A DNA stretch of 64,000 bases from Paraburkholderia fungorum (lineage in GTDB: Bacteria; Pseudomonadota; Gammaproteobacteria; Burkholderiales; Burkholderiaceae), in assembly GCF_900099835.1 (NCBI RefSeq), contig NZ_FNKP01000002.1, positions 1,178,001-1,242,000 on the forward strand, read 5' to 3'. Shown here piece by piece: positions 1-64,000 of this stretch (its first letter is position 1; each line of letters opens with the position of its first letter). Below the pieces are notes generated by a model. It was given only the letters and a program-made list of their open reading frames with translations, did no database searches and was not told where the DNA came from. A program made the translations under genes and the position numbers.

Positions 1-307
1 CGCCAGTGCCCGGATCATGATCGACCAGACGCGTTTTCTGGTGCTCAACGCTGCGTACAAGATGGACACGGTGGGCAATAAGGACGCGCGCCAGGAGATC
101 GCGATGATCAAGGTGGCGGCGCCCAGCATGGCTTGTCAGGTGATCGACTGGGCGATGCAGGTGCATGGTGGCGGCGCGGTCAGCGACGACTTCGGTCTCG
201 CGCGCGCGTATGCGAGTTCGCGCACGTTGCGGTTTGCGGATGGTCCCGATGAAGTGCATCGCAATGCGATTGCGAGCATGGAACTTGGGCGGTATCTGGG
301 GCGGTGA
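1..307 (+). CDS. Acyl-CoA dehydrogenase, C-terminal part (5' end outside window)
   Basis: Reading is open from base 2 in the frame that stops at 307, so this is the tail of a gene that begins before the window. The roughly 100 visible residues form the C-terminal helical domain of an acyl-CoA dehydrogenase. Signs are the IMIDQTR stretch, [18 protein letters not shown] and the terminal [18 protein letters not shown] block typical of the ACAD10/11-like branch. These FAD enzymes carry out alpha,beta-desaturation of acyl-CoA thioesters. The catalytic base and most of the FAD site lie upstream and cannot be checked. It probably works with the two acyl-CoA synthetases and the SDR downstream on the same strand; the substrate is unknown. 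Confidence 0.9.
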
Positions 308-329
308 AGGTTTGCGAGATGTTGTGAAT

Positions 330-440
330 GACAGCTTTGCATGGGATCAGAGTAAGCGCTAAAGCGCTAACTCTGGTCGACAGCTTTGCATGGGGTCCTA
401 GTAAGCGCCAAAGCGCTAACTAGGACCGACAAAGGAGACG
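330..440 (+). repeat. Tandem-hairpin leader element, copy A (two hairpins plus SD)
   Basis: Two near-identical units stand head to tail. Each begins GACAGCTTTGCATGG and is followed by a hairpin. Hairpin 1 (345-378) has outer arms GATCAGAGT / ACTCTGGTC, an A.A mismatch, an inner stem AGCGC/GCGCT and the loop TAAA. Hairpin 2 (394-427) has outer arms GGTCCTAGT / ACTAGGACC, the same mismatch and inner stem, and the loop CAAA. Right after hairpin 2 comes CCGACAAAGGAGA, which is the Shine-Dalgarno of the gene starting at 449. Copy B at 13246-13353 has the same architecture. The outer arms differ between hairpins yet stay paired, with one G.T wobble, which points to selection on RNA structure. Function is unknown. 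Confidence 0.8.
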
Positions 441-448
441 CGATACAC

Positions 449-2158
449 ATGAACGAACGCCATCATCCGCATTGGCCGCCGCAAGTGCCACTGCATCTGA
501 CTCTGCCTGAAACCAATATTTTCTATAACGCCGAAGTCTCGGCGGCGCGCTTTCCGAATAAGCCGTTCATCGTTTTCTACGACACCCCGATCACGTTCGC
601 CGAGTTCAAGGACGAAGCCGAACGCGTAGCAGGTTTTCTGCAACAGGAATGTCACGTCAAGGCCGGCGACCGCGTGCTGCTCTATATGCAGAACAGCCCG
701 CAATGGATCATCGCTTACTACGGCATCCTGCGAGCCAATGCCGTGGTAGTGCCGGTTAATCCGATGAACATGAAGGACGAACTCGCGCATTACGTCGAAG
801 ATAGCGGCGCGACTACGATCATTGCGCCGCAGTGCCTTTTCCAGAACGTCGAACCGCTGATCGGCAACGGTTCCGGGCAAGGGCTCGAACACGCAATCGT
901 CGGGACGTATAGCGATTATCTGAAGCGTCCGTCGACGATTCCCGTCTCCGAACTCGTCGCCGCGCCGCGCAAGACATTCGATCTTCCCGGCGTCACGTCG
1001 TGGCAATCCGTGCTCGACCGGCGTATCGCACCTGGCCCGCTAACCGCCGGTCCCGACGATCTGTGCGTGATGCCCTATACGTCCGGCACCACCGGCAAGC
1101 CGAAGGGCTGCATGCACACGCACCGCAGCGTGATGAGCACCGCGCTCGGCGGATGCGTGTGGTTCTCGGTGCCGTCCGACGGCGTGCATCTGTCGATCCT
1201 GCCGTTTTTTCACGTCACCGGCATGCAGGGCGGCATGAACAGCGCGGTGTATTGCGGCTCGACTATCGTCGTGTTGCCGCGCTGGGATCGCGACGCCGCT
1301 GCGCTATGCATGCAGAAATATCGCGTGAGCGCATGGCAATCCATCTCGACGATGATGGTCGATTTTCTGTCGAATCCGAAGCTCGGTGAATACGACCTGT
1401 CGAGTCTGACCGGTGCGCGCGGCGGCGGCGCGGCGATGCCGGATGCGATCGCGAAGAAACTCAAGTCGCTGACCGGGCTTGATTATGTCGAAGGCTACGG
1501 GATGTCGGAGACGATCGCGGGCACGCACATCAATCCGCCGCATCGTCCGAAACCGCAGTGCCTCGGTATTCCCGTGTTCGACGTGGATTCGCGCGTGATC
1601 GATCCGGTCACGCTGCAGGAACTGCCGCAAGGCGAAACGGGCGAGATCGTCGTCAACGCGCCGCAGGTGATGCAGGGCTACTGGCGTAATCCGAAGGCGA
1701 CGCAGGAAGCGTTTATCGAACTCGACGGCAAGCGCTTCCTGCGTACCGGCGACCTCGGACATATCGACGAAGACGGCTACTTTTTCATGACCGATCGTCT
1801 GAAGCGGATGATCAATGCATCGGGTTATAAAGTGTGGCCCGCCGAAGTCGAAGCGCTGATGTACCGGCATCCTGCGATTCATGAAGTGTGTGTGATCGGC
1901 GTGAAAGACGAGAAGCGGGGCGAGACCGTGAAGGCGCTGGTGGTGCCCAACGCGGCGCAGGCGGCGGACATCACCGAGCAGCAGATCATCGACTGGGCGC
2001 ATGAACAGATGGCGTCGTACAAGGCGCCGCGTATCGTTGAATTTGTTACCTCGCTGCCAAAGTCCGGCAGCGGCAAGATACTGTGGCGCAAATTGCAGGA
2101 AGAAGATGCGGCGCGCCAGGCATCGGTTGCAAATGGCGAAGGAGGCGCATCGCGATGA
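449..2158 (+). CDS. AMP-forming acyl-CoA synthetase (fatty-acid--CoA ligase family)
   Basis: A 569-residue ANL-superfamily enzyme that activates a carboxylic acid as acyl-adenylate and transfers it to CoA. Visible are the P-loop YTSGTTGKPKG from about residue 210, the A5 motif GYGMSETIA, the hinge TGDLGHIDEDGY and the C-terminal catalytic lysine in PKSGSGKILWRKL. The full length matches the family. I chose ATG 449 because AAAGGAG (431-437) precedes it at normal distance. A TTG at 386 is in frame but lies inside the hairpin leader. The stop overlaps the start of the next synthetase (ATGA), so the two are translationally coupled. The true substrate (fatty or aromatic acid) cannot be read from the sequence. 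Confidence 0.93.
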   Translation: MNERHHPHWPPQVPLHLTLPETNIFYNAEVSAARFPNKPFIVFYDTPITFAEFKDEAERVAGFLQQECHVKAGDRVLLYMQNSPQWIIAYYGILRANAVVVPVNPMNMKDELAHYVEDSGATTIIAPQCLFQNVEPLIGNGSGQGLEHAIVGTYSDYLKRPSTIPVSELVAAPRKTFDLPGVTSWQSVLDRRIAPGPLTAGPDDLCVMPYTSGTTGKPKGCMHTHRSVMSTALGGCVWFSVPSDGVHLSILPFFHVTGMQGGMNSAVYCGSTIVVLPRWDRDAAALCMQKYRVSAWQSISTMMVDFLSNPKLGEYDLSSLTGARGGGAAMPDAIAKKLKSLTGLDYVEGYGMSETIAGTHINPPHRPKPQCLGIPVFDVDSRVIDPVTLQELPQGETGEIVVNAPQVMQGYWRNPKATQEAFIELDGKRFLRTGDLGHIDEDGYFFMTDRLKRMINASGYKVWPAEVEALMYRHPAIHEVCVIGVKDEKRGETVKALVVPNAAQAADITEQQIIDWAHEQMASYKAPRIVEFVTSLPKSGSGKILWRKLQEEDAARQASVANGEGGASR

Positions 2159-3711
2159 GTTGGCTCGAAGCGTTACTCGATGAACCGTTCGTCTGCATCA
2201 CCGATATGCTGCGCCGTTTTACCAAAGAGCGCGGCGACCATCCGGCGTTAATCTGCGATGGCGAAGTCGTCACTTATGCCGAACTCGACGCGCGAGTCGA
2301 TCGCTTCGCCGCCGCTTTGCAACGCGACGGCGTTCAGCCTGGCGATGCCATTGCGTTATGCGCGACGGCATCCGTCGATTACACCGTCGCGTTTCTCGGC
2401 GGATTGAGAGCGGGCGCAGCGGTCGCGCCGCTTGCGCCTTCATCGAGCGCGGCAAGTCTTGTCAGCATGATCGGCAATTCGGGCGCGCGATTATTGTTTC
2501 TCGATGCAGAGGTCAAGCGTCTGCTCGAACCAGTCGCCGCGCAGATCGACGCAGTGCCGGTTGCTCTGGATGCACACGCCGGCAGCGCTCCGCTGAATGC
2601 ATGGCTCGCGCCAATCGGTGCTGGGCCAGAAGCGGTGAAAATCGATCCGGCGTGGCCGTTCAACATCATCTATTCGTCGGGCACGACGGGCACGCCGAAG
2701 GGCATCGTGCAATCGCACGGCATGCGTTGGGCGTACGCGGTACGCAGCATTCAGCGCGGCTACGGCCCCGACGCCACGACGCTGATCTCGACACCGCTCT
2801 ATTCGAACACGACGCTCGTGAGTTTCATGCCGACGCTGACATTCGGCGGCACCGTCGTGTTGATGCCGAAATTCGATGCCACGCGTTATCTCGAACTCGC
2901 GCAGCAATATCGCGCCACGCACACGATGCTGGTGCCCGTGCAATATCAGCGTCTGATGGCGCATCCGCAGTTCGACCGCTACGACCTCTCCAGTTTTCAG
3001 GCGAAGTTCTGCACGAGTGCGCCGTTCGCGGCGAGCATCAAGGCGGACGTGGCGCGCCGCTGGCCCGGCCGGCTCACCGAGTACTACGGAATGACCGAAG
3101 GCGGTGGCTCGTGCCAGCTGGAGGCCAACGACTGGCCGACCAAGCTGCATTCGGTCGGCCAGCCGATGGAAGGGCACGACATCCGTCTGATCGACGAACT
3201 CGGTAACGAAGTGGCGGCGGGCGAGGTCGGCGAAGTCGTCGGCCACTCGCCGGCGATGATGACCGGCTACTACAAACAACCCGACAAGACGGCAGAAGCG
3301 GAGTGGTACGACCCGAGCGGCAAGCGCTTCATTCGTACCGGCGATATGGGGCGTTTCGACGAAGACGGTTTTCTGACGCTGCTCGATCGCAAGAAGGACA
3401 TGATCATTTCGGGCGGCTTCAACGTGTATCCGAGCGATCTCGAAGCCGAGGTGCGGCAGCATCCCGACGTCGCGGAAGTTGCAGTGGTCGGCGCGCAATC
3501 CGAACAATGGGGCGAGACGCCGGTGGCGTTCGTCGTGCGTGATCCGCGTGCGCAGATCGACGAGGCGGCCTTGCTCGCGTGGGTCAATGCGCGGGTCGGC
3601 AAGATGCAGCGGCTCTCCGCCGTCACCTTTGTCGACACCTTGCCGCGCAGTCCGATCGGCAAGGTGCTCAAGCGCGAGTTGCGCGAACAGTTCTATCCCT
3701 CAGCGCGCTGA
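2155..3711 (+). CDS. AMP-forming acyl-CoA synthetase, second copy
   Basis: A 518-residue adenylate-forming ligase of the same superfamily as its upstream neighbour but clearly divergent from it. It carries YSSGTTGTPKG from about residue 173, the adenylate-binding EYYGMTEGGG, the hinge region TGDMGRFDEDGF and the C-terminal LPRSPIGKVLKREL with the conserved lysine. It starts at ATG 2155 inside the stop of the previous gene, with GGAGG just upstream, which fixes the start and marks an operon. Two different CoA ligases next to an acyl-CoA dehydrogenase and an SDR suggest a degradative pathway for an organic acid. The imported acid may come through the convergent ABC transporter, but that link is inference. 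Confidence 0.92.
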   Translation: MSWLEALLDEPFVCITDMLRRFTKERGDHPALICDGEVVTYAELDARVDRFAAALQRDGVQPGDAIALCATASVDYTVAFLGGLRAGAAVAPLAPSSSAASLVSMIGNSGARLLFLDAEVKRLLEPVAAQIDAVPVALDAHAGSAPLNAWLAPIGAGPEAVKIDPAWPFNIIYSSGTTGTPKGIVQSHGMRWAYAVRSIQRGYGPDATTLISTPLYSNTTLVSFMPTLTFGGTVVLMPKFDATRYLELAQQYRATHTMLVPVQYQRLMAHPQFDRYDLSSFQAKFCTSAPFAASIKADVARRWPGRLTEYYGMTEGGGSCQLEANDWPTKLHSVGQPMEGHDIRLIDELGNEVAAGEVGEVVGHSPAMMTGYYKQPDKTAEAEWYDPSGKRFIRTGDMGRFDEDGFLTLLDRKKDMIISGGFNVYPSDLEAEVRQHPDVAEVAVVGAQSEQWGETPVAFVVRDPRAQIDEAALLAWVNARVGKMQRLSAVTFVDTLPRSPIGKVLKRELREQFYPSAR

Positions 3712-3748
3712 TCGGCGCGTGCGAAAAATACTGGATACAGGACAACAC

Positions 3749-4654
3749 ATGGACAATTTCGCAGACAAAGTTGCGGTGATAACCGGGGCAGGCTCCGGCT
3801 TCGGCCGTGAGTTCGCGAGACTCGGCGCGAAGCTCGGCATGCGGCTCGTGCTGGCCGACGTGCAGCAGGACGCACTCGACGAAACCTTCGCCGAAGTGAG
3901 CGCGGCAGGCGCGCGGGCAGTCGCGCATCGCGTGGATGTGGCGAAGGGCGACGAGATCGATGCGCTGGCGCGCGCCACGCTCGACACGTTCGGCGCTGTG
4001 CATCTCGTTTTCAATAATGCGGGCGTGGGCGGCAGCGGCGGACTCGTGTGGGAAAACACGGAGCGCGACTGGCAATGGTTGCTTGGCGTCAACCTGTGGG
4101 GCGTGATTCATGGTGTACGCGCGTTTACGCCGTTGATGCTGGACGCGGCGAAACGCGACGCGAATTATCGCGGGCACATCGTCAATACGGCGTCGATGGC
4201 GGGGCTGCTCAATCCGCCGCTGATGGGGCCGTACAACGTGTCGAAACACGCGGTGGTATCGCTGACGGAATCGTTGTATCAGGATCTCTCGCTGGTCACG
4301 CAGCAGGTCGCGTGTTCGGTACTGTGTCCTTATTTCGTGCCGACAGGAATCGCCAAAGCGCATCGTAACCGTCCCGCAGATCTTGCTAACGGTACACCGC
4401 TCACGTTGTCCCAAAACGTGTCGCGTGCACTGAGCGAGAAAGCGGTGAACTCGGGCAAAGTGAGCGCGGAAGAGGTCGCGACGATGGTGTTCGATGCGAT
4501 CCGCGAAGAGCAGTTTTATATTTTCTCGCATTCGCATGCACTGAGCGCCGTGAAAACCCGCGCGGACGATATCGTCACGCCGCGCAATCCGACCGATCCG
4601 TTTGCCGAGCGCCCGCATGTGCGCGAGCAGATCGTGGCGGCGTTGAAGGGGTAA
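3749..4654 (+). CDS. SDR family NAD(P)-dependent oxidoreductase
   Basis: A 301-residue classical short-chain dehydrogenase. The Rossmann motif TGAGSGFG is at residues 12-19, NNAG at 89-92, and the catalytic Ser149, Tyr162 and Lys166 (YNVSK) are in place. The acidic residue after beta-2 (LADVQ) favours NAD over NADP. The ATG at 3749 lies 37 bp after the second acyl-CoA synthetase and begins right at the conserved N-terminus. It probably oxidises a hydroxyacyl intermediate or alcohol in the same pathway. A hairpin terminator follows, shared with the convergent ABC transporter operon. Confidence 0.92.
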   Translation: MDNFADKVAVITGAGSGFGREFARLGAKLGMRLVLADVQQDALDETFAEVSAAGARAVAHRVDVAKGDEIDALARATLDTFGAVHLVFNNAGVGGSGGLVWENTERDWQWLLGVNLWGVIHGVRAFTPLMLDAAKRDANYRGHIVNTASMAGLLNPPLMGPYNVSKHAVVSLTESLYQDLSLVTQQVACSVLCPYFVPTGIAKAHRNRPADLANGTPLTLSQNVSRALSEKAVNSGKVSAEEVATMVFDAIREEQFYIFSHSHALSAVKTRADDIVTPRNPTDPFAERPHVREQIVAALKG

Positions 4655-4688
4655 AGGTTTTACGTTTCCACGCTTTACGCTTCAATAA

Positions 4689-4719
4689 AAAAGGCGCCGT
4701 GAATATCACGGCGCCTTTT
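4689..4719. terminator. Bidirectional hairpin terminator
   Basis: AAAAGGCGCCGTGA and its complement TCACGGCGCCTTTT flank a three-base loop. The A-run and T-run on the two sides let it work in both directions. It lies between the convergent SDR gene and the ABC binding-protein gene. Confidence 0.85.
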
Positions 4720-4759
4720 CTATTCGTCACTCACTCCCGGTATCCGCGGCAGAAAACCT

Positions 4760-5944
4760 TCACTTCGCCGCTGTCAACGTACTCAACGCCGCCGGTTTCA
4801 ACTGTCCGTTCTGAACCACTGCCGCCAGCGGATTGCCGATCACGAATCCGCCGTGATCGTCGACCGCTGTCACGCCATGCGGATTGTTTTGCGGCGGCAA
4901 CATCTTCACGGCCTTGTCGAAATTATTGCGGATTGCCGTCGCGTCGCTGACGCTGCCCGCGAGTTTCATCGCAATGGCCGTCGCGTACACCGCCGTGTAA
5001 TTCAGCGACACCTCCTGGCTAGGATCGCGCCCGCCATGCGTCTTGCGGAATCGCTCGACAAACGCTTTCGCGCTCGGCGTGTCGTCGGCGGCGAGCGGCA
5101 GTACGCCGATTGCGCCGTTCAGCGCGGCATAACCGTTCGTGACCTTCGCCACTTCGTCGAGCTTGGCCTGATCCATCACGATGAAGCCGCCCTTGAAGCC
5201 CAGTTCGCGTGCCTGCTGCGCGACGAGACCGGTCGGCTCGGACGGCCCGCCGATAAACATCACGTCCGGTTTGGCTGCGAGCACGCGGCTCACGCCGCTG
5301 TAGAAGTCGGTCGCGCGGTTATACGACATTGCGTTGTCGGCGACGACCGTGCCGCCTGCCGCTTCCCAAGCCGGTTTGAAAGCGGCGACCCAGACCTTGC
5401 CATACTCGGTATCGGTGGCGGCCAGCGCGACTTTCTTGCCGTACGTCGCCATTTCGTATTTGACGAATGAGTTCAGATACGACGTGAACGCAGGCGGAAT
5501 CCGCACGGTCAGCTTGTTGCCGCGTTCGCTGATCTGCGGGACGCTGGTGTAGGAGAGCAGCAGCAGCTTCTGCTGTTCGTTGCTGGTCTGCACCGCGAAG
5601 CCGCCGCCGGAATGCGGCACGAGCACGACAGCGGCCTGCTGTTCCTGCGCGAGACGCCGCGCATTGATCGCGGTTTCGCTCGGGTTGTACTTGTCGTCGA
5701 GCGGGACGATTTCGAGCTTGATCTTCTTGCCCGCGACTTCGACGCCGGCCTGATTGACATCGGCGGCGGCCATCTGCATGCCGTCGAGCACTTCCTGCCC
5801 ATACTTCGCTGCGCCGCCGCTCAACGGCCCCGAATAGCCGATGTGCACGACCTGCTGCGCCATCGCGGCACCCGCGCCCATCAGCGCGGTCGTGGCGACG
5901 GCGGCAACGAGTCCGGTGCGCTTGCACAAGCGTTTGATCGTCAT
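4760..5944 (-). CDS. Branched-chain amino-acid type ABC transporter, periplasmic binding protein
   Basis: A 394-residue type I periplasmic binding protein of the LivJ/LivK family (Peripla_BP_6). A Sec signal peptide ends at AMA-QQ near residue 29, followed by VHIGYSGPLSGGAAKYGQ, the usual start of the mature domain. The SD AAGGAG lies just before the ATG. It is the last gene of a minus-strand operon livH-livM-livG-livF-binding protein, 109 bp after livF. Members of this family bind leucine-type amino acids, but many in Burkholderia bind aromatic or other organic acids, so the ligand is open. The nearby acyl-CoA synthetases make an acid ligand plausible. Confidence 0.92.
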   Translation of the reverse strand: MTIKRLCKRTGLVAAVATTALMGAGAAMAQQVVHIGYSGPLSGGAAKYGQEVLDGMQMAAADVNQAGVEVAGKKIKLEIVPLDDKYNPSETAINARRLAQEQQAAVVLVPHSGGGFAVQTSNEQQKLLLLSYTSVPQISERGNKLTVRIPPAFTSYLNSFVKYEMATYGKKVALAATDTEYGKVWVAAFKPAWEAAGGTVVADNAMSYNRATDFYSGVSRVLAAKPDVMFIGGPSEPTGLVAQQARELGFKGGFIVMDQAKLDEVAKVTNGYAALNGAIGVLPLAADDTPSAKAFVERFRKTHGGRDPSQEVSLNYTAVYATAIAMKLAGSVSDATAIRNNFDKAVKMLPPQNNPHGVTAVDDHGGFVIGNPLAAVVQNGQLKPAALSTLTAAK

Positions 5945-6053
5945 ACATGTCTCCTTGGTATGAATGGAATGTGCCGCGCTCAGGTGGCGCGTGTTGTTGC
6001 ATCGAAGGTGTCGATGTCGATCAGTTGCCGCTCAGTTCACGATCAGTTCACAC

Positions 6054-6761
6054 TCAGCCGCCCACATAAGCGCGCCGGATCGCTTCGTTGTTCATCAGGC
6101 TCGCCTGATCGCCTTCGAGCACGATGCGGCCGTTCTCGATCACGTACGCACGATGCGCGATCTTCAGTGCCGCGAAAGCGTTCTGTTCGGCGAGCAGCAC
6201 GGTGGTTCCGGCGCGATTGATCTGCTGGATCACATCGAACACCTGCTTGACCACCAGCGGCGCGAGTCCGAGCGACGGTTCGTCGAGCAGCAGCACCTTG
6301 GGCCGCGCCATCATCGCGCGGCCGATCGCGACCATCTGCTGCTGACCGCCCGATAGCGAACCCGCCGTGTGATCCTTGCGTTCCGCCAGCAGCGGAAACA
6401 GCGAGAACACCTGGTCGAGATTGCGCTGATTGCCCGCCTTGTCGCCGCGATGCACGTACGCGCCGAGCGTGAGGTTCTTCAGCACCGACATGCCCGGAAA
6501 CAGCTTGCGTCCCTCGGGACACTGAATCACACCACTGCGCACGATCTGCGCGGGCGTCATGCCGAGCATCTGGCGGTGGTTGACGAGCACGCTGCCACCC
6601 GAAGCGCGGCGCAGGCCGCTCATCGCGAGAAAGATCGAGCTTTTACCCGCGCCGTTGGCGCCGAGCAGCACGACGAGTTCGCCGTCGTCCGCGTGCAGAT
6701 TGATGCCGTCGAGTGCGCGGAAACTGCCGTAATCGAGTGCGACGTTGTCAAGCTTCAGCAT
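6054..6761 (-). CDS. livF: ABC transporter ATP-binding protein LivF
   Basis: A 235-residue ATPase of the branched-chain amino-acid importer. Walker A GANGAGKS is at residues 34-41, the signature is LSGGQQQM and Walker B is VLLLDEPSLGLAP. The short C-terminus ending RRAYVGG is characteristic of LivF. It overlaps the end of livG by 14 bp, which supports translational coupling. It pairs with LivG at the cytoplasmic face of LivHM. Confidence 0.94.
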   Translation of the reverse strand: MLKLDNVALDYGSFRALDGINLHADDGELVVLLGANGAGKSSIFLAMSGLRRASGGSVLVNHRQMLGMTPAQIVRSGVIQCPEGRKLFPGMSVLKNLTLGAYVHRGDKAGNQRNLDQVFSLFPLLAERKDHTAGSLSGGQQQMVAIGRAMMARPKVLLLDEPSLGLAPLVVKQVFDVIQQINRAGTTVLLAEQNAFAALKIAHRAYVIENGRIVLEGDQASLMNNEAIRRAYVGG

Positions 6762-7512
6762 GTTCGCTCCCGAGATAGGCGTCGATCACCGCCGGGTTGG
6801 CGCGAATCTCGGCGGGCATTCCTTCGGCGATTTTCTTGCCGTAGTTCAGCACCATGATGCGGTCCGCCAGCTTCATGATCATGTTCATCTTGTGTTCGAC
6901 CAGGCATACCGTCACGCCGTGCTTGACCAGCTTGCGGATCAGGTCGGCGAGACCCTCGGTCTCCTCCGGGTTGACGCCGCCGGCGGGTTCGTCGAGTAGC
7001 ATCAGGCTCGGTTCGGTGGCGAGCGCGAGCGCTATAGCGGCGCGTTTGCGTTCTTCCTGCGAGATGTCGCCGGCCATGCGCGAGGCCATTGCCGAGAGCC
7101 CTACGAAGTCGAGCGCGTCGCGCGCCTTGTCGCGGCAAATCTGCTCCTCGTGTTTCAGGCGCTTCGAATGCGTGAGCACGTCCCATAGACCGGAATGCGT
7201 GCGCAGACGGTGCCCGACGATCAGGTTGTCGAGCACACTGGCCCGGTCGAACAATGCGGTGGACTGAAACGTGCGCGCGACGCCAAGACGCGCCATCTGA
7301 TCGGCGCCGAGCTTCGTCACGTCCTCGCCTTTGAAGAGAATGCGCCCGGACGTCGGCAGATGCGTACCGCTGATCAGATTGAAGAACGTGGTCTTGCCCG
7401 CGCCGTTCGGCCCGATGATCGCGTTGATCTGCCCTGCGGCGATTGTCGTGCTCACGTCGTCGACGGCAACGAGGCCGCCGAACCGTTTGCTGAGCGAGTC
7501 GATTTCAAGCAT
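6748..7512 (-). CDS. livG: ABC transporter ATP-binding protein LivG
   Basis: A 254-residue ATPase with Walker A GPNGAGKTT near residue 35, Walker B LMLLDEPAGGVNPEE and the C-terminal PAVIDAYLGSEHAEA typical of LivG. The ABC signature is unusual: where LSGGQ or LAYGQ is expected, the protein reads ISQEERKRAAIALAL. The gene overlaps both neighbours by a few bases within the liv operon. Partner of LivF. Whether the changed signature lowers ATP hydrolysis or is normal for this subfamily cannot be settled here. Confidence 0.93.
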   Translation of the reverse strand: MLEIDSLSKRFGGLVAVDDVSTTIAAGQINAIIGPNGAGKTTFFNLISGTHLPTSGRILFKGEDVTKLGADQMARLGVARTFQSTALFDRASVLDNLIVGHRLRTHSGLWDVLTHSKRLKHEEQICRDKARDALDFVGLSAMASRMAGDISQEERKRAAIALALATEPSLMLLDEPAGGVNPEETEGLADLIRKLVKHGVTVCLVEHKMNMIMKLADRIMVLNYGKKIAEGMPAEIRANPAVIDAYLGSEHAEA

Positions 7513-8527
7513 GACGGTCTCCTCGTGCGGATGCGGACTGCGCCGCGGCGATGCCGCCTTTCGGCACAGGCCGTTGCACGCGGCGCATCTTTTTCGACTG
7601 ATACAAACCGACGATGCCGTTGGGCAGGAAGATCACCAGCACGATCAATATCGGGCCGAATACGACGAAGCGGTATTCCTGCAGAAACTGCAGATACTGC
7701 GTGAGCCACGGGATAATCAGCGCGCCGAGCAACGGTCCCGCAAGCGTGCCGATGCCGCCCACCAGCATGTACATGGTCATGTCGAACGTGTGATCGACGG
7801 CGGCCAGATCAGGCCCGAGAAAGCGTACGGAGCCCGCATACAAACCACCGGCAAGCCCCGCGTAAATAACCGACAGCACGAACGCCAGCACCTTGTTGCG
7901 CATCAGGTTGATGCCGAGCGATTGCGCGAGTCCGTCGCTATTACGGATTGCCATGAAAGTGCGGCCGAGCAGCGAGTCGACGATGCGATGCATCAGCCAC
8001 ACGCCTAGCACCAGAAACGCGAACACGAGGTAGTAGAGCGCACGCGGATTCTCGAACGACACGAGACCGAAGCCCGACGGTGCCGGAATGCCGATGATGT
8101 CCGAGACACCATGCGTCAGGCCGTCCCATTTCTCGATGACGAGAAACATGATGTAGCCCACGCATAGCGTGAAAATCGAAAAATAGTGACCGCGCAAACG
8201 CAGCGACACGAGGCCGACAAGCACGCCGAGTACCGCGACCACTACCCCCGATGCGATGAACGCGAGCCAGAACGGCACCTGATGATCGACGGTGAGAATG
8301 CCGACCGTGTACGCGCCCACCGCCATGAAACTGCCGTGCGCGAGATTGAACTGCCCCGTGTAGCCCGTGATCAGATTCAACCCGACCGTGGCCAGCGCGA
8401 AGATGTACGCGGTGGACATCACGGTGAGCATGTAGTCGTTGGTCGCGGCGAACGGGAACACCAGGCCGAGCACGAACAGCAGCGTCCACCCCGGCTTGCC
8501 CTCGAATAGTTTCATGGATGATTTCAC
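7505..8527 (-). CDS. livM: ABC transporter permease LivM
   Basis: A 340-residue inner-membrane permease with about eight to ten hydrophobic segments and the family core ATVGLNLITGYTGQFNLAHGSFMAVGAY. GGIGTLAGPLLGA marks the cytoplasmic loop that contacts the ATPase. The C-terminal tail after FLPNGIVGLYQSKK is cytoplasmic and charged. It overlaps livG and livH by a few bases, so all are read from one transcript. Confidence 0.93.
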   Translation of the reverse strand: MKSSMKLFEGKPGWTLLFVLGLVFPFAATNDYMLTVMSTAYIFALATVGLNLITGYTGQFNLAHGSFMAVGAYTVGILTVDHQVPFWLAFIASGVVVAVLGVLVGLVSLRLRGHYFSIFTLCVGYIMFLVIEKWDGLTHGVSDIIGIPAPSGFGLVSFENPRALYYLVFAFLVLGVWLMHRIVDSLLGRTFMAIRNSDGLAQSLGINLMRNKVLAFVLSVIYAGLAGGLYAGSVRFLGPDLAAVDHTFDMTMYMLVGGIGTLAGPLLGALIIPWLTQYLQFLQEYRFVVFGPILIVLVIFLPNGIVGLYQSKKMRRVQRPVPKGGIAAAQSASARGDRHA

Positions 8528-9393
8528 GATGCGCGCAGTTCCCTGGTGAAGAGCCCTTGCGGGCGAACCGACAGAATCACCACCAGCAGCACGAACGCGA
8601 TGATGTCCTTGTAGTCGGTCGAGATATAGAACGCGCCGAAGCTCTCCGCCATGCCGATGATCAATCCGCCGACAATCGCACCCGGTACGCTGCCCATGCC
8701 GCCGAGAATGATGATCACGAAGGCTTTGAGAATCACCAGTTGGCCCATCGCGGGATAGACGAGGTTGATGGGCGCGTAGAGCGTGGCAGCTACCGCGGCG
8801 AGCAGGCCCGAGATGCCGAAGGTGAGCATGGTCACCTTGTTCGCGTCGATGCCCATCAGCGACGCGCCTTCGCGGTCCTGCGCCATCGCGATGATGCTGG
8901 AGCCGACCACGGTGAACCGGAGGAACAGTTGCAGCAGAGCCACCAGCGCAAAGGCGGCGGCGATAATCAGCAGACGCTGCAGCGGCGCACTGACGCCGCC
9001 GAGATCGACAATGCCCGCATAGGGAGTCGGCATACGATGAAAATCCGCGCCCCAGATCGCCTGTGCGCCTGCTTCGAGAAACAGCATCAGTCCGATCGCG
9101 GCGATCATCGGATGCAATTCGGACGACTTGCGCAGCGGCTGGAACACGAGCCGTTCCGCGAGAACGGCGAGCGCGGCGACGGCGATGCTGGAGCCGATCA
9201 TCGCAAGCCAGTAGTTCAGGCCGAGTCGCGTCATCAGATAGAACGATACGAAGGCGCCGACCATGTAGAACGCGCCGTGCGCGAAATTCGGCACCGCGAG
9301 AATGCCGTAGACCAGCGTCAGACCGAGCGCGACGAGGCTATAAATGCCGCCGAGAGTCAGCCCGTTGAGGACCTGCTGCAAAAACATATCCAC
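8524..9393 (-). CDS. livH: ABC transporter permease LivH
   Basis: A 289-residue permease and first gene of the minus-strand operon. It carries LNGLTLGGIYSLVALGLTLVYG at the N-terminus and GGMGSVPGAIVGGLIIG in the ATPase-contact loop, both classical for LivH. ATG 9393 is used; a second ATG two codons later is possible. The 579 bp upstream separate it from the divergent class II aldolase-family gene and hold two related palindromes. Confidence 0.93.
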   Translation of the reverse strand: MDMFLQQVLNGLTLGGIYSLVALGLTLVYGILAVPNFAHGAFYMVGAFVSFYLMTRLGLNYWLAMIGSSIAVAALAVLAERLVFQPLRKSSELHPMIAAIGLMLFLEAGAQAIWGADFHRMPTPYAGIVDLGGVSAPLQRLLIIAAAFALVALLQLFLRFTVVGSSIIAMAQDREGASLMGIDANKVTMLTFGISGLLAAVAATLYAPINLVYPAMGQLVILKAFVIIILGGMGSVPGAIVGGLIIGMAESFGAFYISTDYKDIIAFVLLVVILSVRPQGLFTRELRAS

Positions 9394-9651
9394 GCTTTTA
9401 AACCCTCCAACCAGGCACCCGGCGAAAGCATGTCTCAGGCTTCAGGACATGCGCAGACCGGCGCCGGACTTGCGGACGGGACAACAGCCGCTGATCGAAC
9501 CAGACGACGGTTGCCGACGGTTGATACGTCACTCGAACGCATCGTGCAGCACGCGCTGAGGCGCGGATTTCGAACACGCGATGTACTCTGTCGCGAGAGG
9601 AATTTGGCACGGGCGTTCACTTTTCGTCAATAGGGTTTTGCGTGCGCATGT

Positions 9652-9664
9652 TCTGCATTGCAGA
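9652..9664. promoter_or_regulatory. Operator-like palindrome TCTGCATTGCAGA
   Basis: A 13-bp perfect palindrome with a central T, lying 259 bp upstream of livH. The core matches the palindromes at 9852-9866 and 12358-12384, so a common regulator is likely. IclR-family operators often have this odd-length form with a G/C-rich half, but the protein is not identified in the window. Confidence 0.55.
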
Positions 9665-9825
9665 TTGTTAGGGAAGTTACTTAGACGATTTCCGGCGAGT
9701 ACCAGCAACTTCGATGCGGGTCATGCATATGCGATAAAAATCCTGCGTTTATAGGGTTTTTTTGACTTGCGGCCGCACCGCAAGGACGTGCCGGCAAGAC
9801 CTTCTTCATTGACGGAAAAGTCGTC

Positions 9826-9866
9826 TTGACACCGCTTTAATCGCACCAGTATTCTGCTGTGCAGAA
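9826..9866 (+). promoter_or_regulatory. Sigma-70 promoter overlapped by palindromic operator
   Basis: A consensus -35 TTGACA (9826-9831) is followed after 18 bp by TATTCT (9850-9855). The palindrome TTCTGC-TGT-GCAGAA (9852-9866) covers the -10 box and the expected start of transcription. A protein bound there would block RNA polymerase, so repression of the aldolase-family gene is the natural reading. The same palindrome core appears on the livH side. Confidence 0.6.
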
Positions 9867-9972
9867 ATTATGAAGAGCCGCTTTGCGCTGTTACGGCACT
9901 TGCGCTGGTGAACCGCTCTCAAACAAGGCGGCTCTTTTCCCACAGTGTTTTTGCACCCATCAAGGTCCCCCC

Positions 9973-10740
9973 ATGAACTCGGCAGTCGAGATTCCCAGCG
10001 TTCGTCAAATGGTGTCGCCCGAAGAGTGGCAAGTGCGTATCGATCTTGCCGCTGCGTACCGACTGGTCGCGTTATTCGGCTGGGACGATCTGGTGTTCAC
10101 GCATATTTCGGCGCGCGTGCCCGGGAAAGAACATGAGTTTCTGATCAACCCCTACGGACTTTTCTTCGAGGAGATCACGGCGTCGAGTCTGGTCAAGGTC
10201 GATCACGAAGGACATCCCGTGATGCCGACTCCGTTCGACGTGAATCCCGCCGGTTTCGTGATTCATAGCGCCGTGCACGAAGCGCGCCCCAACGTCAATT
10301 GCGTGCTGCACACGCATACGGCTCATGGCGTGGCCGTTGCAGCGCAGGAGGGCGGATTGCTGCCGTTGTCGCAGCAATCGGGTTTCGTGTTGACCAACCT
10401 CGCGTATCACGATTACGAAGGTGTCGCATTGCGCGATGCCGAGAAGGCGACGCTCGTCGCCGACCTCGGCAACGCCAACTTCATGATGCTGCGCAATCAC
10501 GGTTTGCTGACGTGCGGGCGTTCCGTCGCCGAAGCGTTTCAGGCGATGTATCTGTTCGAGACGTCGTGCCGGATCCAGATTCTTGCGCAGGCGGGCGGCA
10601 AGCTGATCGAAGTGCCGCAATCGATCATCGCAACGATGGGCGAACAGGCGCGCGAAGTGAGTAAGGGCAAGGGCGCCAATCTCGTGTGGCCTGGTTTGCT
10701 GCGTCGGTTGACGCGGCGCAATCCAGGTTACGACGAATGA
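9973..10740 (+). CDS. Class II aldolase/adducin family protein
   Basis: A 255-residue protein of the class II aldolase/adducin fold (AraD/FucA superfamily), a zinc-dependent family that includes fuculose-phosphate aldolase and decarboxylases. The metal-binding HTHTAHG near residue 112 and the later histidine in RNHGLLTCG are visible, as is the family start RIDLAAAYRLVALFGWDDLVFTHISAR. ATG 9973 begins the conserved region; an upstream in-frame start would cover the promoter. It stands alone, divergent from the liv operon, and may share its regulator through the paired palindromes. The substrate is not predictable. Confidence 0.88.
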   Translation: MNSAVEIPSVRQMVSPEEWQVRIDLAAAYRLVALFGWDDLVFTHISARVPGKEHEFLINPYGLFFEEITASSLVKVDHEGHPVMPTPFDVNPAGFVIHSAVHEARPNVNCVLHTHTAHGVAVAAQEGGLLPLSQQSGFVLTNLAYHDYEGVALRDAEKATLVADLGNANFMMLRNHGLLTCGRSVAEAFQAMYLFETSCRIQILAQAGGKLIEVPQSIIATMGEQAREVSKGKGANLVWPGLLRRLTRRNPGYDE

Positions 10741-10764
10741 TGCCGCTCGTCGATCCGCGCTAGC

Positions 10765-10790
10765 CGATGCGCCGCTTGCGCGGCGCATCG
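10765..10790. terminator. Hairpin between convergent genes
   Basis: An 11-bp perfect stem CGATGCGCCGC / GCGGCGCATCG with loop TTGC lies between the aldolase-family gene and the convergent porin gene. The T-tract is weak, so termination efficiency is uncertain. Confidence 0.6.
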
Positions 10791-10830
10791 CATTCTTCAT
10801 CGATCTGTTTCGCGTTCGGCGAAACAACCA

Positions 10831-11922
10831 TCAGAACGTATGGCGGATGCCGATGTTCGCACCGGCTGTCGTCCCCGTCGCCAGATTGAGCGCATTGTTG
10901 ACCGAGAGTCCCGTATGCGTGGCGCCGTGGTTGGTCACGAAGCCGACTTGTGCGTAGGTCATCGTGGCCTTCGACAACGAGTACTCGACACCGGTCGACG
11001 CCAGCACTGAATTGTTCGACGAGTTGTTGGCGTCGCGCGTGACCCACACGCCCGCGTCGACATTCAGCGCGGGTGTGACGCGATAGCTCGCACCGCCCGA
11101 GTAGACGCGGTCGTTGAACGACCCCGCAATCTTGTATTGCACGTAAGACGCCTTCACCGTCAGATTGCTGAACGTGTAGCTTGCGCCGAGCGCGCGGCCG
11201 TTGAATTCGATCGCACTGGGAACCGCGATCGTTGCCGCGCTGCCGCCCGCATTGCCGCTATAAAGCGCGGCGTCGACGACCAGCGTGCCGAGGTGATAGC
11301 GCAAGCTTGCCGAGTACTGACGGCCCGCCTGGAAATCGCCGGCGGTGCCCCCGAGCGCCATCAATGCGCTGGCCTGCAAGCCCGCAATCTCCGGTGACGT
11401 GTATGACACGCCGTTCGGGTTGAACATCCCCGTCACGTAGACGTTGTTGATATAGGAGACGAGGCCGCTGCCGAAGTACGACATATTGCGCGGATCGAAA
11501 TCGTACGCGGCAAGGAAGAACGGCGAGAACTGCAAACCGGCCTTGACCGTACCGTACTTGCTGTCGATACCGATCCACGCCTGGCGTCCGAACAGATTGC
11601 CGTTCGAATTGCTGAGCGCGCCATTGGCCATGCTGATGCCGCTTTCGAGCTGGAAGATGGCGCGTAGGCCGCCGCCGAGATCTTCGACGCCGCGCAAGCC
11701 GAAATGCGAGCCGGACACGCCGCTGTCGTTGAACGAATATTGATGCGGGCCACTCTGGCCGTTCGCCGTATCGAGCGTTTTATTGGTGTAGAGCAGCGAT
11801 GCGTCGAGCACGCCGTACAGCGTAACGCTGCTTTGCGCATGTGCGCTTTGCGTCGCGCCGAGTGCGCACGCGCCCATCAATCCGAGAATGACTCCAACCC
11901 GATTGCGATAACTTGCCGGCAT
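10831..11922 (-). CDS. Gram-negative porin, Burkholderia type
   Basis: A 363-residue outer-membrane porin. A signal peptide ends at AHA-QSS near residue 29, then SSVTLYGVLDASLLYTNK, the standard start of betaproteobacterial trimeric porins. The C-terminus IGIRHTF ends in phenylalanine, as needed for BAM-mediated insertion. GLRGVEDLGGGLRAIFQLESG and GLFGRQAWIG-like segments match the family. The SD AAGGAG sits upstream of the ATG. It probably provides general diffusion of small solutes; a specific substrate is not evident. Confidence 0.93.
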   Translation of the reverse strand: MPASYRNRVGVILGLMGACALGATQSAHAQSSVTLYGVLDASLLYTNKTLDTANGQSGPHQYSFNDSGVSGSHFGLRGVEDLGGGLRAIFQLESGISMANGALSNSNGNLFGRQAWIGIDSKYGTVKAGLQFSPFFLAAYDFDPRNMSYFGSGLVSYINNVYVTGMFNPNGVSYTSPEIAGLQASALMALGGTAGDFQAGRQYSASLRYHLGTLVVDAALYSGNAGGSAATIAVPSAIEFNGRALGASYTFSNLTVKASYVQYKIAGSFNDRVYSGGASYRVTPALNVDAGVWVTRDANNSSNNSVLASTGVEYSLSKATMTYAQVGFVTNHGATHTGLSVNNALNLATGTTAGANIGIRHTF

Positions 11923-12639
11923 GCTGCGTGTCTCCTTGTTTTATGTAATCGACTGACCTGACGAGATAAAACGGGTGCTGCGCGGTTCTGGCGATCTGTT
12001 GCTCGCTGCGTTGTCGATAGGCGGCAGAAAGCCTTCGCGACCTGATAAGGGATGCGAAATATGGCGTCTGTTGATGCACTCCTGGATTTGACCTCGCCTG
12101 GCCGATGAGTCTCCTGATGGCGAGAAGGGCAGCGCTTCAGCACGATCTTTTATTGCGAGCTTGCGCACAGGATGCAAGCGGAATTTCGCACGACCGTTCG
12201 TGCAGTGTCAACGAGGGAAATCGCGGGTTGGACTGCAATGCAGGCCTGAATAGGGAAAACACCTGGCGGGCGAATTGTGTTTTATCGCGCTGATATCGCG
12301 GTGTAATAGAAGAAAATTGGCTGTAAGGCGGGTTTGAAGTGTTGAGCCGTCACCTGTTTTTAGTTCTGCAATGCAGAACTAAAAGGAAGCTAAGTAGATG
12401 GTCGCAAAAAGAGTCTGCGCGTTACGTGCTATCTGAATTCCCTGTCGGCTTGATGTCGCCACGTGCAATAGTCCAATCAGTAAAAGCGAGCCGACGCATT
12501 CAGTCCCGCATCCGTCGTTTGCCTGTAAGCTTTAGGCGGCGAATCAGTCATCGAATACCGTGTGCTGTTTCGTCGCGTGAACGAAGGTCCGCAAACAGGC
12601 TTCGACGTTATTGCCAATTTTCAAGAGGGGATATCTGTG
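11923..12639. other. Intergenic region between porin and DUF4148 gene
   Basis: This 717-bp stretch holds no supported protein gene. It must contain the promoters of the two divergent genes. The one strong signal is the 27-bp palindrome at 12358-12384. The rest is AT-richer than the coding regions, as expected for upstream DNA. Confidence 0.55.
12358..12384. promoter_or_regulatory. 27-bp perfect palindrome, operator-like
   Basis: Arms TTTTAGTTCTGCA and TGCAGAACTAAAA surround a single central A. The inner TTCTGC/GCAGAA matches the two sites in the livH/aldolase region, and this copy is the longest. It sits 256 bp upstream of the DUF4148 gene and 436 bp from the porin start. It could also fold as a hairpin, but the shared core favours a protein-binding site. 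Confidence 0.6.
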
Positions 12640-12954
12640 ATGAAGAGTTCTGCCATTAAACAAATCATGCTTGGGGTTTCGGTCATGGCGATGGTCGCCG
12701 GCAGTATTCCGCTCGCTGTCGCGCAGGATGCAAGCGGCGTCGTGTCGGCGCAGCAGCCGGCTGCGACCACCGGCGCGAAGCCGACCAAAGCCCAGCGTAA
12801 AGAAGCCCGCAAGGAAGCCCGCGCAAAGAAGAATGCCGAATTGAAGAAACTCGAGGACGCGGGTTACAAGCCCGCCGCTAACGACCCGAACTATCCGACC
12901 GATCTGCAGAAGGCCGAAAAGAAGGCGGGTATTGGCGCAGCCGCGAGCCAGTAA
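12640..12954 (+). CDS. DUF4148-type small secreted protein
   Basis: A 104-residue protein with a Sec signal peptide ending at AVA-QD near residue 30. A lysine/alanine-rich helical middle (KAQRKEARKEARAKKNAELKKL) follows, then the motif LEDAGYKPAANDPNYPTDLQKAEKKAG. That motif resembles the DUF4148 proteins that are abundant in Burkholderia and of unknown function. ATG 12640 follows AAGAGGGG at normal distance. Likely periplasmic. It is probably monocistronic. Confidence 0.8.
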   Translation: MKSSAIKQIMLGVSVMAMVAGSIPLAVAQDASGVVSAQQPAATTGAKPTKAQRKEARKEARAKKNAELKKLEDAGYKPAANDPNYPTDLQKAEKKAGIGAAASQ

Positions 12955-13144
12955 CCAGGACGGCGACGCCCCGCGCTACGAGCCGTTTCAAGGCGCGTCG
13001 GGTGTCGCCCGCCAAACTGTTTTTTTGGACCGAAACCCTTTCCACTTGCCTTGGCGCGACATACGCCGTCAAGCTGTCCCATCTGACCAAACCGTTGCCA
13101 GGCAAGGCTTTCGCCTGCCGCTAGCGCAGCATCTGCAACCCAGG

Positions 13145-13170
13145 TGTCGTATTTCCTCATGTGGTTGTCG
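13145..13170 (+). promoter_or_regulatory. Direct repeat TGTCG-N16-TGTCG (putative betaine regulator site)
   Basis: TGTCG at 13145-13149 and again at 13166-13170, a 21-bp period or two helical turns. The second half continues as TGTCGCAAAT. The same arrangement occurs before sdaA, fdhA and the betaine binding-protein gene. Two tandem half-sites on one face of the helix are typical for AraC-family activators. It lies about 190 bp upstream of proV, before the hairpin leader. Confidence 0.55.
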
Positions 13171-13245
13171 CAAATAGTCGGCAACGCGTACTTTTTTCTG
13201 GCAACTATGTATGCACAGCGCGGACACACGTCTGCGAAGCCGGTA

Positions 13246-13353
13246 ATGGCTTTGCGTTGGGCTGGAGTAGGCGCTGAAGCGCTAACTCTGGTCGACAGCT
13301 TTGCATGGGGCGGGAGTAAGCGCTAAAGCGCTAACTCCCGCCGACAAAGGAGA
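13246..13353 (+). repeat. Tandem-hairpin leader element, copy B (two hairpins plus SD)
   Basis: The architecture matches the copy at 330-440. Hairpin 1 (13260-13293) pairs GGCTGGAGT with ACTCTGGTC, including several G.T wobbles, with inner stem GGCGC/GCGCT and loop TGAA; its left flank is somewhat decayed. Hairpin 2 (13309-13342) has perfect outer arms GGCGGGAGT / ACTCCCGCC, an A.A mismatch, inner stem AGCGC/GCGCT and loop TAAA. The spacer between them is CGACAGCTTTGCATGG, as in copy A. CCGACAAAGGAGA follows and supplies the SD for proV at 13361. The outer arms of hairpin 2 differ at many positions from copy A but remain fully paired. Confidence 0.8.
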
Positions 13354-13360
13354 TCGCTCG

Positions 13361-14539
13361 ATGAATTCCCCGAAGGTCGTGGTCGAAGGGCTGTGCAAGG
13401 TGTTCGGCACCAGCCCCAAAGAAGCGCTCGCGATGCTGGCCGCCGGCGCAACGAAAGAAGAAGTGTTCTCGCGCACAGGTCAGATCGTCGGCGTTCATAA
13501 CGCGTCGTTCGACGTGAAAGAAGGCGAGATCTTCGTGTTGATGGGCCTTTCCGGTTCGGGCAAGTCGACGCTGATTCGCCTGATCAATCGGCTGGTCGAA
13601 CCCACTGCGGGCAAGGTGCTGATCGACGGCCGCGACGTCGCCAGCGTGCCGCGCTCCGAATTGACCGCGCTGCGTCGCAAGGACATGAGCATGGTGTTCC
13701 AGTCGTTCGCGCTGATGCCGCAACGGACCGTGCTGTCGAACGCGGCGTTCGGGCTCGAAGTGGCGGGCGTGGGCCGCAAGGAACGCGAGCAGCGCGCGAT
13801 CACCGTGCTCGAACAGGTCGGCCTCGCGCCGTTCGCCGGCAAGCTGCCCGCGCAGTTGTCGGGCGGTATGCAACAGCGGGTGGGGCTGGCGCGCGCACTG
13901 GCGGTCAACCCGTCGCTGATGATCATGGACGAAGCGTTCTCCGCGCTCGATCCGCTCAAACGCAAGGAAATGCAGAACGTCCTGCTCGATCTTCAACGCG
14001 AACAGCAGCGCACCATTCTGTTCGTGTCGCACGATCTGGAAGAGGCGATGCGCATCGGCACGCGTATCGCGATCATGGAAGGCGGCCGCGTGGTGCAGGT
14101 CGGCACGCCGCAGGAAATCATCACGAACCCCGCCGACGATTACGTGCGCGCGTTCTTCGACGGTATCGACACGAGCCGCTATCTGACCGCCGGCGATCTG
14201 ATGCAGACCGACGCCGTGCCGTTGATGCAGCACTCGCCGCAGATCGACGCATCGAGCGTCGCCGCGACGCTCAACGGCAGCGCCGACTACGCGTTCGTGC
14301 TTGACAGCGAGCGCAGGATTCGCGGCTTCGTGTGCCGCGATGCGATGGGCAGCGCGTCGCCGCAATTGAACCAGATCGAATGTATTCGCCGTACCACGCC
14401 GCTCGACGATGTGGTCGAACGCGTGGTGGCGAGTCGTGCGCCACTGCCGGTTGTCGAAGCGGATGGCTCTTATTGCGGTTCGGTCAACAAGACGAACGTC
14501 CTCAACGTTCTCACGCGCCATCGGAGTTCCCATGTCTGA
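13361..14539 (+). CDS. proV: Glycine betaine/choline ABC transporter ATP-binding protein
   Basis: A 392-residue ATPase of the ProV/OpuAA family. It has the family N-terminal extension around KEALAMLAAGATKEEV, Walker A GLSGSGKST at residues 62-70, signature LSGGM at 166-170, Walker B LMIMDEAFSALDPL and a C-terminal tandem CBS region that can sense ionic strength or nucleotides. ATG 13361 is chosen because AAAGGAG from the hairpin leader precedes it; a TTG 20 codons upstream is in frame but inside the hairpin. It overlaps proW by 8 bp. The cognate binding protein is not next to it but about 28 kb away at 42452. Confidence 0.93.
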   Translation: MNSPKVVVEGLCKVFGTSPKEALAMLAAGATKEEVFSRTGQIVGVHNASFDVKEGEIFVLMGLSGSGKSTLIRLINRLVEPTAGKVLIDGRDVASVPRSELTALRRKDMSMVFQSFALMPQRTVLSNAAFGLEVAGVGRKEREQRAITVLEQVGLAPFAGKLPAQLSGGMQQRVGLARALAVNPSLMIMDEAFSALDPLKRKEMQNVLLDLQREQQRTILFVSHDLEEAMRIGTRIAIMEGGRVVQVGTPQEIITNPADDYVRAFFDGIDTSRYLTAGDLMQTDAVPLMQHSPQIDASSVAATLNGSADYAFVLDSERRIRGFVCRDAMGSASPQLNQIECIRRTTPLDDVVERVVASRAPLPVVEADGSYCGSVNKTNVLNVLTRHRSSHV

Positions 14540-15434
14540 AGTCATTCCACTTGGCGCCTGGGTCGATCACGGCGTTCACTATCTGCTGGACCACGACGCA
14601 AAAACTTTCGATTCGATCGGCAAGGTGATCGAGAGTTTTGCCGCGATGGTCGAGCACGGCTTGCAAGCCGTGCCGATGTGGGCGCTGATGGCGATTTTCG
14701 TCGGCATCGGATTGTGGCGCGTGGGCTGGCGTTTCGCGCTGTTCACGTTGCTCGCGATGCTTCTGATCTACGGCACCGGCTTCTGGGATCAGATGGTGAT
14801 CACGCTCGGCCTGACATTGTCGTCGACGTTGATCAGTCTGTTGCTCGGCGTGCCGCTCGGCATCTGGACCGCGAAAAGCCGCACCGTCGAAATGATCGTG
14901 CGCCCGGTGCTCGACCTGATGCAGACCATGCCCGCATTCGTCTATCTGATTCCGGCCGCGATGCTGTTCGGCCTCGGTCGCGTACCGGGGATTCTGTCGA
15001 CGGTGATCTTCGCGATGCCGCCTGCCGTACGTCTGACTTCGCTCGGTATCAAACACGTGAACCGCGAGATTGTCGAGGCAGGGCAGGCATTCGGCTGCAC
15101 GCCGTGGCAATTGCTCTACAAGGTGCAGTTTCCGAACGCGCTGCCGTCGATCATGACCGGCGTGAACCAGACCATCATGATGGCGCTATCGATGGTGATC
15201 ATCGCGTCGATGGTCGGCGCAGGCGGTTTGGGTAACGACGTGCTCGCAAGTATTCAGCGGCTCGATATCGGGCTCGGCTTCGAAAGCGGTCTTTCCGTCG
15301 TGATGCTCGCGATCATTCTCGACCGCATCACCGAGAGTTTCGGGCGGGCACCCGGTATGGCAAGAGCGCCGCTGCTGTCCGGTCTGCGCAACGTGATGAA
15401 AGTGCGCCGCGAGCCGGCCGCGCAACACGGTTGA
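14532..15434 (+). CDS. proW: Glycine betaine/choline ABC transporter permease
   Basis: A 300-residue permease with a hydrophilic N-terminal tail and about six membrane segments. The EAA-type motif EAGQAFGCTPWQLLYKVQFPNALPSI starts near residue 182 and contacts ProV. MPAFVYLIPAAMLFGLGRVPG is a strongly conserved ProW segment. It starts inside the end of proV. Together with ProV and the binding protein at 42452 it should import betaine, carnitine or choline for catabolism or osmoprotection. Confidence 0.93.
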   Translation: MSEVIPLGAWVDHGVHYLLDHDAKTFDSIGKVIESFAAMVEHGLQAVPMWALMAIFVGIGLWRVGWRFALFTLLAMLLIYGTGFWDQMVITLGLTLSSTLISLLLGVPLGIWTAKSRTVEMIVRPVLDLMQTMPAFVYLIPAAMLFGLGRVPGILSTVIFAMPPAVRLTSLGIKHVNREIVEAGQAFGCTPWQLLYKVQFPNALPSIMTGVNQTIMMALSMVIIASMVGAGGLGNDVLASIQRLDIGLGFESGLSVVMLAIILDRITESFGRAPGMARAPLLSGLRNVMKVRREPAAQHG

Positions 15435-15441
15435 GCCGCCG

Positions 15442-16440
15442 ATGAAGCGCGACGCGATGACACCGGTCGAGCCTGAAGCGGATTCGCCGCTATCCAGTCT
15501 CGCGCACGTCGGCTTCCTGACGCTGCCGAATTTTTCGATGATCGCGTTCACCAGCGCGGTCGAAGTGCTGCGCATGGCCAATTACGTGGGCCGCGCGCAG
15601 CACTACCGCTGGTCGGTGATCACGCCGGACGGCGAACCGGCGCGAGCGAGCAACGGCATCACGGTAAAGCCGACCACGACGCTGGCTGAAGCGGGCATGC
15701 CGGACGTGCTGTTCGTCTGCGCGGGCTGGCATGTACGCGATTACGTGGACGACGCGGTGATCGCGTTGCTGCGCGAGGTCGCGTCGCAACGCATTCCGCT
15801 CGGTGGTATTTGCACGGGACCGTACGCGTTGCTGGCCGCTGGTCTGCTCGACGGTTATCGCGCGACCGTGCATTGGGAGGACATGTCGCCGTTGCACAAG
15901 AGCTACCCGCACGTGCGTTTCGCAGACGAACTGTTCGTGATCGACCGCGACCGGATGACGTGCACGGGGGGCACCGCGCCGCTCGATCTGATGCTGAAGC
16001 TGGTTAGCATGCGCCTGGGGCATGCAGTGGCGGCGCAGGTGTCCGAGCAGTTCATTGTCGAGCGGATTCGCGGCTCGACCGATTATCAGCACATTCCCGT
16101 CGATGCACGTGTCGGCTTTTCGCGCGCCGAGTTGATCGAAGTGGTGCGGCTGATGGAGGCGAATATCGAGGAGCCGTTATCGCTCGATGAACTCGCGCGG
16201 CTCGTGCATCTGTCGCAGCGTCATCTGCAGCGGATGTTCAAGATGTTCCTGAGCGTGTCGCCCACGCATTACTACCTGACCTTGCGTTTGCGGCGCGCGC
16301 GGGAATTGCTGCGTAATACGGATGCGTCGATTGCGCGGGTTACTACCGTCTGCGGTTTTCATTCGCCGTGTCATTTCAGCAAGGCTTATCGCGCGCAATT
16401 CGGACACGCGCCGAGTGTGGAGCGGCGGTTGTCGGCGTGA
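15442..16440 (+). CDS. GlxA-type AraC family transcriptional regulator
   Basis: A 332-residue regulator with an N-terminal DJ-1/PfpI-like domain (residues about 25-190, nucleophile-position Cys124 in GGICTGPYAL). The C-terminal double helix-turn-helix includes LSLDELARLVHLSQRHLQRMF and IARVTTVCGFHSPCHFSKAYR. It follows proW by seven bases, so it is in the same operon. This subfamily includes GbdR, CdhR and ArgR-like regulators of quaternary-amine and amino-acid catabolism. It is closely similar in layout to the regulator at 29251. It may sense carnitine, choline or betaine; which of the two is the true GbdR is an inference from position. An alternative start lies at 15457. Confidence 0.9.
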   Translation: MKRDAMTPVEPEADSPLSSLAHVGFLTLPNFSMIAFTSAVEVLRMANYVGRAQHYRWSVITPDGEPARASNGITVKPTTTLAEAGMPDVLFVCAGWHVRDYVDDAVIALLREVASQRIPLGGICTGPYALLAAGLLDGYRATVHWEDMSPLHKSYPHVRFADELFVIDRDRMTCTGGTAPLDLMLKLVSMRLGHAVAAQVSEQFIVERIRGSTDYQHIPVDARVGFSRAELIEVVRLMEANIEEPLSLDELARLVHLSQRHLQRMFKMFLSVSPTHYYLTLRLRRARELLRNTDASIARVTTVCGFHSPCHFSKAYRAQFGHAPSVERRLSA

Positions 16441-16491
16441 GTGCTTTCAAGGCCGTTTCCGCATAGTGCGCCGCTGTTGCGTCGGCGTGGG

Positions 16492-17574
16492 TTAGAACGC
16501 CTGCGCCCGCCCCGGAAACGTCTCGTCATAGCCCGAACCGTCTTCCACTTCCGCCGCCGTGCCGCGCTGTTCGCGGTACATCACCGGCGGCAAGCCGAAC
16601 TGTTTTCTGAACTCCCGACCCAGATGCGAAGCATCGGAAAAACCGCAGCTGGATGCAATGTCAGCCACGGTTTTATCTGAGCTTGTCAGCAGCCACGCAG
16701 CCGTGCGCAAGCGCACCTGCTTCGCGTATGCCTGCGGCGCTTTTCCCGTTTGCGCCTTGAAAAGCCGCTCAAGCTGACGCGGCGACAGGTCGAGCTTGCG
16801 CGCGAGTTCGTCGAGCGGCAAAGAGCGGCCCACATGCTGTTCCATCAGCAGAATCGCGCGTTTCACTTTCGGATGCGCAGCGGGCGCGAGCCCCGGTGGA
16901 TGCGGCTGCGGTGCATTGCCTTTCTGCATGTCGTCGACCAGCAGAATACGCAACGCCTTCTGCACCGTAGCGGTTTCGAAGTGACGCAGCAGAATCGCCG
17001 CCGCCACGTCGATCGACGCGCGTCCGCCCGAACACGTAATGCGCCGCCGGTCGATCACGAACAGCCGGTCGGCGACCAGCGACTCTTCATTGACCGACGG
17101 AAAGCGCTCGATGAAATCCCAATAGTGAAACCAGCTCACGCAGATGCGATGCCCTTCGAGCACGCCCGCGCGCATCAGCGAGAACACGCCGGTGCACATG
17201 CCGACGAGCGTCGCATCGGCCGCGGCTGCCCGGCGGATGAACGCCAGCGTGGCGTCGTTCGCAGCCGGCCCGGAATGCAGCAGGCCGCCGACCACTACGA
17301 CGTAATCGAACGGCTCGGCGTTATCGAAGGTTTCCCACGGTGTGATCTGGATGCCGCAACTCGCGCGCACCGGAGCGAGGGTTTCCCCTATGACGCTCCA
17401 CGAGCAACGCACCGGTTTGCTGAAATCGCCTTCGTCGGCGGACAGGCGCAACAGGTCGACGAAACCCGAGAACGCGGTCAGCGTGAAGTTCGGCAACAGG
17501 ATGATGCCGAAGCGAATGCGCTGCTTCGACGTGCCGTCGATCGATTGAGGAGGAAGCGGTTCAGCGGAATTCAT
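16492..17574 (-). CDS. GlxA-type AraC family transcriptional regulator, divergent branch
   Basis: About 360 residues when started at ATG 17574. The DJ-1/PfpI-like domain carries Cys127 in GMCTGVFSL; the C-terminal HTH has LPLDELARKLDLSPRQLERLF and VADIASSCGFSDASHLGREFRKQFG. It is less similar to the other two GlxA-type regulators in the window than they are to each other. Longer versions starting at 17670 or GTG 17715 are possible, but they would cover the tandem regulator box at 17647-17672 and show no better ribosome site, so the shorter start is preferred. It is convergent with the 15442 gene and divergent from sdaA. Confidence 0.85.
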   Translation of the reverse strand: MNSAEPLPPQSIDGTSKQRIRFGIILLPNFTLTAFSGFVDLLRLSADEGDFSKPVRCSWSVIGETLAPVRASCGIQITPWETFDNAEPFDYVVVVGGLLHSGPAANDATLAFIRRAAAADATLVGMCTGVFSLMRAGVLEGHRICVSWFHYWDFIERFPSVNEESLVADRLFVIDRRRITCSGGRASIDVAAAILLRHFETATVQKALRILLVDDMQKGNAPQPHPPGLAPAAHPKVKRAILLMEQHVGRSLPLDELARKLDLSPRQLERLFKAQTGKAPQAYAKQVRLRTAAWLLTSSDKTVADIASSCGFSDASHLGREFRKQFGLPPVMYREQRGTAAEVEDGSGYDETFPGRAQAF

Positions 17575-17646
17575 GCATGCAGCCAGAGCATTGAGAATCG
17601 GGGTGAATTGGAGAATAGCAGCATCGCTAGCGGCGGTCTGAGCGCC

Positions 17647-17672
17647 TGTCGCAAATGCGTCAGAAGTCATCG
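17647..17672 (+). promoter_or_regulatory. Tandem 13-mer with 21-bp period (putative betaine regulator site)
   Basis: TGTCGCAAATGCG at 17647 and CATCGCAAATGCG at 17668 repeat with a period of exactly 21 bp. This is the best-preserved copy of the half-site pair also seen before proV, fdhA and the binding-protein gene. It lies about 140 bp upstream of sdaA and the sox operon, and 73 bp upstream of the preferred start of the divergent regulator gene. Confidence 0.6.
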
Positions 17673-17813
17673 CAAATGCGCCGCAGCGCTTTGCCGACGG
17701 CCTGGTTGACGCCACTATCCCACTGTCATGCCGTTTTTATTCTATCGATTCAAATTGACGTGCGGTGCAATAGGGGCCTATCCAACCCGGCACTGCAACG
17801 CACAAGGCACGCC

Positions 17814-19217
17814 ATGAACGTCAGCGTATTCGATCTGTTCAAGATCGGTATCGGTCCGTCGAGCTCGCACACGGTCGGGCCGATGATCGCCGCCTGCCGG
17901 TTTGCGTCGCATATCGAAGATGCCAATTTGCTGGGCTTCGTGCGTCGCGTGAAGGCCGAACTGTTCGGTTCGCTTGGCGCGACCGGCAAGGGGCACGGCA
18001 CGGATAAGGCGGTGCTACTCGGGCTCGAAGGCAATCTGCCGGATCTGATCGACCCGGATCTGATCGAGCCGCGCTTGCGAGCGATCCGCGAGACGAAGCA
18101 ACTGAATCTGCTGGGCAAGCACGCCGTGGCGTTCGACGAACGCGAGCAGCTTGGATTTTTTCGCAAGCTGATGCCAGGCGTGCCGGGTGGTCCAGGCTCC
18201 AGCTTCGTGCACCCGAACGGCATGCGTTTTCAGGCCTTCGATGAAAACGGGCAACTGCTGGTGGAGAAAGAGTATTACTCGATCGGCGGCGGCTTCGTGG
18301 TGAATCGCGAAGGCGATCGCGTGAATGGTTTGCGTGCGGGTGCCGAGGTGCCGTATCCGTTTCGTACCGGCGACGACCTGATGCGCGTGTGCCGCGAAAC
18401 CGGTCTTTCCATCGCGCAGGTGACGTTGCGCAACGAAACGGTGTCGCGTACCGAGCGTGAGGTGCGTGACGGGCTGCTGGCAATCTGGCGCGCGATGTCG
18501 TCGTGTGTCGAGCGGGGCTGCAAGGTGCGTGGCGAATTGCCTGGTCCGATGCATGTGAAGCGTCGCGCGGCCGATCTCTGTGCGCAATTGCGCTCGCGCT
18601 CCGAGGAGTCGTTGCGCGATCCGCTGTCGATGCTCGACTGGGTCAACCTGTACGCGATGGCCGTCAACGAAGAAAATGCGGCGGGCGGCCGCGTCGTGAC
18701 CGCGCCGACCAACGGCGCGGCCGGCGTGATCCCGGCCGTGTTGAACTACTACGTGAAGTTCATGCATGCATCGAACGACGCGGGCATTGTCGATTTTCTG
18801 CTGACCGCAGCGGCGATCGGCATCATCTATAAAGAAACTGCTTCGATTTCCGGCGCTGAAGTAGGGTGTCAGGGCGAAGTGGGCGTCGCGTGTTCGATGG
18901 CCGCGGCGGCGCTCGCTGCGGTGATGGGCGGCACGCCGACTCAGGTCGAAAACGCCGCTGAAATCGGTATGGAACACAACCTCGGCATGACCTGCGATCC
19001 GGTCGGCGGGCTGGTGCAGATTCCGTGCATCGAACGCAATGCAATGGGCACGATCAAGGCGCTGAACGCTGCGCGCATGGCGATGAAAGGCGACGGCAAG
19101 CACTACGTGTCGCTCGATAACGTGATCAAGACGATGCGCGAAACCGGCGCGGATATGAAGACGAAATACAAGGAGACGTCGCGCGGCGGGTTGGCCGTGA
19201 ACGTCATCGAGTGTTAG
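17814..19217 (+). CDS. sdaA: L-serine ammonia-lyase (L-serine dehydratase)
   Basis: A 467-residue single-chain iron-sulfur L-serine dehydratase that converts serine to pyruvate and ammonia. The N-terminal beta domain begins [18 protein letters not shown]. The alpha domain carries [27 protein letters not shown] and [19 protein letters not shown] with the cluster-binding cysteines. ATG 17814 begins the canonical N-terminus. It is the last step of betaine catabolism after glyA, and is followed by soxB after 58 bp, so they are probably cotranscribed. The tandem regulator box upstream supports control by betaine or a breakdown product. Confidence 0.95.
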
Positions 19218-19275
19218 GCAACGACGCAGTACGAAACGAAGCAGCATTCAGCACGAGTTTCCACAAGGACCAACG

Positions 19276-20520
19276 ATGAGCCGCTATTCGATATTCAGCC
19301 TCTTGCGCAACGGGATGTCGTATCACGAGAACTGGGAGCGACAGTGGAAGAGCCCCGAGCCTAAACGCGAATACGACGTGGTGATCGTCGGCGGCGGCGG
19401 GCATGGTCTCGCCACCGCGTATTACCTCGCGAAAGAGCACGGTGTGCGCAATATCGCCGTGCTGGAGAAAGGGTGGATCGGCGGCGGTAATACCGCGCGG
19501 AATACGACGATCGTGCGCTCGAATTATCTGTGGGACGAGTCCGCCGCACTCTATGAGAAAGCGATGAAGCTGTGGGAAGGGCTTTCGCAGGATCTGAACT
19601 ACAACGTGATGTTCAGTCAGCGCGGCGTGATGAACCTCGCGCACACGTTGCAGGATGTGCGCGATACCGAGCGTCGCGTGAATGCGAACCGGCTGAATGG
19701 CGTCGATGCCGAGTTCCTGACGCCCGAGCAGATCAAGGAAATCGAGCCGACGATCAATCTGAATAGCCGTTACCCGGTTCTGGGTGCGTCGATCCAACGG
19801 CGCGGCGGCGTCGCGCGTCACGATGCGGTGGCCTGGGGGTTTGCGCGCGGCGCGGATCAGGCGGGCGTCGATATCGTGCAGAACTGTCAGGTGACGGGGA
19901 TTCGCCGCGATGGCAGTCAGGTGACGGGCGTCGATACGACGAAAGGTTTTATCAAGGCAAAGAAAGTGGCGGTGGTTGCGGCGGGCAATACGTCGACACT
20001 CGCCGACATGGCCGGTGTGCGCTTGCCGCTGGAAAGTCATCCGTTGCAGGCACTGGTGTCCGAGCCGATCAAACCGGTGGTGAATACCGTGGTGATGTCG
20101 AACGCCGTGCACGCGTATATCAGTCAGTCCGACAAGGGCGATCTGGTGATCGGCGCCGGGGTCGATCAATACACTGGCTTCGGACAGCGCGGCAGTTTCC
20201 AGATTATCGAAGGCACGCTGGAAGCAATCGTTGAAATGTTCCCGGTGTTCTCGCGTGTGCGGATGAACCGGCAGTGGGGCGGCATCGTGGATGTGTCGCC
20301 GGACGCGTGCCCGATTATCAGCAAGACCGATGTGAAGGGGCTTTACTTCAATTGCGGCTGGGGCACCGGTGGCTTCAAGGCGACGCCGGGGTCGGGCTGG
20401 GCCTATGCACACACGATTGCGCGAGATGAGCCACATCCATTGAATGCGCCGTTCTCGCTGGATCGTTTCTATACCGGCCATCTGATCGACGAACACGGCG
20501 CTGCTGCCGTCGCCCACTAA
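19276..20520 (+). CDS. soxB: Sarcosine oxidase, beta subunit
   Basis: A 414-residue flavoprotein subunit of heterotetrameric sarcosine oxidase, which demethylates sarcosine to glycine. The FAD-binding [19 protein letters not shown] starts near residue 34. His182 in [11 protein letters not shown] is at the place where this family links FMN covalently. The C-terminal [18 protein letters not shown] is family-specific. SD AAGGA precedes the ATG. First of soxBDAG. Confidence 0.95.
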
Positions 20521-20533
20521 ACGGAGACCCGCG

Positions 20534-20860
20534 ATGCTACTGATCGAATGCCCATGGTGCGGGCCGCGCGCCGAAACCGAATTTTCCTGCGGCGGCGAAG
20601 CCGATATCGCCCGTCCGCTAGACACTGAAAAGCTCTCCGACAAGGAATGGGGCGACTACCTGTTCATGCGTAAGAACCCGCGTGGCGTGCACCGCGAGCA
20701 ATGGTTGCATACGCAGGGCTGCCGCCGCTGGTTCAAGGCGCAGCGCGATACGGTGAGCTATGAGATCCAGAGCTATGAGACGTTCGGACGTCCGTTGCTC
20801 TCGATGGATAACAACGAAGCCATTGCACAGGTTCAGCCACAAGAGGGCAAAGCATCATGA
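20534..20860 (+). CDS. soxD: Sarcosine oxidase, delta subunit
   Basis: A 108-residue zinc-binding subunit of sarcosine oxidase. Cys6 and Cys9 (CPWC), His59 and Cys63 are in the positions that bind zinc in this family. GGAG precedes the ATG, 13 bp after soxB. Its stop overlaps the soxA start (ATGA). It acts as a structural part of the tetramer. Confidence 0.95.
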   Translation: MLLIECPWCGPRAETEFSCGGEADIARPLDTEKLSDKEWGDYLFMRKNPRGVHREQWLHTQGCRRWFKAQRDTVSYEIQSYETFGRPLLSMDNNEAIAQVQPQEGKAS

Positions 20861-23859
20861 GCCAGAAAGAGCGACTCGCCAACGGTGGACGCATCAATCG
20901 CGCCATTGCGCTGAGCTTCACCTTCAACGGCGTCAAATATCAGGGTTATCAGGGCGACACGCTGGCGTCGGCGTTGCTCGCAAACGGGGTGCATTTCGTT
21001 GCGCGTAGCTGGAAATACCACCGCCCGCGCGGGATCGTCACGGCAGGCGTCGAAGAACCGAATGCAGTCGTGCAACTTGAAACGGGCGCCTACACGGTGC
21101 CGAATGCTCGCGCAACCGAAGTGGAGTTGTATCAGGGGTTAGTGGCGACCAGCGTCAACGCGAAGCCGAGCATCGAGAAAGACCGCATGGCGATCAACCA
21201 GAAGATCGCGCGCTTCATTCCTGCGGGCTTCTACTACAAGACCTTCATGTGGCCGCGTAAATTCTGGCCCAAATACGAAGAAGTGATTCGCGATGCCGCC
21301 GGTCTCGGCAAAGCACCGGAACAGACCGACGCGGATCGCTACGACAAGTGCTTCGCTCATTGCGACGTGCTCGTGGTCGGCGGCGGACCGACTGGCCTTG
21401 CGGCTGCGCATGCCGCGGCATTGTCCGGCGCGCGTGTGACGTTGGTCGACGATCAGCCGGAACTCGGCGGCTCGTTGCTGTCGTGCCGCGCGGCGATTGA
21501 CGGCAAGCCCGCGCTGCAATGGGTACAAAAGATCGAAGACGAATTGCGGCAGATGCCCGACGTGAAGATTCTGTGCCGCAGCACGGCGTTCGGTTATCAG
21601 GATCACAACCTCGTCACGGTGACTCAGCGGCTCACCGAACATCTGCCTGTATCGCAGCGTAAGGGCACGCGCGAACTGATGTGGAAAATCCGCGCGAAAC
21701 GCGTGATTCTCGCGACCGGCGCGCATGAACGGCCCATCGTGTTCGGCAATAACGATCTGCCGGGCGTGATGCTGGCGTCGGCGGTGTCGACGTATCTGCA
21801 TCGCTATGCCGTGTTGCCGGGGCGCAATGCCGTAGTCTTCACGAACAATGACGACGGCTATCAATGCGCGCTCGATCTGAAAGCAGCCGGCGCACAAGTG
21901 ACGGTGATCGACCCGCGCGCGACGGAATCGAATGGAACCTTGCCCGCGCTCGCACGCCGTCATGGCATAAAAGTGATGAACGGTGCGGTGATTACAGCGG
22001 CCCATGGCAAATTGCGGGTCGCCTCGGTCGAAGTCGCGTCGTATTCCAGTGGACAGGTCGGTGCAAAACAGGGCGACGTGTCCTGCGATCTGCTCGCGAT
22101 GTCGGGCGGCTGGAGTCCTGTGCTGCATCTCTTCGCGCAGTCGGGCGGCAAGGCGCATTGGCACGATGACAAAGCCTGTTTCGTGCCGGGCAAGGCGATG
22201 CAGCCGGAAACGAGCGTCGGTGCATGTTCGGGTGACTTCACGCTGGGCCAGGGCATCCGCTTTGCCGTCGATGCGGGCGTCGAAGCTGCACGCGCGGCGG
22301 GCTATATCGTCGCGCGGCCGAATCCGGTTCAGGTGGCCGAGATGACCGAAGCGAAGATGCAGCCGTTATGGCTGGTCGGCGGACGCGAACTGGCTACGCG
22401 CGGGCCGAAGCAATTCGTCGATTTCCAGAATGATGTATCGGCGGCCGATATCTTTCTCGCGGCGCGCGAAGGCTTCGAATCCGTCGAACACGTGAAGCGT
22501 TATACGGCGATGGGATTCGGCACCGATCAGGGCAAGCTCGGCAATATCAACGGCATGGCGATTCTCGCGCAGGCGCTCGGCAAAACGATTCCCGAAACCG
22601 GCACGACCACTTTCCGGCCGAACTATACGCCGGTAACGTTCGGTACTTTCGCGGGCCGCGAATTGGGCGAGTTTCTCGATCCCGTGCGCAAGACGGCCGT
22701 GCACGAATGGCATGTCGAAAACGGCGCGGCCTTCGAAGATGTCGGCAACTGGAAGCGGCCCTGGTATTACCCGAAAGCGGGCGAAGACATGCATGCGGCG
22801 GTCGCGCGCGAATCGCTCGCGGTGCGTGAGAGCGTTGGTATTCTCGACGCGTCGACGCTCGGCAAGATCGACATTCAAGGCCCAGATTCGGCAAAACTGC
22901 TCAACTGGGTCTATACGAATCCGTGGAGCAAGCTGGAGGTCGGCAAGTGCCGCTACGGTCTGATGCTCGACGAAAACGGCATGATTTTCGACGACGGCGT
23001 GACCGTGCGTCTCGCCGACCAGCACTACATGATGACCACCACCACGGGCGGCGCCGCGCGCGTGCTCACGTGGCTCGAACGCTGGTTGCAGACCGAATGG
23101 CCGGACATGCGCGTGCGCCTCGCGTCGGTCACCGATCACTGGGCCACGTTCGCGGTGGTTGGGCCGAACAGTCGCAAGGTATTGCAGAAAGTCTGCCACG
23201 ACATCGACTTTGCAAATGCGGCGTTTCCGTTCATGAGTTATCGCGAGGGCACGATTGCGGGCGTGGCATCGCGTGTGATGCGCATCAGCTTCTCGGGCGA
23301 ACTCGCCTATGAAGTGAACGTGCCCGCGAACGTAGGGCGCGCGGTGTGGGAAGCATTGATGTCCGCCGGAGCCGAATTCGACATCACGCCGTACGGCACC
23401 GAAACCATGCACGTGCTGCGCGCGGAAAAAGGCTACATCATCGTCGGGCAGGATACGGATGGTTCGATGACGCCGTACGATCTCGGCATGGGCGGCCTCG
23501 TCGCGAAGTCGAAAGACTTTCTTGGCAAGCGATCATTGGCACGTTCCGATACGGCGAAGGCGGGGCGCAAGCAACTGGTCGGCCTGCTCTCCGACGACCC
23601 GTCGTTCGTGATTCCCGAAGGCTCACAGATCGTCGCCGGGCCGTTCCAGGGCGACACGGCGCCGATGCTCGGGCACGTCACGTCGAGCTATTACAGCCCG
23701 ATCCTGAAGCGCTCGATTGCGATGGCAGTCGTCAAGGGCGGTCTCGACAAGATCGGCGAAACGGTCACGATCCCGCTCGCCAGCGGCAAACAGATTGCCG
23801 CCAAAGTCACCAGCTCGGTGTTCTATGACAGCGAAGGAGCACGTCAACATGTGGAATGA
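20857..23859 (+). CDS. soxA: Sarcosine oxidase, alpha subunit
   Basis: A 1000-residue subunit. The N-terminal domain (about 1-120, GYQGDTLASALLANGV) has a ferredoxin-like fold without a cluster. The central dinucleotide domain starts at CDVLVVGGGPTGLAAAHAAA near residue 169. The C-terminal GcvT-like domain from about residue 610 binds tetrahydrofolate and makes 5,10-methylene-THF from the methyl group. That product feeds glyA or folate oxidation. It overlaps soxD and soxG, marking tight coupling. Confidence 0.95.
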   Translation: MSQKERLANGGRINRAIALSFTFNGVKYQGYQGDTLASALLANGVHFVARSWKYHRPRGIVTAGVEEPNAVVQLETGAYTVPNARATEVELYQGLVATSVNAKPSIEKDRMAINQKIARFIPAGFYYKTFMWPRKFWPKYEEVIRDAAGLGKAPEQTDADRYDKCFAHCDVLVVGGGPTGLAAAHAAALSGARVTLVDDQPELGGSLLSCRAAIDGKPALQWVQKIEDELRQMPDVKILCRSTAFGYQDHNLVTVTQRLTEHLPVSQRKGTRELMWKIRAKRVILATGAHERPIVFGNNDLPGVMLASAVSTYLHRYAVLPGRNAVVFTNNDDGYQCALDLKAAGAQVTVIDPRATESNGTLPALARRHGIKVMNGAVITAAHGKLRVASVEVASYSSGQVGAKQGDVSCDLLAMSGGWSPVLHLFAQSGGKAHWHDDKACFVPGKAMQPETSVGACSGDFTLGQGIRFAVDAGVEAARAAGYIVARPNPVQVAEMTEAKMQPLWLVGGRELATRGPKQFVDFQNDVSAADIFLAAREGFESVEHVKRYTAMGFGTDQGKLGNINGMAILAQALGKTIPETGTTTFRPNYTPVTFGTFAGRELGEFLDPVRKTAVHEWHVENGAAFEDVGNWKRPWYYPKAGEDMHAAVARESLAVRESVGILDASTLGKIDIQGPDSAKLLNWVYTNPWSKLEVGKCRYGLMLDENGMIFDDGVTVRLADQHYMMTTTTGGAARVLTWLERWLQTEWPDMRVRLASVTDHWATFAVVGPNSRKVLQKVCHDIDFANAAFPFMSYREGTIAGVASRVMRISFSGELAYEVNVPANVGRAVWEALMSAGAEFDITPYGTETMHVLRAEKGYIIVGQDTDGSMTPYDLGMGGLVAKSKDFLGKRSLARSDTAKAGRKQLVGLLSDDPSFVIPEGSQIVAGPFQGDTAPMLGHVTSSYYSPILKRSIAMAVVKGGLDKIGETVTIPLASGKQIAAKVTSSVFYDSEGARQHVE

Positions 23860-24505
23860 AACAGGCGGCACGGTGTCGATGGTGGATCGCGCTGTCGGCA
23901 AACAGACCGGCGTATGGCAGGAGTCGCCGCTGGTGGGCGCACACGCGCTGCTGAAAAAGCATCAGGCAACGTCATCGGCGGCGTTCAGGTTAAGCGAGCG
24001 GCCGTTTCTGGAACTGGTGAATCTGCGCGGCGATACCCGCGACGCGGCGTTTATGCAGGCAGTGGAAAGTGTGATCGGTTGCCGGCCGCCCGAGAAAGCG
24101 AACACGTTTGCCCGTGGCAATGGGTACGACCTGCTGTGGCTCGGTCCTGACGAATGGCTGGTGCGCTCCGCCACCGCGCATGACGCGACTCGCGCCGCGC
24201 CGTTGCAGGCAAAATTCGGCGCCGTGTTTGCAGGGGTATTTGCGTCGGCGGTGGATGTCGGCAGCGGCTATACCGTGCTCGAAATCGGCGGCACGCGTGT
24301 GCGGGAAGTGCTGGCGCGCGGCTGTCCGCTGGACCTGCATCCCAAACTGTTCGGCGAAGGGCAGTGCGCGCAGAGCCACTATTTCAAGGCGTCGATGACG
24401 TTGCTGCCCACTGGCGCGGATAGTTTCGACATCATCGTACGCCGCAGTTTCGCCGACTACTTCGTCAAGATCATGCTCGATGCGGCTGAGCCGTTGATGC
24501 CGTAA
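23849..24505 (+). CDS. soxG: Sarcosine oxidase, gamma subunit
   Basis: About 218 residues when started at ATG 23849, which has GAAGGAG 10 bp upstream; ATG 23825 is an alternative without such a site. The fold is GcvT-like, with LVNLRGDTRD, LWLGPDEWLV and DVGSGYTVLEIGGTRVREVLARGCPLDLHP as the usual gamma-subunit motifs. It overlaps the soxA stop. Confidence 0.93.
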   Translation: MWNETGGTVSMVDRAVGKQTGVWQESPLVGAHALLKKHQATSSAAFRLSERPFLELVNLRGDTRDAAFMQAVESVIGCRPPEKANTFARGNGYDLLWLGPDEWLVRSATAHDATRAAPLQAKFGAVFAGVFASAVDVGSGYTVLEIGGTRVREVLARGCPLDLHPKLFGEGQCAQSHYFKASMTLLPTGADSFDIIVRRSFADYFVKIMLDAAEPLMP

Positions 24506-24544
24506 TTCGTGTCGTAACTCAAGTCGTAACGCCTTCAGCACCCC

Positions 24545-24808
24545 ATGACGTCAACACGTCTAGCCACGACACGTCTGACCGAGCGTGCGTGTCACGAAGG
24601 CGATGCCGATGCCGCACTCGCGTTGCTCGATCAGAGCATCGTGTTGCGGCATCGTCGCATTGCGCTCATCCGTTATCTACTCGCGCAGCAACTCGGCGCG
24701 CCGCTTCAGGCGCGGCATCACCAATACGTCGAAGAGATCGCTGCGCATCTGAGCGCGGACACGCTCGCGCGTATTGCGGGCGCGGCGCGCGCGCGTCTGC
24801 GGCCATAG
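24545..24808 (+). CDS. Small hypothetical protein downstream of soxG
   Basis: An 87-residue, mostly helical, Arg/Ala/Leu-rich protein of no recognised family. It begins 39 bp after soxG on the same strand and has the codon use of its neighbours. It has no signal peptide or membrane segment. The SD is weak. It may be a true small gene of the sox operon or a chance frame in GC-rich DNA. Confidence 0.5.
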   Translation: MTSTRLATTRLTERACHEGDADAALALLDQSIVLRHRRIALIRYLLAQQLGAPLQARHHQYVEEIAAHLSADTLARIAGAARARLRP

Positions 24809-24968
24809 CATCCATTGGCTGATGACGGGACGCAGCAAACGACGCCCCCGTTCCATCCTGATGACGCATTTCTTCTATGTGGCCGATTTATGTCGGCGTC
24901 TACTGAAAACACTGGAAGCATTGATCGGAACACCCACGCGGCACACGCCGCACTGACAAGGGGATCGC

Positions 24969-26387
24969 ATGTCTACCGTTTTTCAGCCTCGCGCGAGTGC
25001 CGCCGCCCGACTCGAACGACTGCCGTTCTCCGGCTATCACCGAACCCTTTTCGTGATCATTGCGATCGCGTTCTTCTTCGATTCCGTCGACCTCGGCACG
25101 ATGACCTTCGTACTCGGTTCGATCAAGACTGAGTTTCATCTGTCCACGGCGACGGCGGGCCTGGTCGCCAGTGCGAGTTTCTTCGGTATGGTGATCGGCG
25201 CGGCAATTGCGGGTCTGCTGGCGGATCGTTTCGGACGTCGGCCGGTTTTTCAGTGGAGCATGGTTTTATGGGGACTTGCATCGTATCTGTGCTCGACAGC
25301 GCAGAGTGTTGAAGCGCTGATTTTCTATCGCGTGCTGCTCGGCTTCGGCATGGGGATGGAGTTTCCGATTGCGCAGACCTTGCTGTCCGAGTTTGTACCG
25401 GCCGCATCGCGCGGACGTCTGATCGCATTAATGGATGGCTTCTGGCCGCTGGGTTTCATCGCATCGGGCGTAGTGTCGTATTTCGTGTTGCCGGCTTTCG
25501 GCTGGCGTACCGAATTCGCGTTGCTCGCGATTCCCGCTGTATTCGTGCTGATAGTTCGCCGGGTTGTGCCCGAATCACCACGTTGGCTCGAACATCGCGG
25601 ACGCCACGAAGAAGCGGACAAGATTCTCGCCGACATCGAATCGAAAGTGATGCGCGCAGAGGGGCTGAGCTGGTTGCGCGCACCGGCGGCGCTCGCCGAG
25701 CCGATCACGGCCAAAGGCACGGGCGCGTTCCGCGAAATCTGGAGCGTTGCATACCGGCGTCGCACGATCATGGTGTGGACGCTGTGGTTTTTCGCGCTAC
25801 TCGGCTTTTACGGGCTGACATCGTGGCTCGGCGCGTTGATGCAGCAGGCGGGCTTCGCGGTGACGAAATCCGTGCTGTACACCGTGCTGATTTCGCTCGG
25901 CGGCATTCCGGGCTTTATCTGCGCGGCGTGGCTGGTCGAACGCTGGGGGCGCAAGCCGACGTGTATCGCGTCGCTCGCGGGCAGTGCGGTCATGGCGTAT
26001 GTGTACGGGCAGACCGCATTGCATGCGCAAACGCCGACGTTGCTGATCTGCGCAGGTCTCGCCATGCAGTTCTTCCTGTTCGCGATGTGGGCGGTGCTTT
26101 ACACCTACACGCCGGAGCTTTACGGAACCGGCGCGCGCGCAACCGGCTCGGGCTTTGCATCGGCGATTGGCCGCGTGGGTTCGCTGATCGGACCTTACGT
26201 GGTGGGCGTCGTTCTGCCGATGTTCGGCCAGGGCGGCGTCTTCTCGCTCGGCGCGATGTGTTTTGTGCTTGCCGCTGCGGCCGTGTGGATAATGGGAATC
26301 GAAACGCGAGGACTGGCACTCGAGACGCTGGTGTCGGAAGCGGTTGAAGCGGACCCGCAGGGGGTCTTGAGTCCGCTTCGGGAATAG
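24969..26387 (+). CDS. MFS transporter, metabolite:proton symporter type
   Basis: A 472-residue major facilitator with 12 predicted membrane helices. The cytoplasmic loop motif GLLADRFGRRPVF follows helix 2, the sugar-porter-like PESPRWLEHRGRHEEA follows helix 6, and AAWLVERWGRKPT repeats the loop motif in the second half. GGGG-type SD (GGGGATCGC) precedes the ATG. It is the last plus-strand gene of the sox region and ends at a hairpin. The substrate is unknown; an organic acid or a betaine-related compound would fit the context. Confidence 0.88.
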   Translation: MSTVFQPRASAAARLERLPFSGYHRTLFVIIAIAFFFDSVDLGTMTFVLGSIKTEFHLSTATAGLVASASFFGMVIGAAIAGLLADRFGRRPVFQWSMVLWGLASYLCSTAQSVEALIFYRVLLGFGMGMEFPIAQTLLSEFVPAASRGRLIALMDGFWPLGFIASGVVSYFVLPAFGWRTEFALLAIPAVFVLIVRRVVPESPRWLEHRGRHEEADKILADIESKVMRAEGLSWLRAPAALAEPITAKGTGAFREIWSVAYRRRTIMVWTLWFFALLGFYGLTSWLGALMQQAGFAVTKSVLYTVLISLGGIPGFICAAWLVERWGRKPTCIASLAGSAVMAYVYGQTALHAQTPTLLICAGLAMQFFLFAMWAVLYTYTPELYGTGARATGSGFASAIGRVGSLIGPYVVGVVLPMFGQGGVFSLGAMCFVLAAAAVWIMGIETRGLALETLVSEAVEADPQGVLSPLRE

Positions 26388-26417
26388 TAGTCAGGCGTTG
26401 TTTTTGCGGATAAGAGA

Positions 26418-26442
26418 GTGCAGTCCGGCGACTGCACCTTTT
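26418..26442. terminator. Rho-independent terminator
   Basis: Perfect 8-bp stem GTGCAGTC / GACTGCAC with loop CGGC, followed by CTTTT. It lies between the MFS gene and the convergent beta-lactamase gene. Confidence 0.75.
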
Positions 26443-26475
26443 GCTACCGGATCGAATCGTCCGCGAAATCAAGGC

Positions 26476-27648
26476 TTAATGTTCGCGCCTGGCAAGCTCC
26501 GTCAGGATCTGATGAGCTACATTCACGCGATCTTCAATGGGGAAGTTCTTGTTCGCGAGTATCACAATGCCGATATGTTTCGCTGGAACGAACGCTACAT
26601 AGGCCCCGAATCCGTTGGTCGAGCCGGTTTTGTTGATCCACACGTCCAGGGTCGGCGCTTGCGGAGGCTTGATCTCGACAACCGGCGTCGCGTTGAAGAC
26701 CATAGCCGTGCCGTTGCCTTCCTGCAATGTCTTCAGTGCAACCGGATACGGGTACTGTTCCCATATCAAATCCTGAGTCAGTACGCCCGCCTTGAAATAG
26801 CCCGTGTGCGTAGCCGTCACCGCTTGCTGAAGTTTGCCGTTGAGACCGATTAGCTCCATGTTCTCCGCGACGAAGCGAAGCATATCGGCGGCAGTCGATT
26901 TGACGCCATAGGCTTCAGCGGATAAAACCCCCGGCGCCACGCGAACCGGCGTGCCGTCCTTTTTATAGCCTTGCGCGTAGTCCGGCATTCTCGCTGGGGG
27001 CACGTCGATGTAGCTGTTCTTCATTCCCAACGCGGGAAACAGGCGCTGCTCCATCAACGCGGTGAAGTCCTGTCCCATGCTTTTTGCGGTGATCAGGCCG
27101 AGCGTACCAATGCCCGGGTTCGCGTAAGTCCGGTAAGTGCCGGGCGCATAGGTGGGTTTCCACGCGCTGAAATACTGCATTAATTGAGCGTTATCGTGGA
27201 TATCGTCGGGAACCTGAAGCGGAAGTCCGCCCGGTGTGTGAGTACCGAGATTGAGAAGACTGACGTTGCCGAACGGCGTGTGTTCGAGTGCAGGCAGATA
27301 CTTGCCGGTCGTATCCGATAGAGACAGGTTACCGTTGACCTGCGCATAGGAAGCAAGCGTCGCTGTCAACGTTTTGCTGACCGAGCCGACTTCAAACAGC
27401 GTATCTCGCGTAACCGGCTTGCCGCTTGCTCTCGACGCGACGCCATAGTTGAACACATACGGCTTGCCTTCGGCGATCACGCCAATCGCCATGCCGGCAA
27501 TATGATATTTCGCCATGACGGGCTGAATGGCGGCGTCTACTGCGGGCTTTATCCGCGCTTGCGTGTTATCGGCCGCACGGCTGGCGAGCGGAGCGGCGCA
27601 CAGTGAAAACACAACGGTCGCGATAAGGCTGATCGCTTTTAACTTCAT
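26476..27648 (-). CDS. ampC: Class C beta-lactamase (AmpC-like serine hydrolase)
   Basis: A 390-residue periplasmic protein with a signal peptide ending near SRA-AD (residue 25). The three class C signatures are in place: S89-V-S-K92, Y175-A-N177 and K340-T-G342. LLNLGTHTPGGLPLQVPD is a typical AmpC stretch. Length fits the family. No ampR regulator is adjacent; the gene stands alone inside the betaine catabolic region. It may hydrolyse cephalosporins, or may be a housekeeping AmpC-fold esterase. Confidence 0.9.
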   Translation of the reverse strand: MKLKAISLIATVVFSLCAAPLASRAADNTQARIKPAVDAAIQPVMAKYHIAGMAIGVIAEGKPYVFNYGVASRASGKPVTRDTLFEVGSVSKTLTATLASYAQVNGNLSLSDTTGKYLPALEHTPFGNVSLLNLGTHTPGGLPLQVPDDIHDNAQLMQYFSAWKPTYAPGTYRTYANPGIGTLGLITAKSMGQDFTALMEQRLFPALGMKNSYIDVPPARMPDYAQGYKKDGTPVRVAPGVLSAEAYGVKSTAADMLRFVAENMELIGLNGKLQQAVTATHTGYFKAGVLTQDLIWEQYPYPVALKTLQEGNGTAMVFNATPVVEIKPPQAPTLDVWINKTGSTNGFGAYVAFVPAKHIGIVILANKNFPIEDRVNVAHQILTELARREH

Positions 27649-27953
27649 TTGCTGCGGTTCCTTTTGGGTATGTCGGCGGGATGGCGAGGTTGTACTATCG
27701 GGCTTTTAAGCCGTGCCGACAATCGACGATATCTTGATCGAGGGGAAAGAAAATCTTATGGGACGAAGCAGGCAACGCACGCGCCGACGAACACGAATTT
27801 GTCGGTTCCGGCCAAACCCATGTCGTGTTCGCTGCGAGTGCTTTGTTCCGGCGGGCGCTACGCTCTTTGGACGGCGTGCCGCGCAAAGCCTCGCATTATC
27901 CTGATTAGGCAACGCGCTCGGCAACGCCGCTCACAAGACATGGAGACAAGACA
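27649..27953. other. Divergent intergenic region ampC / fdhA
   Basis: It holds a 12-bp palindrome GGCTTTTAAGCC (27701-27712), the regulator box at 27800-27825 and the SD GGAG at about 27941 before fdhA. Short frames inside it (for example 27713-27904) are arginine-rich, lack a ribosome site and are judged spurious. Confidence 0.5.
27800..27825 (+). promoter_or_regulatory. Direct repeat TGTCG-N16-TGTCG (putative betaine regulator site)
   Basis: TGTCG at 27800-27804 and 27821-27825, the same 21-bp period as before proV and sdaA. It lies 129 bp upstream of fdhA, a good distance for an AraC-type activator. Confidence 0.55.
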
Positions 27954-29153
27954 ATGAGCAGCAATCGCGGCGTCGTGTATCTCGGGCAAGGCAAGGTGGA
28001 AGTGCAGTCGATCGACTATCCGAAGATGGTCGATCCACGCGGCCGTTCGATCGGCCACGGCGTGATCCTGAAAGTGGTCAGCACGAATATTTGCGGCTCC
28101 GATCAGCACATGGTGCGCGGCCGGACGACCGCCGAAGTCGGCCTGGTACTCGGCCACGAAATCACCGGCGAGGTGATCGAAACCGGCCGCGATGTCGAAA
28201 CGCTGAAGGTCGGCGATCTCGTGTCGGTGCCATTCAATGTCGCGTGCGGACGCTGTCCGACCTGCAAGGCACAGCACACCGGTGTATGTCTGAACGTGAA
28301 TCCGTCGAGAGCGGGCGGCGCATACGGCTACGTGGATATGGGCGGCTGGATCGGCGGCCAGGCCGAATACGTGATGGTCCCGTACGCGGATTTCAATCTG
28401 CTGAAATTCCCCGACCGCGCGCAAGCAATGGCGAAAATCCGTGACCTGACGTGTCTGTCCGATATTTTGCCGACCGGTTATCACGGCGCGGTGATGGCGG
28501 GCGTGAAGCCGGGCGCAACCGTCTATATCGCGGGCGCGGGGCCGGTGGGAATGGCCGCGGCTGCGTCCGCGAGATTGCTGGGTGCGGCCTGCACGATTGT
28601 CGGCGACATGAACGAGGCGCGGCTTGCGCACGCACGCAAGATGGGCTTCCAGACAATCGATCTGTCGAAAGACGCGACGCTCGGCGAGCAGATCGAGCAG
28701 ATTCTCGGCAAGCCCGAAGTGGATTGCGCGGTGGACTGCGTCGGCTTCGAGGCGCACGGCCACGGCAGCAGCGGCTCGCATGAAGAAGCACCGGCCACGG
28801 TTCTGAACTCGTTGATGGAAATCACGCGGGCCGCCGGGGCGATCGGCATTCCAGGCCTTTATGTGACTGACGACCCAGGCGCGACCGACGCCGCTGCGCG
28901 CAAAGGCAGCCTGAGCATTCGTTTCGGGCTAGGCTGGGCAAAGTCGCATTCGTTCCATACCGGCCAGACGCCGGTGATGAAGTACAACCATAATCTGATG
29001 CAGGCAATCTTGTGGGATCGCCTGCCGATTGCCGACATCGTCAACGTGACGGTCGTGTCGCTCGAAGAAGCGCCCGAAGGGTATCGGCAATTCGACGGCG
29101 GTGCGCCGCGCAAGTTCGTGATTGATCCGCACGAGTTGTTGAAGGCGGCGTAA
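27954..29153 (+). CDS. fdhA: Formaldehyde dehydrogenase, glutathione-independent
   Basis: A 399-residue zinc-dependent medium-chain dehydrogenase that oxidises formaldehyde to formate with NAD. Catalytic-zinc residues Cys47 and His68 are present, and the structural-zinc cysteines are Cys98, Cys101, Cys104 and Cys112. The Rossmann motif is AGAGPVGMAAAASARLLGA. The long insertion around GFEAHGHGSSGSHEE is characteristic of the glutathione-independent enzyme. It removes formaldehyde released by betaine demethylation, which explains its place in the locus and the upstream regulator box. Confidence 0.94.
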   Translation: MSSNRGVVYLGQGKVEVQSIDYPKMVDPRGRSIGHGVILKVVSTNICGSDQHMVRGRTTAEVGLVLGHEITGEVIETGRDVETLKVGDLVSVPFNVACGRCPTCKAQHTGVCLNVNPSRAGGAYGYVDMGGWIGGQAEYVMVPYADFNLLKFPDRAQAMAKIRDLTCLSDILPTGYHGAVMAGVKPGATVYIAGAGPVGMAAAASARLLGAACTIVGDMNEARLAHARKMGFQTIDLSKDATLGEQIEQILGKPEVDCAVDCVGFEAHGHGSSGSHEEAPATVLNSLMEITRAAGAIGIPGLYVTDDPGATDAAARKGSLSIRFGLGWAKSHSFHTGQTPVMKYNHNLMQAILWDRLPIADIVNVTVVSLEEAPEGYRQFDGGAPRKFVIDPHELLKAA

Positions 29154-29181
29154 CGGTTGCGTGTGTCAGGCCGCACAAGCA

Positions 29182-29216
29182 AAAACGCGTTGAACGGAGA
29201 ACCGGTCAACGCGTTT
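29182..29216. terminator. Bidirectional hairpin terminator
   Basis: AAAACGCGTTGA and TCAACGCGTTTT form a 12-bp stem around an 11-base loop that can itself pair. It lies between fdhA and the convergent regulator gene and can serve both strands. Confidence 0.85.
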
Positions 29217-29250
29217 TCGCCTTTAATCAGGAACTGATCTGGCTCGACCC

Positions 29251-30246
29251 TCAAGCTGCCATCACAGGCACTGCAGAGAGAGAAGGCGCCTGCTTGCGCC
29301 GCTCGCGCGTCGGCGCCGTGCCGAACGCATCGCGATAGCTTTTCGAAAAGTGGCAAGCCGACTGAAAGCCGCAAGCCATCGTGATATGCATGATCGACAT
29401 GTCGGTTTGCAGTAGCAACTCACGCGCGCGCCGCAAGCGTAACGTCAGATAGTAATGCGTGGGCGTCATCCCCAGATGTTCGCGGAACAGCCGCTGCAAT
29501 TGTCGTTGCGACATACCGGCAAGGCGCGCGAGTTCTTCGCGTGACAGCGGCTCTTCGATGTTGTTCTCCATCAGCGAGATCACTTCGAATAGCGACTTGT
29601 TGGCCGAACCGAGCCGCGCGACCAGTGGCATTTTCTGTTGCGCGCTGGTGTCGCGCACATGTTCGACGATGAACTGCTCGGCGATTTGCGTAACGCGTGC
29701 GGTGCCGACGCGCGGCGCGATCAGGTTCAGCATCATGTCGAGCGGCGCGACGCCGCCGGTGCAGGTGACGCGATCGCGGTCAATGACGAATAGCTCTTTC
29801 AGGAAGCGCGTTTCTGGAAATTCTTCCTTCAGCGCCGACATGTTTTCCCAATGAATCGCGCACGCATAACCGGCCAGCAGACCCGCGCGAGCCAGTGCGT
29901 AAGTGCCCGTGCACAGACTGCCGAGCACGCTGCCAAGGCGCGCGAAGCGGCGCAACGCGCTGAGGTGAGCGGGGCTGGTGGCACGCTGCACGTCGATCCC
30001 GCCGACGACGAAAACAATGTCCGGTTGGCCGACGCATTCCACCGGCCCGGTATCGACCGCGAGGCCATTGCTCGCGGTAACGGGTCCGCCCTCGGGACTC
30101 ACGATCGACCAGCGATACAGCGTTTGTCCACTCAGATAGTTCGCCATGCGCAGAACTTCGATGGCATTCGTGAACGCGATCATCGTGAAGTTCGGGAGCG
30201 GCATGAACGCGAAGTGCGACAACGACGCCGTGCGATCGGTGGACAT
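29251..30246 (-). CDS. gbdR: GbdR-like GlxA-type AraC regulator
   Basis: A 331-residue regulator. The DJ-1/PfpI-like sensor domain has Cys112 in GSLCTGTYALA; the C-terminal HTH has LSREELARLAGMSQRQLQRLF and IMHITMACGFQSACHFSKSYRDAFG. It is divergent from glyA and the betaine demethylation genes, as expected for GbdR, the betaine/dimethylglycine-responsive activator known from Pseudomonas. ATG 30246 is preferred; a longer frame would begin with TTG at 30309 and has no ribosome site. The identity as GbdR rests on family and position; the paralogue at 15442 is the rival candidate. Confidence 0.85.
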   Translation of the reverse strand: MSTDRTASLSHFAFMPLPNFTMIAFTNAIEVLRMANYLSGQTLYRWSIVSPEGGPVTASNGLAVDTGPVECVGQPDIVFVVGGIDVQRATSPAHLSALRRFARLGSVLGSLCTGTYALARAGLLAGYACAIHWENMSALKEEFPETRFLKELFVIDRDRVTCTGGVAPLDMMLNLIAPRVGTARVTQIAEQFIVEHVRDTSAQQKMPLVARLGSANKSLFEVISLMENNIEEPLSREELARLAGMSQRQLQRLFREHLGMTPTHYYLTLRLRRARELLLQTDMSIMHITMACGFQSACHFSKSYRDAFGTAPTRERRKQAPSLSAVPVMAA

Positions 30247-30713
30247 GGGGGAATTGATTCCTTCGAATCTGTTTATGTAGGTCGCCGTGGGGAGCAGCGA
30301 CTCATTCAATTCTGAGGACTAGCGCAACTACCGTGCCATCAGGCTAAACCCTCGGTTGTTATAGAAAAGTGTTGGATAGCTAAACAACTGGCACCAGAAC
30401 GGAGCCGGAGACGCGCAGCAGCGCACCCGAACAGCGCATGGCGATCGGCCGCAGTGCAGCAAACGCACCCTGGTTTCAGGCACTCGTGGCGTCTTCGCAG
30501 GACGGCCACGCACACGCCGCCCACGCCGACTTGTCGAAAAAGGTCGCCTATGGCGGAAAAGGCAAAGAACGCGTCTGAATTCGTAAATTGGCGCGCAAGG
30601 CGAACGTCAAGAATAGACGCAATGCAGACCGGTCGCAGCAGCGAGCAAGCAGCGTGAAAGCGCCGCGCAGGCAGTGTCTTCCGGCTCTCCGTCAACGACT
30701 CCACGGAACCTCC
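30247..30713. other. Divergent promoter region gbdR / glyA
   Basis: A 467-bp region with no supported gene. It contains CTTGTCG at 30530 and AGGTCGCC at 30541, but I find no pair with the 21-bp period seen at the other promoters. If GbdR acts here, the site is degenerate or spaced differently. The region 30590-30713 is open in the glyA frame but begins without a ribosome site. Confidence 0.5.
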
Positions 30714-31988
30714 ATGTCGAACCCGAATCCTTTTTTCGAAGAATCGCTGGCCACGCGCGACACCGCGGTGCGCGGCGCAATTCTGAAAGAACTCGAGCGC
30801 CAGCAGTCGCAGGTCGAACTGATCGCGTCGGAAAACATCGTGTCGCGCGCGGTGCTCGAAGCGCAGGGTTCGGTGCTGACCAACAAGTATGCGGAGGGTT
30901 ATCCGGGCAAGCGCTACTACGGCGGTTGCGAATTCGCGGACGTGGTTGAAACGCTGGCCATCGATCGTATCAAGCAGCTGTTTAACGCGAAATTCGCCAA
31001 CGTGCAGCCGCATTCCGGCGCGCAGGCGAACGGCGCGGTGATGCTGGCGCTGGTCAAACCCGGCGACACCGTGCTCGGCATGTCGCTCGATGCGGGCGGC
31101 CACCTCACTCACGGCGCGAAGCCCGCGATGTCGGGCAAGTGGTTCAACGCAGTGCAATACGGCGTAAATCGCGACACGATGCTGATCGATTACGCGCAGA
31201 TCGAAGAGCTTGCGCAACAGCACAAACCCGCGCTGCTGATTGCAGGTTTCTCGGCGTATCCGCGAGAACTGGATTTTGCCAGGCTGCGCGCGATTGCCGA
31301 CGGCGTCGGCGCGAAGCTGATGGTGGACATGGCGCACATCGCCGGGATTATTGCGGCCGGTCGTCATACGAATCCGGTCGACCATGCGGATGTGGTCACG
31401 TCGACCACGCACAAAACCTTGCGCGGTCCGCGTGGCGGCTTTGTCCTGACGAATGACGAGGACATCGCGAAGAAAATCAACTCGGCGGTGTTTCCCGGCT
31501 TGCAGGGCGGTCCGTTGATGCATGTGATAGCGGGCAAGGCGGTCGCGTTCGGCGAGGCACTGCAACCGGGTTTTAAAACCTATATCGACAACGTGCTCGC
31601 CAACGCACAGGAACTCGGCGAAGTCCTGAAAGAAGGCGGCGTCGATCTCGTGACCGGCGGCACCGACAACCACCTGTTGCTGGTCGATCTGCGCCCCAAG
31701 GGGCTCAAGGGTAATCAGGTCGAGCAGGCGCTGGAACGTGCGGGCATCACCTGCAACAAGAACGGCATTCCCTTCGATACAGAAAAGCCCACGGTCACTT
31801 CCGGTATTCGTCTCGGCACGCCGGCTGGCACCACGCGCGGTTTCGGCGTGAGCGAATTTCGTGAGATCGGGCGGCTGATCGTCGAAGTATTCGATTCGCT
31901 GCGCGACCATCCGGAAGGACATGCCGCCACAGAACAACGCGTGCGCCGCGAGATTTTCGCGCTGTGCGAACGCTTTCCCATTTACTGA
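30714..31988 (+). CDS. glyA: Serine hydroxymethyltransferase
   Basis: A 424-residue PLP enzyme that condenses glycine with methylene-THF to serine. The PLP lysine is Lys234 in [27 protein letters not shown] and [11 protein letters not shown] are family signatures. ATG 30714 begins the family N-terminus; the frame upstream lacks a start with a ribosome site. It heads the plus-strand betaine operon (glyA, M19-like, V4R-like, dgcAB, etfAB, gbcAB). In this setting it is probably a second, catabolic glyA in addition to a housekeeping copy elsewhere. Confidence 0.95.
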
Positions 31989-32029
31989 TCACGCGACTAT
32001 TCACTTACCCCGCACGCCTGGAGCAAACG

Positions 32030-33001
32030 ATGAGTACTTTGCACGACAACAGCATCATCATCGACGGTCTGAACATTTCGAAGTTCGAGCGCTCGGTATT
32101 CGAAGATATGCGCAAGGGCGGCGTGACCGCAGTGAATTGCACGGTGTCGGTTTGGGAGAGCTTTCAGAAGACCGTCGATAACATTGCGGAGATGAAGCAG
32201 CAGATCCGCGAATACGGTGAAATTCTCACGCTAGTGCGGACCACCGACGACATTCTTCGCGCGAAGAAAGAGAACAAGACTGGCATTATTTTCGGCTTCC
32301 AGAATGCGCATGCGTTCGAGGACAACCTCGGTTATATCGAGGCGTTCAAGGACCTCGGCGTGAACGTCGTGCAGCTTTGCTACAACACGCAGAACCTGGT
32401 GGGCACCGGTTGTTACGAGCGTGACGGCGGCCTGTCCGGTTACGGCCGCGAAGTGATTCAGGAGATGAACCGCGTCGGCATCATGGTCGATCTGTCGCAC
32501 GTCGGCGGCAAGACTTCTTCTGAAGCGATTGCCGCTTCCAATAAGCCCGTGTGCTATTCGCATTGCTGCCCGTCAGGTTTGAAAGAGCATCCGCGCAATA
32601 AGAGCGACGAGCAATTGAAAGAGATTGCCGATGCAGGCGGCTTTGTCGGCGTGACGATGTTCGCGCCGTTCCTGAAGCGCGGCCCGGACGCGACCGTCGA
32701 CGACTACATCGAAGCAATCGACTATGTGGTGAACCTGATCGGCGAAGACCAGGTGGGTATCGGTACCGATTTCACGCAAGGCTACAGCACCGAATTCTTC
32801 GACTGGATTACGCACGACAAGGGCCGTTATCGTCAATTGACGAACTTCGGCAAGGTCGTGAATCCGGAAGGCATCCGCACGATCGGCGAGTTTCCGAATT
32901 TGACTGCTGCGATGGAGCGCGCCGGATGGAGCGAGTCGCGCATCAAAAAGATCATGGGCGAGAACTGGGTGCGAGTGTTCGGTGAAGTCTGGAAGGTCTG
33001 A
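32030..33001 (+). CDS. M19 membrane-dipeptidase-like protein with altered metal site
   Basis: A 323-residue TIM-barrel protein of the M19 (renal dipeptidase) family, always found near glyA and dgcA in betaine loci such as that of Pseudomonas aeruginosa. The canonical first metal motif HxD reads L14-N-I16 in IIDGLNISK, and the bridging glutamate reads Gln91 in GFQNAHAFED. His157 (DLSHVGG), His178 (CYSHCC) and Asp247 (GIGTDF) remain. With the first metal site gone it is unlikely to be a normal dipeptidase; its role in the pathway is unknown. SD GGAG precedes ATG 32030, 41 bp after glyA. Confidence 0.88.
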   Translation: MSTLHDNSIIIDGLNISKFERSVFEDMRKGGVTAVNCTVSVWESFQKTVDNIAEMKQQIREYGEILTLVRTTDDILRAKKENKTGIIFGFQNAHAFEDNLGYIEAFKDLGVNVVQLCYNTQNLVGTGCYERDGGLSGYGREVIQEMNRVGIMVDLSHVGGKTSSEAIAASNKPVCYSHCCPSGLKEHPRNKSDEQLKEIADAGGFVGVTMFAPFLKRGPDATVDDYIEAIDYVVNLIGEDQVGIGTDFTQGYSTEFFDWITHDKGRYRQLTNFGKVVNPEGIRTIGEFPNLTAAMERAGWSESRIKKIMGENWVRVFGEVWKV

Positions 33002-33045
33002 TCTTTCCTCTATCAAATCCGTTAAATAAAAAAGCGAGCTCCCAC

Positions 33046-33582
33046 ATGCAACCTCAATTGCCTATCGACGTCGATCCGGACACGGGCGTCTGGACCACCG
33101 ACGCACTGCCGATGCTGTACGTGCCGCGTCACTTTTTCACCAACAACCATACCGCTGTCGAAGAGGCGCTCGGGCTCGATGCCTACGCTGAGATTCTTTA
33201 CAAAGCGGGGTACAAGTCCGCGTATTTCTGGTGCGACAAGGAAGCCAAACAGCACGGCATTTCCGGCATGGCGGTATTCGAGCATTACCTGAACCGTCTG
33301 TCGCAACGCGGCTGGGGCATCTTCAGGATCGTCGAGTCCGATCCGTCGACCTCGCATGCGCGGATCGAATTGCACAACTCGTCATTCGTGCTGGCTCAGC
33401 CGGGCAAAGAGGGCAAGCTTTGCTACATGTTCGCTGGATGGTTCGCCGGGGCAATGGACTGGGTCAACGACACCGCGCCCGATGGCACACGCAAAGGTCC
33501 GCCGTCGCATTCGAAAGAAGCGCAATGCGCGGGCGAATGCCATCACCACTGCGTGTTCGAAGTATCGCCGCTCGCTTCATAA
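33046..33582 (+). CDS. DUF5943 / V4R-like small protein of the betaine operon
   Basis: A 178-residue soluble protein with no signal peptide. Features are YVPRHFFTNNHTAVEEALG near residue 24, a central beta region around IELHNSSFVL and a C-terminal cysteine/histidine cluster CAGECHHHCVFEV. The layout resembles the V4R (4-vinyl reductase) domain, which binds small ligands or metals. It lies between the M19-like gene and dgcA, as in pseudomonads. Function is not known; a role in C1-unit or flavoprotein handling is a guess. Confidence 0.82.
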   Translation: MQPQLPIDVDPDTGVWTTDALPMLYVPRHFFTNNHTAVEEALGLDAYAEILYKAGYKSAYFWCDKEAKQHGISGMAVFEHYLNRLSQRGWGIFRIVESDPSTSHARIELHNSSFVLAQPGKEGKLCYMFAGWFAGAMDWVNDTAPDGTRKGPPSHSKEAQCAGECHHHCVFEVSPLAS

Positions 33583-33658
33583 CGGTGTCTCGTAGACCGC
33601 ACGCAAACAGGCAAGCACGGCAGGCGCAATAAGCCTATTCATTCCGAGGTCGATCGCA

Positions 33659-35722
33659 ATGCGTTACCCGAACCTTTTCAAGCCCCTCACGCTGAACAAG
33701 CTGACTTTGCGCAACCGCATTGTCAGCACCGCGCACGCGGAAGTCTATGCGGAACCCGGCGGCCTGCCCGGCGACCGTTATATCCGTTACTACGAAGAGA
33801 AGGCGAAGGGTGGCGTCGGACTTGCGGTATGCGGCGGGTCGAGTCCGGTATCGATCGACAGTCCGCAAGGGTGGTGGAAATCGGTGAATCTGTCGACCGA
33901 CAAAATCATCGATCCACTTGCGCGGCTTGCCGAAGCAATGCATGCGCACGGCGCGAAAATCATGATTCAGGCGACGCATATGGGACGCCGTTCGGCGTTT
34001 CATGGCGAGCATTGGCCGCATCTGATGTCGCCTTCAGGCGTGCGCGAACCGGTGCATCGCGGCAACGCGAAGATTATCGAAGTCGAGGAGATTCACCGCA
34101 TCATCGGCGATTTCGCTGCGGCGGCGAAACGGGTGAAAGATGCTGGCATGGATGGTGTCGAAATCTCGGCGGCGCATCAGCACCTGATCGATCAGTTCTG
34201 GAGCCCGCGCACGAATTTCCGTACCGACGAATGGGGTGGTTCGCTCGAAAACCGCCTGCGTTTCGGCACTGAAGTGCTGAAGGCGGTACGTGAAGCGGTC
34301 GGTGCGGATTTCTGCATCGGCTTGCGGATGTGCGGCGACGAGTTTCACGAAGACGGGCTCGATCACGAACAGTTGAAGGAAATCGCGCAGGCCATGAGCG
34401 AGACCGGTCTGATCGATTACCTCGGCGTGATCGGCTCCGGTGCGGACACGCACAACACACTCGCCAACTGCATGCCGCCGATGGCGTTGCCGCCCGAGCC
34501 GTTCGTGCATCTCGCGGCCGGTATCAAGTCAGTCGTGAAGCTGCCGGTGATGCACGCGCAGAGTATTCGCGACGCAGGGCAGGCCGAGCGTCTGCTCGCC
34601 AGCGGCATGGTCGACCTGGTCGGCATGACGCGCGCGCAGATTGCCGATCCGCATATGGTGATCAAGATTCGCGACGGCCGCGAGGACGAAATCAAACAAT
34701 GCGTCGGCGCAAACTATTGCATCGACCGTCAGTACAACGGACACGACGTGCTGTGTGTGCAGAACGCGGCGACATCGCGTGAAGCCACGATGCCGCACGT
34801 GATCGCGAAAACGCGCGGGCCGAAGCGAAAAGTCGTCGTGGTCGGCGCGGGGCCGGCCGGACTCGAAGCGGCGCGAGTGGCGAAGTCGCGCGGCCATGAC
34901 GTGGTGCTGTTCGAGAAGAACGACTACGTGGGCGGCCAGATCATGCTTGCCGCCAAAGCGCCGCAGCGTGAACAGATGGCGGGCATCGTGCGCTGGTTCG
35001 ACATGGAGACGAAGCGCCTCGGCGTCGATCGGCGTCTAGGTGTTGCCGCCGACGAAAAAGCCATCATGGCCGAGAAGCCCGACATCGTCGTGCTCGCTAC
35101 CGGCGGTTCGTCGTTCACGTCGCAAGTTGCGGCGTGGGGCGTCGAAGAAGGCCTCGCGGTGAGTTCCTGGGATGTGCTGTCGGGCAAGGTCGAACCCGGC
35201 AAGAACGTGCTCGTGTACGACGGCGTCAGCACGCATGCCGGTGCCGGCGTCGCCGATTTCATGTCGAGCCGTGGCTCGAACGTCGAGATCGTGACGCCCG
35301 ACGTAAAAGTCGCGGACGACGTTGGCGGCACCACGTTCCCGATTTTTTACCGGCGTCTCTACGCGCAAGGCGTGATCCATACGCCGAATTACTGGCTCGA
35401 CAAGGTCTACGAGGAAGACGGCAAGAAGATTGCCGTGATCCGCAACGAGTACACCGAGGAGCAGGAAGAGCGCGCGGTCGATCAGGTGGTGATCGAAAAC
35501 GGCAGCACGCCGAACGACGCGCTTTACTGGACGCTCAAGCCGGAGTCGGTGAATCGCGGGCAGGTCGACGTGCACAAGCTGTTCGCGTCCGAGCAGCAAC
35601 CGTCGCTTGACGAAGAACTCGGCAATGGCCGCTTCCTGCTGTTCCGCGTTGGCGACTGCATTTCCATGCACAACATTCACGGCGCGATTTACGACGCGCT
35701 GCGCCTTTGCAAGGATTTCTGA
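33659..35722 (+). CDS. dgcA: Dimethylglycine demethylation protein DgcA
   Basis: A 687-residue NADH:flavin oxidoreductase of the dimethylamine-dehydrogenase/2,4-dienoyl-CoA-reductase type. An OYE-like FMN barrel (1 to about 340) is followed by an iron-sulfur segment and a dinucleotide-binding half from [17 protein letters not shown] near residue 390. The cluster segment reads C348-V-G-A351-N-Y-C354, with the last cysteine at 366; related enzymes have cysteine where Ala351 stands. Electrons from dimethylglycine should pass to DgcB and ETF. It is followed by dgcB after two bases. Confidence 0.92.
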
Positions 35723-35724
35723 CG

Positions 35725-37638
35725 ATGAGCCCCGTGTTTGTCATCACTGTCCTGCTGTGGTTGTCGGTGGCCGGTCTTGCCTTCGCGGTCGCCAAACGCG
35801 CGGCTTACTGGCGCGAAGGCCGCGCGACTGCGGCAGGTGCTTACGGCTGGACCAATCTGCTCGCGATTCCGAAGCGCTATTTCGTCGATCTGCATCATGT
35901 CGTGGCGCGCGACCCGTACATTGCAAAGACGCACGTCGCCACGGCGGGCGGGGCGATTCTCGCGATGGCACTCGTATTCGTCAATTACGGCCTCGCTATC
36001 TATTCGCCGTGGCTCGACAGGCTGATCTTCCTGGCCGCACTTGTGATGCTGGCTGGCGCGGTTTTCGTGTGGCGTCGCAGGCATGGCGCGAAGGCGGCTC
36101 CGGCGCGGCTGTCTCGCGGACCGTGGGACCATCTGCCGCTGTTGCTCGGTTCGTTTGCGCTCGGCCTCGCATTGTTTATCGTGCTGCCCGCCGCGACGAT
36201 GTCCGGTGCGCTCGCGATCATCGTTGCGTTGTTGATCGCGGTGGGCGCATTCACGATGACGTTCGGCGCGGCGCGCGGCGGTCCGATGAAACATGCGCTG
36301 GCCGGTCTGTTGCATCTTGCGTTTCATCCGCGTCAGGAGCGTTTTGCCGCGCGTCACGACAACGATGTGGTGCCGCCTACAGCGCTCAAGGCGCCGCTGC
36401 TCGATGCAAAGGAATACGGCGTCGGCAAGCCCGTGGAGTTTCGCTGGAACCAGTTGCTCAGTTTCGATGCGTGCGTGCAATGCGGCAAGTGCGAGGCGGC
36501 GTGTCCGGCGTTTGCCGCGGGTCAACCGCTCAATCCGAAGAAGCTGATTCAGGACCTCGTCACGGGGATGGTGGGCGGCACGGATGCCGACTACGCCGGC
36601 AGCCCGACGCCGGGTATTCCGCTCGGCAAGCATGCCGGCGCACCTGGAAAACTGCTGATTTCGAGCCTGATCGAAGCCGATACGCTGTGGTCCTGCACGA
36701 CTTGCCGCGCTTGTGTGCAGGAGTGCCCGATGCTGATCGAGCATGTCGATGCGATCGTCGATATGCGCCGCAACCAGACGCTGGTCGAAGGCATCGTGCC
36801 GGGCAAGGGGCCGCTGACGCTCGCCAATCTGCGTGAGACGGGCAGCGCTAACGGCTATGACATCGGCGCGCGTTATGACTGGGCGGTCGATCTGCAAGTG
36901 CAGGTCGCGCAACCCGGGCGTCATGTGGACGTGTTGCTGATCGCAGGCGAAGGCGCGTTCGACATGCGCTATCAACGCACATTGCGCGCGCTGGTCAAAG
37001 TGCTGAACCGGGCGGGACTCGACTATGCGGTGCTCGGCGGCGTCGAAACCGATACCGGCGACACGGCCCGCCGTCTCGGTGACGAAGCCACTTTCCAGCA
37101 ACTCGCGCACAAGCTGATCGGCACGTTGTCGCAATACTCGTTCAGCAGGATCGTCACGGCAGACCCGCACGTGCTGCATAGCCTGCGCAACGAATATCGC
37201 GCACTGGGCGGCTTTTACGACGTTCAGCATCACACGGCGCTGATCGAACAACTGGTCGCGAGCGGCAAGCTGTCGCCGCGCGCCACGGCGGCATTCGCGG
37301 ACCGCAAGATCACCTATCACGACCCGTGCTATCTGGGCCGCTATAACGGCGAGACCGAAGCGCCACGCCGGGTGCTAAAGAGTATCGGCATCAAGGTGAT
37401 CGAAATGGAGCGCAACGGTATGCGCGGACGCTGCTGCGGAGGCGGAGGCGGCGCACCGCTGACCGATATTCCGGGCAAACGCCGCATTCCCGACATCCGT
37501 ATCGACGACGCCCGCGCGAGCGGCGCTGACATCGTCGCGGTGGCTTGCCCGAATTGCACGGCGATGCTCGAAGGCGTGGTGGGGCCGCGTCCCGACGTGC
37601 TGGACGTTGCCGAACTGGTTGCTGCGGCGCTGGAGTAA
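35725..37638 (+). CDS. dgcB: Dimethylglycine demethylation protein DgcB (membrane Fe-S protein)
   Basis: A 637-residue inner-membrane protein. Four or five hydrophobic segments lie in the first 215 residues. Two 4Fe-4S motifs follow: C250-VQC-GKC-EAAC and CTTC-RACVQEC. CCG-type domains at the C-terminus (HDPCYLGRYNG, RGRCCGGGGG, ACPNCTAML) resemble those of heterodisulfide reductase. It probably carries electrons between DgcA, the ETF and the quinone pool. ATG 35725 is preceded by AAGGA at 35711. Confidence 0.92.
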   Translation: MSPVFVITVLLWLSVAGLAFAVAKRAAYWREGRATAAGAYGWTNLLAIPKRYFVDLHHVVARDPYIAKTHVATAGGAILAMALVFVNYGLAIYSPWLDRLIFLAALVMLAGAVFVWRRRHGAKAAPARLSRGPWDHLPLLLGSFALGLALFIVLPAATMSGALAIIVALLIAVGAFTMTFGAARGGPMKHALAGLLHLAFHPRQERFAARHDNDVVPPTALKAPLLDAKEYGVGKPVEFRWNQLLSFDACVQCGKCEAACPAFAAGQPLNPKKLIQDLVTGMVGGTDADYAGSPTPGIPLGKHAGAPGKLLISSLIEADTLWSCTTCRACVQECPMLIEHVDAIVDMRRNQTLVEGIVPGKGPLTLANLRETGSANGYDIGARYDWAVDLQVQVAQPGRHVDVLLIAGEGAFDMRYQRTLRALVKVLNRAGLDYAVLGGVETDTGDTARRLGDEATFQQLAHKLIGTLSQYSFSRIVTADPHVLHSLRNEYRALGGFYDVQHHTALIEQLVASGKLSPRATAAFADRKITYHDPCYLGRYNGETEAPRRVLKSIGIKVIEMERNGMRGRCCGGGGGAPLTDIPGKRRIPDIRIDDARASGADIVAVACPNCTAMLEGVVGPRPDVLDVAELVAAALE

Positions 37639-37642
37639 CGCG

Positions 37643-38818
37643 ATGAATACGCTCAAACGAATCGATCCGCGCAGGCCGTACACGGTGACGGCAGAGGGGC
37701 TCAAACGCATCACGCTGGGCGCGACGGGTGACGCGCTCGCAATGCAGTTCAACATGCCGGGTGGCGTGGTCGTGCATCATGAATCGTCCAGGCCGCGCCG
37801 CACGACCGCCGCGCCGCAACGTGTATTGCTGGTAGCCGCACATGCCGACCGTGGCGCATTGGACGACCACGCACGTCAGACGCTGGCGGCCGCCGCCTTT
37901 ATCGCCGATGCAGCGACGGAAATCGTGCTGCTCGTATTCGGCGAATTCACCGGCGACGCCGCCACGTCAGGAGCCGACAAACTGATCGAACTGCCGATGT
38001 TCGACCGCCGCCAATATGCGCCCGATGACGAATTGAACGTGTTGGCCGCGTGCGTCGCGGCCTATTCGCCAGTGCATGTTTTTCTGCCAGACAATGCCAC
38101 TGGCGACGGCGATCTGGGTCGCCGCTATGCCGCAGCCGCTAACGCAAGCATCGCAACCCACGTCGTAGAAATCGACGCGCAGCATGTCGCCGCTTATATC
38201 CACGCGAATACGGCGCTCGCTTCACGCAATCTACCGGACGTAGTGCTGCTCGCACCCAACGCGGTCGATCCGAAACTGCCGTTCGTCGGCGCAGGCGAAC
38301 GTGTTGTGTGGCGCTTCGATAGCGCGACTATTTCGTCAAAAGGTGCCGTGCGCGATCTCGGTATCGAGGAAATCGACGCCGCGCAACTGGCGCTCGAAGA
38401 AGCGGATTTCATCGTGTCCGCAGGTAATGGCGTGAGCGACGTGCCGGCGTTCGAGAAGCTGGCGGGCACCTTGGGCGCGGCCATCGGCGCGAGCCGTGTC
38501 GCCGTCGACGACGGCAAATTCACCCGCGACAAGCAGATCGGCGCAACCGGCAAGACGGTCGAAGCGAGCGTGGTTATCGCGTTCGGCATTTCCGGCGCCG
38601 TGCAGCATCTGCAAGGGATCAAGGATTGCCGTCACGTGATTGCCGTGAATCTGGACGCCAGCGCGCCGATCGCGAAGCGGGCGAATCTGACCGTTATCGC
38701 GGATGCGCAGGAAACCATCGCGGCGCTCAACGAAGCGGCCGCAGCGGCGCGCAAGGCTCGTGGAACCGGCGCGGCCTTGCTCAATACGACGGCGGCTCCC
38801 GAAGGAGTGCTCGCATGA
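37643..38818 (+). CDS. etfA: Electron transfer flavoprotein, alpha subunit type
   Basis: A 391-residue ETF alpha subunit. The C-terminal FAD-binding domain is clear: VSAGNGVSDVPAFEKLAG, GATGKTVEASVVIAFGISGAVQHLQGI and AVNLDASAPIAKRANL. An N-terminal extension of about 60 residues is longer than in housekeeping ETF. ATG 37643 lies four bases after dgcB; the stop overlaps the start of the beta-subunit gene. It is dedicated to dimethylglycine demethylation by context. Confidence 0.9.
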   Translation: MNTLKRIDPRRPYTVTAEGLKRITLGATGDALAMQFNMPGGVVVHHESSRPRRTTAAPQRVLLVAAHADRGALDDHARQTLAAAAFIADAATEIVLLVFGEFTGDAATSGADKLIELPMFDRRQYAPDDELNVLAACVAAYSPVHVFLPDNATGDGDLGRRYAAAANASIATHVVEIDAQHVAAYIHANTALASRNLPDVVLLAPNAVDPKLPFVGAGERVVWRFDSATISSKGAVRDLGIEEIDAAQLALEEADFIVSAGNGVSDVPAFEKLAGTLGAAIGASRVAVDDGKFTRDKQIGATGKTVEASVVIAFGISGAVQHLQGIKDCRHVIAVNLDASAPIAKRANLTVIADAQETIAALNEAAAAARKARGTGAALLNTTAAPEGVLA

Positions 38819-39594
38819 AGATCGCCGTTCTGGTGTCGGTGGGGCGTCATCCGGTTAGCGGCGTTGCGCGCTATTGCCGCAACGATGCAGCGGCGCTGAC
38901 CATCGCGCTATCGCTCGCAAAAGCGCACGACGCAACGCTCGACGTGCTGCATGCCGGCGATCCGTCGAATCCTGCGTTAAAGGAGTATCTGGCACTCGGC
39001 GCGCGTTCGGTCGACGTACTCGAACTGTCCGGCGAATCCGCTTCGCAGGCTGACGCCGCGACATGGCTTGCGGCGCGTCTGCGGGATTACGACCTTATTC
39101 TGACGGGCACTCGTGCAGAAGGCGCCTTCGACAGCGGTATGTTGCCGTATCGCGTCGCGCACGAGTTGGACATTCCGCTGGTGGGCGCAGCAGTCGACCT
39201 GACTGTGCGGGACGGACTCGCGCAAGTGCGGCAGTTCATGCCGAAGGGCTTGCGCCGTCGCGTGGAAGTCGAATTGCCCGCGCTGATAGCCGTGCATCCG
39301 CTCGCTAATGCCGCGCCGACTTACGCTTATGCAAGGTTGCGCGAAGGCACGATCCGCTCCGTTGCCGCGACTTCATCATTAAAAAACCCCGACCACCTCG
39401 CGTGGAGCATCCGTCCCTCGACCGCAAAACCGGTGCGTCTCGCCGCCGCTGAAAAGCGCTCGGGCCACGCGCGGATGCTGTCGGCGACCACCACCGAGAG
39501 CCGCGGCGGCAGCGTCGTAATTGAAGGGAGTTCCGTCGAAAAAGCACAAGTGATTCTCGCGTATTTGCGCGAGCATCAACTCGTGGATTATTGA
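38815..39594 (+). CDS. etfB: Electron transfer flavoprotein, beta subunit type
   Basis: A 259-residue ETF beta subunit. MKIAVLVSVGRHPVSG at the N-terminus, DYDLILTGTRAEGAFDSGMLPYRVAHELDIPLVGAAVDL in the middle and the long C-terminal arm fit the family. GAAGGAG lies just upstream and ATG overlaps the stop of etfA. The AMP-binding motif of housekeeping ETF is poorly kept, as usual for the catabolic branch. Confidence 0.9.
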   Translation: MKIAVLVSVGRHPVSGVARYCRNDAAALTIALSLAKAHDATLDVLHAGDPSNPALKEYLALGARSVDVLELSGESASQADAATWLAARLRDYDLILTGTRAEGAFDSGMLPYRVAHELDIPLVGAAVDLTVRDGLAQVRQFMPKGLRRRVEVELPALIAVHPLANAAPTYAYARLREGTIRSVAATSSLKNPDHLAWSIRPSTAKPVRLAAAEKRSGHARMLSATTTESRGGSVVIEGSSVEKAQVILAYLREHQLVDY

Positions 39595-39667
39595 ATTCCG
39601 GTTCGGGCCAGCGTGCGACCAGGAGGGCCTGGTGCAGCGCCAGACGTGACATGCAACGGAGCACACA

Positions 39668-40981
39668 ATGAAAGTTTCGGCAGACGTTCGCGCAATGATC
39701 GAACGCCGCAAAAAGAATTACACGCTGGAAGCGCCGTTCTATACGAGCGAAGATATTTTCGCGCTCGACATGGAAGCGATTTTCCGTCAGCACTGGATTC
39801 AGGTCGCAATAGAACCCGACGTGCCGGAACCGGGCGATTACATCACCGTGGAAATCGGCCGCGATTCGATTCTGATCGTGCGCGACGACGATATGCAGGT
39901 GCGCGCGTTTCACAATGTTTGCCGCCACCGTGGCGCGCGTTTGTGCAATAGCGACAAAGGCTCGCTTGGCAATATCGTCTGCCCGTATCACAGCTGGACC
40001 TATAACCTGAGCGGCGACCTGATGTTCGCCGAGCATATGGGTGAACAATTCGACCGCTGCAAACACAGCCTGAAGGCCGTGCATGTCGAGAATCTCGCCG
40101 GGCTGATTTTCATCTGTCTCGCCGACACACCGCCCGCTGACTTTTCCGTGATGCGCGCTGCCATGGAGCCGTATCTGCTGCCGCACGATCTGGCGAGCTG
40201 CAAGATCGCCGCGTCGATCGATATCGTCGAGGAAGGCAACTGGAAGCTCACGATGGAGAACAATCGCGAGTGCTATCACTGCGTCGCGAACCATCCAGAG
40301 CTGACCATTTCGCTGTATGAATACGGCTTCGGTTATCAGCGCACGCCCGCCAATGAAGAAGGCATGGCCGCGTTCGAAGAAACCGTCGCGCGTCGAACTG
40401 CGCAGTGGGAAGCGATGAACTTGCCGTCGGCGGAAATCGAACGGCTCGCCGATCTGGTCACGGGTTTTCGCACGCAACGCCTGCCGCTCGATCGCGACGG
40501 CGAGTCGCAGACGCTCGACGCGAAAGTGGCGTCGAAGAAGTTGCTCGGCGGTTTCGAGCAGGCCGATCTCGGCGGCCTGTCGTTCTGGACGCAGCCTAAT
40601 TCGTGGCATCACTTCATGAGCGATCACATCGTCACGTTCTCGGTGATTCCGTTGTCCGCGGATAAAACGCTGGTGCGCACGAAATGGCTCGTGCACAAAG
40701 ACGCGCGCGAAGGTATCGACTACGACGTCAACAATCTGACGGCCGTATGGCGCGCGACCAATGATCAGGACCGCGCGCTCGTCGAGTATTCACAACGTGG
40801 TGCAAGCAGCAGCGCGTATGAGCCGGGGCCGTATTCACCCTTTACCGAAGGGCTCGTCGAGAAGTTTTGCGAGTGGTACATCGGCCGGATGGCGGATTAC
40901 GGCAATGCGCCGCAAACTCACGAGGCCGGCACGGGAACGCCGGTTTCACACGGCGAAAAAGTCGTGTCCTTCAAGCGCTGA
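39668..40981 (+). CDS. gbcA: Glycine betaine demethylase, Rieske oxygenase subunit
   Basis: A 437-residue ring-hydroxylating-type oxygenase that demethylates glycine betaine to dimethylglycine, releasing formaldehyde. The Rieske cluster ligands are Cys85, His87, Cys105 and His108 (CRHRGARLC and CPYHSW). The mononuclear iron ligands include His204 and His209 in ECYHCVANH. ATG 39668 is preceded by ACGGAG. gbcB follows after 33 bp. Confidence 0.95.
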   Translation: MKVSADVRAMIERRKKNYTLEAPFYTSEDIFALDMEAIFRQHWIQVAIEPDVPEPGDYITVEIGRDSILIVRDDDMQVRAFHNVCRHRGARLCNSDKGSLGNIVCPYHSWTYNLSGDLMFAEHMGEQFDRCKHSLKAVHVENLAGLIFICLADTPPADFSVMRAAMEPYLLPHDLASCKIAASIDIVEEGNWKLTMENNRECYHCVANHPELTISLYEYGFGYQRTPANEEGMAAFEETVARRTAQWEAMNLPSAEIERLADLVTGFRTQRLPLDRDGESQTLDAKVASKKLLGGFEQADLGGLSFWTQPNSWHHFMSDHIVTFSVIPLSADKTLVRTKWLVHKDAREGIDYDVNNLTAVWRATNDQDRALVEYSQRGASSSAYEPGPYSPFTEGLVEKFCEWYIGRMADYGNAPQTHEAGTGTPVSHGEKVVSFKR

Positions 40982-41014
40982 GCGCGACACCGCAACCAGG
41001 AGCGGGAGAAAACA

Positions 41015-42304
41015 ATGATGCGCGATCAGGCGACGTTTCAGCCCGGCGCCGAGCCGGTGCTACAGGGCGCGGCGAGTCTCGTTACCAGCCGTGTGACCCG
41101 GCCGCTGTTCTGGGACGCGCTGCCCGCGCGCTGGAATAGCGACGCCGACGACACGTTGGAGTGCTGCCAGGTCCGTGACGAAACGCATGACGTGAAGAGC
41201 TTTTTCTTCCGCGCGCCTTCCGAACGGGCGTTCGTGTTTGAGCCGGGGCAGTTCATTACGCTGGAACTGGAGATCGACGGCGAGTCGATCAATCGCTGCT
41301 ATACGATTTCGTCGCCGCCCACGCGGCCGCATACGATTTCGATCACGGTCAAGCGCGTGCCGGGCGGCAAGGTGTCGAACTGGCTGCACGACAATCTGCG
41401 AGCCGGTTCAACAGTTCGCGTGCTCGGGCCTTCCGGCGCATTCACCTGCGCGCGGCATCCGGCGCGCAAGTTTCTGTTTCTGTCGGCGGGTTCGGGCATT
41501 ACGCCGTTGATGTCGATGAGCCGCGCGCATCACGAACTCGGTGAAGACAGCGACATCGTGTTCGTCCACAGCGCGCGCACGCCGGACGATATTATCTTCG
41601 CGCGCGAGCTTGATCTGATCGCGTCGAATCAGGCTCATTTTCGGACGGCCTTTGTTTGCGAGCGGGTCGGCGCGCGTACAAACTGGCCAGGTGTCACCGG
41701 TTTTCTGACGTTGCCGCTGTTAAAACTGATTGCGCCGGACTTCATGGAGCGAGAGATCTTTTGCTGCGGTCCCGCGCCTTACATGCAGGCCGTGCGCAAT
41801 CTGCTGGGTGAGGGCGGGTTCGACCGCAATCGTTATCACGAGGAAAGTTTTTCGTTCGATACCGTCAGCGAAGTGGCCGCGCAATTGACCATCGCGCATG
41901 TCGCGGACGTGCTGCAATACGCGAGCGCGCCCGTCGCGGCGGAGAGTTTTGCCGAGGCGCGTGATGAGGCTCTGGGGTTTGCGCCTGAGCCAGCCTTGGC
42001 TCCAGTGCCGCTTGCTGTCGATGTCGAAGTCGAAGTCGAAACACGTTTCAAAGTCAGTTTCGCGAAAAGCAATCGCGAGATCGAATGCGGCAGTGGCCAG
42101 CATGTACTCGATGCCGCAAAGAAAGCAGGCGTGCGATTGCCCGCATCGTGTACGCAAGGCATGTGCGGCACGTGCAAGGTGAAGCTTGTGTCCGGCGAAG
42201 TGTCGATGAAACACGCGGGCGGCATTCGTCAGCGGGAGATCGATCAGGGCATGGTGCTGTTGTGCTGCAGCAAGCCGCTCACCGATCTCGTCGTCGATAA
42301 GTAA
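41015..42304 (+). CDS. gbcB: Glycine betaine demethylase, reductase subunit
   Basis: A 429-residue reductase that feeds electrons to GbcA. An FAD/NAD(P)H domain spans about residues 45-290 (RCYTISSPPTR, SAGSGITPLMSM, FCCGPAPYM). A flexible linker and a C-terminal plant-type 2Fe-2S ferredoxin follow, with Cys379, Cys384, Cys387 (CTQGMCGTC) and Cys417. GGGAG precedes the start. A linker rich in Ala/Pro/Glu/Val (about 330-350) joins the domains. Confidence 0.94.
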   Translation: MMRDQATFQPGAEPVLQGAASLVTSRVTRPLFWDALPARWNSDADDTLECCQVRDETHDVKSFFFRAPSERAFVFEPGQFITLELEIDGESINRCYTISSPPTRPHTISITVKRVPGGKVSNWLHDNLRAGSTVRVLGPSGAFTCARHPARKFLFLSAGSGITPLMSMSRAHHELGEDSDIVFVHSARTPDDIIFARELDLIASNQAHFRTAFVCERVGARTNWPGVTGFLTLPLLKLIAPDFMEREIFCCGPAPYMQAVRNLLGEGGFDRNRYHEESFSFDTVSEVAAQLTIAHVADVLQYASAPVAAESFAEARDEALGFAPEPALAPVPLAVDVEVEVETRFKVSFAKSNREIECGSGQHVLDAAKKAGVRLPASCTQGMCGTCKVKLVSGEVSMKHAGGIRQREIDQGMVLLCCSKPLTDLVVDK

Positions 42305-42345
42305 GGCAAGACTCTGCAGTGAAAGCGCTCCAGATTCGTGAAGCA

Positions 42346-42371
42346 GGTCGCGCGCGGACAACTGGATGTCG
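42346..42371 (+). promoter_or_regulatory. Direct repeat GGTCG-N16-TGTCG (putative betaine regulator site)
   Basis: GGTCG at 42346-42350 and TGTCG at 42367-42371, a 21-bp period. The second half continues TGTCGCAAAA, matching the proV copy (TGTCGCAAAT). It lies 81 bp upstream of the binding-protein gene. Confidence 0.55.
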
Positions 42372-42451
42372 CAAAACAACGCTACCCGGCATTTCTGGCT
42401 GGCGATTCTAAATGCTCAACAGGTTGTTTGACGGCGAACGGGAGAACGGCG

Positions 42452-43309
42452 ATGAGACTGATGAAAACGATAGTGATGGCAAGCGCGTTGAGTGCGGCGC
42501 TCGCGGTGATGAGCGTGGGCGTGTCGGCCGATACGAAGCCGACCATCAAGATCGGTTACGTAGAAGGCTGGGACGATAGCGTCGCGACGTCCAACGTGGC
42601 CGCGCGCGTGATCGAAAAGCGCCTCGGTTACGAAGTGCAGCTCGTGCCGGTCGCGGCCGGCGTGATGTGGCAGGGCGTGGCGCGCGGCGACCTCGACGCG
42701 ACATTGTCCGCGTGGCTGCCGGTCACGCACGGTGCGTACTGGAACAACTTCAAGGAGAAGGTGGTCGATCTCGGGCCAAACTTCAACGACGCGAAGATCG
42801 GCCTGATCGTGCCGGATAACGCAGACGTGAAGACCGTCGGCGATCTCGAAGCGAAGAAGTCGGAGTTCGGCGCGCGCATTGTCGGTATCGATGCGGGCGC
42901 GGGCGTGATGCAGAAAACCAGCGAAGCAATCAAGGCTTACGGACTCGACTATCAACTGATGCCAAGTTCGGGCAGCGCGATGACCGCTGAACTCGCGCGC
43001 TCGGAAGCGGCGAGCAAGCCGATCATCGTGACGGGCTGGAAGCCGCACTGGATGTTCGCGAAGTACAAGCTGAAATTCCTCGAAGATCCGAAGAAGGTGT
43101 TCGGCGAATCCGAGCATGTGGATAGCGTGGTGAATCCTGAGCTTGAAAAGAAAGCGCCGCCGGTCGTCGCGTTTCTCAAGAAGTTTCAGTGGAAGCCGGG
43201 CGAGATCGACAGTGTGATGCTGGCGACGCAGAACGGCGAGAAGCCGACCGCCGCCGCCGATGCGTGGATCAGCGCGCATGGTGACCGGGTAGATAGCTGG
43301 GTGAAGTAA
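42452..43309 (+). CDS. Glycine betaine ABC transporter substrate-binding protein
   Basis: A 285-residue periplasmic protein of the ProX/OpuAC family. The signal peptide ends at VSA-DT near residue 26. IKIGYVEGWDDSVATSNVAARVIEKR and GDLDATLSAWLPVTHGAYW are typical, and the tryptophans (W41, W90, W99, W199 region) fit the aromatic cage for a quaternary ammonium. GGGAG precedes ATG 42452. Its ATPase and permease are most likely ProV and ProW at 13361-15434. It ends at a strong terminator. Confidence 0.92.
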   Translation: MRLMKTIVMASALSAALAVMSVGVSADTKPTIKIGYVEGWDDSVATSNVAARVIEKRLGYEVQLVPVAAGVMWQGVARGDLDATLSAWLPVTHGAYWNNFKEKVVDLGPNFNDAKIGLIVPDNADVKTVGDLEAKKSEFGARIVGIDAGAGVMQKTSEAIKAYGLDYQLMPSSGSAMTAELARSEAASKPIIVTGWKPHWMFAKYKLKFLEDPKKVFGESEHVDSVVNPELEKKAPPVVAFLKKFQWKPGEIDSVMLATQNGEKPTAAADAWISAHGDRVDSWVK

Positions 43310-43361
43310 GCCTGCTTTGCAGGTAACAGATCTTCCGCTGCGTTGAAGCGGAAGTTCACAG

Positions 43362-43393
43362 AAAACGCCGCTATTTCAGCGGCGTTTTTTTTT
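43362..43393 (+). terminator. Rho-independent terminator
   Basis: Stem AAAACGCCGCT / AGCGGCGTTTT with loop ATTTC, followed by a run of about nine T. It ends the betaine operon, and the A-run lets it also serve the convergent purU gene. Confidence 0.9.
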
Positions 43394-44267
43394 ATTGCAG
43401 CACCACAGTCCGATCGCCGTTGATAAAAACGCGCCGTTCGACAAACGCCTTCACCGCACGCGCGAGCGTAATGCATTCGACGTCACGTCCGGTCGCGAGC
43501 AGGCGTTCCGGGCTATACGAATGATCGACCCGTTCCACCACCTGCTCGATGATCGGGCCTTCGTCGAGATCGTCGGTGACGAAGTGCGCGGTGGCGCCGA
43601 TCAGTTTGACCCCGCGCGTATGGGCCTGGTGATACGGTTTTGCACCCTTGAAGCCGGGCAAAAACGAATGGTGAATATTGATCGCACGCGCCGCAAGTGC
43701 GCGGCTCGTTTCGCCGGACAGAATCTGCATATAGCGCGCGAGAATCATTAATTCCGCGCCCGAACTGTCGAACAAATCGAGCAAGCGCGCTTCCTGTTGC
43801 GGCTTGGTGTCGGCGGTAATCGGCAGATGGTGAAACGGTAGACCGTGCTGCTGCGCGAGCGGTTCGAGATCGCGATGATTCGAGCCGATGCCGACAATAT
43901 CCATTTTCAGTTCGCCCATGCGCCAGCGGAACAGCAGATCAGCGAGACAGTGTTCGAGCTTCGAGACCATGATCAACACTTTCGGTCGCGCGCCGACATC
44001 GTGGATTGCCCAGGTCATCTGGAAGCGGTCGGCGATCAGTTCGAACTCGCGTTTGAGCGCGGCAAGTTGCAGCGTTTCGTCACGATCGACGCCATGAAAT
44101 ACGCAACGCACGAAGAAGCGTTCGCTGAGGTCGTCGTCGAAAACGGTGAGTTCGTCGATATAGCAGTGATGCCGGTCGAGAAAGCCGACTACGGCGGCAA
44201 CCTGGCCCGCCGCGCTCGGACACGCGACGGTGAGGACCAGCTGGGCAGGACGGGAATCGGCGGACAT
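43392..44267 (-). CDS. purU: Formyltetrahydrofolate deformylase
   Basis: A 291-residue enzyme that hydrolyses 10-formyl-THF to formate and THF. An N-terminal ACT domain (1 to about 85) precedes the formyltransferase fold with the catalytic Asn197, His199 and Asp235 (INIHHSFLPGFKGAKPYHQA and DDLDEGPII). ATG 44267 follows GGAGAA; a longer start at 44321 lacks one. By context it recycles folate loaded by the betaine, dimethylglycine and sarcosine demethylation steps and lets C1 units leave as formate. Confidence 0.94.
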   Translation of the reverse strand: MSADSRPAQLVLTVACPSAAGQVAAVVGFLDRHHCYIDELTVFDDDLSERFFVRCVFHGVDRDETLQLAALKREFELIADRFQMTWAIHDVGARPKVLIMVSKLEHCLADLLFRWRMGELKMDIVGIGSNHRDLEPLAQQHGLPFHHLPITADTKPQQEARLLDLFDSSGAELMILARYMQILSGETSRALAARAINIHHSFLPGFKGAKPYHQAHTRGVKLIGATAHFVTDDLDEGPIIEQVVERVDHSYSPERLLATGRDVECITLARAVKAFVERRVFINGDRTVVLQ

Positions 44268-44437
44268 GCGTTCTTCTCCACATAGACAGGATGCCAACGC
44301 CGCGGACGCGGCACGGATCATCGCAGTAGAGCAAACGGGCCGGTGGCACGGATAGAAGCTAACCGCCCTCGCGCTGGAACGGGAGCGTCAGATTCGAGAG
44401 CGGTTCAAAGCTGGCGACTGGCGTGGCCGAAAGACGA

Positions 44438-45370
44438 CTATGAATAAGCAAGTTGCTTTTTGAACGTCTCGATCAGCGCGCGAACTTTCGCGGGCGGGTG
44501 GCTGGTAGGCGGGAAAACGGCCTGGATGCTCGCCGGTTCGGTCGACCATTGCGGCAGCATGCGCACCAGATGTCCGCTGGCGATATCGCCGGCAATCGAA
44601 AAATCGGTCAACAGGCCGAAGCCGCCGCCCGCGAGCGTCGCTGCGCGGCATGCGTCGGCAGTGTTGACCTGGAACGCACTTTCGCACCGCACGGTTTGTT
44701 TTTCGGGCTTATCGTGTGGAGCGCCCGTATCGCCGTTCATGCAGTGCAGTTCCAGTGTCAACGGATGCGGCAGAACCGTCATCGCGTTGAACGGCAGCGC
44801 CGACAGATCAGCGGGCGCGCGCGGCATGCCCCATCGTTCGATAAACGCGGGACTCGCCACAATCCATTTGACGAACGTGCCGAGCTTCACCGCGCGGTAA
44901 TTCGAATCCGCGAGACGGCCGAGGCGGATCGCGACGTCGATACCGTCCGCGATGAGGTCCACATAGTGATCGATGCAGATCAGTTCAATATCGAGTTGCG
45001 GATGCTCGCGGCGCAATTCGACCAGCGTGGGCGCGACCGCCAGCGCGCCGTAATCGATCGGCGAACTGACGCGCAAGGTGCCGCGCACCGGCGCAGTTTC
45101 GCCGCTGACCGCACTCAGCGCTTCTTCGGTGGCGCGCAGGATTTTCACGCTGGCGTCATAGAACGCGCGGCCCGCTTCGGTGACGCTCAAACGTCGCGTG
45201 GTGCGGATCAGCAGGCTCGCGCCCACTTCCGCTTCCAGCCGCTGCATGTGCGTGCTGACCATCGTCTTCGCTAGCCCAAGCCGCGCCGCCGCGGCGGTCA
45301 GCGAGCCGGCGTCGACGACCGCGACGAAGATCGCAAGGCGGTTCAGGTTTACGTCACGTACGTCGGCCAT
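44438..45370 (-). CDS. LysR family transcriptional regulator
   Basis: A 311-residue regulator with an N-terminal winged HTH (LNRLAIFVAVVDAGSLTAAAARLGLAKTMVSTHMQRLEAEVGASLLIRTTRRLSVTEAG) and an effector domain of the PBP2 type. ATG 45370 is preferred; a GTG at 45406 would add 12 residues. It is divergent from a glutathione S-transferase gene with a 109-bp gap, the classical LysR arrangement, so it probably controls the GST and the oxidoreductase at 46154. Confidence 0.92.
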   Translation of the reverse strand: MADVRDVNLNRLAIFVAVVDAGSLTAAAARLGLAKTMVSTHMQRLEAEVGASLLIRTTRRLSVTEAGRAFYDASVKILRATEEALSAVSGETAPVRGTLRVSSPIDYGALAVAPTLVELRREHPQLDIELICIDHYVDLIADGIDVAIRLGRLADSNYRAVKLGTFVKWIVASPAFIERWGMPRAPADLSALPFNAMTVLPHPLTLELHCMNGDTGAPHDKPEKQTVRCESAFQVNTADACRAATLAGGGFGLLTDFSIAGDIASGHLVRMLPQWSTEPASIQAVFPPTSHPPAKVRALIETFKKQLAYS

Positions 45371-45479
45371 GGTCGATTGTCCATCTTCGATTGATTGTGT
45401 TTCCACGATTATCCGGCTACCGCGGCGTCGCGCGAGAGCCTATTGTGCGTAAGTACCTTATCAAAAACCGGAGCCCGTT

Positions 45480-46121
45480 ATGCCTGCTGCCCGCCCAGTT
45501 CAGCCAATCCGACTGTTCACGACCCTGCTTTCGGGGCATGGACACCGCGTCAAACTTTTTCTGACGATGCTCGATCTTCCATTCGAAGTGGTTGAATTGA
45601 ATATGAAAGCGGGCGACAACCGCAAGCCCGAATATCTCGCGCTGAACCCGTTCGGTCAGGTGCCGACCATCCAGGACGGCGATCTCACGCTGTTCGATTC
45701 GAACGCGATTCTCGTGTATCTGGCGAAGCGCTACGGCGATTCGTCATGGCTGCCCGACGATCCGGTCGGCGCGGCTGCGGTGCAGCGCTGGTTGTCACTC
45801 GCGGCGGGACCGATTGCTTACGGACCCTGTACCGCACGGCTCGTGACGGTGTTCGGCGCACCGTACGACCATCAGAACGCGAAGAACGTGGCCGTCAAAC
45901 TGTTCGACGTGATCGAACAGGAACTGGCCGGCAAGCCGTTCGCGGCGGGCGCTCAGGTGACGATTGCCGATATCGCCGCACACACGTACATCGCGCACGC
46001 ACCGGAAGGCGGCGTGTCGCTCGAGCCGTACCCGAACATTCGCGCATGGTTGCGCCGTGTCGAGGCATTGCCGCGTTTCATCGCGATGCCGACGACCAAA
46101 GCCGGTCTGCTCGCAGCCTGA
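45480..46121 (+). CDS. Glutathione S-transferase family protein
   Basis: A 213-residue GST. The N-terminal thioredoxin fold (IRLFTTLLSGHGHRVKLFLTMLDLPFEVVELNM) has the Ser in LSGHG for glutathione and the cis-proline segment GQVPTIQDGD; LFDSNAILVYLAKRYG ends this domain. The helical C-terminal domain follows from about 88. GGAG precedes the ATG. It is probably a detoxification enzyme, cotranscribed with the flavin/Fe-S oxidoreductase 33 bp downstream. Confidence 0.92.
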   Translation: MPAARPVQPIRLFTTLLSGHGHRVKLFLTMLDLPFEVVELNMKAGDNRKPEYLALNPFGQVPTIQDGDLTLFDSNAILVYLAKRYGDSSWLPDDPVGAAAVQRWLSLAAGPIAYGPCTARLVTVFGAPYDHQNAKNVAVKLFDVIEQELAGKPFAAGAQVTIADIAAHTYIAHAPEGGVSLEPYPNIRAWLRRVEALPRFIAMPTTKAGLLAA

Positions 46122-46153
46122 GTGACCCTACCTGGTGATGCTGGAGTCCGCAC

Positions 46154-48214
46154 ATGTCCACTTTTATCCCGCTGAATGGTTGGGGCGTCGAAGCCTCGCC
46201 GTTTCACGCCGCCGAGTTGCTGGCGCAGCAGCGCGCGGGCGTGAGCAGTCAGGCGGATTCGAGCGGCCGTCGCGGAATCCGGCGTTATATGCCGGACCAG
46301 CATCGTCAGTTTTTCGCGGAACAACCGTTCATGGTGTTCGGCGGCGTCGATGCAAACGGGCAGCCGTGGGCGACGTTGCGCGCGGCTGCGCCCGGGTTCG
46401 TGTCGTCACCGGATGCGCACACGCTGCGTATCGACGGCGGTGCGTTGCCTGGCGATCCGCTCGCGGCGGCATGGCAGACCGGCACGATGATCGGCGGTCT
46501 GGGGTTGCAGCCGCAGACGCGTCGGCGTAACCGGATCAACGGCCGGGTGAGGTCTGCGGAAGGGGGCGCGCTGGTGATCGACGTGACGCAGAGTTTCGGC
46601 AATTGCGCGAAGTATATTCAGAGCCGTACGCCGACTTTTGTCGAGCGTGGCGCTGCGGCCGGTTCGCTGCAATCCGAAGTGGCGACGCAACTCAGCGACG
46701 CCGACCGCGCGTTGCTCGCGAAAGCGGACACGTTCTTTATCGCCAGCGCGAATCTCGAAGAGGATGCGCAACTGGCGCGTGGCGTCGACGTTTCGCATCG
46801 GGGCGGGGCGCCGGGCTTTGTTCGCGTCGACGATGCGAATACGCTGACCACGCCCGATTACAGCGGCAATAACTTCTTCAACACGATCGGCAACCTGATT
46901 CACGATCCGCGCGCCGGGTTGTTGTTTATCGACTTCGCAACGGGCGATCTGCTGTATCTGGCGGTGCGCGCGGAAGTGATTTGGGAAGGCGAGGAACTGA
47001 CAGCATTCGATGGCGCGCAGCGGCTCGTGCGTTTTCATATCGATGAAGTGCGGCGCAGTCGCGGCGTGTTGCCGTTTCGCTGGTCCGAGGTCGAGTTGGC
47101 GCCGCAATTTGCAAAAGTTGCGCGTGAGGTGGTGCAGGCACCGGCTCAACCTCAGCCATCGGGCTGGCAGAAGCTGAAAGTCGCGGCGGTTGTCGATGAA
47201 ACGCCGTCGATTCGCTCGTTCTATTTCGAATCCATCGACGGCACGCCGTTGCCGCCATACAAGCCCGGACAATTCCTGCCGATTCGAGTCCCGGCGACGC
47301 AATCCGGCGAGCCGCTTCTGCGAACCTACACGCTGTCCGATTCGCACGATGCGCGGCGTTACCGGATCAGCGTGAAGCGCGAAGGCACCGCATCGAACTG
47401 GTTGCATGACCGGCTGGCTGCGGGCGCGCTGATCGAAGCGAAGCGGCCGGGCGGTGCGTTCTTCTACGATGAAGCCAGCCCGCGACCGGCGGTGTTCATT
47501 TCAGCGGGCATCGGCATTACGCCGATGATCGCAATGCTGCATCACGCGTTGAAGCCAGCTGGACAAGATGGTTCGCAGAGCGGCAAACGACTGTTCTTCT
47601 TTCACGGTGCGCGTACCGATGGTGAGCGGCCATTCAGCGCTCATCTGAAGGAACTCGCGACGCGGCATCCGGCGGTTTCGTTGCATCTGTTCGATAGCGC
47701 GGGCGAGGTGCGGGCGCCAGGCGTATCGGCGGGGCGAGTCGGGATCGACGCATTGAAGCGCGTGCTGCCGTTCGACGACTACGACTTTTACCTGTGCGGC
47801 CCGGAGCGGTTCATGCGCGATCTGTACGAAGGATTGCGCGGCCTGAATGTCGCCGATGAACGGATCCGCTTCGAGGCCTTTGGTCCGGCGAGCGTGAAGC
47901 GCACGAGCACGCGTGCCGGGACAGAAATCGAGGCCGCGCCAGCCGTGACTGTGCCCGTGACCTTCGCCCGCTCGAAGCAAACGCTGCCGTGGTCGTCCGG
48001 CGACGGGAGTTTGCTGGAGTTCGCGGAAGCGCATGGCATTGACGCGCCGTCGAGTTGCCGCTCGGGAATGTGCGGAACGTGTTCGACGCGTTTGCTGTCG
48101 GGCAGTGTGCGATACGACGGCGAGGTCGAGGCGGAAATCGAAGCGGGGTCGGCGCTGGTTTGCATGGCCCGGCCCGTCGCCGGTGATGAAGCCCCTGTCG
48201 TGCTGGATCTGTGA
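46154..48214 (+). CDS. Three-domain PNPOx-like / FAD-NAD reductase / 2Fe-2S fusion protein
   Basis: A 686-residue fusion. Residues about 40-330 resemble the FMN-binding pyridoxamine-phosphate-oxidase-like split barrel. Residues about 340-570 are a ferredoxin-NADP-reductase-type FAD/NAD domain (LRTYTLSDSHDARRYRISVKRE, SAGIGITPMIAM, YLCGPERFM). The C-terminus is a 2Fe-2S ferredoxin with Cys635, Cys640, Cys643 and Cys670. It could pass electrons from NAD(P)H to the FMN-like site or to an outside oxygenase. The substrate is unknown; the GST and the LysR regulator suggest defence against electrophiles or nitro compounds. Confidence 0.87.
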   Translation: MSTFIPLNGWGVEASPFHAAELLAQQRAGVSSQADSSGRRGIRRYMPDQHRQFFAEQPFMVFGGVDANGQPWATLRAAAPGFVSSPDAHTLRIDGGALPGDPLAAAWQTGTMIGGLGLQPQTRRRNRINGRVRSAEGGALVIDVTQSFGNCAKYIQSRTPTFVERGAAAGSLQSEVATQLSDADRALLAKADTFFIASANLEEDAQLARGVDVSHRGGAPGFVRVDDANTLTTPDYSGNNFFNTIGNLIHDPRAGLLFIDFATGDLLYLAVRAEVIWEGEELTAFDGAQRLVRFHIDEVRRSRGVLPFRWSEVELAPQFAKVAREVVQAPAQPQPSGWQKLKVAAVVDETPSIRSFYFESIDGTPLPPYKPGQFLPIRVPATQSGEPLLRTYTLSDSHDARRYRISVKREGTASNWLHDRLAAGALIEAKRPGGAFFYDEASPRPAVFISAGIGITPMIAMLHHALKPAGQDGSQSGKRLFFFHGARTDGERPFSAHLKELATRHPAVSLHLFDSAGEVRAPGVSAGRVGIDALKRVLPFDDYDFYLCGPERFMRDLYEGLRGLNVADERIRFEAFGPASVKRTSTRAGTEIEAAPAVTVPVTFARSKQTLPWSSGDGSLLEFAEAHGIDAPSSCRSGMCGTCSTRLLSGSVRYDGEVEAEIEAGSALVCMARPVAGDEAPVVLDL

Positions 48215-48276
48215 GCGCGGGGCGCGGCTAATCAGAGCGCGACTCCGCCCCCTCTGCCCGAATCCCGAATCCCGAA

Positions 48277-48993
48277 TCACGCCACGACGACGGTGAACTC
48301 CACGCCCGATTCGAAATCCAGCGTCGTGGTCGAAAAGCGCGGGTTGTCGTCGAGATACTGTTTGTATGGCCGCACGGCGTCCTCGGCGGTGTACATGTTG
48401 TCGGCGAGCACGATCGATCCCGGTCGCAGCAGATGCTCCGTGTGCCGGAACAGGTCGAGATACGTATTGGCCCATACGTCGATGAACACCATGTCGAACG
48501 TGCCGTCCAGTCCTGCAACAGTCTCGAACACGTTGCCTTCGCGCAGATCGACATAAGCGTCCACGTCAGCGAGGCAAACGTGCGCGCGAAGTTGCGCGCA
48601 TTTGAGCGGATCGAGTTCGGTCGCGACGACCACGCCGCCGCCCAACGTGCGAAGCGCCTCGGCGAAATACAACGTGGATACGCCGCACGAACTGCCGAGT
48701 TCGAGAATGCGGGCAGGCTTGTGCGAGAGCACCATGTTCTGCAAGAACCGTCCCGTTTCCGCCGATACCGCCAGCGACAGCGCCGTGCCCTGCGAGGTTT
48801 CGAAATCTTCGCTCGATAACCCGAGTGTTTCGAGGAAACGTCCGCGCAACCGGGGCGCAAGCGTGTCGTATTCGTCGGCGAGCGTCAGGAACTCTTCGCT
48901 CGATCCATGGAATTGCGCCCGTGCGCGGGCCATCACTTCGGTCTGGCTCTGCTCATGAAGCCGCCGCAGAAGCGTTGTGGCTGTTGATGTCAT
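48277..48993 (-). CDS. O-methyltransferase, class I SAM-dependent
   Basis: A 238-residue methyltransferase of the COMT/CCoAOMT-like type. Motif I ARILELGSSCGVSTLYFAEAL binds SAM; FDMVFIDVWANTYLDLFRHTEHLLRPGSIVLADNM holds the later motifs. The acidic metal site common to this group is present in part (D and DN). It is convergent with the fusion oxidoreductase and followed upstream, on its own strand, by the sigma-factor genes. The acceptor is unknown. Confidence 0.88.
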   Translation of the reverse strand: MTSTATTLLRRLHEQSQTEVMARARAQFHGSSEEFLTLADEYDTLAPRLRGRFLETLGLSSEDFETSQGTALSLAVSAETGRFLQNMVLSHKPARILELGSSCGVSTLYFAEALRTLGGGVVVATELDPLKCAQLRAHVCLADVDAYVDLREGNVFETVAGLDGTFDMVFIDVWANTYLDLFRHTEHLLRPGSIVLADNMYTAEDAVRPYKQYLDDNPRFSTTTLDFESGVEFTVVVA

Positions 48994-49086
48994 ACGTTCT
49001 CCAGGAAGCTGACTCGATCTGGTCCGACAAGCTGGCGCGCGACAGCGGCAGTCGCGCGCGGCTCTGGTTGCAGCCGGTGCGGCGGC

Positions 49087-49401
49087 TCACTCCGCCGTCG
49101 GCCGCCCTGGCCGGTGACGTGACGCCCACGCCGCCTGCACGCGTTCGCGTTCTTCCGGCGTCATCGCGTTCCATTTGCGCCAGTGCCGCCGCTCGCGCCA
49201 GCCGCCGCCGCCGCGAAAGCCGCCGAACAGGATGCGGCTCAATACCAGCAGGCCCAACGCGTGCGCGAAGTCGATGGTCCGCGCGCCGACGAACAATGCC
49301 GGCACCACCCAGTTCCATAGCAGCATGACCGCCACCCCGAGCACGCCTATGCCGACCACCACCAGCAGTGCTTTGCCGATACATCGGGTTCGAAATTTCA
49401 T
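49087..49401 (-). CDS. Small membrane protein downstream of ECF sigma factor
   Basis: A 104-residue protein with two membrane segments (about 10-32 and 35-60) and a basic, arginine-rich cytoplasmic tail (GGFRGGGGWRERRHWRKWNAMTPEERERVQAAWASR). It begins 12 bp after the sigma-factor stop, so they are cotranscribed. It has no canonical anti-sigma zinc motif. A role in controlling the sigma factor is possible but not shown by the sequence. Confidence 0.8.
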   Translation of the reverse strand: MKFRTRCIGKALLVVVGIGVLGVAVMLLWNWVVPALFVGARTIDFAHALGLLVLSRILFGGFRGGGGWRERRHWRKWNAMTPEERERVQAAWASRHRPGRPTAE

Positions 49402-49413
49402 CCGTCGACTCCT

Positions 49414-50001
49414 TTAGATATCCAGTTCGTCATAAATCGTCTTCAGCCGCGCGCGCAGATGCAGGACCGCGTAGCGTTTGCGCGCGAGCAGCGTATTGAG
49501 CGCGATGCCGCTTTGCGCCGCCATCTCCTTGAAGGAGCGTCCCTCCAGTTCGTGCGCGATGAACACGTCACGCTGATCGGGCGGCAATTCGTCGAGTGCG
49601 TCCTGCAAGGCTTCGAGCAGAATCGCGCGGGCATAGAGCGCTTCTGGACCGGCGTCGTGCGCAGGCAGCGCGAGATCTAGGCGATATTCGTCGCCGGCAT
49701 CGTCGTCGTGCTCTGCTGCTGACAGGTCCGTCAGCGGTTCTTCCTTCTTCTTGCGAAAACGGTCGACGATGCGGTTGCGCGCAGCCCGAAAGAGCCACGC
49801 GCTCGCCTGTTCGATCGGCGCAGGAAGCCGGTAAGCCTGAACGAATTCGTGGAAAACATCTTGCAGGATGTCCTCGGCATCGTTGGGATCGCGAATCCGG
49901 CGCCGGATGAAATTGACGAGCCTCGTGCGCTCGCGGATCACCGTTGCGGTGATGTCGCTATCGCGTTGGTTCGTCGTATCCGGCGTGAGTGGCGGTTCCA
50001 T
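49414..50001 (-). CDS. RNA polymerase ECF sigma factor
   Basis: A 195-residue ECF sigma factor. Region 2 carries RDPNDAEDILQDVFHEFVQAYRL and ASAWLFRAARNRIVDRFRKKK. Region 4 has ELPPDQRDVFIAHELEGRSFKEMAAQSGIALNTLLARKRYAVLHLR. The acidic linker DLSAAEHDDDAGDEYRLDL is longer than usual. A small membrane protein follows in the same operon. A TonB-dependent receptor on the same strand lies 170 bp upstream, but the receptor has no obvious N-terminal signalling domain, so the classic FecIR-type link is doubtful. Confidence 0.92.
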   Translation of the reverse strand: MEPPLTPDTTNQRDSDITATVIRERTRLVNFIRRRIRDPNDAEDILQDVFHEFVQAYRLPAPIEQASAWLFRAARNRIVDRFRKKKEEPLTDLSAAEHDDDAGDEYRLDLALPAHDAGPEALYARAILLEALQDALDELPPDQRDVFIAHELEGRSFKEMAAQSGIALNTLLARKRYAVLHLRARLKTIYDELDI

Positions 50002-50171
50002 GCGTCTGAAGACGTTTCAGCGGAGCGGATATTGTGGTGAGCGGAAAATAAATTTCTCGCAGCGGATGAGGCGGCCGTCTGGTCCCGGGCGACGAGTGGA
50101 CGCGCCGCGTTGGCGACGCGTACCGGACTCATCGGGACGTGCAGGGGAGGGGCGTCAGGCGGGCTCCGTCC

Positions 50172-52454
50172 TCAATACCGCCACGTCAGATTAACACTGC
50201 CGTTCAACGGACCGGCGTAGATCCCGGTCGAGTATTCCAGCGACGCAAAGTGCTTCTTGTTGAGCGCGTTATTCAGATTCCCCGTGATGCTGAAGTGCCG
50301 GTTGACGTCATAGCGCACCATGAAATCGAGGTCCGCATACGCGCCCTGTTTCACCGTGCCCACGCCTTCGGATTCGAAGCGCGTGGCGCTCTGCCAGCGC
50401 ACGCTGCTGCCCACCGTCAGCTTGTGATCGAGATACGGAACCCGGTACGTGGTCGACAGATGCAAGGTCTTGCGCGGCACGAAGGTTTGCGTCGACAGGC
50501 CGTCGTCGCCGACCACGCGCAGAATCGTCGCGCCCGCGCTGACGTTCCAGTCGTGCGTGAGTTGCCCGGACACTTCCGCTTCCACGCCCTCGGAGGTGGC
50601 GTTGCCCGCCGTGTAGGCCTCGTTGCCGGTTTCGAGGTTCAGGCCCGCATCGGTTGCGACGTTGGTCTGACGCACATGAAAGACCGCGAGCGACGTATTC
50701 AGCCGGTTGTCGAAGAACGCGCCCTTGACGCCCGCCTCGGCGCTGCTGCCGCGCGCGGGGCCGAGCAACTGGCTGTCGATGTTCAACTGGTATTGCGGAT
50801 TGAAAATCTTCGTGAAGCTGGCGTATGCGGTGATCTGTCTCGTCAGATCGACCGTCAGGCCGACGTACGGCGACGAGCCGGCCGATTGCTGAGAATAGGG
50901 CGTGCCGCTCGCGTCGCCGCTGCTGCCTGCCTGCGTGTAGTTGATGCCGAGCAGCAGATTCACACGATCGCTGAGATTCCAGCGCGACGAGGCGTACACG
51001 CTGCGGCGCACGTCGAGGTAATGCGTGTAGTCGGTCGCGGCGCCGAAGGCCGGTTCCGGGAAGGTGCCCGCCAGCAGTTCGGACAGGCTCAGCGCAGTGC
51101 CGTCGGTATCGCCCTCGCCGGACGGATTGCTCAGTTCCGAGCGCGAGAAGCTTGCGCCGAATACAAGGTCGTGCGTGCGCCCAAACAGATCGACCTTGCC
51201 CGACACGTTCGAGTCCAGCACGATCTGCCGGTTCGACTCCTTCCACCACGACGTATACGACTCGATGCCGCTGCCGTCCGCATTCAGCGAGCCGTTCGGG
51301 TAGAAGATTTTCGCGTTGCTCGAGATGTCGTTGAAAGCGGCTGTCGTCTTCCATTTCCAGCGCTGGCCGAGTTGCTGGGTCAACTCCGCGAAGGCGCGCT
51401 CTTCCTGCGTGTTGAAGTACGCCCAACTCGGCGCCATGCTCGCGCCCACGCCATAGCTGAGCTGATTGCCGTTCGCGTCGAGGAGAGGCAGGCCGCCCCA
51501 CTGGGCGCCTTCGGAGCGGTTGTTTTCGTAGCTGAAGCCGAGCGTCGCGAGTGTCGTCGGCGTGAGGTTCGCTTCGACCACGCCATAGACGATGTCCTTG
51601 CTCGGCTTGTAGCGGTCGATATAGGAATTGCCGTCCTCGTGCACGGCGACGAGACGTCCGGCGACCGTGCCCGCCTTGTTCAACGGCCCCGACACGTCGA
51701 CGTCGATACGCTTCGTGTCCCACGATCCGTACGAGATATCACCCGATGCCTGGAAGTCGTAAGTGGGCCGCTTACGGATGAAGTTGACCGTCGCCGACGG
51801 GTTGCCGGTGGCGGCATTCAGTCCGTCGGCACCGCGTAGTACTTCGACCCGGTCGTATAGCGCCATGTCGATGTCGCCATATTGCGACTGGTAGATCAGC
51901 GGCGTGCCGATGCCGTCGAACTGGAAGTTGGTGATCTGGAAGCCGCGCGACATGAAGTCGGTGCGGTCCGTTTCGTATTGATCGACGGTGACGCCGGTGA
52001 CGTGTTTCAGCGCGTCGTTCACGCTATTGAGCTGGAAGTCGTCCATTTGCTGACGCGTCAGCACGGAAACGGATTGCGGCGTTTCCTTGGGCGACAGCGC
52101 GATCTTGCTGCCGGCGGTCGTCGAGTGGAAGGTGTAGGAATGGGTCTTTTCGGTCGGCGGCTGCACGTCGTCGCTGCTGGCGTTGACGGCGACCGTGGGG
52201 AGCTGGGCTTCCTGTGCGGCGGGGGTGTTTGTGCTGGTGCTGGCGTTGGTAGTGGCGTTGGCCGTATTGCCGGTGTCGCTGGACTGGGCCCACGACATCG
52301 TCGGCACGATGCCGGCGAAAGCGAGCATCACGACGATCGGACGCAGATGACTGCCCGCTTGTCGCCGCACGGATGCGGAAGCGGGCGGCCGTGCAGCCGA
52401 TGAAGGAAAGCGATGATTTGCACGATAACTCAAGCGATAACTCATGGAACGCAT
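50172..52454 (-). CDS. TonB-dependent siderophore receptor
   Basis: About 760 residues from ATG 52454. An extended signal region ends near TMSWAQ-SS. A TonB-box region LPTVAVNASSDD follows, then the plug (SPKETPQSVSVLTRQQMDDFQLNSVNDALKHVTGVTV and DFMSRGFQITNFQFDGIGTPL) and a 22-strand barrel ending VNLTWRY. The plug motifs match the FpvA/FoxA-type ferric-siderophore receptors. Frames starting at 52496 would overlap the Fur box, so the start at 52454 or 52445 is preferred. Expression should be derepressed in low iron. Confidence 0.92.
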   Translation of the reverse strand: MRSMSYRLSYRANHRFPSSAARPPASASVRRQAGSHLRPIVVMLAFAGIVPTMSWAQSSDTGNTANATTNASTSTNTPAAQEAQLPTVAVNASSDDVQPPTEKTHSYTFHSTTAGSKIALSPKETPQSVSVLTRQQMDDFQLNSVNDALKHVTGVTVDQYETDRTDFMSRGFQITNFQFDGIGTPLIYQSQYGDIDMALYDRVEVLRGADGLNAATGNPSATVNFIRKRPTYDFQASGDISYGSWDTKRIDVDVSGPLNKAGTVAGRLVAVHEDGNSYIDRYKPSKDIVYGVVEANLTPTTLATLGFSYENNRSEGAQWGGLPLLDANGNQLSYGVGASMAPSWAYFNTQEERAFAELTQQLGQRWKWKTTAAFNDISSNAKIFYPNGSLNADGSGIESYTSWWKESNRQIVLDSNVSGKVDLFGRTHDLVFGASFSRSELSNPSGEGDTDGTALSLSELLAGTFPEPAFGAATDYTHYLDVRRSVYASSRWNLSDRVNLLLGINYTQAGSSGDASGTPYSQQSAGSSPYVGLTVDLTRQITAYASFTKIFNPQYQLNIDSQLLGPARGSSAEAGVKGAFFDNRLNTSLAVFHVRQTNVATDAGLNLETGNEAYTAGNATSEGVEAEVSGQLTHDWNVSAGATILRVVGDDGLSTQTFVPRKTLHLSTTYRVPYLDHKLTVGSSVRWQSATRFESEGVGTVKQGAYADLDFMVRYDVNRHFSITGNLNNALNKKHFASLEYSTGIYAGPLNGSVNLTWRY

Positions 52455-52477
52455 CAACCCGCAGACAAATAAAAGGC

Positions 52478-52492
52478 GAATGATAATCATTC
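52478..52492 (-). promoter_or_regulatory. Fur box
   Basis: GAATGATAATCATTC is a perfect 7-1-7 palindrome matching the Fur consensus core. It lies 24 bp upstream of the preferred start of the siderophore receptor and shows iron-dependent repression. Confidence 0.85.
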
Positions 52493-52496
52493 CCAT

Positions 52497-52859
52497 TTAC
52501 TCTTACAAAGAAATTATGCGAATGCTTAATGATTCCGTCGTTTTTTTGAGACGGCGGTTGGTGCGCGGAAGGTGGGTTTGGGCTGGTTGAGTTTGGCGCG
52601 CGCCGAGGGCCGTTGGCGGAGGGACGGCATTGGCACGCAACGGTCGGAGCTTTGTTATCGCAGGCTTATTGGCAGCCGCGAAATAATTTTCGCTGGCGCT
52701 CAGTTCCAGGAGAACACCGAGTGATGTCCGGCATTCTCGTGGCACCAGGCCGGTGCCTTACTGCCCCTTACTTATTGGCGGCGTGTTGCGACCGAAACGG
52801 CATCGACGAACTCGCCAACGCGATGCGCGCAGGGATGGATTCATCGTTGCGACAAGCAA
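52497..52859. other. Intergenic stretch upstream of receptor gene, nothing recognised
   Basis: It should carry the receptor promoter at its left end. Several short frames cross it but none shows a ribosome site or family resemblance. It leads directly into the lipoamide-dehydrogenase remnant. Confidence 0.4.
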
Positions 52860-53106
52860 GGCGGCGTGCAGTTCGATCTGCAGACCATGTCGCATCGGCG
52901 GCTCGAGCTTCTATCTCGCGGACGATGTCGGCAATGCGCGGCCATTGCAGCACGAAGCCGCCGACGACGGCAGCATCGCGGGCCAGCACGACAACATGAT
53001 TCGACTGTACGTCGAGCCGGACAGCGGCAAGCTGCTTGGCGCGGCGTCGAAACTGAACGTCCCTCCCATGCTCGATCTCGATCGTCTCCGTCACGGCGGA
53101 AAGTGA
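52860..53106 (+). pseudogene. Remnant of a dihydrolipoamide-dehydrogenase-type flavoprotein
   Basis: Two frames together resemble the region of lipoamide dehydrogenases around the second FAD motif. VQFDLQTM (52866-52889) is followed, after a four-base TCGC that shifts the frame, by IGGSSFYLADDVGNARPL and QHEAADDGSIAG, like the family's vFlAGDvn..plLHEAaDEGriAG. IRLYVEPDSGKLLGAA then matches the start of the dimerisation domain. After about 53046 similarity ends. Both ends of the gene are missing. It is a decayed fragment. Confidence 0.6.
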
Positions 53107-53289
53107 TCGTATTCTGTTGCAAGCTTCGGCACGAAGTACGGCACTATGGTGCCGTTCTGCTTCGGCGGCGCGTCGTCGTAGACTGCGCGATGGAAGAACC
53201 GGAGCATTCCGGCACGCCCCGTTCCGTCCGCCAGAAATCGATCCAGCGTCAAAGCAGACATCTTCACTGAACACAACAGGTCGAACGCC

Positions 53290-53958
53290 ATGTTCATGTT
53301 GAGCGAATTCTTCAAGTCGGCCTTGTTGATCGTCACCACGCTTTTCCCGATCATCAATCCGCCTGCGGTCGCGCTGATCATCCTGAGCATGGTGCGCGGC
53401 GCCAGCGACGAAGACCTCGCCGAACTCGCGCGCCGCATCGCGATCAACGGGTTCGTGATTCTGCTCGCGTCGCTGTCGGTCGGCGCGTACGTGCTGAAGT
53501 TCTTCGGCATTTCGGAAGACGTGTTGCGCGTCGCGGGCGGCATCGTGATCGCAACCGCAGGCTGGGGCCTGCTGCAATCGCCGACCGACGACACCGCCGA
53601 GTCGACGCCCGCACCGGACCCGAAGCGCACAGCCTCGCTACGCAGCAAGGCCTTTTATCCGCTGACGCTGCCGATCACAGTCGGGCCAGGATCGATTGCA
53701 GTCGCGATTGCGCTCGGCACCGGATCTCCACACGAAGGCATCCTGCCCGTGCATGTCGCGGGCGCTGCGCTTGCCCTGGTTCTGCTGTGCCTGAGCATCT
53801 TCTTCTGCGTGCGCTACGCCGGACGGATGGAGCGGCTGCTCGGAACCGTCGGCACGCAAATCGCCATGCGGCTCTTTGCCTTCGTGCTGTTCTGCATCGG
53901 CGTGCAATTGCTGTGGATCGGTGTAGCCGGTCTGATCGAAAGCCTGCATCTGCACTGA
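53290..53958 (+). CDS. MarC family integral membrane protein
   Basis: A 222-residue inner-membrane protein with about six helices. LLIVTTLFPIINPPAVALIILSM and FYPLTLPITVGPGSIAVAIALG are the MarC/UPF0056 signatures (two half-repeats with NPP and TxGPGSI). Function in the cell is unknown. It is probably monocistronic. Confidence 0.92.
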   Translation: MFMLSEFFKSALLIVTTLFPIINPPAVALIILSMVRGASDEDLAELARRIAINGFVILLASLSVGAYVLKFFGISEDVLRVAGGIVIATAGWGLLQSPTDDTAESTPAPDPKRTASLRSKAFYPLTLPITVGPGSIAVAIALGTGSPHEGILPVHVAGAALALVLLCLSIFFCVRYAGRMERLLGTVGTQIAMRLFAFVLFCIGVQLLWIGVAGLIESLHLH

Positions 53959-54028
53959 ACCGCGGCGCGCGCGAGTAAAGCGCCACCGCCACCGTTATAT
54001 GCCGATCGACTAAGCACCTGACAATTTG

Positions 54029-54046
54029 TTGGTTCTTTATGGCAGC
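54029..54046 (+). promoter_or_regulatory. Candidate sulfur-related motif, copy 1
   Basis: TTGGTTCTTTATGGCAGC lies 86 bp upstream of the amino-acid binding-protein gene. Related sequences stand before the SfnB-like pair (ATGGTTCTATGCGGCC at 56557) and the MFS gene (GTGGTCGTTTTATGAAG at 60493). The resemblance is partial; the binding protein, if any, is unknown. Confidence 0.3.
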
Positions 54047-54131
54047 ACGCGCTGCTACAGTCGCCGCGCAGGTGCGCAAAACGCGCCGACGTAATGCAGA
54101 ACCATCGAAATCAAAAATACGGGGCTTGGAT

Positions 54132-54950
54132 ATGAAACGCTTTACCCGCAGTGCTGCCGTCATCGGACTGCTGCTGACATTGTCCGGCGTCGCGCACGCC
54201 GACCGGCTCGACGACATCAAGAAAGCGGGCGTGCTGCGCGTCGCGACGTTCGACAGCAATCCGCCGTTCGGTTTCGTCGATCCGAAGACCAATCAGATCG
54301 TCGGCCTAGACGTCGACTACGCCCGCGCGGTTGCCGCGAAGCTGGGCGTCAAGCTCGAAATCCAGCCGACTAACCCGGCCAACCGGATTGCGTTCCTGAA
54401 GTCGAACAAGGTCGATCTGGTCTTCGCGAACTTCACGATCACCGACGAACGCAAGAAGGAAATCGATTTCAGCACGCCGTATTTCGCGTCGGGCACGCAG
54501 TTCATCGCGAAGAAGGGGGTCCTGAAGTCGCCGCAGCAACTGGCCAGCCTGCGCATCGGCGCAGATAAGGGCACGACGAACGAACAGCAGGTGCGCGCGC
54601 AATTCCCGAACGCGACGATCGTCGCCTACGACGACACACCGTTCGCTTTCGCCGCGCTGCGCACGGGCAACGTGCAGGCCATCACGCAGGACGGCCCGAA
54701 GCTGGTCGCGTTGCTCGCCAACGTGCCGGACAAGGAGAAGTACGAGATCCCGCCGTTCACGATTTCGAACGACTACGAAGGCGTCGGCGTACCGAAGAAC
54801 GAAGCGCGTCTGTTGAATGTCGTCAACGAGACGCTGGAAGGTCTTGAAGCCAACGGCAACGCCGGGAAGATTTACGACCAGTGGTTCGGTCCGACCAGCA
54901 AGGCACCGCTGCCGCGTCTGTTCAAGATCGGCGATCCGCAAAAGAGCTGA
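54132..54950 (+). CDS. Amino-acid ABC transporter substrate-binding protein (family 3)
   Basis: A 272-residue periplasmic protein. The signal peptide ends at AHA-DR (residue 23). GVLRVATFDSNPPFGFVDPKTNQIVGLDVDYARAVAAKLGVKLEI is typical of polar-amino-acid or cystine binders. GTTNEQQVRAQFPNATIVAYD and an acidic AITQDGPKL complete the ligand site. Start 54132 begins the signal peptide. Two permease genes follow after a hairpin. In the sulfur-scavenging context a cystine or sulfonated amino acid is possible. Confidence 0.9.
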   Translation: MKRFTRSAAVIGLLLTLSGVAHADRLDDIKKAGVLRVATFDSNPPFGFVDPKTNQIVGLDVDYARAVAAKLGVKLEIQPTNPANRIAFLKSNKVDLVFANFTITDERKKEIDFSTPYFASGTQFIAKKGVLKSPQQLASLRIGADKGTTNEQQVRAQFPNATIVAYDDTPFAFAALRTGNVQAITQDGPKLVALLANVPDKEKYEIPPFTISNDYEGVGVPKNEARLLNVVNETLEGLEANGNAGKIYDQWFGPTSKAPLPRLFKIGDPQKS

Positions 54951-54970
54951 ACTTTTCACACGTCTGCCAG

Positions 54971-55010
54971 CCGGCCTGCCGTTTTCATGACGGCGGGCCG
55001 GTTTGTTTTG
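54971..55010 (+). terminator. Hairpin attenuator between binding-protein and permease genes
   Basis: CCGGCC-T-GCCGT pairs with ACGGC-G-GGCCGG around a seven-base loop, followed by TTTGTTTTG. Its place inside the operon suggests partial termination, giving more binding protein than permease. Confidence 0.65.
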
Positions 55011-55053
55011 TTTGCGCCTTTGCAATAGCTTCTGCTTTTCTGGATGGGTGGTC

Positions 55054-55806
55054 ATGATGAACGCGTGGCTCGAACCTCGCTACGTCACGTGGATATGGCA
55101 CGGCTTCGCGATGACGCTGGCGCTGTCGGCCTCGGTGATCGTATGCGCGACGCTGCTCGGTTTCGGGCTGGCGCTCGCGCGCACCGGACCTTATGCGTCG
55201 CTGCGCCGTGCGGCAGCCGGTTACGTGATGGTGTTCCGCAATTCGCCGCTGCTGGTGCAACTGCTGTTCTGGTATTTCGGCGCGGCAACCCTGCTGCCCG
55301 ACAGTGTGATGACCTGGCTCAATACGCCGCACACGATCGCGTTCGGCCCGCTTACGCTCGCGTGGCCGAGCTTCGAATTCGTCGCCGGATGGCTCGGCCT
55401 CACGTGCTACACGACGACTTTTATCTGTGAAGAATTTCGCGCGGGGATGCAGGGTGTGCGCGCCGGACAGCATCATGCGGCTGCCGCGCTGGGTCTCACG
55501 CGACTCGCGGCGTTCCGCTATGTGATCCTGCCGCAGGCGGTGCGGATCGCGACGCCGCCGCTGGCTGGGCAATATATGAATGTGATCAAGAACTCGTCGC
55601 TGACGATGGCAATCGGTCTCGCCGAGTTGTCGTATGCGTCGCGCCAGGTCGAGACGGAAACGTTGAAGACGTTTCAGTCGTTCGGCATGGCGACCGTGCT
55701 TTACGTCGTGTCGATTGCAGCGATCGAAGTTGCGTTGCTACTGTGGCAGCGACGCGGCGCTTCGGGCGCGCGCGGCTTGCGGCTTTCGCGTGGAGGCCGT
55801 TCATGA
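55054..55806 (+). CDS. Amino-acid ABC transporter permease, first
   Basis: A 250-residue permease of the HisMQ type, with five or so membrane segments. FRNSPLLVQLLFWYF and the EAA-like loop EEFRAGMQGVRAGQHHAAAALGLTRLAAFRYVILPQAVR are conserved. It starts ATGATG at 55054 and overlaps the second permease by four bases. Confidence 0.9.
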   Translation: MMNAWLEPRYVTWIWHGFAMTLALSASVIVCATLLGFGLALARTGPYASLRRAAAGYVMVFRNSPLLVQLLFWYFGAATLLPDSVMTWLNTPHTIAFGPLTLAWPSFEFVAGWLGLTCYTTTFICEEFRAGMQGVRAGQHHAAAALGLTRLAAFRYVILPQAVRIATPPLAGQYMNVIKNSSLTMAIGLAELSYASRQVETETLKTFQSFGMATVLYVVSIAAIEVALLLWQRRGASGARGLRLSRGGRS

Positions 55807-56498
55807 GCGCACTCGACTGGTTGCCTGTCGCGCGTTATCTGCTGCTCGGCGCGTTCCCTGCGGGGCCGCTCGGCGGCGTCGCGCTGACGCTGGTGCTGAC
55901 CGTGCTGTCCGCCGTATTGTCCGCGTTGCTCGGACTCGCAGGCGGCGTCGCACTGGTGATGACGCGCGGCGGCGTGCATATGCTGCTGCTCGCCTTCGTC
56001 GGCTTTTTTCGCGCGATTCCGGTGCTGATGCTGATCTTCTGGACCTTCTTCCTGATGCCGGTGCTACTGCATATCGATGTGCCGGGACTCGCGACGGTCG
56101 TGTGCGCGCTCGCGCTGATCGGCGGCGCGTATCTGTCGCATTCGGTGCAGGCGGGCATCGTCGCGGTCGGCGACGGCCAGTGGCAGGCCGCGATGTCGCT
56201 CGGCATGACGCGCGCGCAGGCGTTGCGGCACGTGCTGCTGCCGCAGGCTATCAGGATGATGGCACCGTCGTTTATCAATCAGTGGGTGTCGCTGATCAAG
56301 GATACGTCGCTGGCGTATATCGTCGGCGTGCAGGAATTCACGTTTCTGGCGAACCAGGTCAATAGCCGGCTGATGGTGTATCCGGCGCAGATTTTCCTGT
56401 TCGTCGGTCTGGTGTATCTGGTGCTGTGCACCGCGTTTCAATGGGGTGCGACAAGGCTGCTGGCGGCAACCTCGGGCGGCCTCGGTGCGTCGCGTTAG
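55803..56498 (+). CDS. Amino-acid ABC transporter permease, second
   Basis: A 231-residue HisMQ-type permease. FRAIPVLMLIFWTFFL and SVQAGIVAVGDGQWQAAMSLGMTRAQALRHVLLPQAIRMMAPSFINQWVSLIKDTSLAY show the family signature. The ATG overlaps the stop of the first permease. No ATPase gene follows; the next gene encodes a flavoprotein. Confidence 0.9.
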   Translation: MSALDWLPVARYLLLGAFPAGPLGGVALTLVLTVLSAVLSALLGLAGGVALVMTRGGVHMLLLAFVGFFRAIPVLMLIFWTFFLMPVLLHIDVPGLATVVCALALIGGAYLSHSVQAGIVAVGDGQWQAAMSLGMTRAQALRHVLLPQAIRMMAPSFINQWVSLIKDTSLAYIVGVQEFTFLANQVNSRLMVYPAQIFLFVGLVYLVLCTAFQWGATRLLAATSGGLGASR

Positions 56499-56611
56499 TG
56501 TTGCCGCTGCGTGTGCCGCTCAATGGCGTTGCCGCAGATAAGTAAATGAAAAATGAATGGTTCTATGCGGCCATTCGACGCTTTAACCTCGGTTAACTCT
56601 GCCGAGGTAGC

Positions 56612-57841
56612 ATGAACGACATCTCCAACACCGGTGTATTGCAGGCGCGGCCGCCGCGCCGCGCGCATGTGATTGAAAGCGATGCTGAAGCGCTGGCCGT
56701 CGCCGAAAAACTTGCGCTCGAATTTGCGGTGGGCGCGTCAGAACGCGACCGGCTGCGCCGTCTTCCGCATGACGAGATCGAGCGTTTCAGCGAGAGCGGT
56801 CTGGGCGGCATTACCGTGCCGCGCGAGTATGGCGGCGCGGATGTTTCGTTCGTCACGCTCGCGCGCGTGTTCGCGATTCTGTGCGAAGCGGATCCGTCGC
56901 TCGGGCAAATCCCGCAGAATCATTTTGGCTTTCTGAATGTGATCCGCACGTTTGGGTCGCCGTCGCAGAAAGAGCGCTATTTTGCGGGCGTGCTCGCGGG
57001 CAAGCGGCTGGGCAATGCCGGGCCCGAGCGCAATTCGCGCAATACCACCGACGTGCAAACCCGCCTCGCCACAATCAACGGCGAACTGCGCGTGAACGGC
57101 CGCAAATACTATTCGACCGGCGCGCTGTTCGCGCACTGGGTGCCGGCCAAACTGCTCGACGACGAAGGGCGGCTCGTCACTGCGATCATCGAACGCGACA
57201 GTGCGGGGCTGACCGTGATCGACGACTGGTCGGGGTTCGGGCAGCGCACGACGGCGAGCGGTTCGGTCGTGTTCAACAACGTGCTGGTCGATCCCGATGC
57301 CGTGTTGCCGCTATGGCAGAACGCCGACGAGCCGTCGCTCATCGGACCGGTTTCGCAGATCATCCAGGCCGCGATCGACGCGGGCATCGCACGCGCGGCC
57401 GTGAAGGAAACCGTGCGCTTCGTGCAGACGCAGGCGCGGCCCTGGCTCGACGCCGGTGTTGAACGCGCGACTGACGATCCGTATGTGATTCGCGACGCGG
57501 GTCTGCTCCACGTCGAACTGCATGCCGCGGAAGCCGTGCTGGAGCGTGCCGCGCGCGCGCTCGACCGGATTCGCACGCAACGCGTCACTGCGCAGACGCA
57601 GGCGGAAGCGTCGATTGTGGTCGCCAAAGCGAAGGCGCTGACCACCGAGGCCGCGCTGAATTCCGCCGAAAAACTCTTCGAGCTTTCAGGCTCACGCGCA
57701 GTGCTGGCCGAACACAATCTCGATCGACACTGGCGCAACGCGCGCGTGCATACGCTGCATGACCCGGTGCGCTGGAAATACTTCGCAATCGGCAACTATG
57801 TGCTCAATGGCGTGCTGCCGCAGCGGCACGCGTGGATCTGA
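56612..57841 (+). CDS. SfnB-like acyl-CoA-dehydrogenase-family flavoprotein, first
   Basis: A 409-residue protein of the acyl-CoA-dehydrogenase fold, in the SfnB/DszC/desulfurisation branch. GITVPREYGGADVS, GQIPQNHFGFLN, VIDDWSGFGQRTTASGSVVFNNV and RNARVHTLHDPVRWK are shared with the downstream paralogue. These FMN-dependent oxygenases or dehydrogenases act on organosulfur compounds such as sulfones. An LLM monooxygenase and transporters follow, supporting sulfur scavenging. The catalytic details are not visible. Confidence 0.87.
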   Translation: MNDISNTGVLQARPPRRAHVIESDAEALAVAEKLALEFAVGASERDRLRRLPHDEIERFSESGLGGITVPREYGGADVSFVTLARVFAILCEADPSLGQIPQNHFGFLNVIRTFGSPSQKERYFAGVLAGKRLGNAGPERNSRNTTDVQTRLATINGELRVNGRKYYSTGALFAHWVPAKLLDDEGRLVTAIIERDSAGLTVIDDWSGFGQRTTASGSVVFNNVLVDPDAVLPLWQNADEPSLIGPVSQIIQAAIDAGIARAAVKETVRFVQTQARPWLDAGVERATDDPYVIRDAGLLHVELHAAEAVLERAARALDRIRTQRVTAQTQAEASIVVAKAKALTTEAALNSAEKLFELSGSRAVLAEHNLDRHWRNARVHTLHDPVRWKYFAIGNYVLNGVLPQRHAWI

Positions 57842-57860
57842 TACGGACTCGGCAAGCACC

Positions 57861-59072
57861 ATGACCCCAGCAATCGACACCTCGGCCGTTCAGGCCGCCA
57901 CGCTGATCCGCTCCGAAGACGAAGCACTCGATGTCGCCCGCGCGCTCGCCGAATCGTTTGCACGCGAAGCTGCTCAGCGCGATGCGCAGCGACGTGCGCC
58001 GTATGAAGAACTGGCGCGTTTTTCCGCGTCGGGTTTGTGGGGCATCACTGTGCCGCGCGAATACGGCGGCGCGGGCGTGTCGAGCGCGACCTTGTCGCAA
58101 GTCGTCGCGCTGATTTCCGCAGCCGATGGCTCGCTCGGACAGATCCCGCAGAATCACTTTTACACGCTTGAAGTGATCCGCGTGCAGGGCAGCGCTGCGC
58201 AGAAAGACCGGCTTTTTCAGCGGGCATTGCGAGGCGAGCGCTTCGGCAACGCGCTCGCCGAGCGCAAATCGCGCACTGCGTCGGAGCGTACGACGCAACT
58301 CGTGCCGGATGGCGACGACGCATTCCGCGTGACGGGCGAAAAGTTCTACGCGACCGGCGCGTTGTACGCGCAGTGGATTCCCACCGCCGTCGTCGGGCCG
58401 GATAAGAAGACCTGGCTCGCGTTTATCGCGCGTGATGCGCAGGGTGTTGACGTGATCGATGACTGGTCGGGCTTCGGTCAGCGGAATACCGCGAGCGGCA
58501 CCGTCAGATTCGACAACGTGCGCGTCGCCGCCGCCGACGTGTTGCCTGCCGACGCGGACGGTGAGCGCACGACTATCAAGGCCTACGCGCAGGTGATTCA
58601 CGCGGCGATCGACCTGGGACTGGCGCGCGGCGCTCACGATGCCGCGCGTGCGTTCATCACCACGCAATCGCGTCCGTGGATCGAAGCCAATGTCGAGCGT
58701 GCCGCCGACGATCCGTTGACGATCAGCGAATTCGGCCGCCTCGCGGTGCGGCTGGAAGCGGCCGATGCGCTAGTCGAACGTGCGTCGATTCTGATCGATG
58801 CGGCCCGCGACGATCCGCAACCGGACACGCTCGGCCGCGCGATCATCGCCGTCGCCGAAGCGCGCACGCTGACCACGGAAATCTCGCTTGCCGCATCGAG
58901 CAAACTGTTCGAACTGGCGGGCACGCGCGCGACGACCAGCGAACTCAACCTCGACCGCTACTGGCGCAACGCGCGCGTGCATACGCTGCACGATCCGGTG
59001 CGCTGGAAAATCGCCGCGGTCGGCGACTACTACCTGAACGACCGCTTGCCCGCGCAGAGCGGCACGACCTGA
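57861..59072 (+). CDS. SfnB-like acyl-CoA-dehydrogenase-family flavoprotein, second
   Basis: A 403-residue paralogue of the gene before it, 19 bp downstream. Shared blocks are GITVPREYGGAGVS, GQIPQNHFYTLE, VIDDWSGFGQRNTASGTVRFDNV and WRNARVHTLHDPVRWK. It arose by tandem duplication and has diverged, so the two may act on different substrates or as a heteromer. ATG 57861 begins the alignable region. Confidence 0.88.
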   Translation: MTPAIDTSAVQAATLIRSEDEALDVARALAESFAREAAQRDAQRRAPYEELARFSASGLWGITVPREYGGAGVSSATLSQVVALISAADGSLGQIPQNHFYTLEVIRVQGSAAQKDRLFQRALRGERFGNALAERKSRTASERTTQLVPDGDDAFRVTGEKFYATGALYAQWIPTAVVGPDKKTWLAFIARDAQGVDVIDDWSGFGQRNTASGTVRFDNVRVAAADVLPADADGERTTIKAYAQVIHAAIDLGLARGAHDAARAFITTQSRPWIEANVERAADDPLTISEFGRLAVRLEAADALVERASILIDAARDDPQPDTLGRAIIAVAEARTLTTEISLAASSKLFELAGTRATTSELNLDRYWRNARVHTLHDPVRWKIAAVGDYYLNDRLPAQSGTT

Positions 59073-59102
59073 ACCCGCAGCATTTCTCCGGCAGCCATCT
59101 TC

Positions 59103-60476
59103 ATGACCAAGCAGATCCTGCTCAACGCGTTCAACATGAATTGCGTGGGCCATATCAACCACGGCTTGTGGACCCATCCGCGCGACCGCTCGGTGGATTA
59201 TAAAAAGCTGTCGTACTGGACCGACCTCGCGAAGCTGCTTGAACGCGGCCTGTTCGACGGCCTGTTTCTCGCGGATATCGTCGGCGTGTACGACGTTTAT
59301 CAGCAATCGGTGGAGTTGCCGCTGAAGGAGTCGATCCAGTTGCCGGTCAACGATCCGTTGCTGACCGTCTCTGCGATGGCGGCGGCAACGAAACATCTCG
59401 GCTTCGGCGTGACCGTCAATCTGACTTACGACTTGCCGTACCTGCTCGCGCGCCGTTTCTCCACGCTCGATCATCTGACCGATGGCCGCATCGGCTGGAA
59501 TATCGTGACCGGTTACCTCGAAAGCGCGGCACGTGCGATGGGCCTCGGCGAGCAGATCGCGCACGACGAACGCTACGATCGCGCGGACGAATTCCTCGAG
59601 GTCGCCTACAAGCTGTGGGAAGGCAGTTGGGAAGACGACGCGGTGCGCGTCGACCGCGCCGCACGCATCTACGCCGACCCCACGAAAGTGCGGCCGATCG
59701 AACATCACGGACGCTACTACGATGTCGACGGCTATCACCTGTCCGAGCCTTCGCCGCAACGCACGCCGGTGCTGTTTCAGGCAGGGTCGTCGGGACGCGG
59801 CCAGCAGTTTGCCGCGCGTCACGCGGAGTGCGTGTTCGTCTCGCAGCAGAAGCCCGCCGCGCTGCGGCAACTGGTGGCGGACGTGCGCACAGCCGTACGC
59901 AACGAGGGGCGCGATCCGGCCGATATCAAGTTCTTCATGGGCCTCTCCGTGGTCGTCGCGCCGACCGAAGCGCAGGCGCGCGAGAAGTACGCGGAATATG
60001 TGCGCTATGCGAGTCCCGAAGCCGGACTCGCGCATTACGCGAGTTCGAGTGGGATCGATTTTTCGCGCTATGCGCCGGACGAGCCGATCCGTTACGCAAA
60101 AAACAACGCAATCGAATCGGTGATGAAGAACCTGACCGGCGCGGGCCGCGAACGCACGGTCGCGCAGATTCTCAACGAGGAACTGCAACTGGGCGGACGC
60201 TACCCGGCGATTGTCGGAACACCGGAGCAGGTGGCCGATGAATTGATCGGCTGGATCGAGCAGACCGATATCGACGGCTTCAACCTGGCGCGCACCGTGA
60301 CGCCGGAATGCTATAGCGATTTCATCGATCTGGTGATTCCGGTATTGCAGGAGCGCGGCGCGTACAAGACTTCGTATGCCGAAGGCACGTTGCGCGAGAA
60401 GCTGTTCGGTGCGGGCCGCGCGAAGCTGCCAGACGAACATGCGGGCGCACAGGTGGGTCGAGGGATCGCTGTCTGA
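59103..60476 (+). CDS. FMN-dependent LLM-class monooxygenase (NtaA/SnaA/DszA type)
   Basis: A 457-residue TIM-barrel monooxygenase that uses reduced FMN. ILLNAFNMNCVGHINHGLW, the FMN-site region RRFSTLDHLTDGRIGWNIVTGYLESAARAMG and PQRTPVLFQAGSSGRGQQFAARHAECVFV are typical of the DszA/NtaA branch. It needs a separate flavin reductase, which is not in the window. It probably oxidises sulfones or sulfonates with SfnB-like proteins. Confidence 0.93.
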   Translation: MTKQILLNAFNMNCVGHINHGLWTHPRDRSVDYKKLSYWTDLAKLLERGLFDGLFLADIVGVYDVYQQSVELPLKESIQLPVNDPLLTVSAMAAATKHLGFGVTVNLTYDLPYLLARRFSTLDHLTDGRIGWNIVTGYLESAARAMGLGEQIAHDERYDRADEFLEVAYKLWEGSWEDDAVRVDRAARIYADPTKVRPIEHHGRYYDVDGYHLSEPSPQRTPVLFQAGSSGRGQQFAARHAECVFVSQQKPAALRQLVADVRTAVRNEGRDPADIKFFMGLSVVVAPTEAQAREKYAEYVRYASPEAGLAHYASSSGIDFSRYAPDEPIRYAKNNAIESVMKNLTGAGRERTVAQILNEELQLGGRYPAIVGTPEQVADELIGWIEQTDIDGFNLARTVTPECYSDFIDLVIPVLQERGAYKTSYAEGTLREKLFGAGRAKLPDEHAGAQVGRGIAV

Positions 60477-60632
60477 CGAAAAAGCGGTGACAGGTGGTCG
60501 TTTTATGAAGTTTTTAAGAAGCCGATCATTAGATCAGGATTCCCGATTTGCATAGTTGAATTCATCGTTTTGCCGGTAGCGGTGACATGACTACCATCCA
60601 ACGTTCCAGCTATTCACGCGAGAAACGAGATC

Positions 60633-62114
60633 ATGTCCACCGTTGCTTTCCCTTCGACTGCGGTCGACCCCCACGCATCAACGGATAGTGCGGCGCGTCC
60701 CGCCGTGATCCGCAGCGCACAGGATGTCTCGCGCATCGTCAACGCAGGTGCAGCGCAAGGCAGTAACGCGCGCATCGTGATTGCCATCGCGCTGGGCGGC
60801 GTTTTTCTCGATGCGTACGATCTCACGTCGCTCGCCTACGGTATCAAGGACATCGCGCGGCAGTTCTCGCTGTCGCCGGTTCAGGTCGGTTTCGTTTCTT
60901 CGGCGATCACGTTCGGCGCGATTCTCGGTGCGCTGTTCGGCGGCTATCTGACCGACCGTATCGGCCGGTATCGCGTGTTCATGGCTGACATGCTGTTCTT
61001 CGTGGTCGCGGCGATTGCCGCCGGTCTCGCGCCGAATGCGTGGGTACTCGGTGGCGCGCGCTTTCTGATGGGCTTCGGTGTCGGGCTCGATCTGCCGGTG
61101 GCGATGGCCTTTCTCGCGGAGTTCTCGCGCGTGGCGGGCAAGGGCAACAAGGCGGCCAGCGTCGCCGCGTGGTGCCCGGCGTGGTATGCGGCCACCAGTA
61201 CCTGCTATCTGCTGATCCTCGGGCTGTATGCGATCTTGCCGGAGCATCAGCTAGGTTGGCTGTGGCGCTTGACGCTCGCGTTCGGCGCGGTGCCGGCCAT
61301 CGTGATTATTCTGGTGCGCAGCCGCTATATCAGCGAGTCGCCGGTATGGGCCGCGAATCAGGGCGACCTCGACGAGGCCGCGCGCATTCTGAAGCGCACG
61401 TATGGCGTTGATGCGGTAGTGGAACGCAGCGATGAGCCGATCGTCAAACCGCGCGCTGCGTCCTGGCGCAACTACGGCGTGCTGTTCAACGATACGTACC
61501 GCCGCCGCACGATTCTCGCGGCAGTGATCGGCAGCGCTTCGTCGTTCGGCTATAACGCGATCATTTTCGGCTTGCCGGTGATCATCGCGAGCTTCTTCCA
61601 CCAAGGCCCGCTCACGACGATCATTGCGGCGCTTGCGTTGAATCTGGTGTTTGCGTTCGTCGGCGGATTGATCGGCGTATGGACCGCGCCAACGGTCGGC
61701 GCATGGAAGATGACCGTGCTCGGACACTCGCTGCAATTCGCGTCGCTGATTGGTCTTGCACTAATCGGAAAGCCGGGCAGCGGGGCGCTCGTCGTCGTCG
61801 CGATTCTGTTGCTCGGCGGCTATCTGTTCGGTCAGGGCTTCGGACCCGGTTCGCATTCGATGACCTATGCGTCGCTGAGCTATCCCACGTCGATTCGCGG
61901 CATTGGCGTGGGCTTCAATCAGACGCTAGTGCGCTCGGCGTCCACGATTTCGCTGTTTCTGTTTCCGGTGCTTGCCGCGTGGCTCGGCACGAAGGTGTTC
62001 TGGGTGATCGCGATTGCGCCGCTGACTTCGCTGCTGGTGCTGCTCGCGATCCGCTGGGAGCCTTCGGGATACGACATCGACGCAGAGGATTATGCGCAGC
62101 CGGCATCGACGTAA
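60633..62114 (+). CDS. MFS transporter
   Basis: A 493-residue major facilitator with 12 membrane segments after a hydrophilic N-terminus. FLDAYDLTSLAYGIKDIARQFSLS and GGYLTDRIGRYRVF are the family motifs; LMGFGVGLDLPVAMAFLAEFSR follows. GAGAAACGAG lies before the ATG. It is likely an organic-sulfur substrate importer by context. The last helix is followed by a cytoplasmic acidic tail. Confidence 0.9.
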   Translation: MSTVAFPSTAVDPHASTDSAARPAVIRSAQDVSRIVNAGAAQGSNARIVIAIALGGVFLDAYDLTSLAYGIKDIARQFSLSPVQVGFVSSAITFGAILGALFGGYLTDRIGRYRVFMADMLFFVVAAIAAGLAPNAWVLGGARFLMGFGVGLDLPVAMAFLAEFSRVAGKGNKAASVAAWCPAWYAATSTCYLLILGLYAILPEHQLGWLWRLTLAFGAVPAIVIILVRSRYISESPVWAANQGDLDEAARILKRTYGVDAVVERSDEPIVKPRAASWRNYGVLFNDTYRRRTILAAVIGSASSFGYNAIIFGLPVIIASFFHQGPLTTIIAALALNLVFAFVGGLIGVWTAPTVGAWKMTVLGHSLQFASLIGLALIGKPGSGALVVVAILLLGGYLFGQGFGPGSHSMTYASLSYPTSIRGIGVGFNQTLVRSASTISLFLFPVLAAWLGTKVFWVIAIAPLTSLLVLLAIRWEPSGYDIDAEDYAQPAST

Positions 62115-62137
62115 CGCTCAGGAAAAAAACTTAAAAA

Positions 62138-63685
62138 ATGGCGTCCATTCGCGAAGATTGCCCTCGGTGCACTGACGGGTCGAACCATGACGAAGCCGCG
62201 CACGAACCGGTATTGACCGCACGCGCGTTGACCAAACATTTCGGCGCGACGCTCGCGTTGTCGAAGTTCGATCTGTCGATCGGGCGCGGCGAAGTCGTCG
62301 CGCTGATGGGCGCCAACGGCGCGGGCAAGTCGACCTTCGTCAAGCTATTGAGCGGCGTCTATGCGGCCGATGGCGGTACGCTGACGCTCGCCGGCAAGCC
62401 CTATCGGCCGGCCTCGCCGCAGACTGCGCGGCAACTCGGCATAGCGACCGTGCATCAGTCGATAGCGGATGCCGTGGTGCCTACGTTGTCGATCGCGGAC
62501 AACCTGCTGCTCGACCGTCTGTGCGATCCCGCATCGCCGTGGCGGGTGCCGCCTGGCGAGCGGCGCGAAGCGGCCGCGCCGCTGGCAGCCAGAGTCGGGC
62601 TGGATGTGGATCTGTCCGCGCCGCTCGGTTCGCTGTCGCTCGCGAGTCAGCAGCTGGTGACGCTGGCGCGCGCGCTGGCATCGCAGCCGCGTCTGCTGAT
62701 TCTCGACGAACCGACCGCGAGTCTGTCAGCCGCCGAAGCCGGGCGGCTGTTCGCGCGGCTGGAGCCGTTGCGCGACGAGGGCGTGGCGATTCTGCTGGTG
62801 TCGCATCGGCTCGGCGATTTGCGGCGCATGGCCGATCGTGTCGCGATCATGCGCGACGGCCATCTGGTTGCCGACCTGCAACCGCCGATCGATTTCGACG
62901 CCGCGATAGAAACGATGATCGGCAGGCCCATGCCGCAAAGCCGCACCGTGGATGTCACGCGCGCGGCTTCGCTCGAACCGTGTTTCAGCGCGCGCGATTT
63001 GCAGTTGACGCCCACCAGCGTGCCGTTCGATCTCGACGTGCAGCGCGGCGAAATCGTGGCGATTGCGGGCCCGGTCGGCGGCGGCAAGTCGCGTCTTGCG
63101 CGTGCGATCTTCGGCGCGGCACGCGCGAACGGTGGCGAGATGACGCTCGACGGCAAGCGCTGGCGTCCGCGTTCTCCCGCCGATGCCATTCGCGCCGGTG
63201 TGTTTCTCGCGGGCGAAGATCGCTGGCGCTCGTCGCTATTTCCCGACAGCGTGCCGTTCGCGTCGATTGCGGGCACGCTGAGCTTTCCGTTTCTGTCGCG
63301 CTGGTTCAAACGCGGCACGGTGCGCGGCGCAAGAGAGCGCGAAGCCGCCAGCGACGCGATCAAAACCTTCGGCATCCGCTGCACGGGACCGGACGACCGT
63401 CTCACCCGGTTGTCGGGCGGCAACCAGCAGAAAGTCGTGCTCGCGCGCTGGCATGTCGAACCCGCGCGGCTGTTGCTGCTCGACGAACCTTTTCAGGGTG
63501 TCGACGCCGGAGCGCGCGCCGATATCGTCGATACGTTGCGACGGCATGCGCACAAACGCGCGACGCTGGTGTTCGTCAGCGATCTCGAAGAAGCGCTCGA
63601 AATCGCCGATCGCGTCGTGTGGTTCGATCGCGCGACGCTCGATCGCTCGTCTACCTCCAACCCGAGTTCAGTGGTCCATTCATGA
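62138..63685 (+). CDS. Sugar-type ABC transporter, double ATP-binding protein
   Basis: A 515-residue RbsA/MglA-type ATPase with two NBDs. NBD1 has Walker A GANGAGKST, Walker B LLILDEPTASLS and an atypical signature SLASQQ. NBD2 has GPVGGGKS, signature LSGGNQQKVVLARW and Walker B LLLLDEPFQGVD. It starts at ATG 62138, 24 bp after the MFS gene, and overlaps the permease gene by four bases. Its substrate may be a sugar or another small molecule such as an organosulfur compound. Confidence 0.92.
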   Translation: MASIREDCPRCTDGSNHDEAAHEPVLTARALTKHFGATLALSKFDLSIGRGEVVALMGANGAGKSTFVKLLSGVYAADGGTLTLAGKPYRPASPQTARQLGIATVHQSIADAVVPTLSIADNLLLDRLCDPASPWRVPPGERREAAAPLAARVGLDVDLSAPLGSLSLASQQLVTLARALASQPRLLILDEPTASLSAAEAGRLFARLEPLRDEGVAILLVSHRLGDLRRMADRVAIMRDGHLVADLQPPIDFDAAIETMIGRPMPQSRTVDVTRAASLEPCFSARDLQLTPTSVPFDLDVQRGEIVAIAGPVGGGKSRLARAIFGAARANGGEMTLDGKRWRPRSPADAIRAGVFLAGEDRWRSSLFPDSVPFASIAGTLSFPFLSRWFKRGTVRGAREREAASDAIKTFGIRCTGPDDRLTRLSGGNQQKVVLARWHVEPARLLLLDEPFQGVDAGARADIVDTLRRHAHKRATLVFVSDLEEALEIADRVVWFDRATLDRSSTSNPSSVVHS

Positions 63686-64000
63686 AACCCGTCACCCCTT
63701 CCATTGCCCGCGACGCGGGTGCCGTGCAACGCGCGCGGCCCACGTTGCGCACTCTGCGCGATCAGCTCGAACGCACCGGCATCCTGCTCGTGCTGGCGAT
63801 ACTGATTGCGGTGTTCGCCACCAAAGAGCCCGCGTTCCTGAATCTCGACAACCTGTTCAGCATTTTGCAGGCGGTATCGATCGTGGCCTTGCTCGGTATC
63901 GGCGTGACGATCACGCTGGCGGCGGGCGGCTTCGATCTGTCGGTGGGCAGCGTGGCTGCGTCGGCGCAGATGGCGGCAAGCTACGTGTTGATCGTATGGC
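63682..64000 (+). CDS. Sugar-type ABC transporter permease, N-terminal part (3' end outside window)
   Basis: The first 106 residues of a RbsC-type permease. A cytoplasmic N-terminus is followed by membrane helices (GILLVLAILIAVFATKEPAFL and IVALLGIGVTITLAAGGFDLSVGSVAA). LAAGGFDLSVGSVAA is the family signature. It overlaps the ATPase gene (ATGA). The gene runs off the window end. Confidence 0.92.
   Translation, partial: MKPVTPSIARDAGAVQRARPTLRTLRDQLERTGILLVLAILIAVFATKEPAFLNLDNLFSILQAVSIVALLGIGVTITLAAGGFDLSVGSVAASAQMAASYVLIVW

Follow-up and report, generated by a model that had tools for sequence, protein, structure and literature searches.

Hairpins that stand in front of an acyl-CoA synthetase gene in Paraburkholderia fungorum belong to what seems to be a family of repeated leader elements not described so far, and not to a switch for one gene. 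The units of this family are short palindromes with complementary arms of variable sequence, and most arrays of them end a few bases before the Shine-Dalgarno (SD) site of a downstream gene. They grow in tandem, nest within one another, are gained and lost between species and precede diverse genes; where several units follow each other, the one nearest the SD site is the best paired. As a tentative explanation, which we favour at somewhat short of an even chance, we propose a family of palindromic repeats that is anchored at SD sites and whose last hairpin perhaps serves as an insulating or stabilising stem of the mRNA.

Architecture and distribution of the repeat units

The window, meaning the whole stretch of 64,000 nucleotides analysed, holds two arrays (A, 330-427; B, 13245-13342) of two 49-nt units each. 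Their features and neighbouring genes are as follows.

2-307, + strand: end of the gene 5′ of array A, acyl-CoA dehydrogenase C-terminal domain; stop codon 305-307
330-378, + strand: array A unit 1, spacer GACAGCTTTGCATGG and hairpin 345-378
345-378, + strand: array A hairpin 1, outer arms GATCAGAGT/ACTCTGGTC (one U.G), A.A mismatch, inner stem AGCGC/GCGCT, loop TAAA; -21.0 kcal/mol
379-427, + strand: array A unit 2, spacer and hairpin 394-427
394-427, + strand: array A hairpin 2, adjoining the SD site, arms GGTCCTAGT/ACTAGGACC, loop CAAA; -23.7 kcal/mol
428-438, + strand: array A junction GACAAAGGAGA, in which GAC is the unit end and the SD sequence follows; similar junctions occur in other arrays
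449-2158, + strand: gene 3′ of array A, AMP-binding (acyl-CoA synthetase type) enzyme, 569 aa (Pfam PF00501, PF13193)
13245-13293, + strand: array B unit 1, diverged spacer and hairpin 13260-13293 (sequence and folding, -19.4 kcal/mol)
13294-13342, + strand: array B unit 2, hairpin 13309-13342 (folding, -27.2 kcal/mol)
13343-13353, + strand: array B junction GACAAAGGAGA and SD sequence of the ABC ATPase gene (from the sequence)
13361-14539, + strand: gene 3′ of array B, ABC transporter ATPase (Pfam PF00005; a weak C-terminal CBS match lies below the Pfam cut-off)

Array A is intercistronic, since the upstream gene on the same strand stops at 305-307, and its two units are direct repeats that are 84% alike. 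The ATPase gene behind array B is presumably of the glycine-betaine/proline type. In both arrays the final hairpin runs straight into the SD sequence through GACAAAGGAGA. Folding gives all four 34-nt hairpins the same plan, in which the outer arm of 9 bp is followed by an A.A mismatch, an inner stem of 5 bp and a loop of 4 nt, and none of 200 dinucleotide shuffles folded as well as either array (z -7.46 for array A and -6.05 for array B).

The hairpins at 345-378 and 394-427 had been proposed in an original prediction made from the sequence of this region, and both sequence and folding confirm them; some of its particulars need amendment. The outer arms of the array A hairpins, said to differ at most positions, differ by eye at only three of nine positions in the 5′ arm and four of nine in the 3′ arm. 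The inner stem AGCGC/GCGCT is common to both array A hairpins, but the hairpin at 13260 has a GGCGC 5′ stem and several G.U pairs. Both loci do have two units, but the supposedly identical spacer GACAGCTTTGCATGG is present in three of the four, the unit at 13245 being different. The remark that no named riboswitch of this form was known agrees with the absence of any match in the 64-kb window to the Rfam 15 covariance models at or above their gathering thresholds.

Beyond the window, the expectation of a repeat family was borne out. A unit consists of GAC, a variable spacer, GCATGG and the 34-nt hairpin, in which 9-nt arms, free in sequence but complementary, enclose a nearly constant core GTAAGCGCTRAAGCGCYAAC. 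In the arrays from named genomes, neighbouring units lie 45-55 nt apart in 79 of 93 intervals; a single unit was recognised in 73 of 122 named-genome arrays, and the others contain up to eight. Among the arrays read, spacers are similar inside an array and different across loci, and mostly begin near GAC and end near GCATGG. By eye, five arrays contain a whole unit inside the loop of another, with the outer arms still paired (L027, L030, L033, L048, L125); array L101 has grown by dimers, and L309 holds chimeric units with mismatched arms. Nesting, dimers and chimeras of this kind are signs of tandem recombination.

The 8.58-Mb genome of the organism itself contains 27 matches to a loose core pattern, some of them outside the family, against 8 for a reversed control, and 57 matches (E<=0.01) to a covariance model of the unit, R1, some of which are opposite-strand echoes. 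Within the genus, 32 of 39 genomes, this one included, contain the exact 18-nt core. R1 at E<=1e-7 detects the element in 54 of 150 genomes of the taxonomic family, representing 8 of 25 genera, where the copy counts are minimum values because scoring was confined to the 43 best candidates in each genome; in a class-wide sample it matches 2 of 114 genomes at E<=1e-3, namely this genome and another with a weak match. Exact-core matches occur in at least 120 stretches, and the named carriers among the 80 stretches listed include Burkholderia, Paraburkholderia, Caballeronia and Trinickia. A plasmid collection yielded 18 records, with replicons of Burkholderia, Paraburkholderia and Caballeronia among them, and two stretches in viral contigs matched as well. 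Exact-core matches in Thiobacillus, Hydrogenophilales, Selenomonas, Lacticaseibacillus and one unplaced Pseudomonadota MAG (L065, L079, L098, L115, L120) failed a filter for the CATGG and GAC flanks and are treated as chance.

The core was also seen in five stretches (L111, L112, L122, L152, L160) beside an rRNA gene end, which from its sequence we take to be the 3′ end of 23S rRNA, on the strand opposite to the rRNA; in L122 the outer arms pair by eye.

Placement, host genes and turnover among relatives

Placement, like the pairing by unit position and the mismatch counts of outer and inner stems given below, was assessed on 219 distinct arrays (107 from named genomes and 112 others), 213 of which could be used, the flank being too short in six. 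A GGAG or AGGA follows the last hairpin at up to 24 nt in 155 of the 213; at the other end, read on the opposite strand, 9 of 213 have one, and random positions give 8.7%. An NTG follows shortly after the SD core in 143 of the 155, as expected from the original prediction that the hairpins precede start codons. Of 160 arrays, 47 have 4 nt and 84 have 6 nt between the stem and GGAG. A stricter test, requiring SD, start codon and an ORF within 60 nt, was passed by 75 of 117 named-genome arrays, five of the 122 being omitted because they lie at stretch ends. Units sit in leaders and intercistronic gaps and are oriented like the gene. In most arrays GACA..GGAG rather than a T run comes after the last hairpin, which makes a terminator there unlikely.

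No SD core lies within 24 nt in 59 of the 219 arrays. Several of these pass through a further half-unit, a few stand beside rRNA or tRNA genes, and some, particularly in Trinickia, are located elsewhere. In five Trinickia stretches (L080, L083, L102, L121, L134) family hairpins were observed away from SD sites, some of them followed by an A run and another hairpin.

The host genes are diverse. Thirteen hosts in the organism's own genome, apart from the two host genes in the window, were examined with Pfam; they encode a thiolase, a LysR regulator, an AMP-binding enzyme, an MR/MLE-type enzyme, a xylose-isomerase-like protein, a TPP enzyme, an amidohydrolase, a siderophore-interacting protein, an ABC permease, a flagellar rod protein (presumably FlgG, judging from its sequence), the gamma and epsilon subunits of ATP synthase, and a solute-binding protein. 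Across these 13 and the two hosts in the window, Pfam revealed no common theme, and nothing points to a shared ligand. This makes a riboswitch for acyl-CoA synthetase unlikely, and with it the tie to this enzyme implied by the original prediction, which the synthetase orthologues do not uphold either.

Among 18 synthetase orthologues with at least 78% identity, two have intact units in front (G000, G032), three have remnants (G038, G007, G004), and 13 show no array in the 170 nt read by eye; R1 confirms the intact arrays of G000 and G032 as well as G038. In the nearest relative, G038, whose protein is 97% identical, the SD-proximal hairpin is lost. In three of the 13 (L401, L403, L406) an array is found instead at the SD site of the preceding acyl-CoA dehydrogenase gene, joined to it by GACAGGAGAC in L403 and L406 and lying after a further half-unit in L401, so that different species use different SD slots within one operon; with flanks of 1.5 kb, arrays at upstream genes of other orthologues may have been missed.

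The gap between atpD and atpC gives a similar picture: by eye, related species carry anything from zero to three units there, or scars. At the run CTCAACCAGGAG some species are empty and others keep a half unit, or only CGAC or GCATGG. A filter for an SD-proximal family hairpin was passed at 36 of 82 readable atpC sites (95 loci were fetched), although two of the 36 accepted hairpins (L349, L351) look like false positives. In genus g125 (L363-L376) 11 of 14 sites passed, with inner stems and loops changed.

Some atpC leaders have features of their own. In L347, L348 and L338 the unit has an internal deletion, after which GACCGGAG directly precedes the start codon; what was once a hairpin arm seems to act as the SD sequence. 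In L370, L371 and L374 an extra stem seems, by eye, to flank the middle hairpin, and in two of the three its sides differ together (GCCGCG/CGCGGC versus GCCGTGG/CCACGGC). Three genomes of genus g123 (L349, L351, L382) carry a different hairpin, which lies in the last ~45 nt before atpC in L349 and L351; there it reads CCTCTGCGAGCGCGGAGATAGACCCC, lies right before the SD site and resembles a cas-associated CRISPR repeat, GGGTCTATCTCCGCGCACGCGGAGGAACC, given for P. grimmiae in the available part of a survey (PMC5968390).

Arm pairing, polarity and possible neutral evolution of the repeat

The arms of a unit pair with each other far more often than the arms of different units do. Within a set of 118 distinct units selected on the core only, 103 have at least six of seven outer pairs (G.U counted), compared with 32% for arms taken from different units. 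In an alignment of 43 units (A2), pairing is seen in 95.5% of cells (84.8% in shuffles), and both sides have changed in 67 cells where shuffles give 18.2; these counts favour pairing because the seed units were chosen for it (43 of the 61 units with at least seven of nine outer pairs were used for R1). Central arm positions use all four Watson-Crick types. The covariation that the original prediction had expected from a covariance-model search is thus present in the arms.

Complementary arms could also arise without selection on an RNA. A palindromic repeat of REP-like or minisatellite character that does nothing for its host, in which strand-switching at the palindrome makes or mends the arms and neutral decay follows, is a serious possibility, if one that we would call rather less than probable. 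Its position before SD sites would then reflect targeted insertion, or loss of insertions elsewhere. The gains, losses and scars among relatives are in keeping with it, as are the locus-specific but uniform spacers, the dimeric expansion and the chimeric units with arms of two types.

The mismatches within the stems point in the same direction. Since selection for pairing should tolerate G.U but not A.C, an excess of G.U would be expected from it; counted in units with at least five of seven outer Watson-Crick pairs, the outer stems contain 50 G.U and 51 A.C, the inner stems 19 and 38, and the last units alone 12 and 25, respectively. A small control on just 13 tRNAs from the same loci gave 8 G.U against 1 A.C. 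For atpC, 19 G.U and 8 A.C were counted at first (18 hairpins, p 0.052), 33 and 27 in a wider count (34 hairpins, p 0.52), and 36 and 41 in another that included non-family hairpins. The equal counts speak against simple selection on the RNA stem. Most mismatches may be recent, however, which means that the lack of a G.U excess weakens RNA-level selection without refuting it. The claim that the family is under selection for RNA structure is only partly upheld, the arms covarying but A.C mismatches being as frequent as G.U, unlike in the small tRNA control. An antisense RNA was considered as well, because the A.C excess of the inner stem (p 0.016) would fit the other strand, but it is not supported, the outer stems being even.

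What a neutral repeat accounts for less readily is the relation of the units to the SD site. In multi-unit arrays at least six of seven outer Watson-Crick pairs are formed in a proportion of 0.89 of last units (n=111), 0.64 of middle units (n=110) and 0.56 of first units (n=111). The same polarity is seen among units with identical cores, at 0.92 for those proximal to the SD site (n=62) against 0.73 (n=63), and within 109 arrays the last unit is better paired in 70 and worse in 11. The near-fixed spacing of 4 or 6 nt to the SD core likewise counts against neutrality, as does genus g125, where most atpC sites pass the hairpin filter despite altered inner stems and loops. On the other side, single SD-adjacent units are no better paired (0.82, n=49) than SD-less arrays (0.83, n=59), which fits a neutral repeat, and the polarity may thus partly reflect age or direction of growth.

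REP, BIME and REPIN elements are short palindromic repeats associated with RAYT transposases; they are extragenic and are not known to have a fixed place relative to start sites. The present family resembles them in being made of short palindromes in many copies per genome (57 R1 matches in the organism's own), clustered, and gained or lost between relatives. It differs in that orientation and position before SD sites are mostly fixed and the arm sequence is unconstrained. Mobilisation by a RAYT is not supported: a RAYT-like match (PF01797) is present in all 29 genomes searched whatever their copy number (28 over the cut-off, most weak), no correlation between the two was seen, and no listed array lies near the organism's own copy. 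In the organism's own genome this match is at C1:3591445, and the nearest R1 match among those listed is weak and about 119 kb away. We rate the family as a palindromic-repeat kind of element that fits poorly with REP/REPIN, given its placement and the lack of a visible RAYT link, and poorly with CRISPR or riboswitches.

A putative leader stem, competing readings and significance

If the repeat is anchored at SD sites as we propose, the element would spread and expand as a repeat that is tolerated or favoured just before such sites. The last hairpin may then form a local stem-loop in the mRNA that shields the leader of the downstream cistron, either by insulating initiation or by protecting against nucleases, while copies further upstream would decay. 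Folding of the first 110 eligible arrays predicts only a small effect on SD access, which was better with the native array than with the array deleted in 58 of 110 (p 0.21), than with natural upstream sequence in 59 (p 0.011) and than with shuffled sequence in 62 (p 0.076). An effect of this size leaves room for nuclease protection, or for blocking of upstream structure or ribosomes. The lost SD-proximal hairpin of G038 and the 59 arrays that lack a nearby SD core also count against the proposal. A more ambitious proposal, which we regard as unlikely, is a self-spreading RNA module that would equip ribosome-binding sites throughout Burkholderia sensu lato with ready-made hairpins. In each genome the number and state of the repeats would then tune how at least a dozen unrelated cistrons are translated or how fast their mRNA decays, possibly via a common binding factor.

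Translation of the core itself was also considered. The idea of a three-frame stop was discarded, as the core TAA triplets, at offsets 1, 8 and 16 by eye, cover two frames only, and the third of these triplets reads CAA in 68 of 243 units. A candidate mini-ORF, which would begin in CATGG and end at the TAA nearest to it, finds no support: its initial triplet is mostly ATG (204 of 243), followed by GTG (16), with ATA and others occurring, and no SD-like sequence for it was seen in the common spacer.

A group-wide regulon, through which a protein or small RNA bound to the constant core or spacer would regulate many genes at the level of translation, would explain why core and flanks stay constant while the arms vary, with no base other than A or G at loop position 2 among 243 units (in each array, one unit had part of its core prescribed by the search), and why there are several copies per leader close to the SD site. 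Hosts without a common theme, arrays that are not kept at orthologous genes and a variable atpC loop in some species make such a regulon quite improbable. The switch envisaged in the original prediction, a riboswitch or attenuator working through pairing between two hairpins, has in its favour near-identical inner stems that allow this pairing; forced pairing comes at -31.8 kcal/mol against -52.0 for the separate hairpins, about 20 kcal/mol worse, unit numbers range from 1 to 8 and the hosts are as unrelated as thiolase, a FlgG-like protein and ATP synthase subunits, so that we consider it very improbable. CRISPR-like arrays devoid of cas genes are hardly credible: the available part of PMC5968390 does list GCGTAAGCGCTAAAGCGCTAACGCC in Table 4 as a P. 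terrae repeat with cas genes 'NI', and its core sequence is the same, but in the arrays read the family units are palindromic with arms that vary between copies, spacers are alike and homologous within an array, and most arrays stand before an SD core. A CRISPR array would instead have identical repeats parted by unique spacers.

In position, the proposed stem recalls 5′ stem-loop stabilisers of mRNA such as that of E. coli ompA, a stable leader hairpin upstream of the SD site. The hairpins described here differ in being intercistronic too, often tandem and members of a repeat family, and their stabilising effect is putative. The nearest parallel met for placement and host diversity is provided by the TAACTGA heptamer repeats of Beggiatoaceae, for which the available part of PMC4679880 suggests a role in translational regulation; those have 7-nt units, in contrast to the 34-nt compensated hairpin here, and belong to other taxa. 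In the portions available of the open-licence literature, including PMC4603805 and PMC5760752, no description of the element was found except the table entry in PMC5968390.

Should the last hairpin prove functional, a much-studied group of bacteria would have co-opted a repetitive element as a leader module that is portable between genes, and strains could differ in expression simply through the number of their repeats. Without a function, the family would still be an unusual repeat that mostly lies a few bases from ribosome-binding sites and that one survey lists as a CRISPR repeat. Either way, the element can confuse annotation and RNA target prediction in the genomes that carry it.
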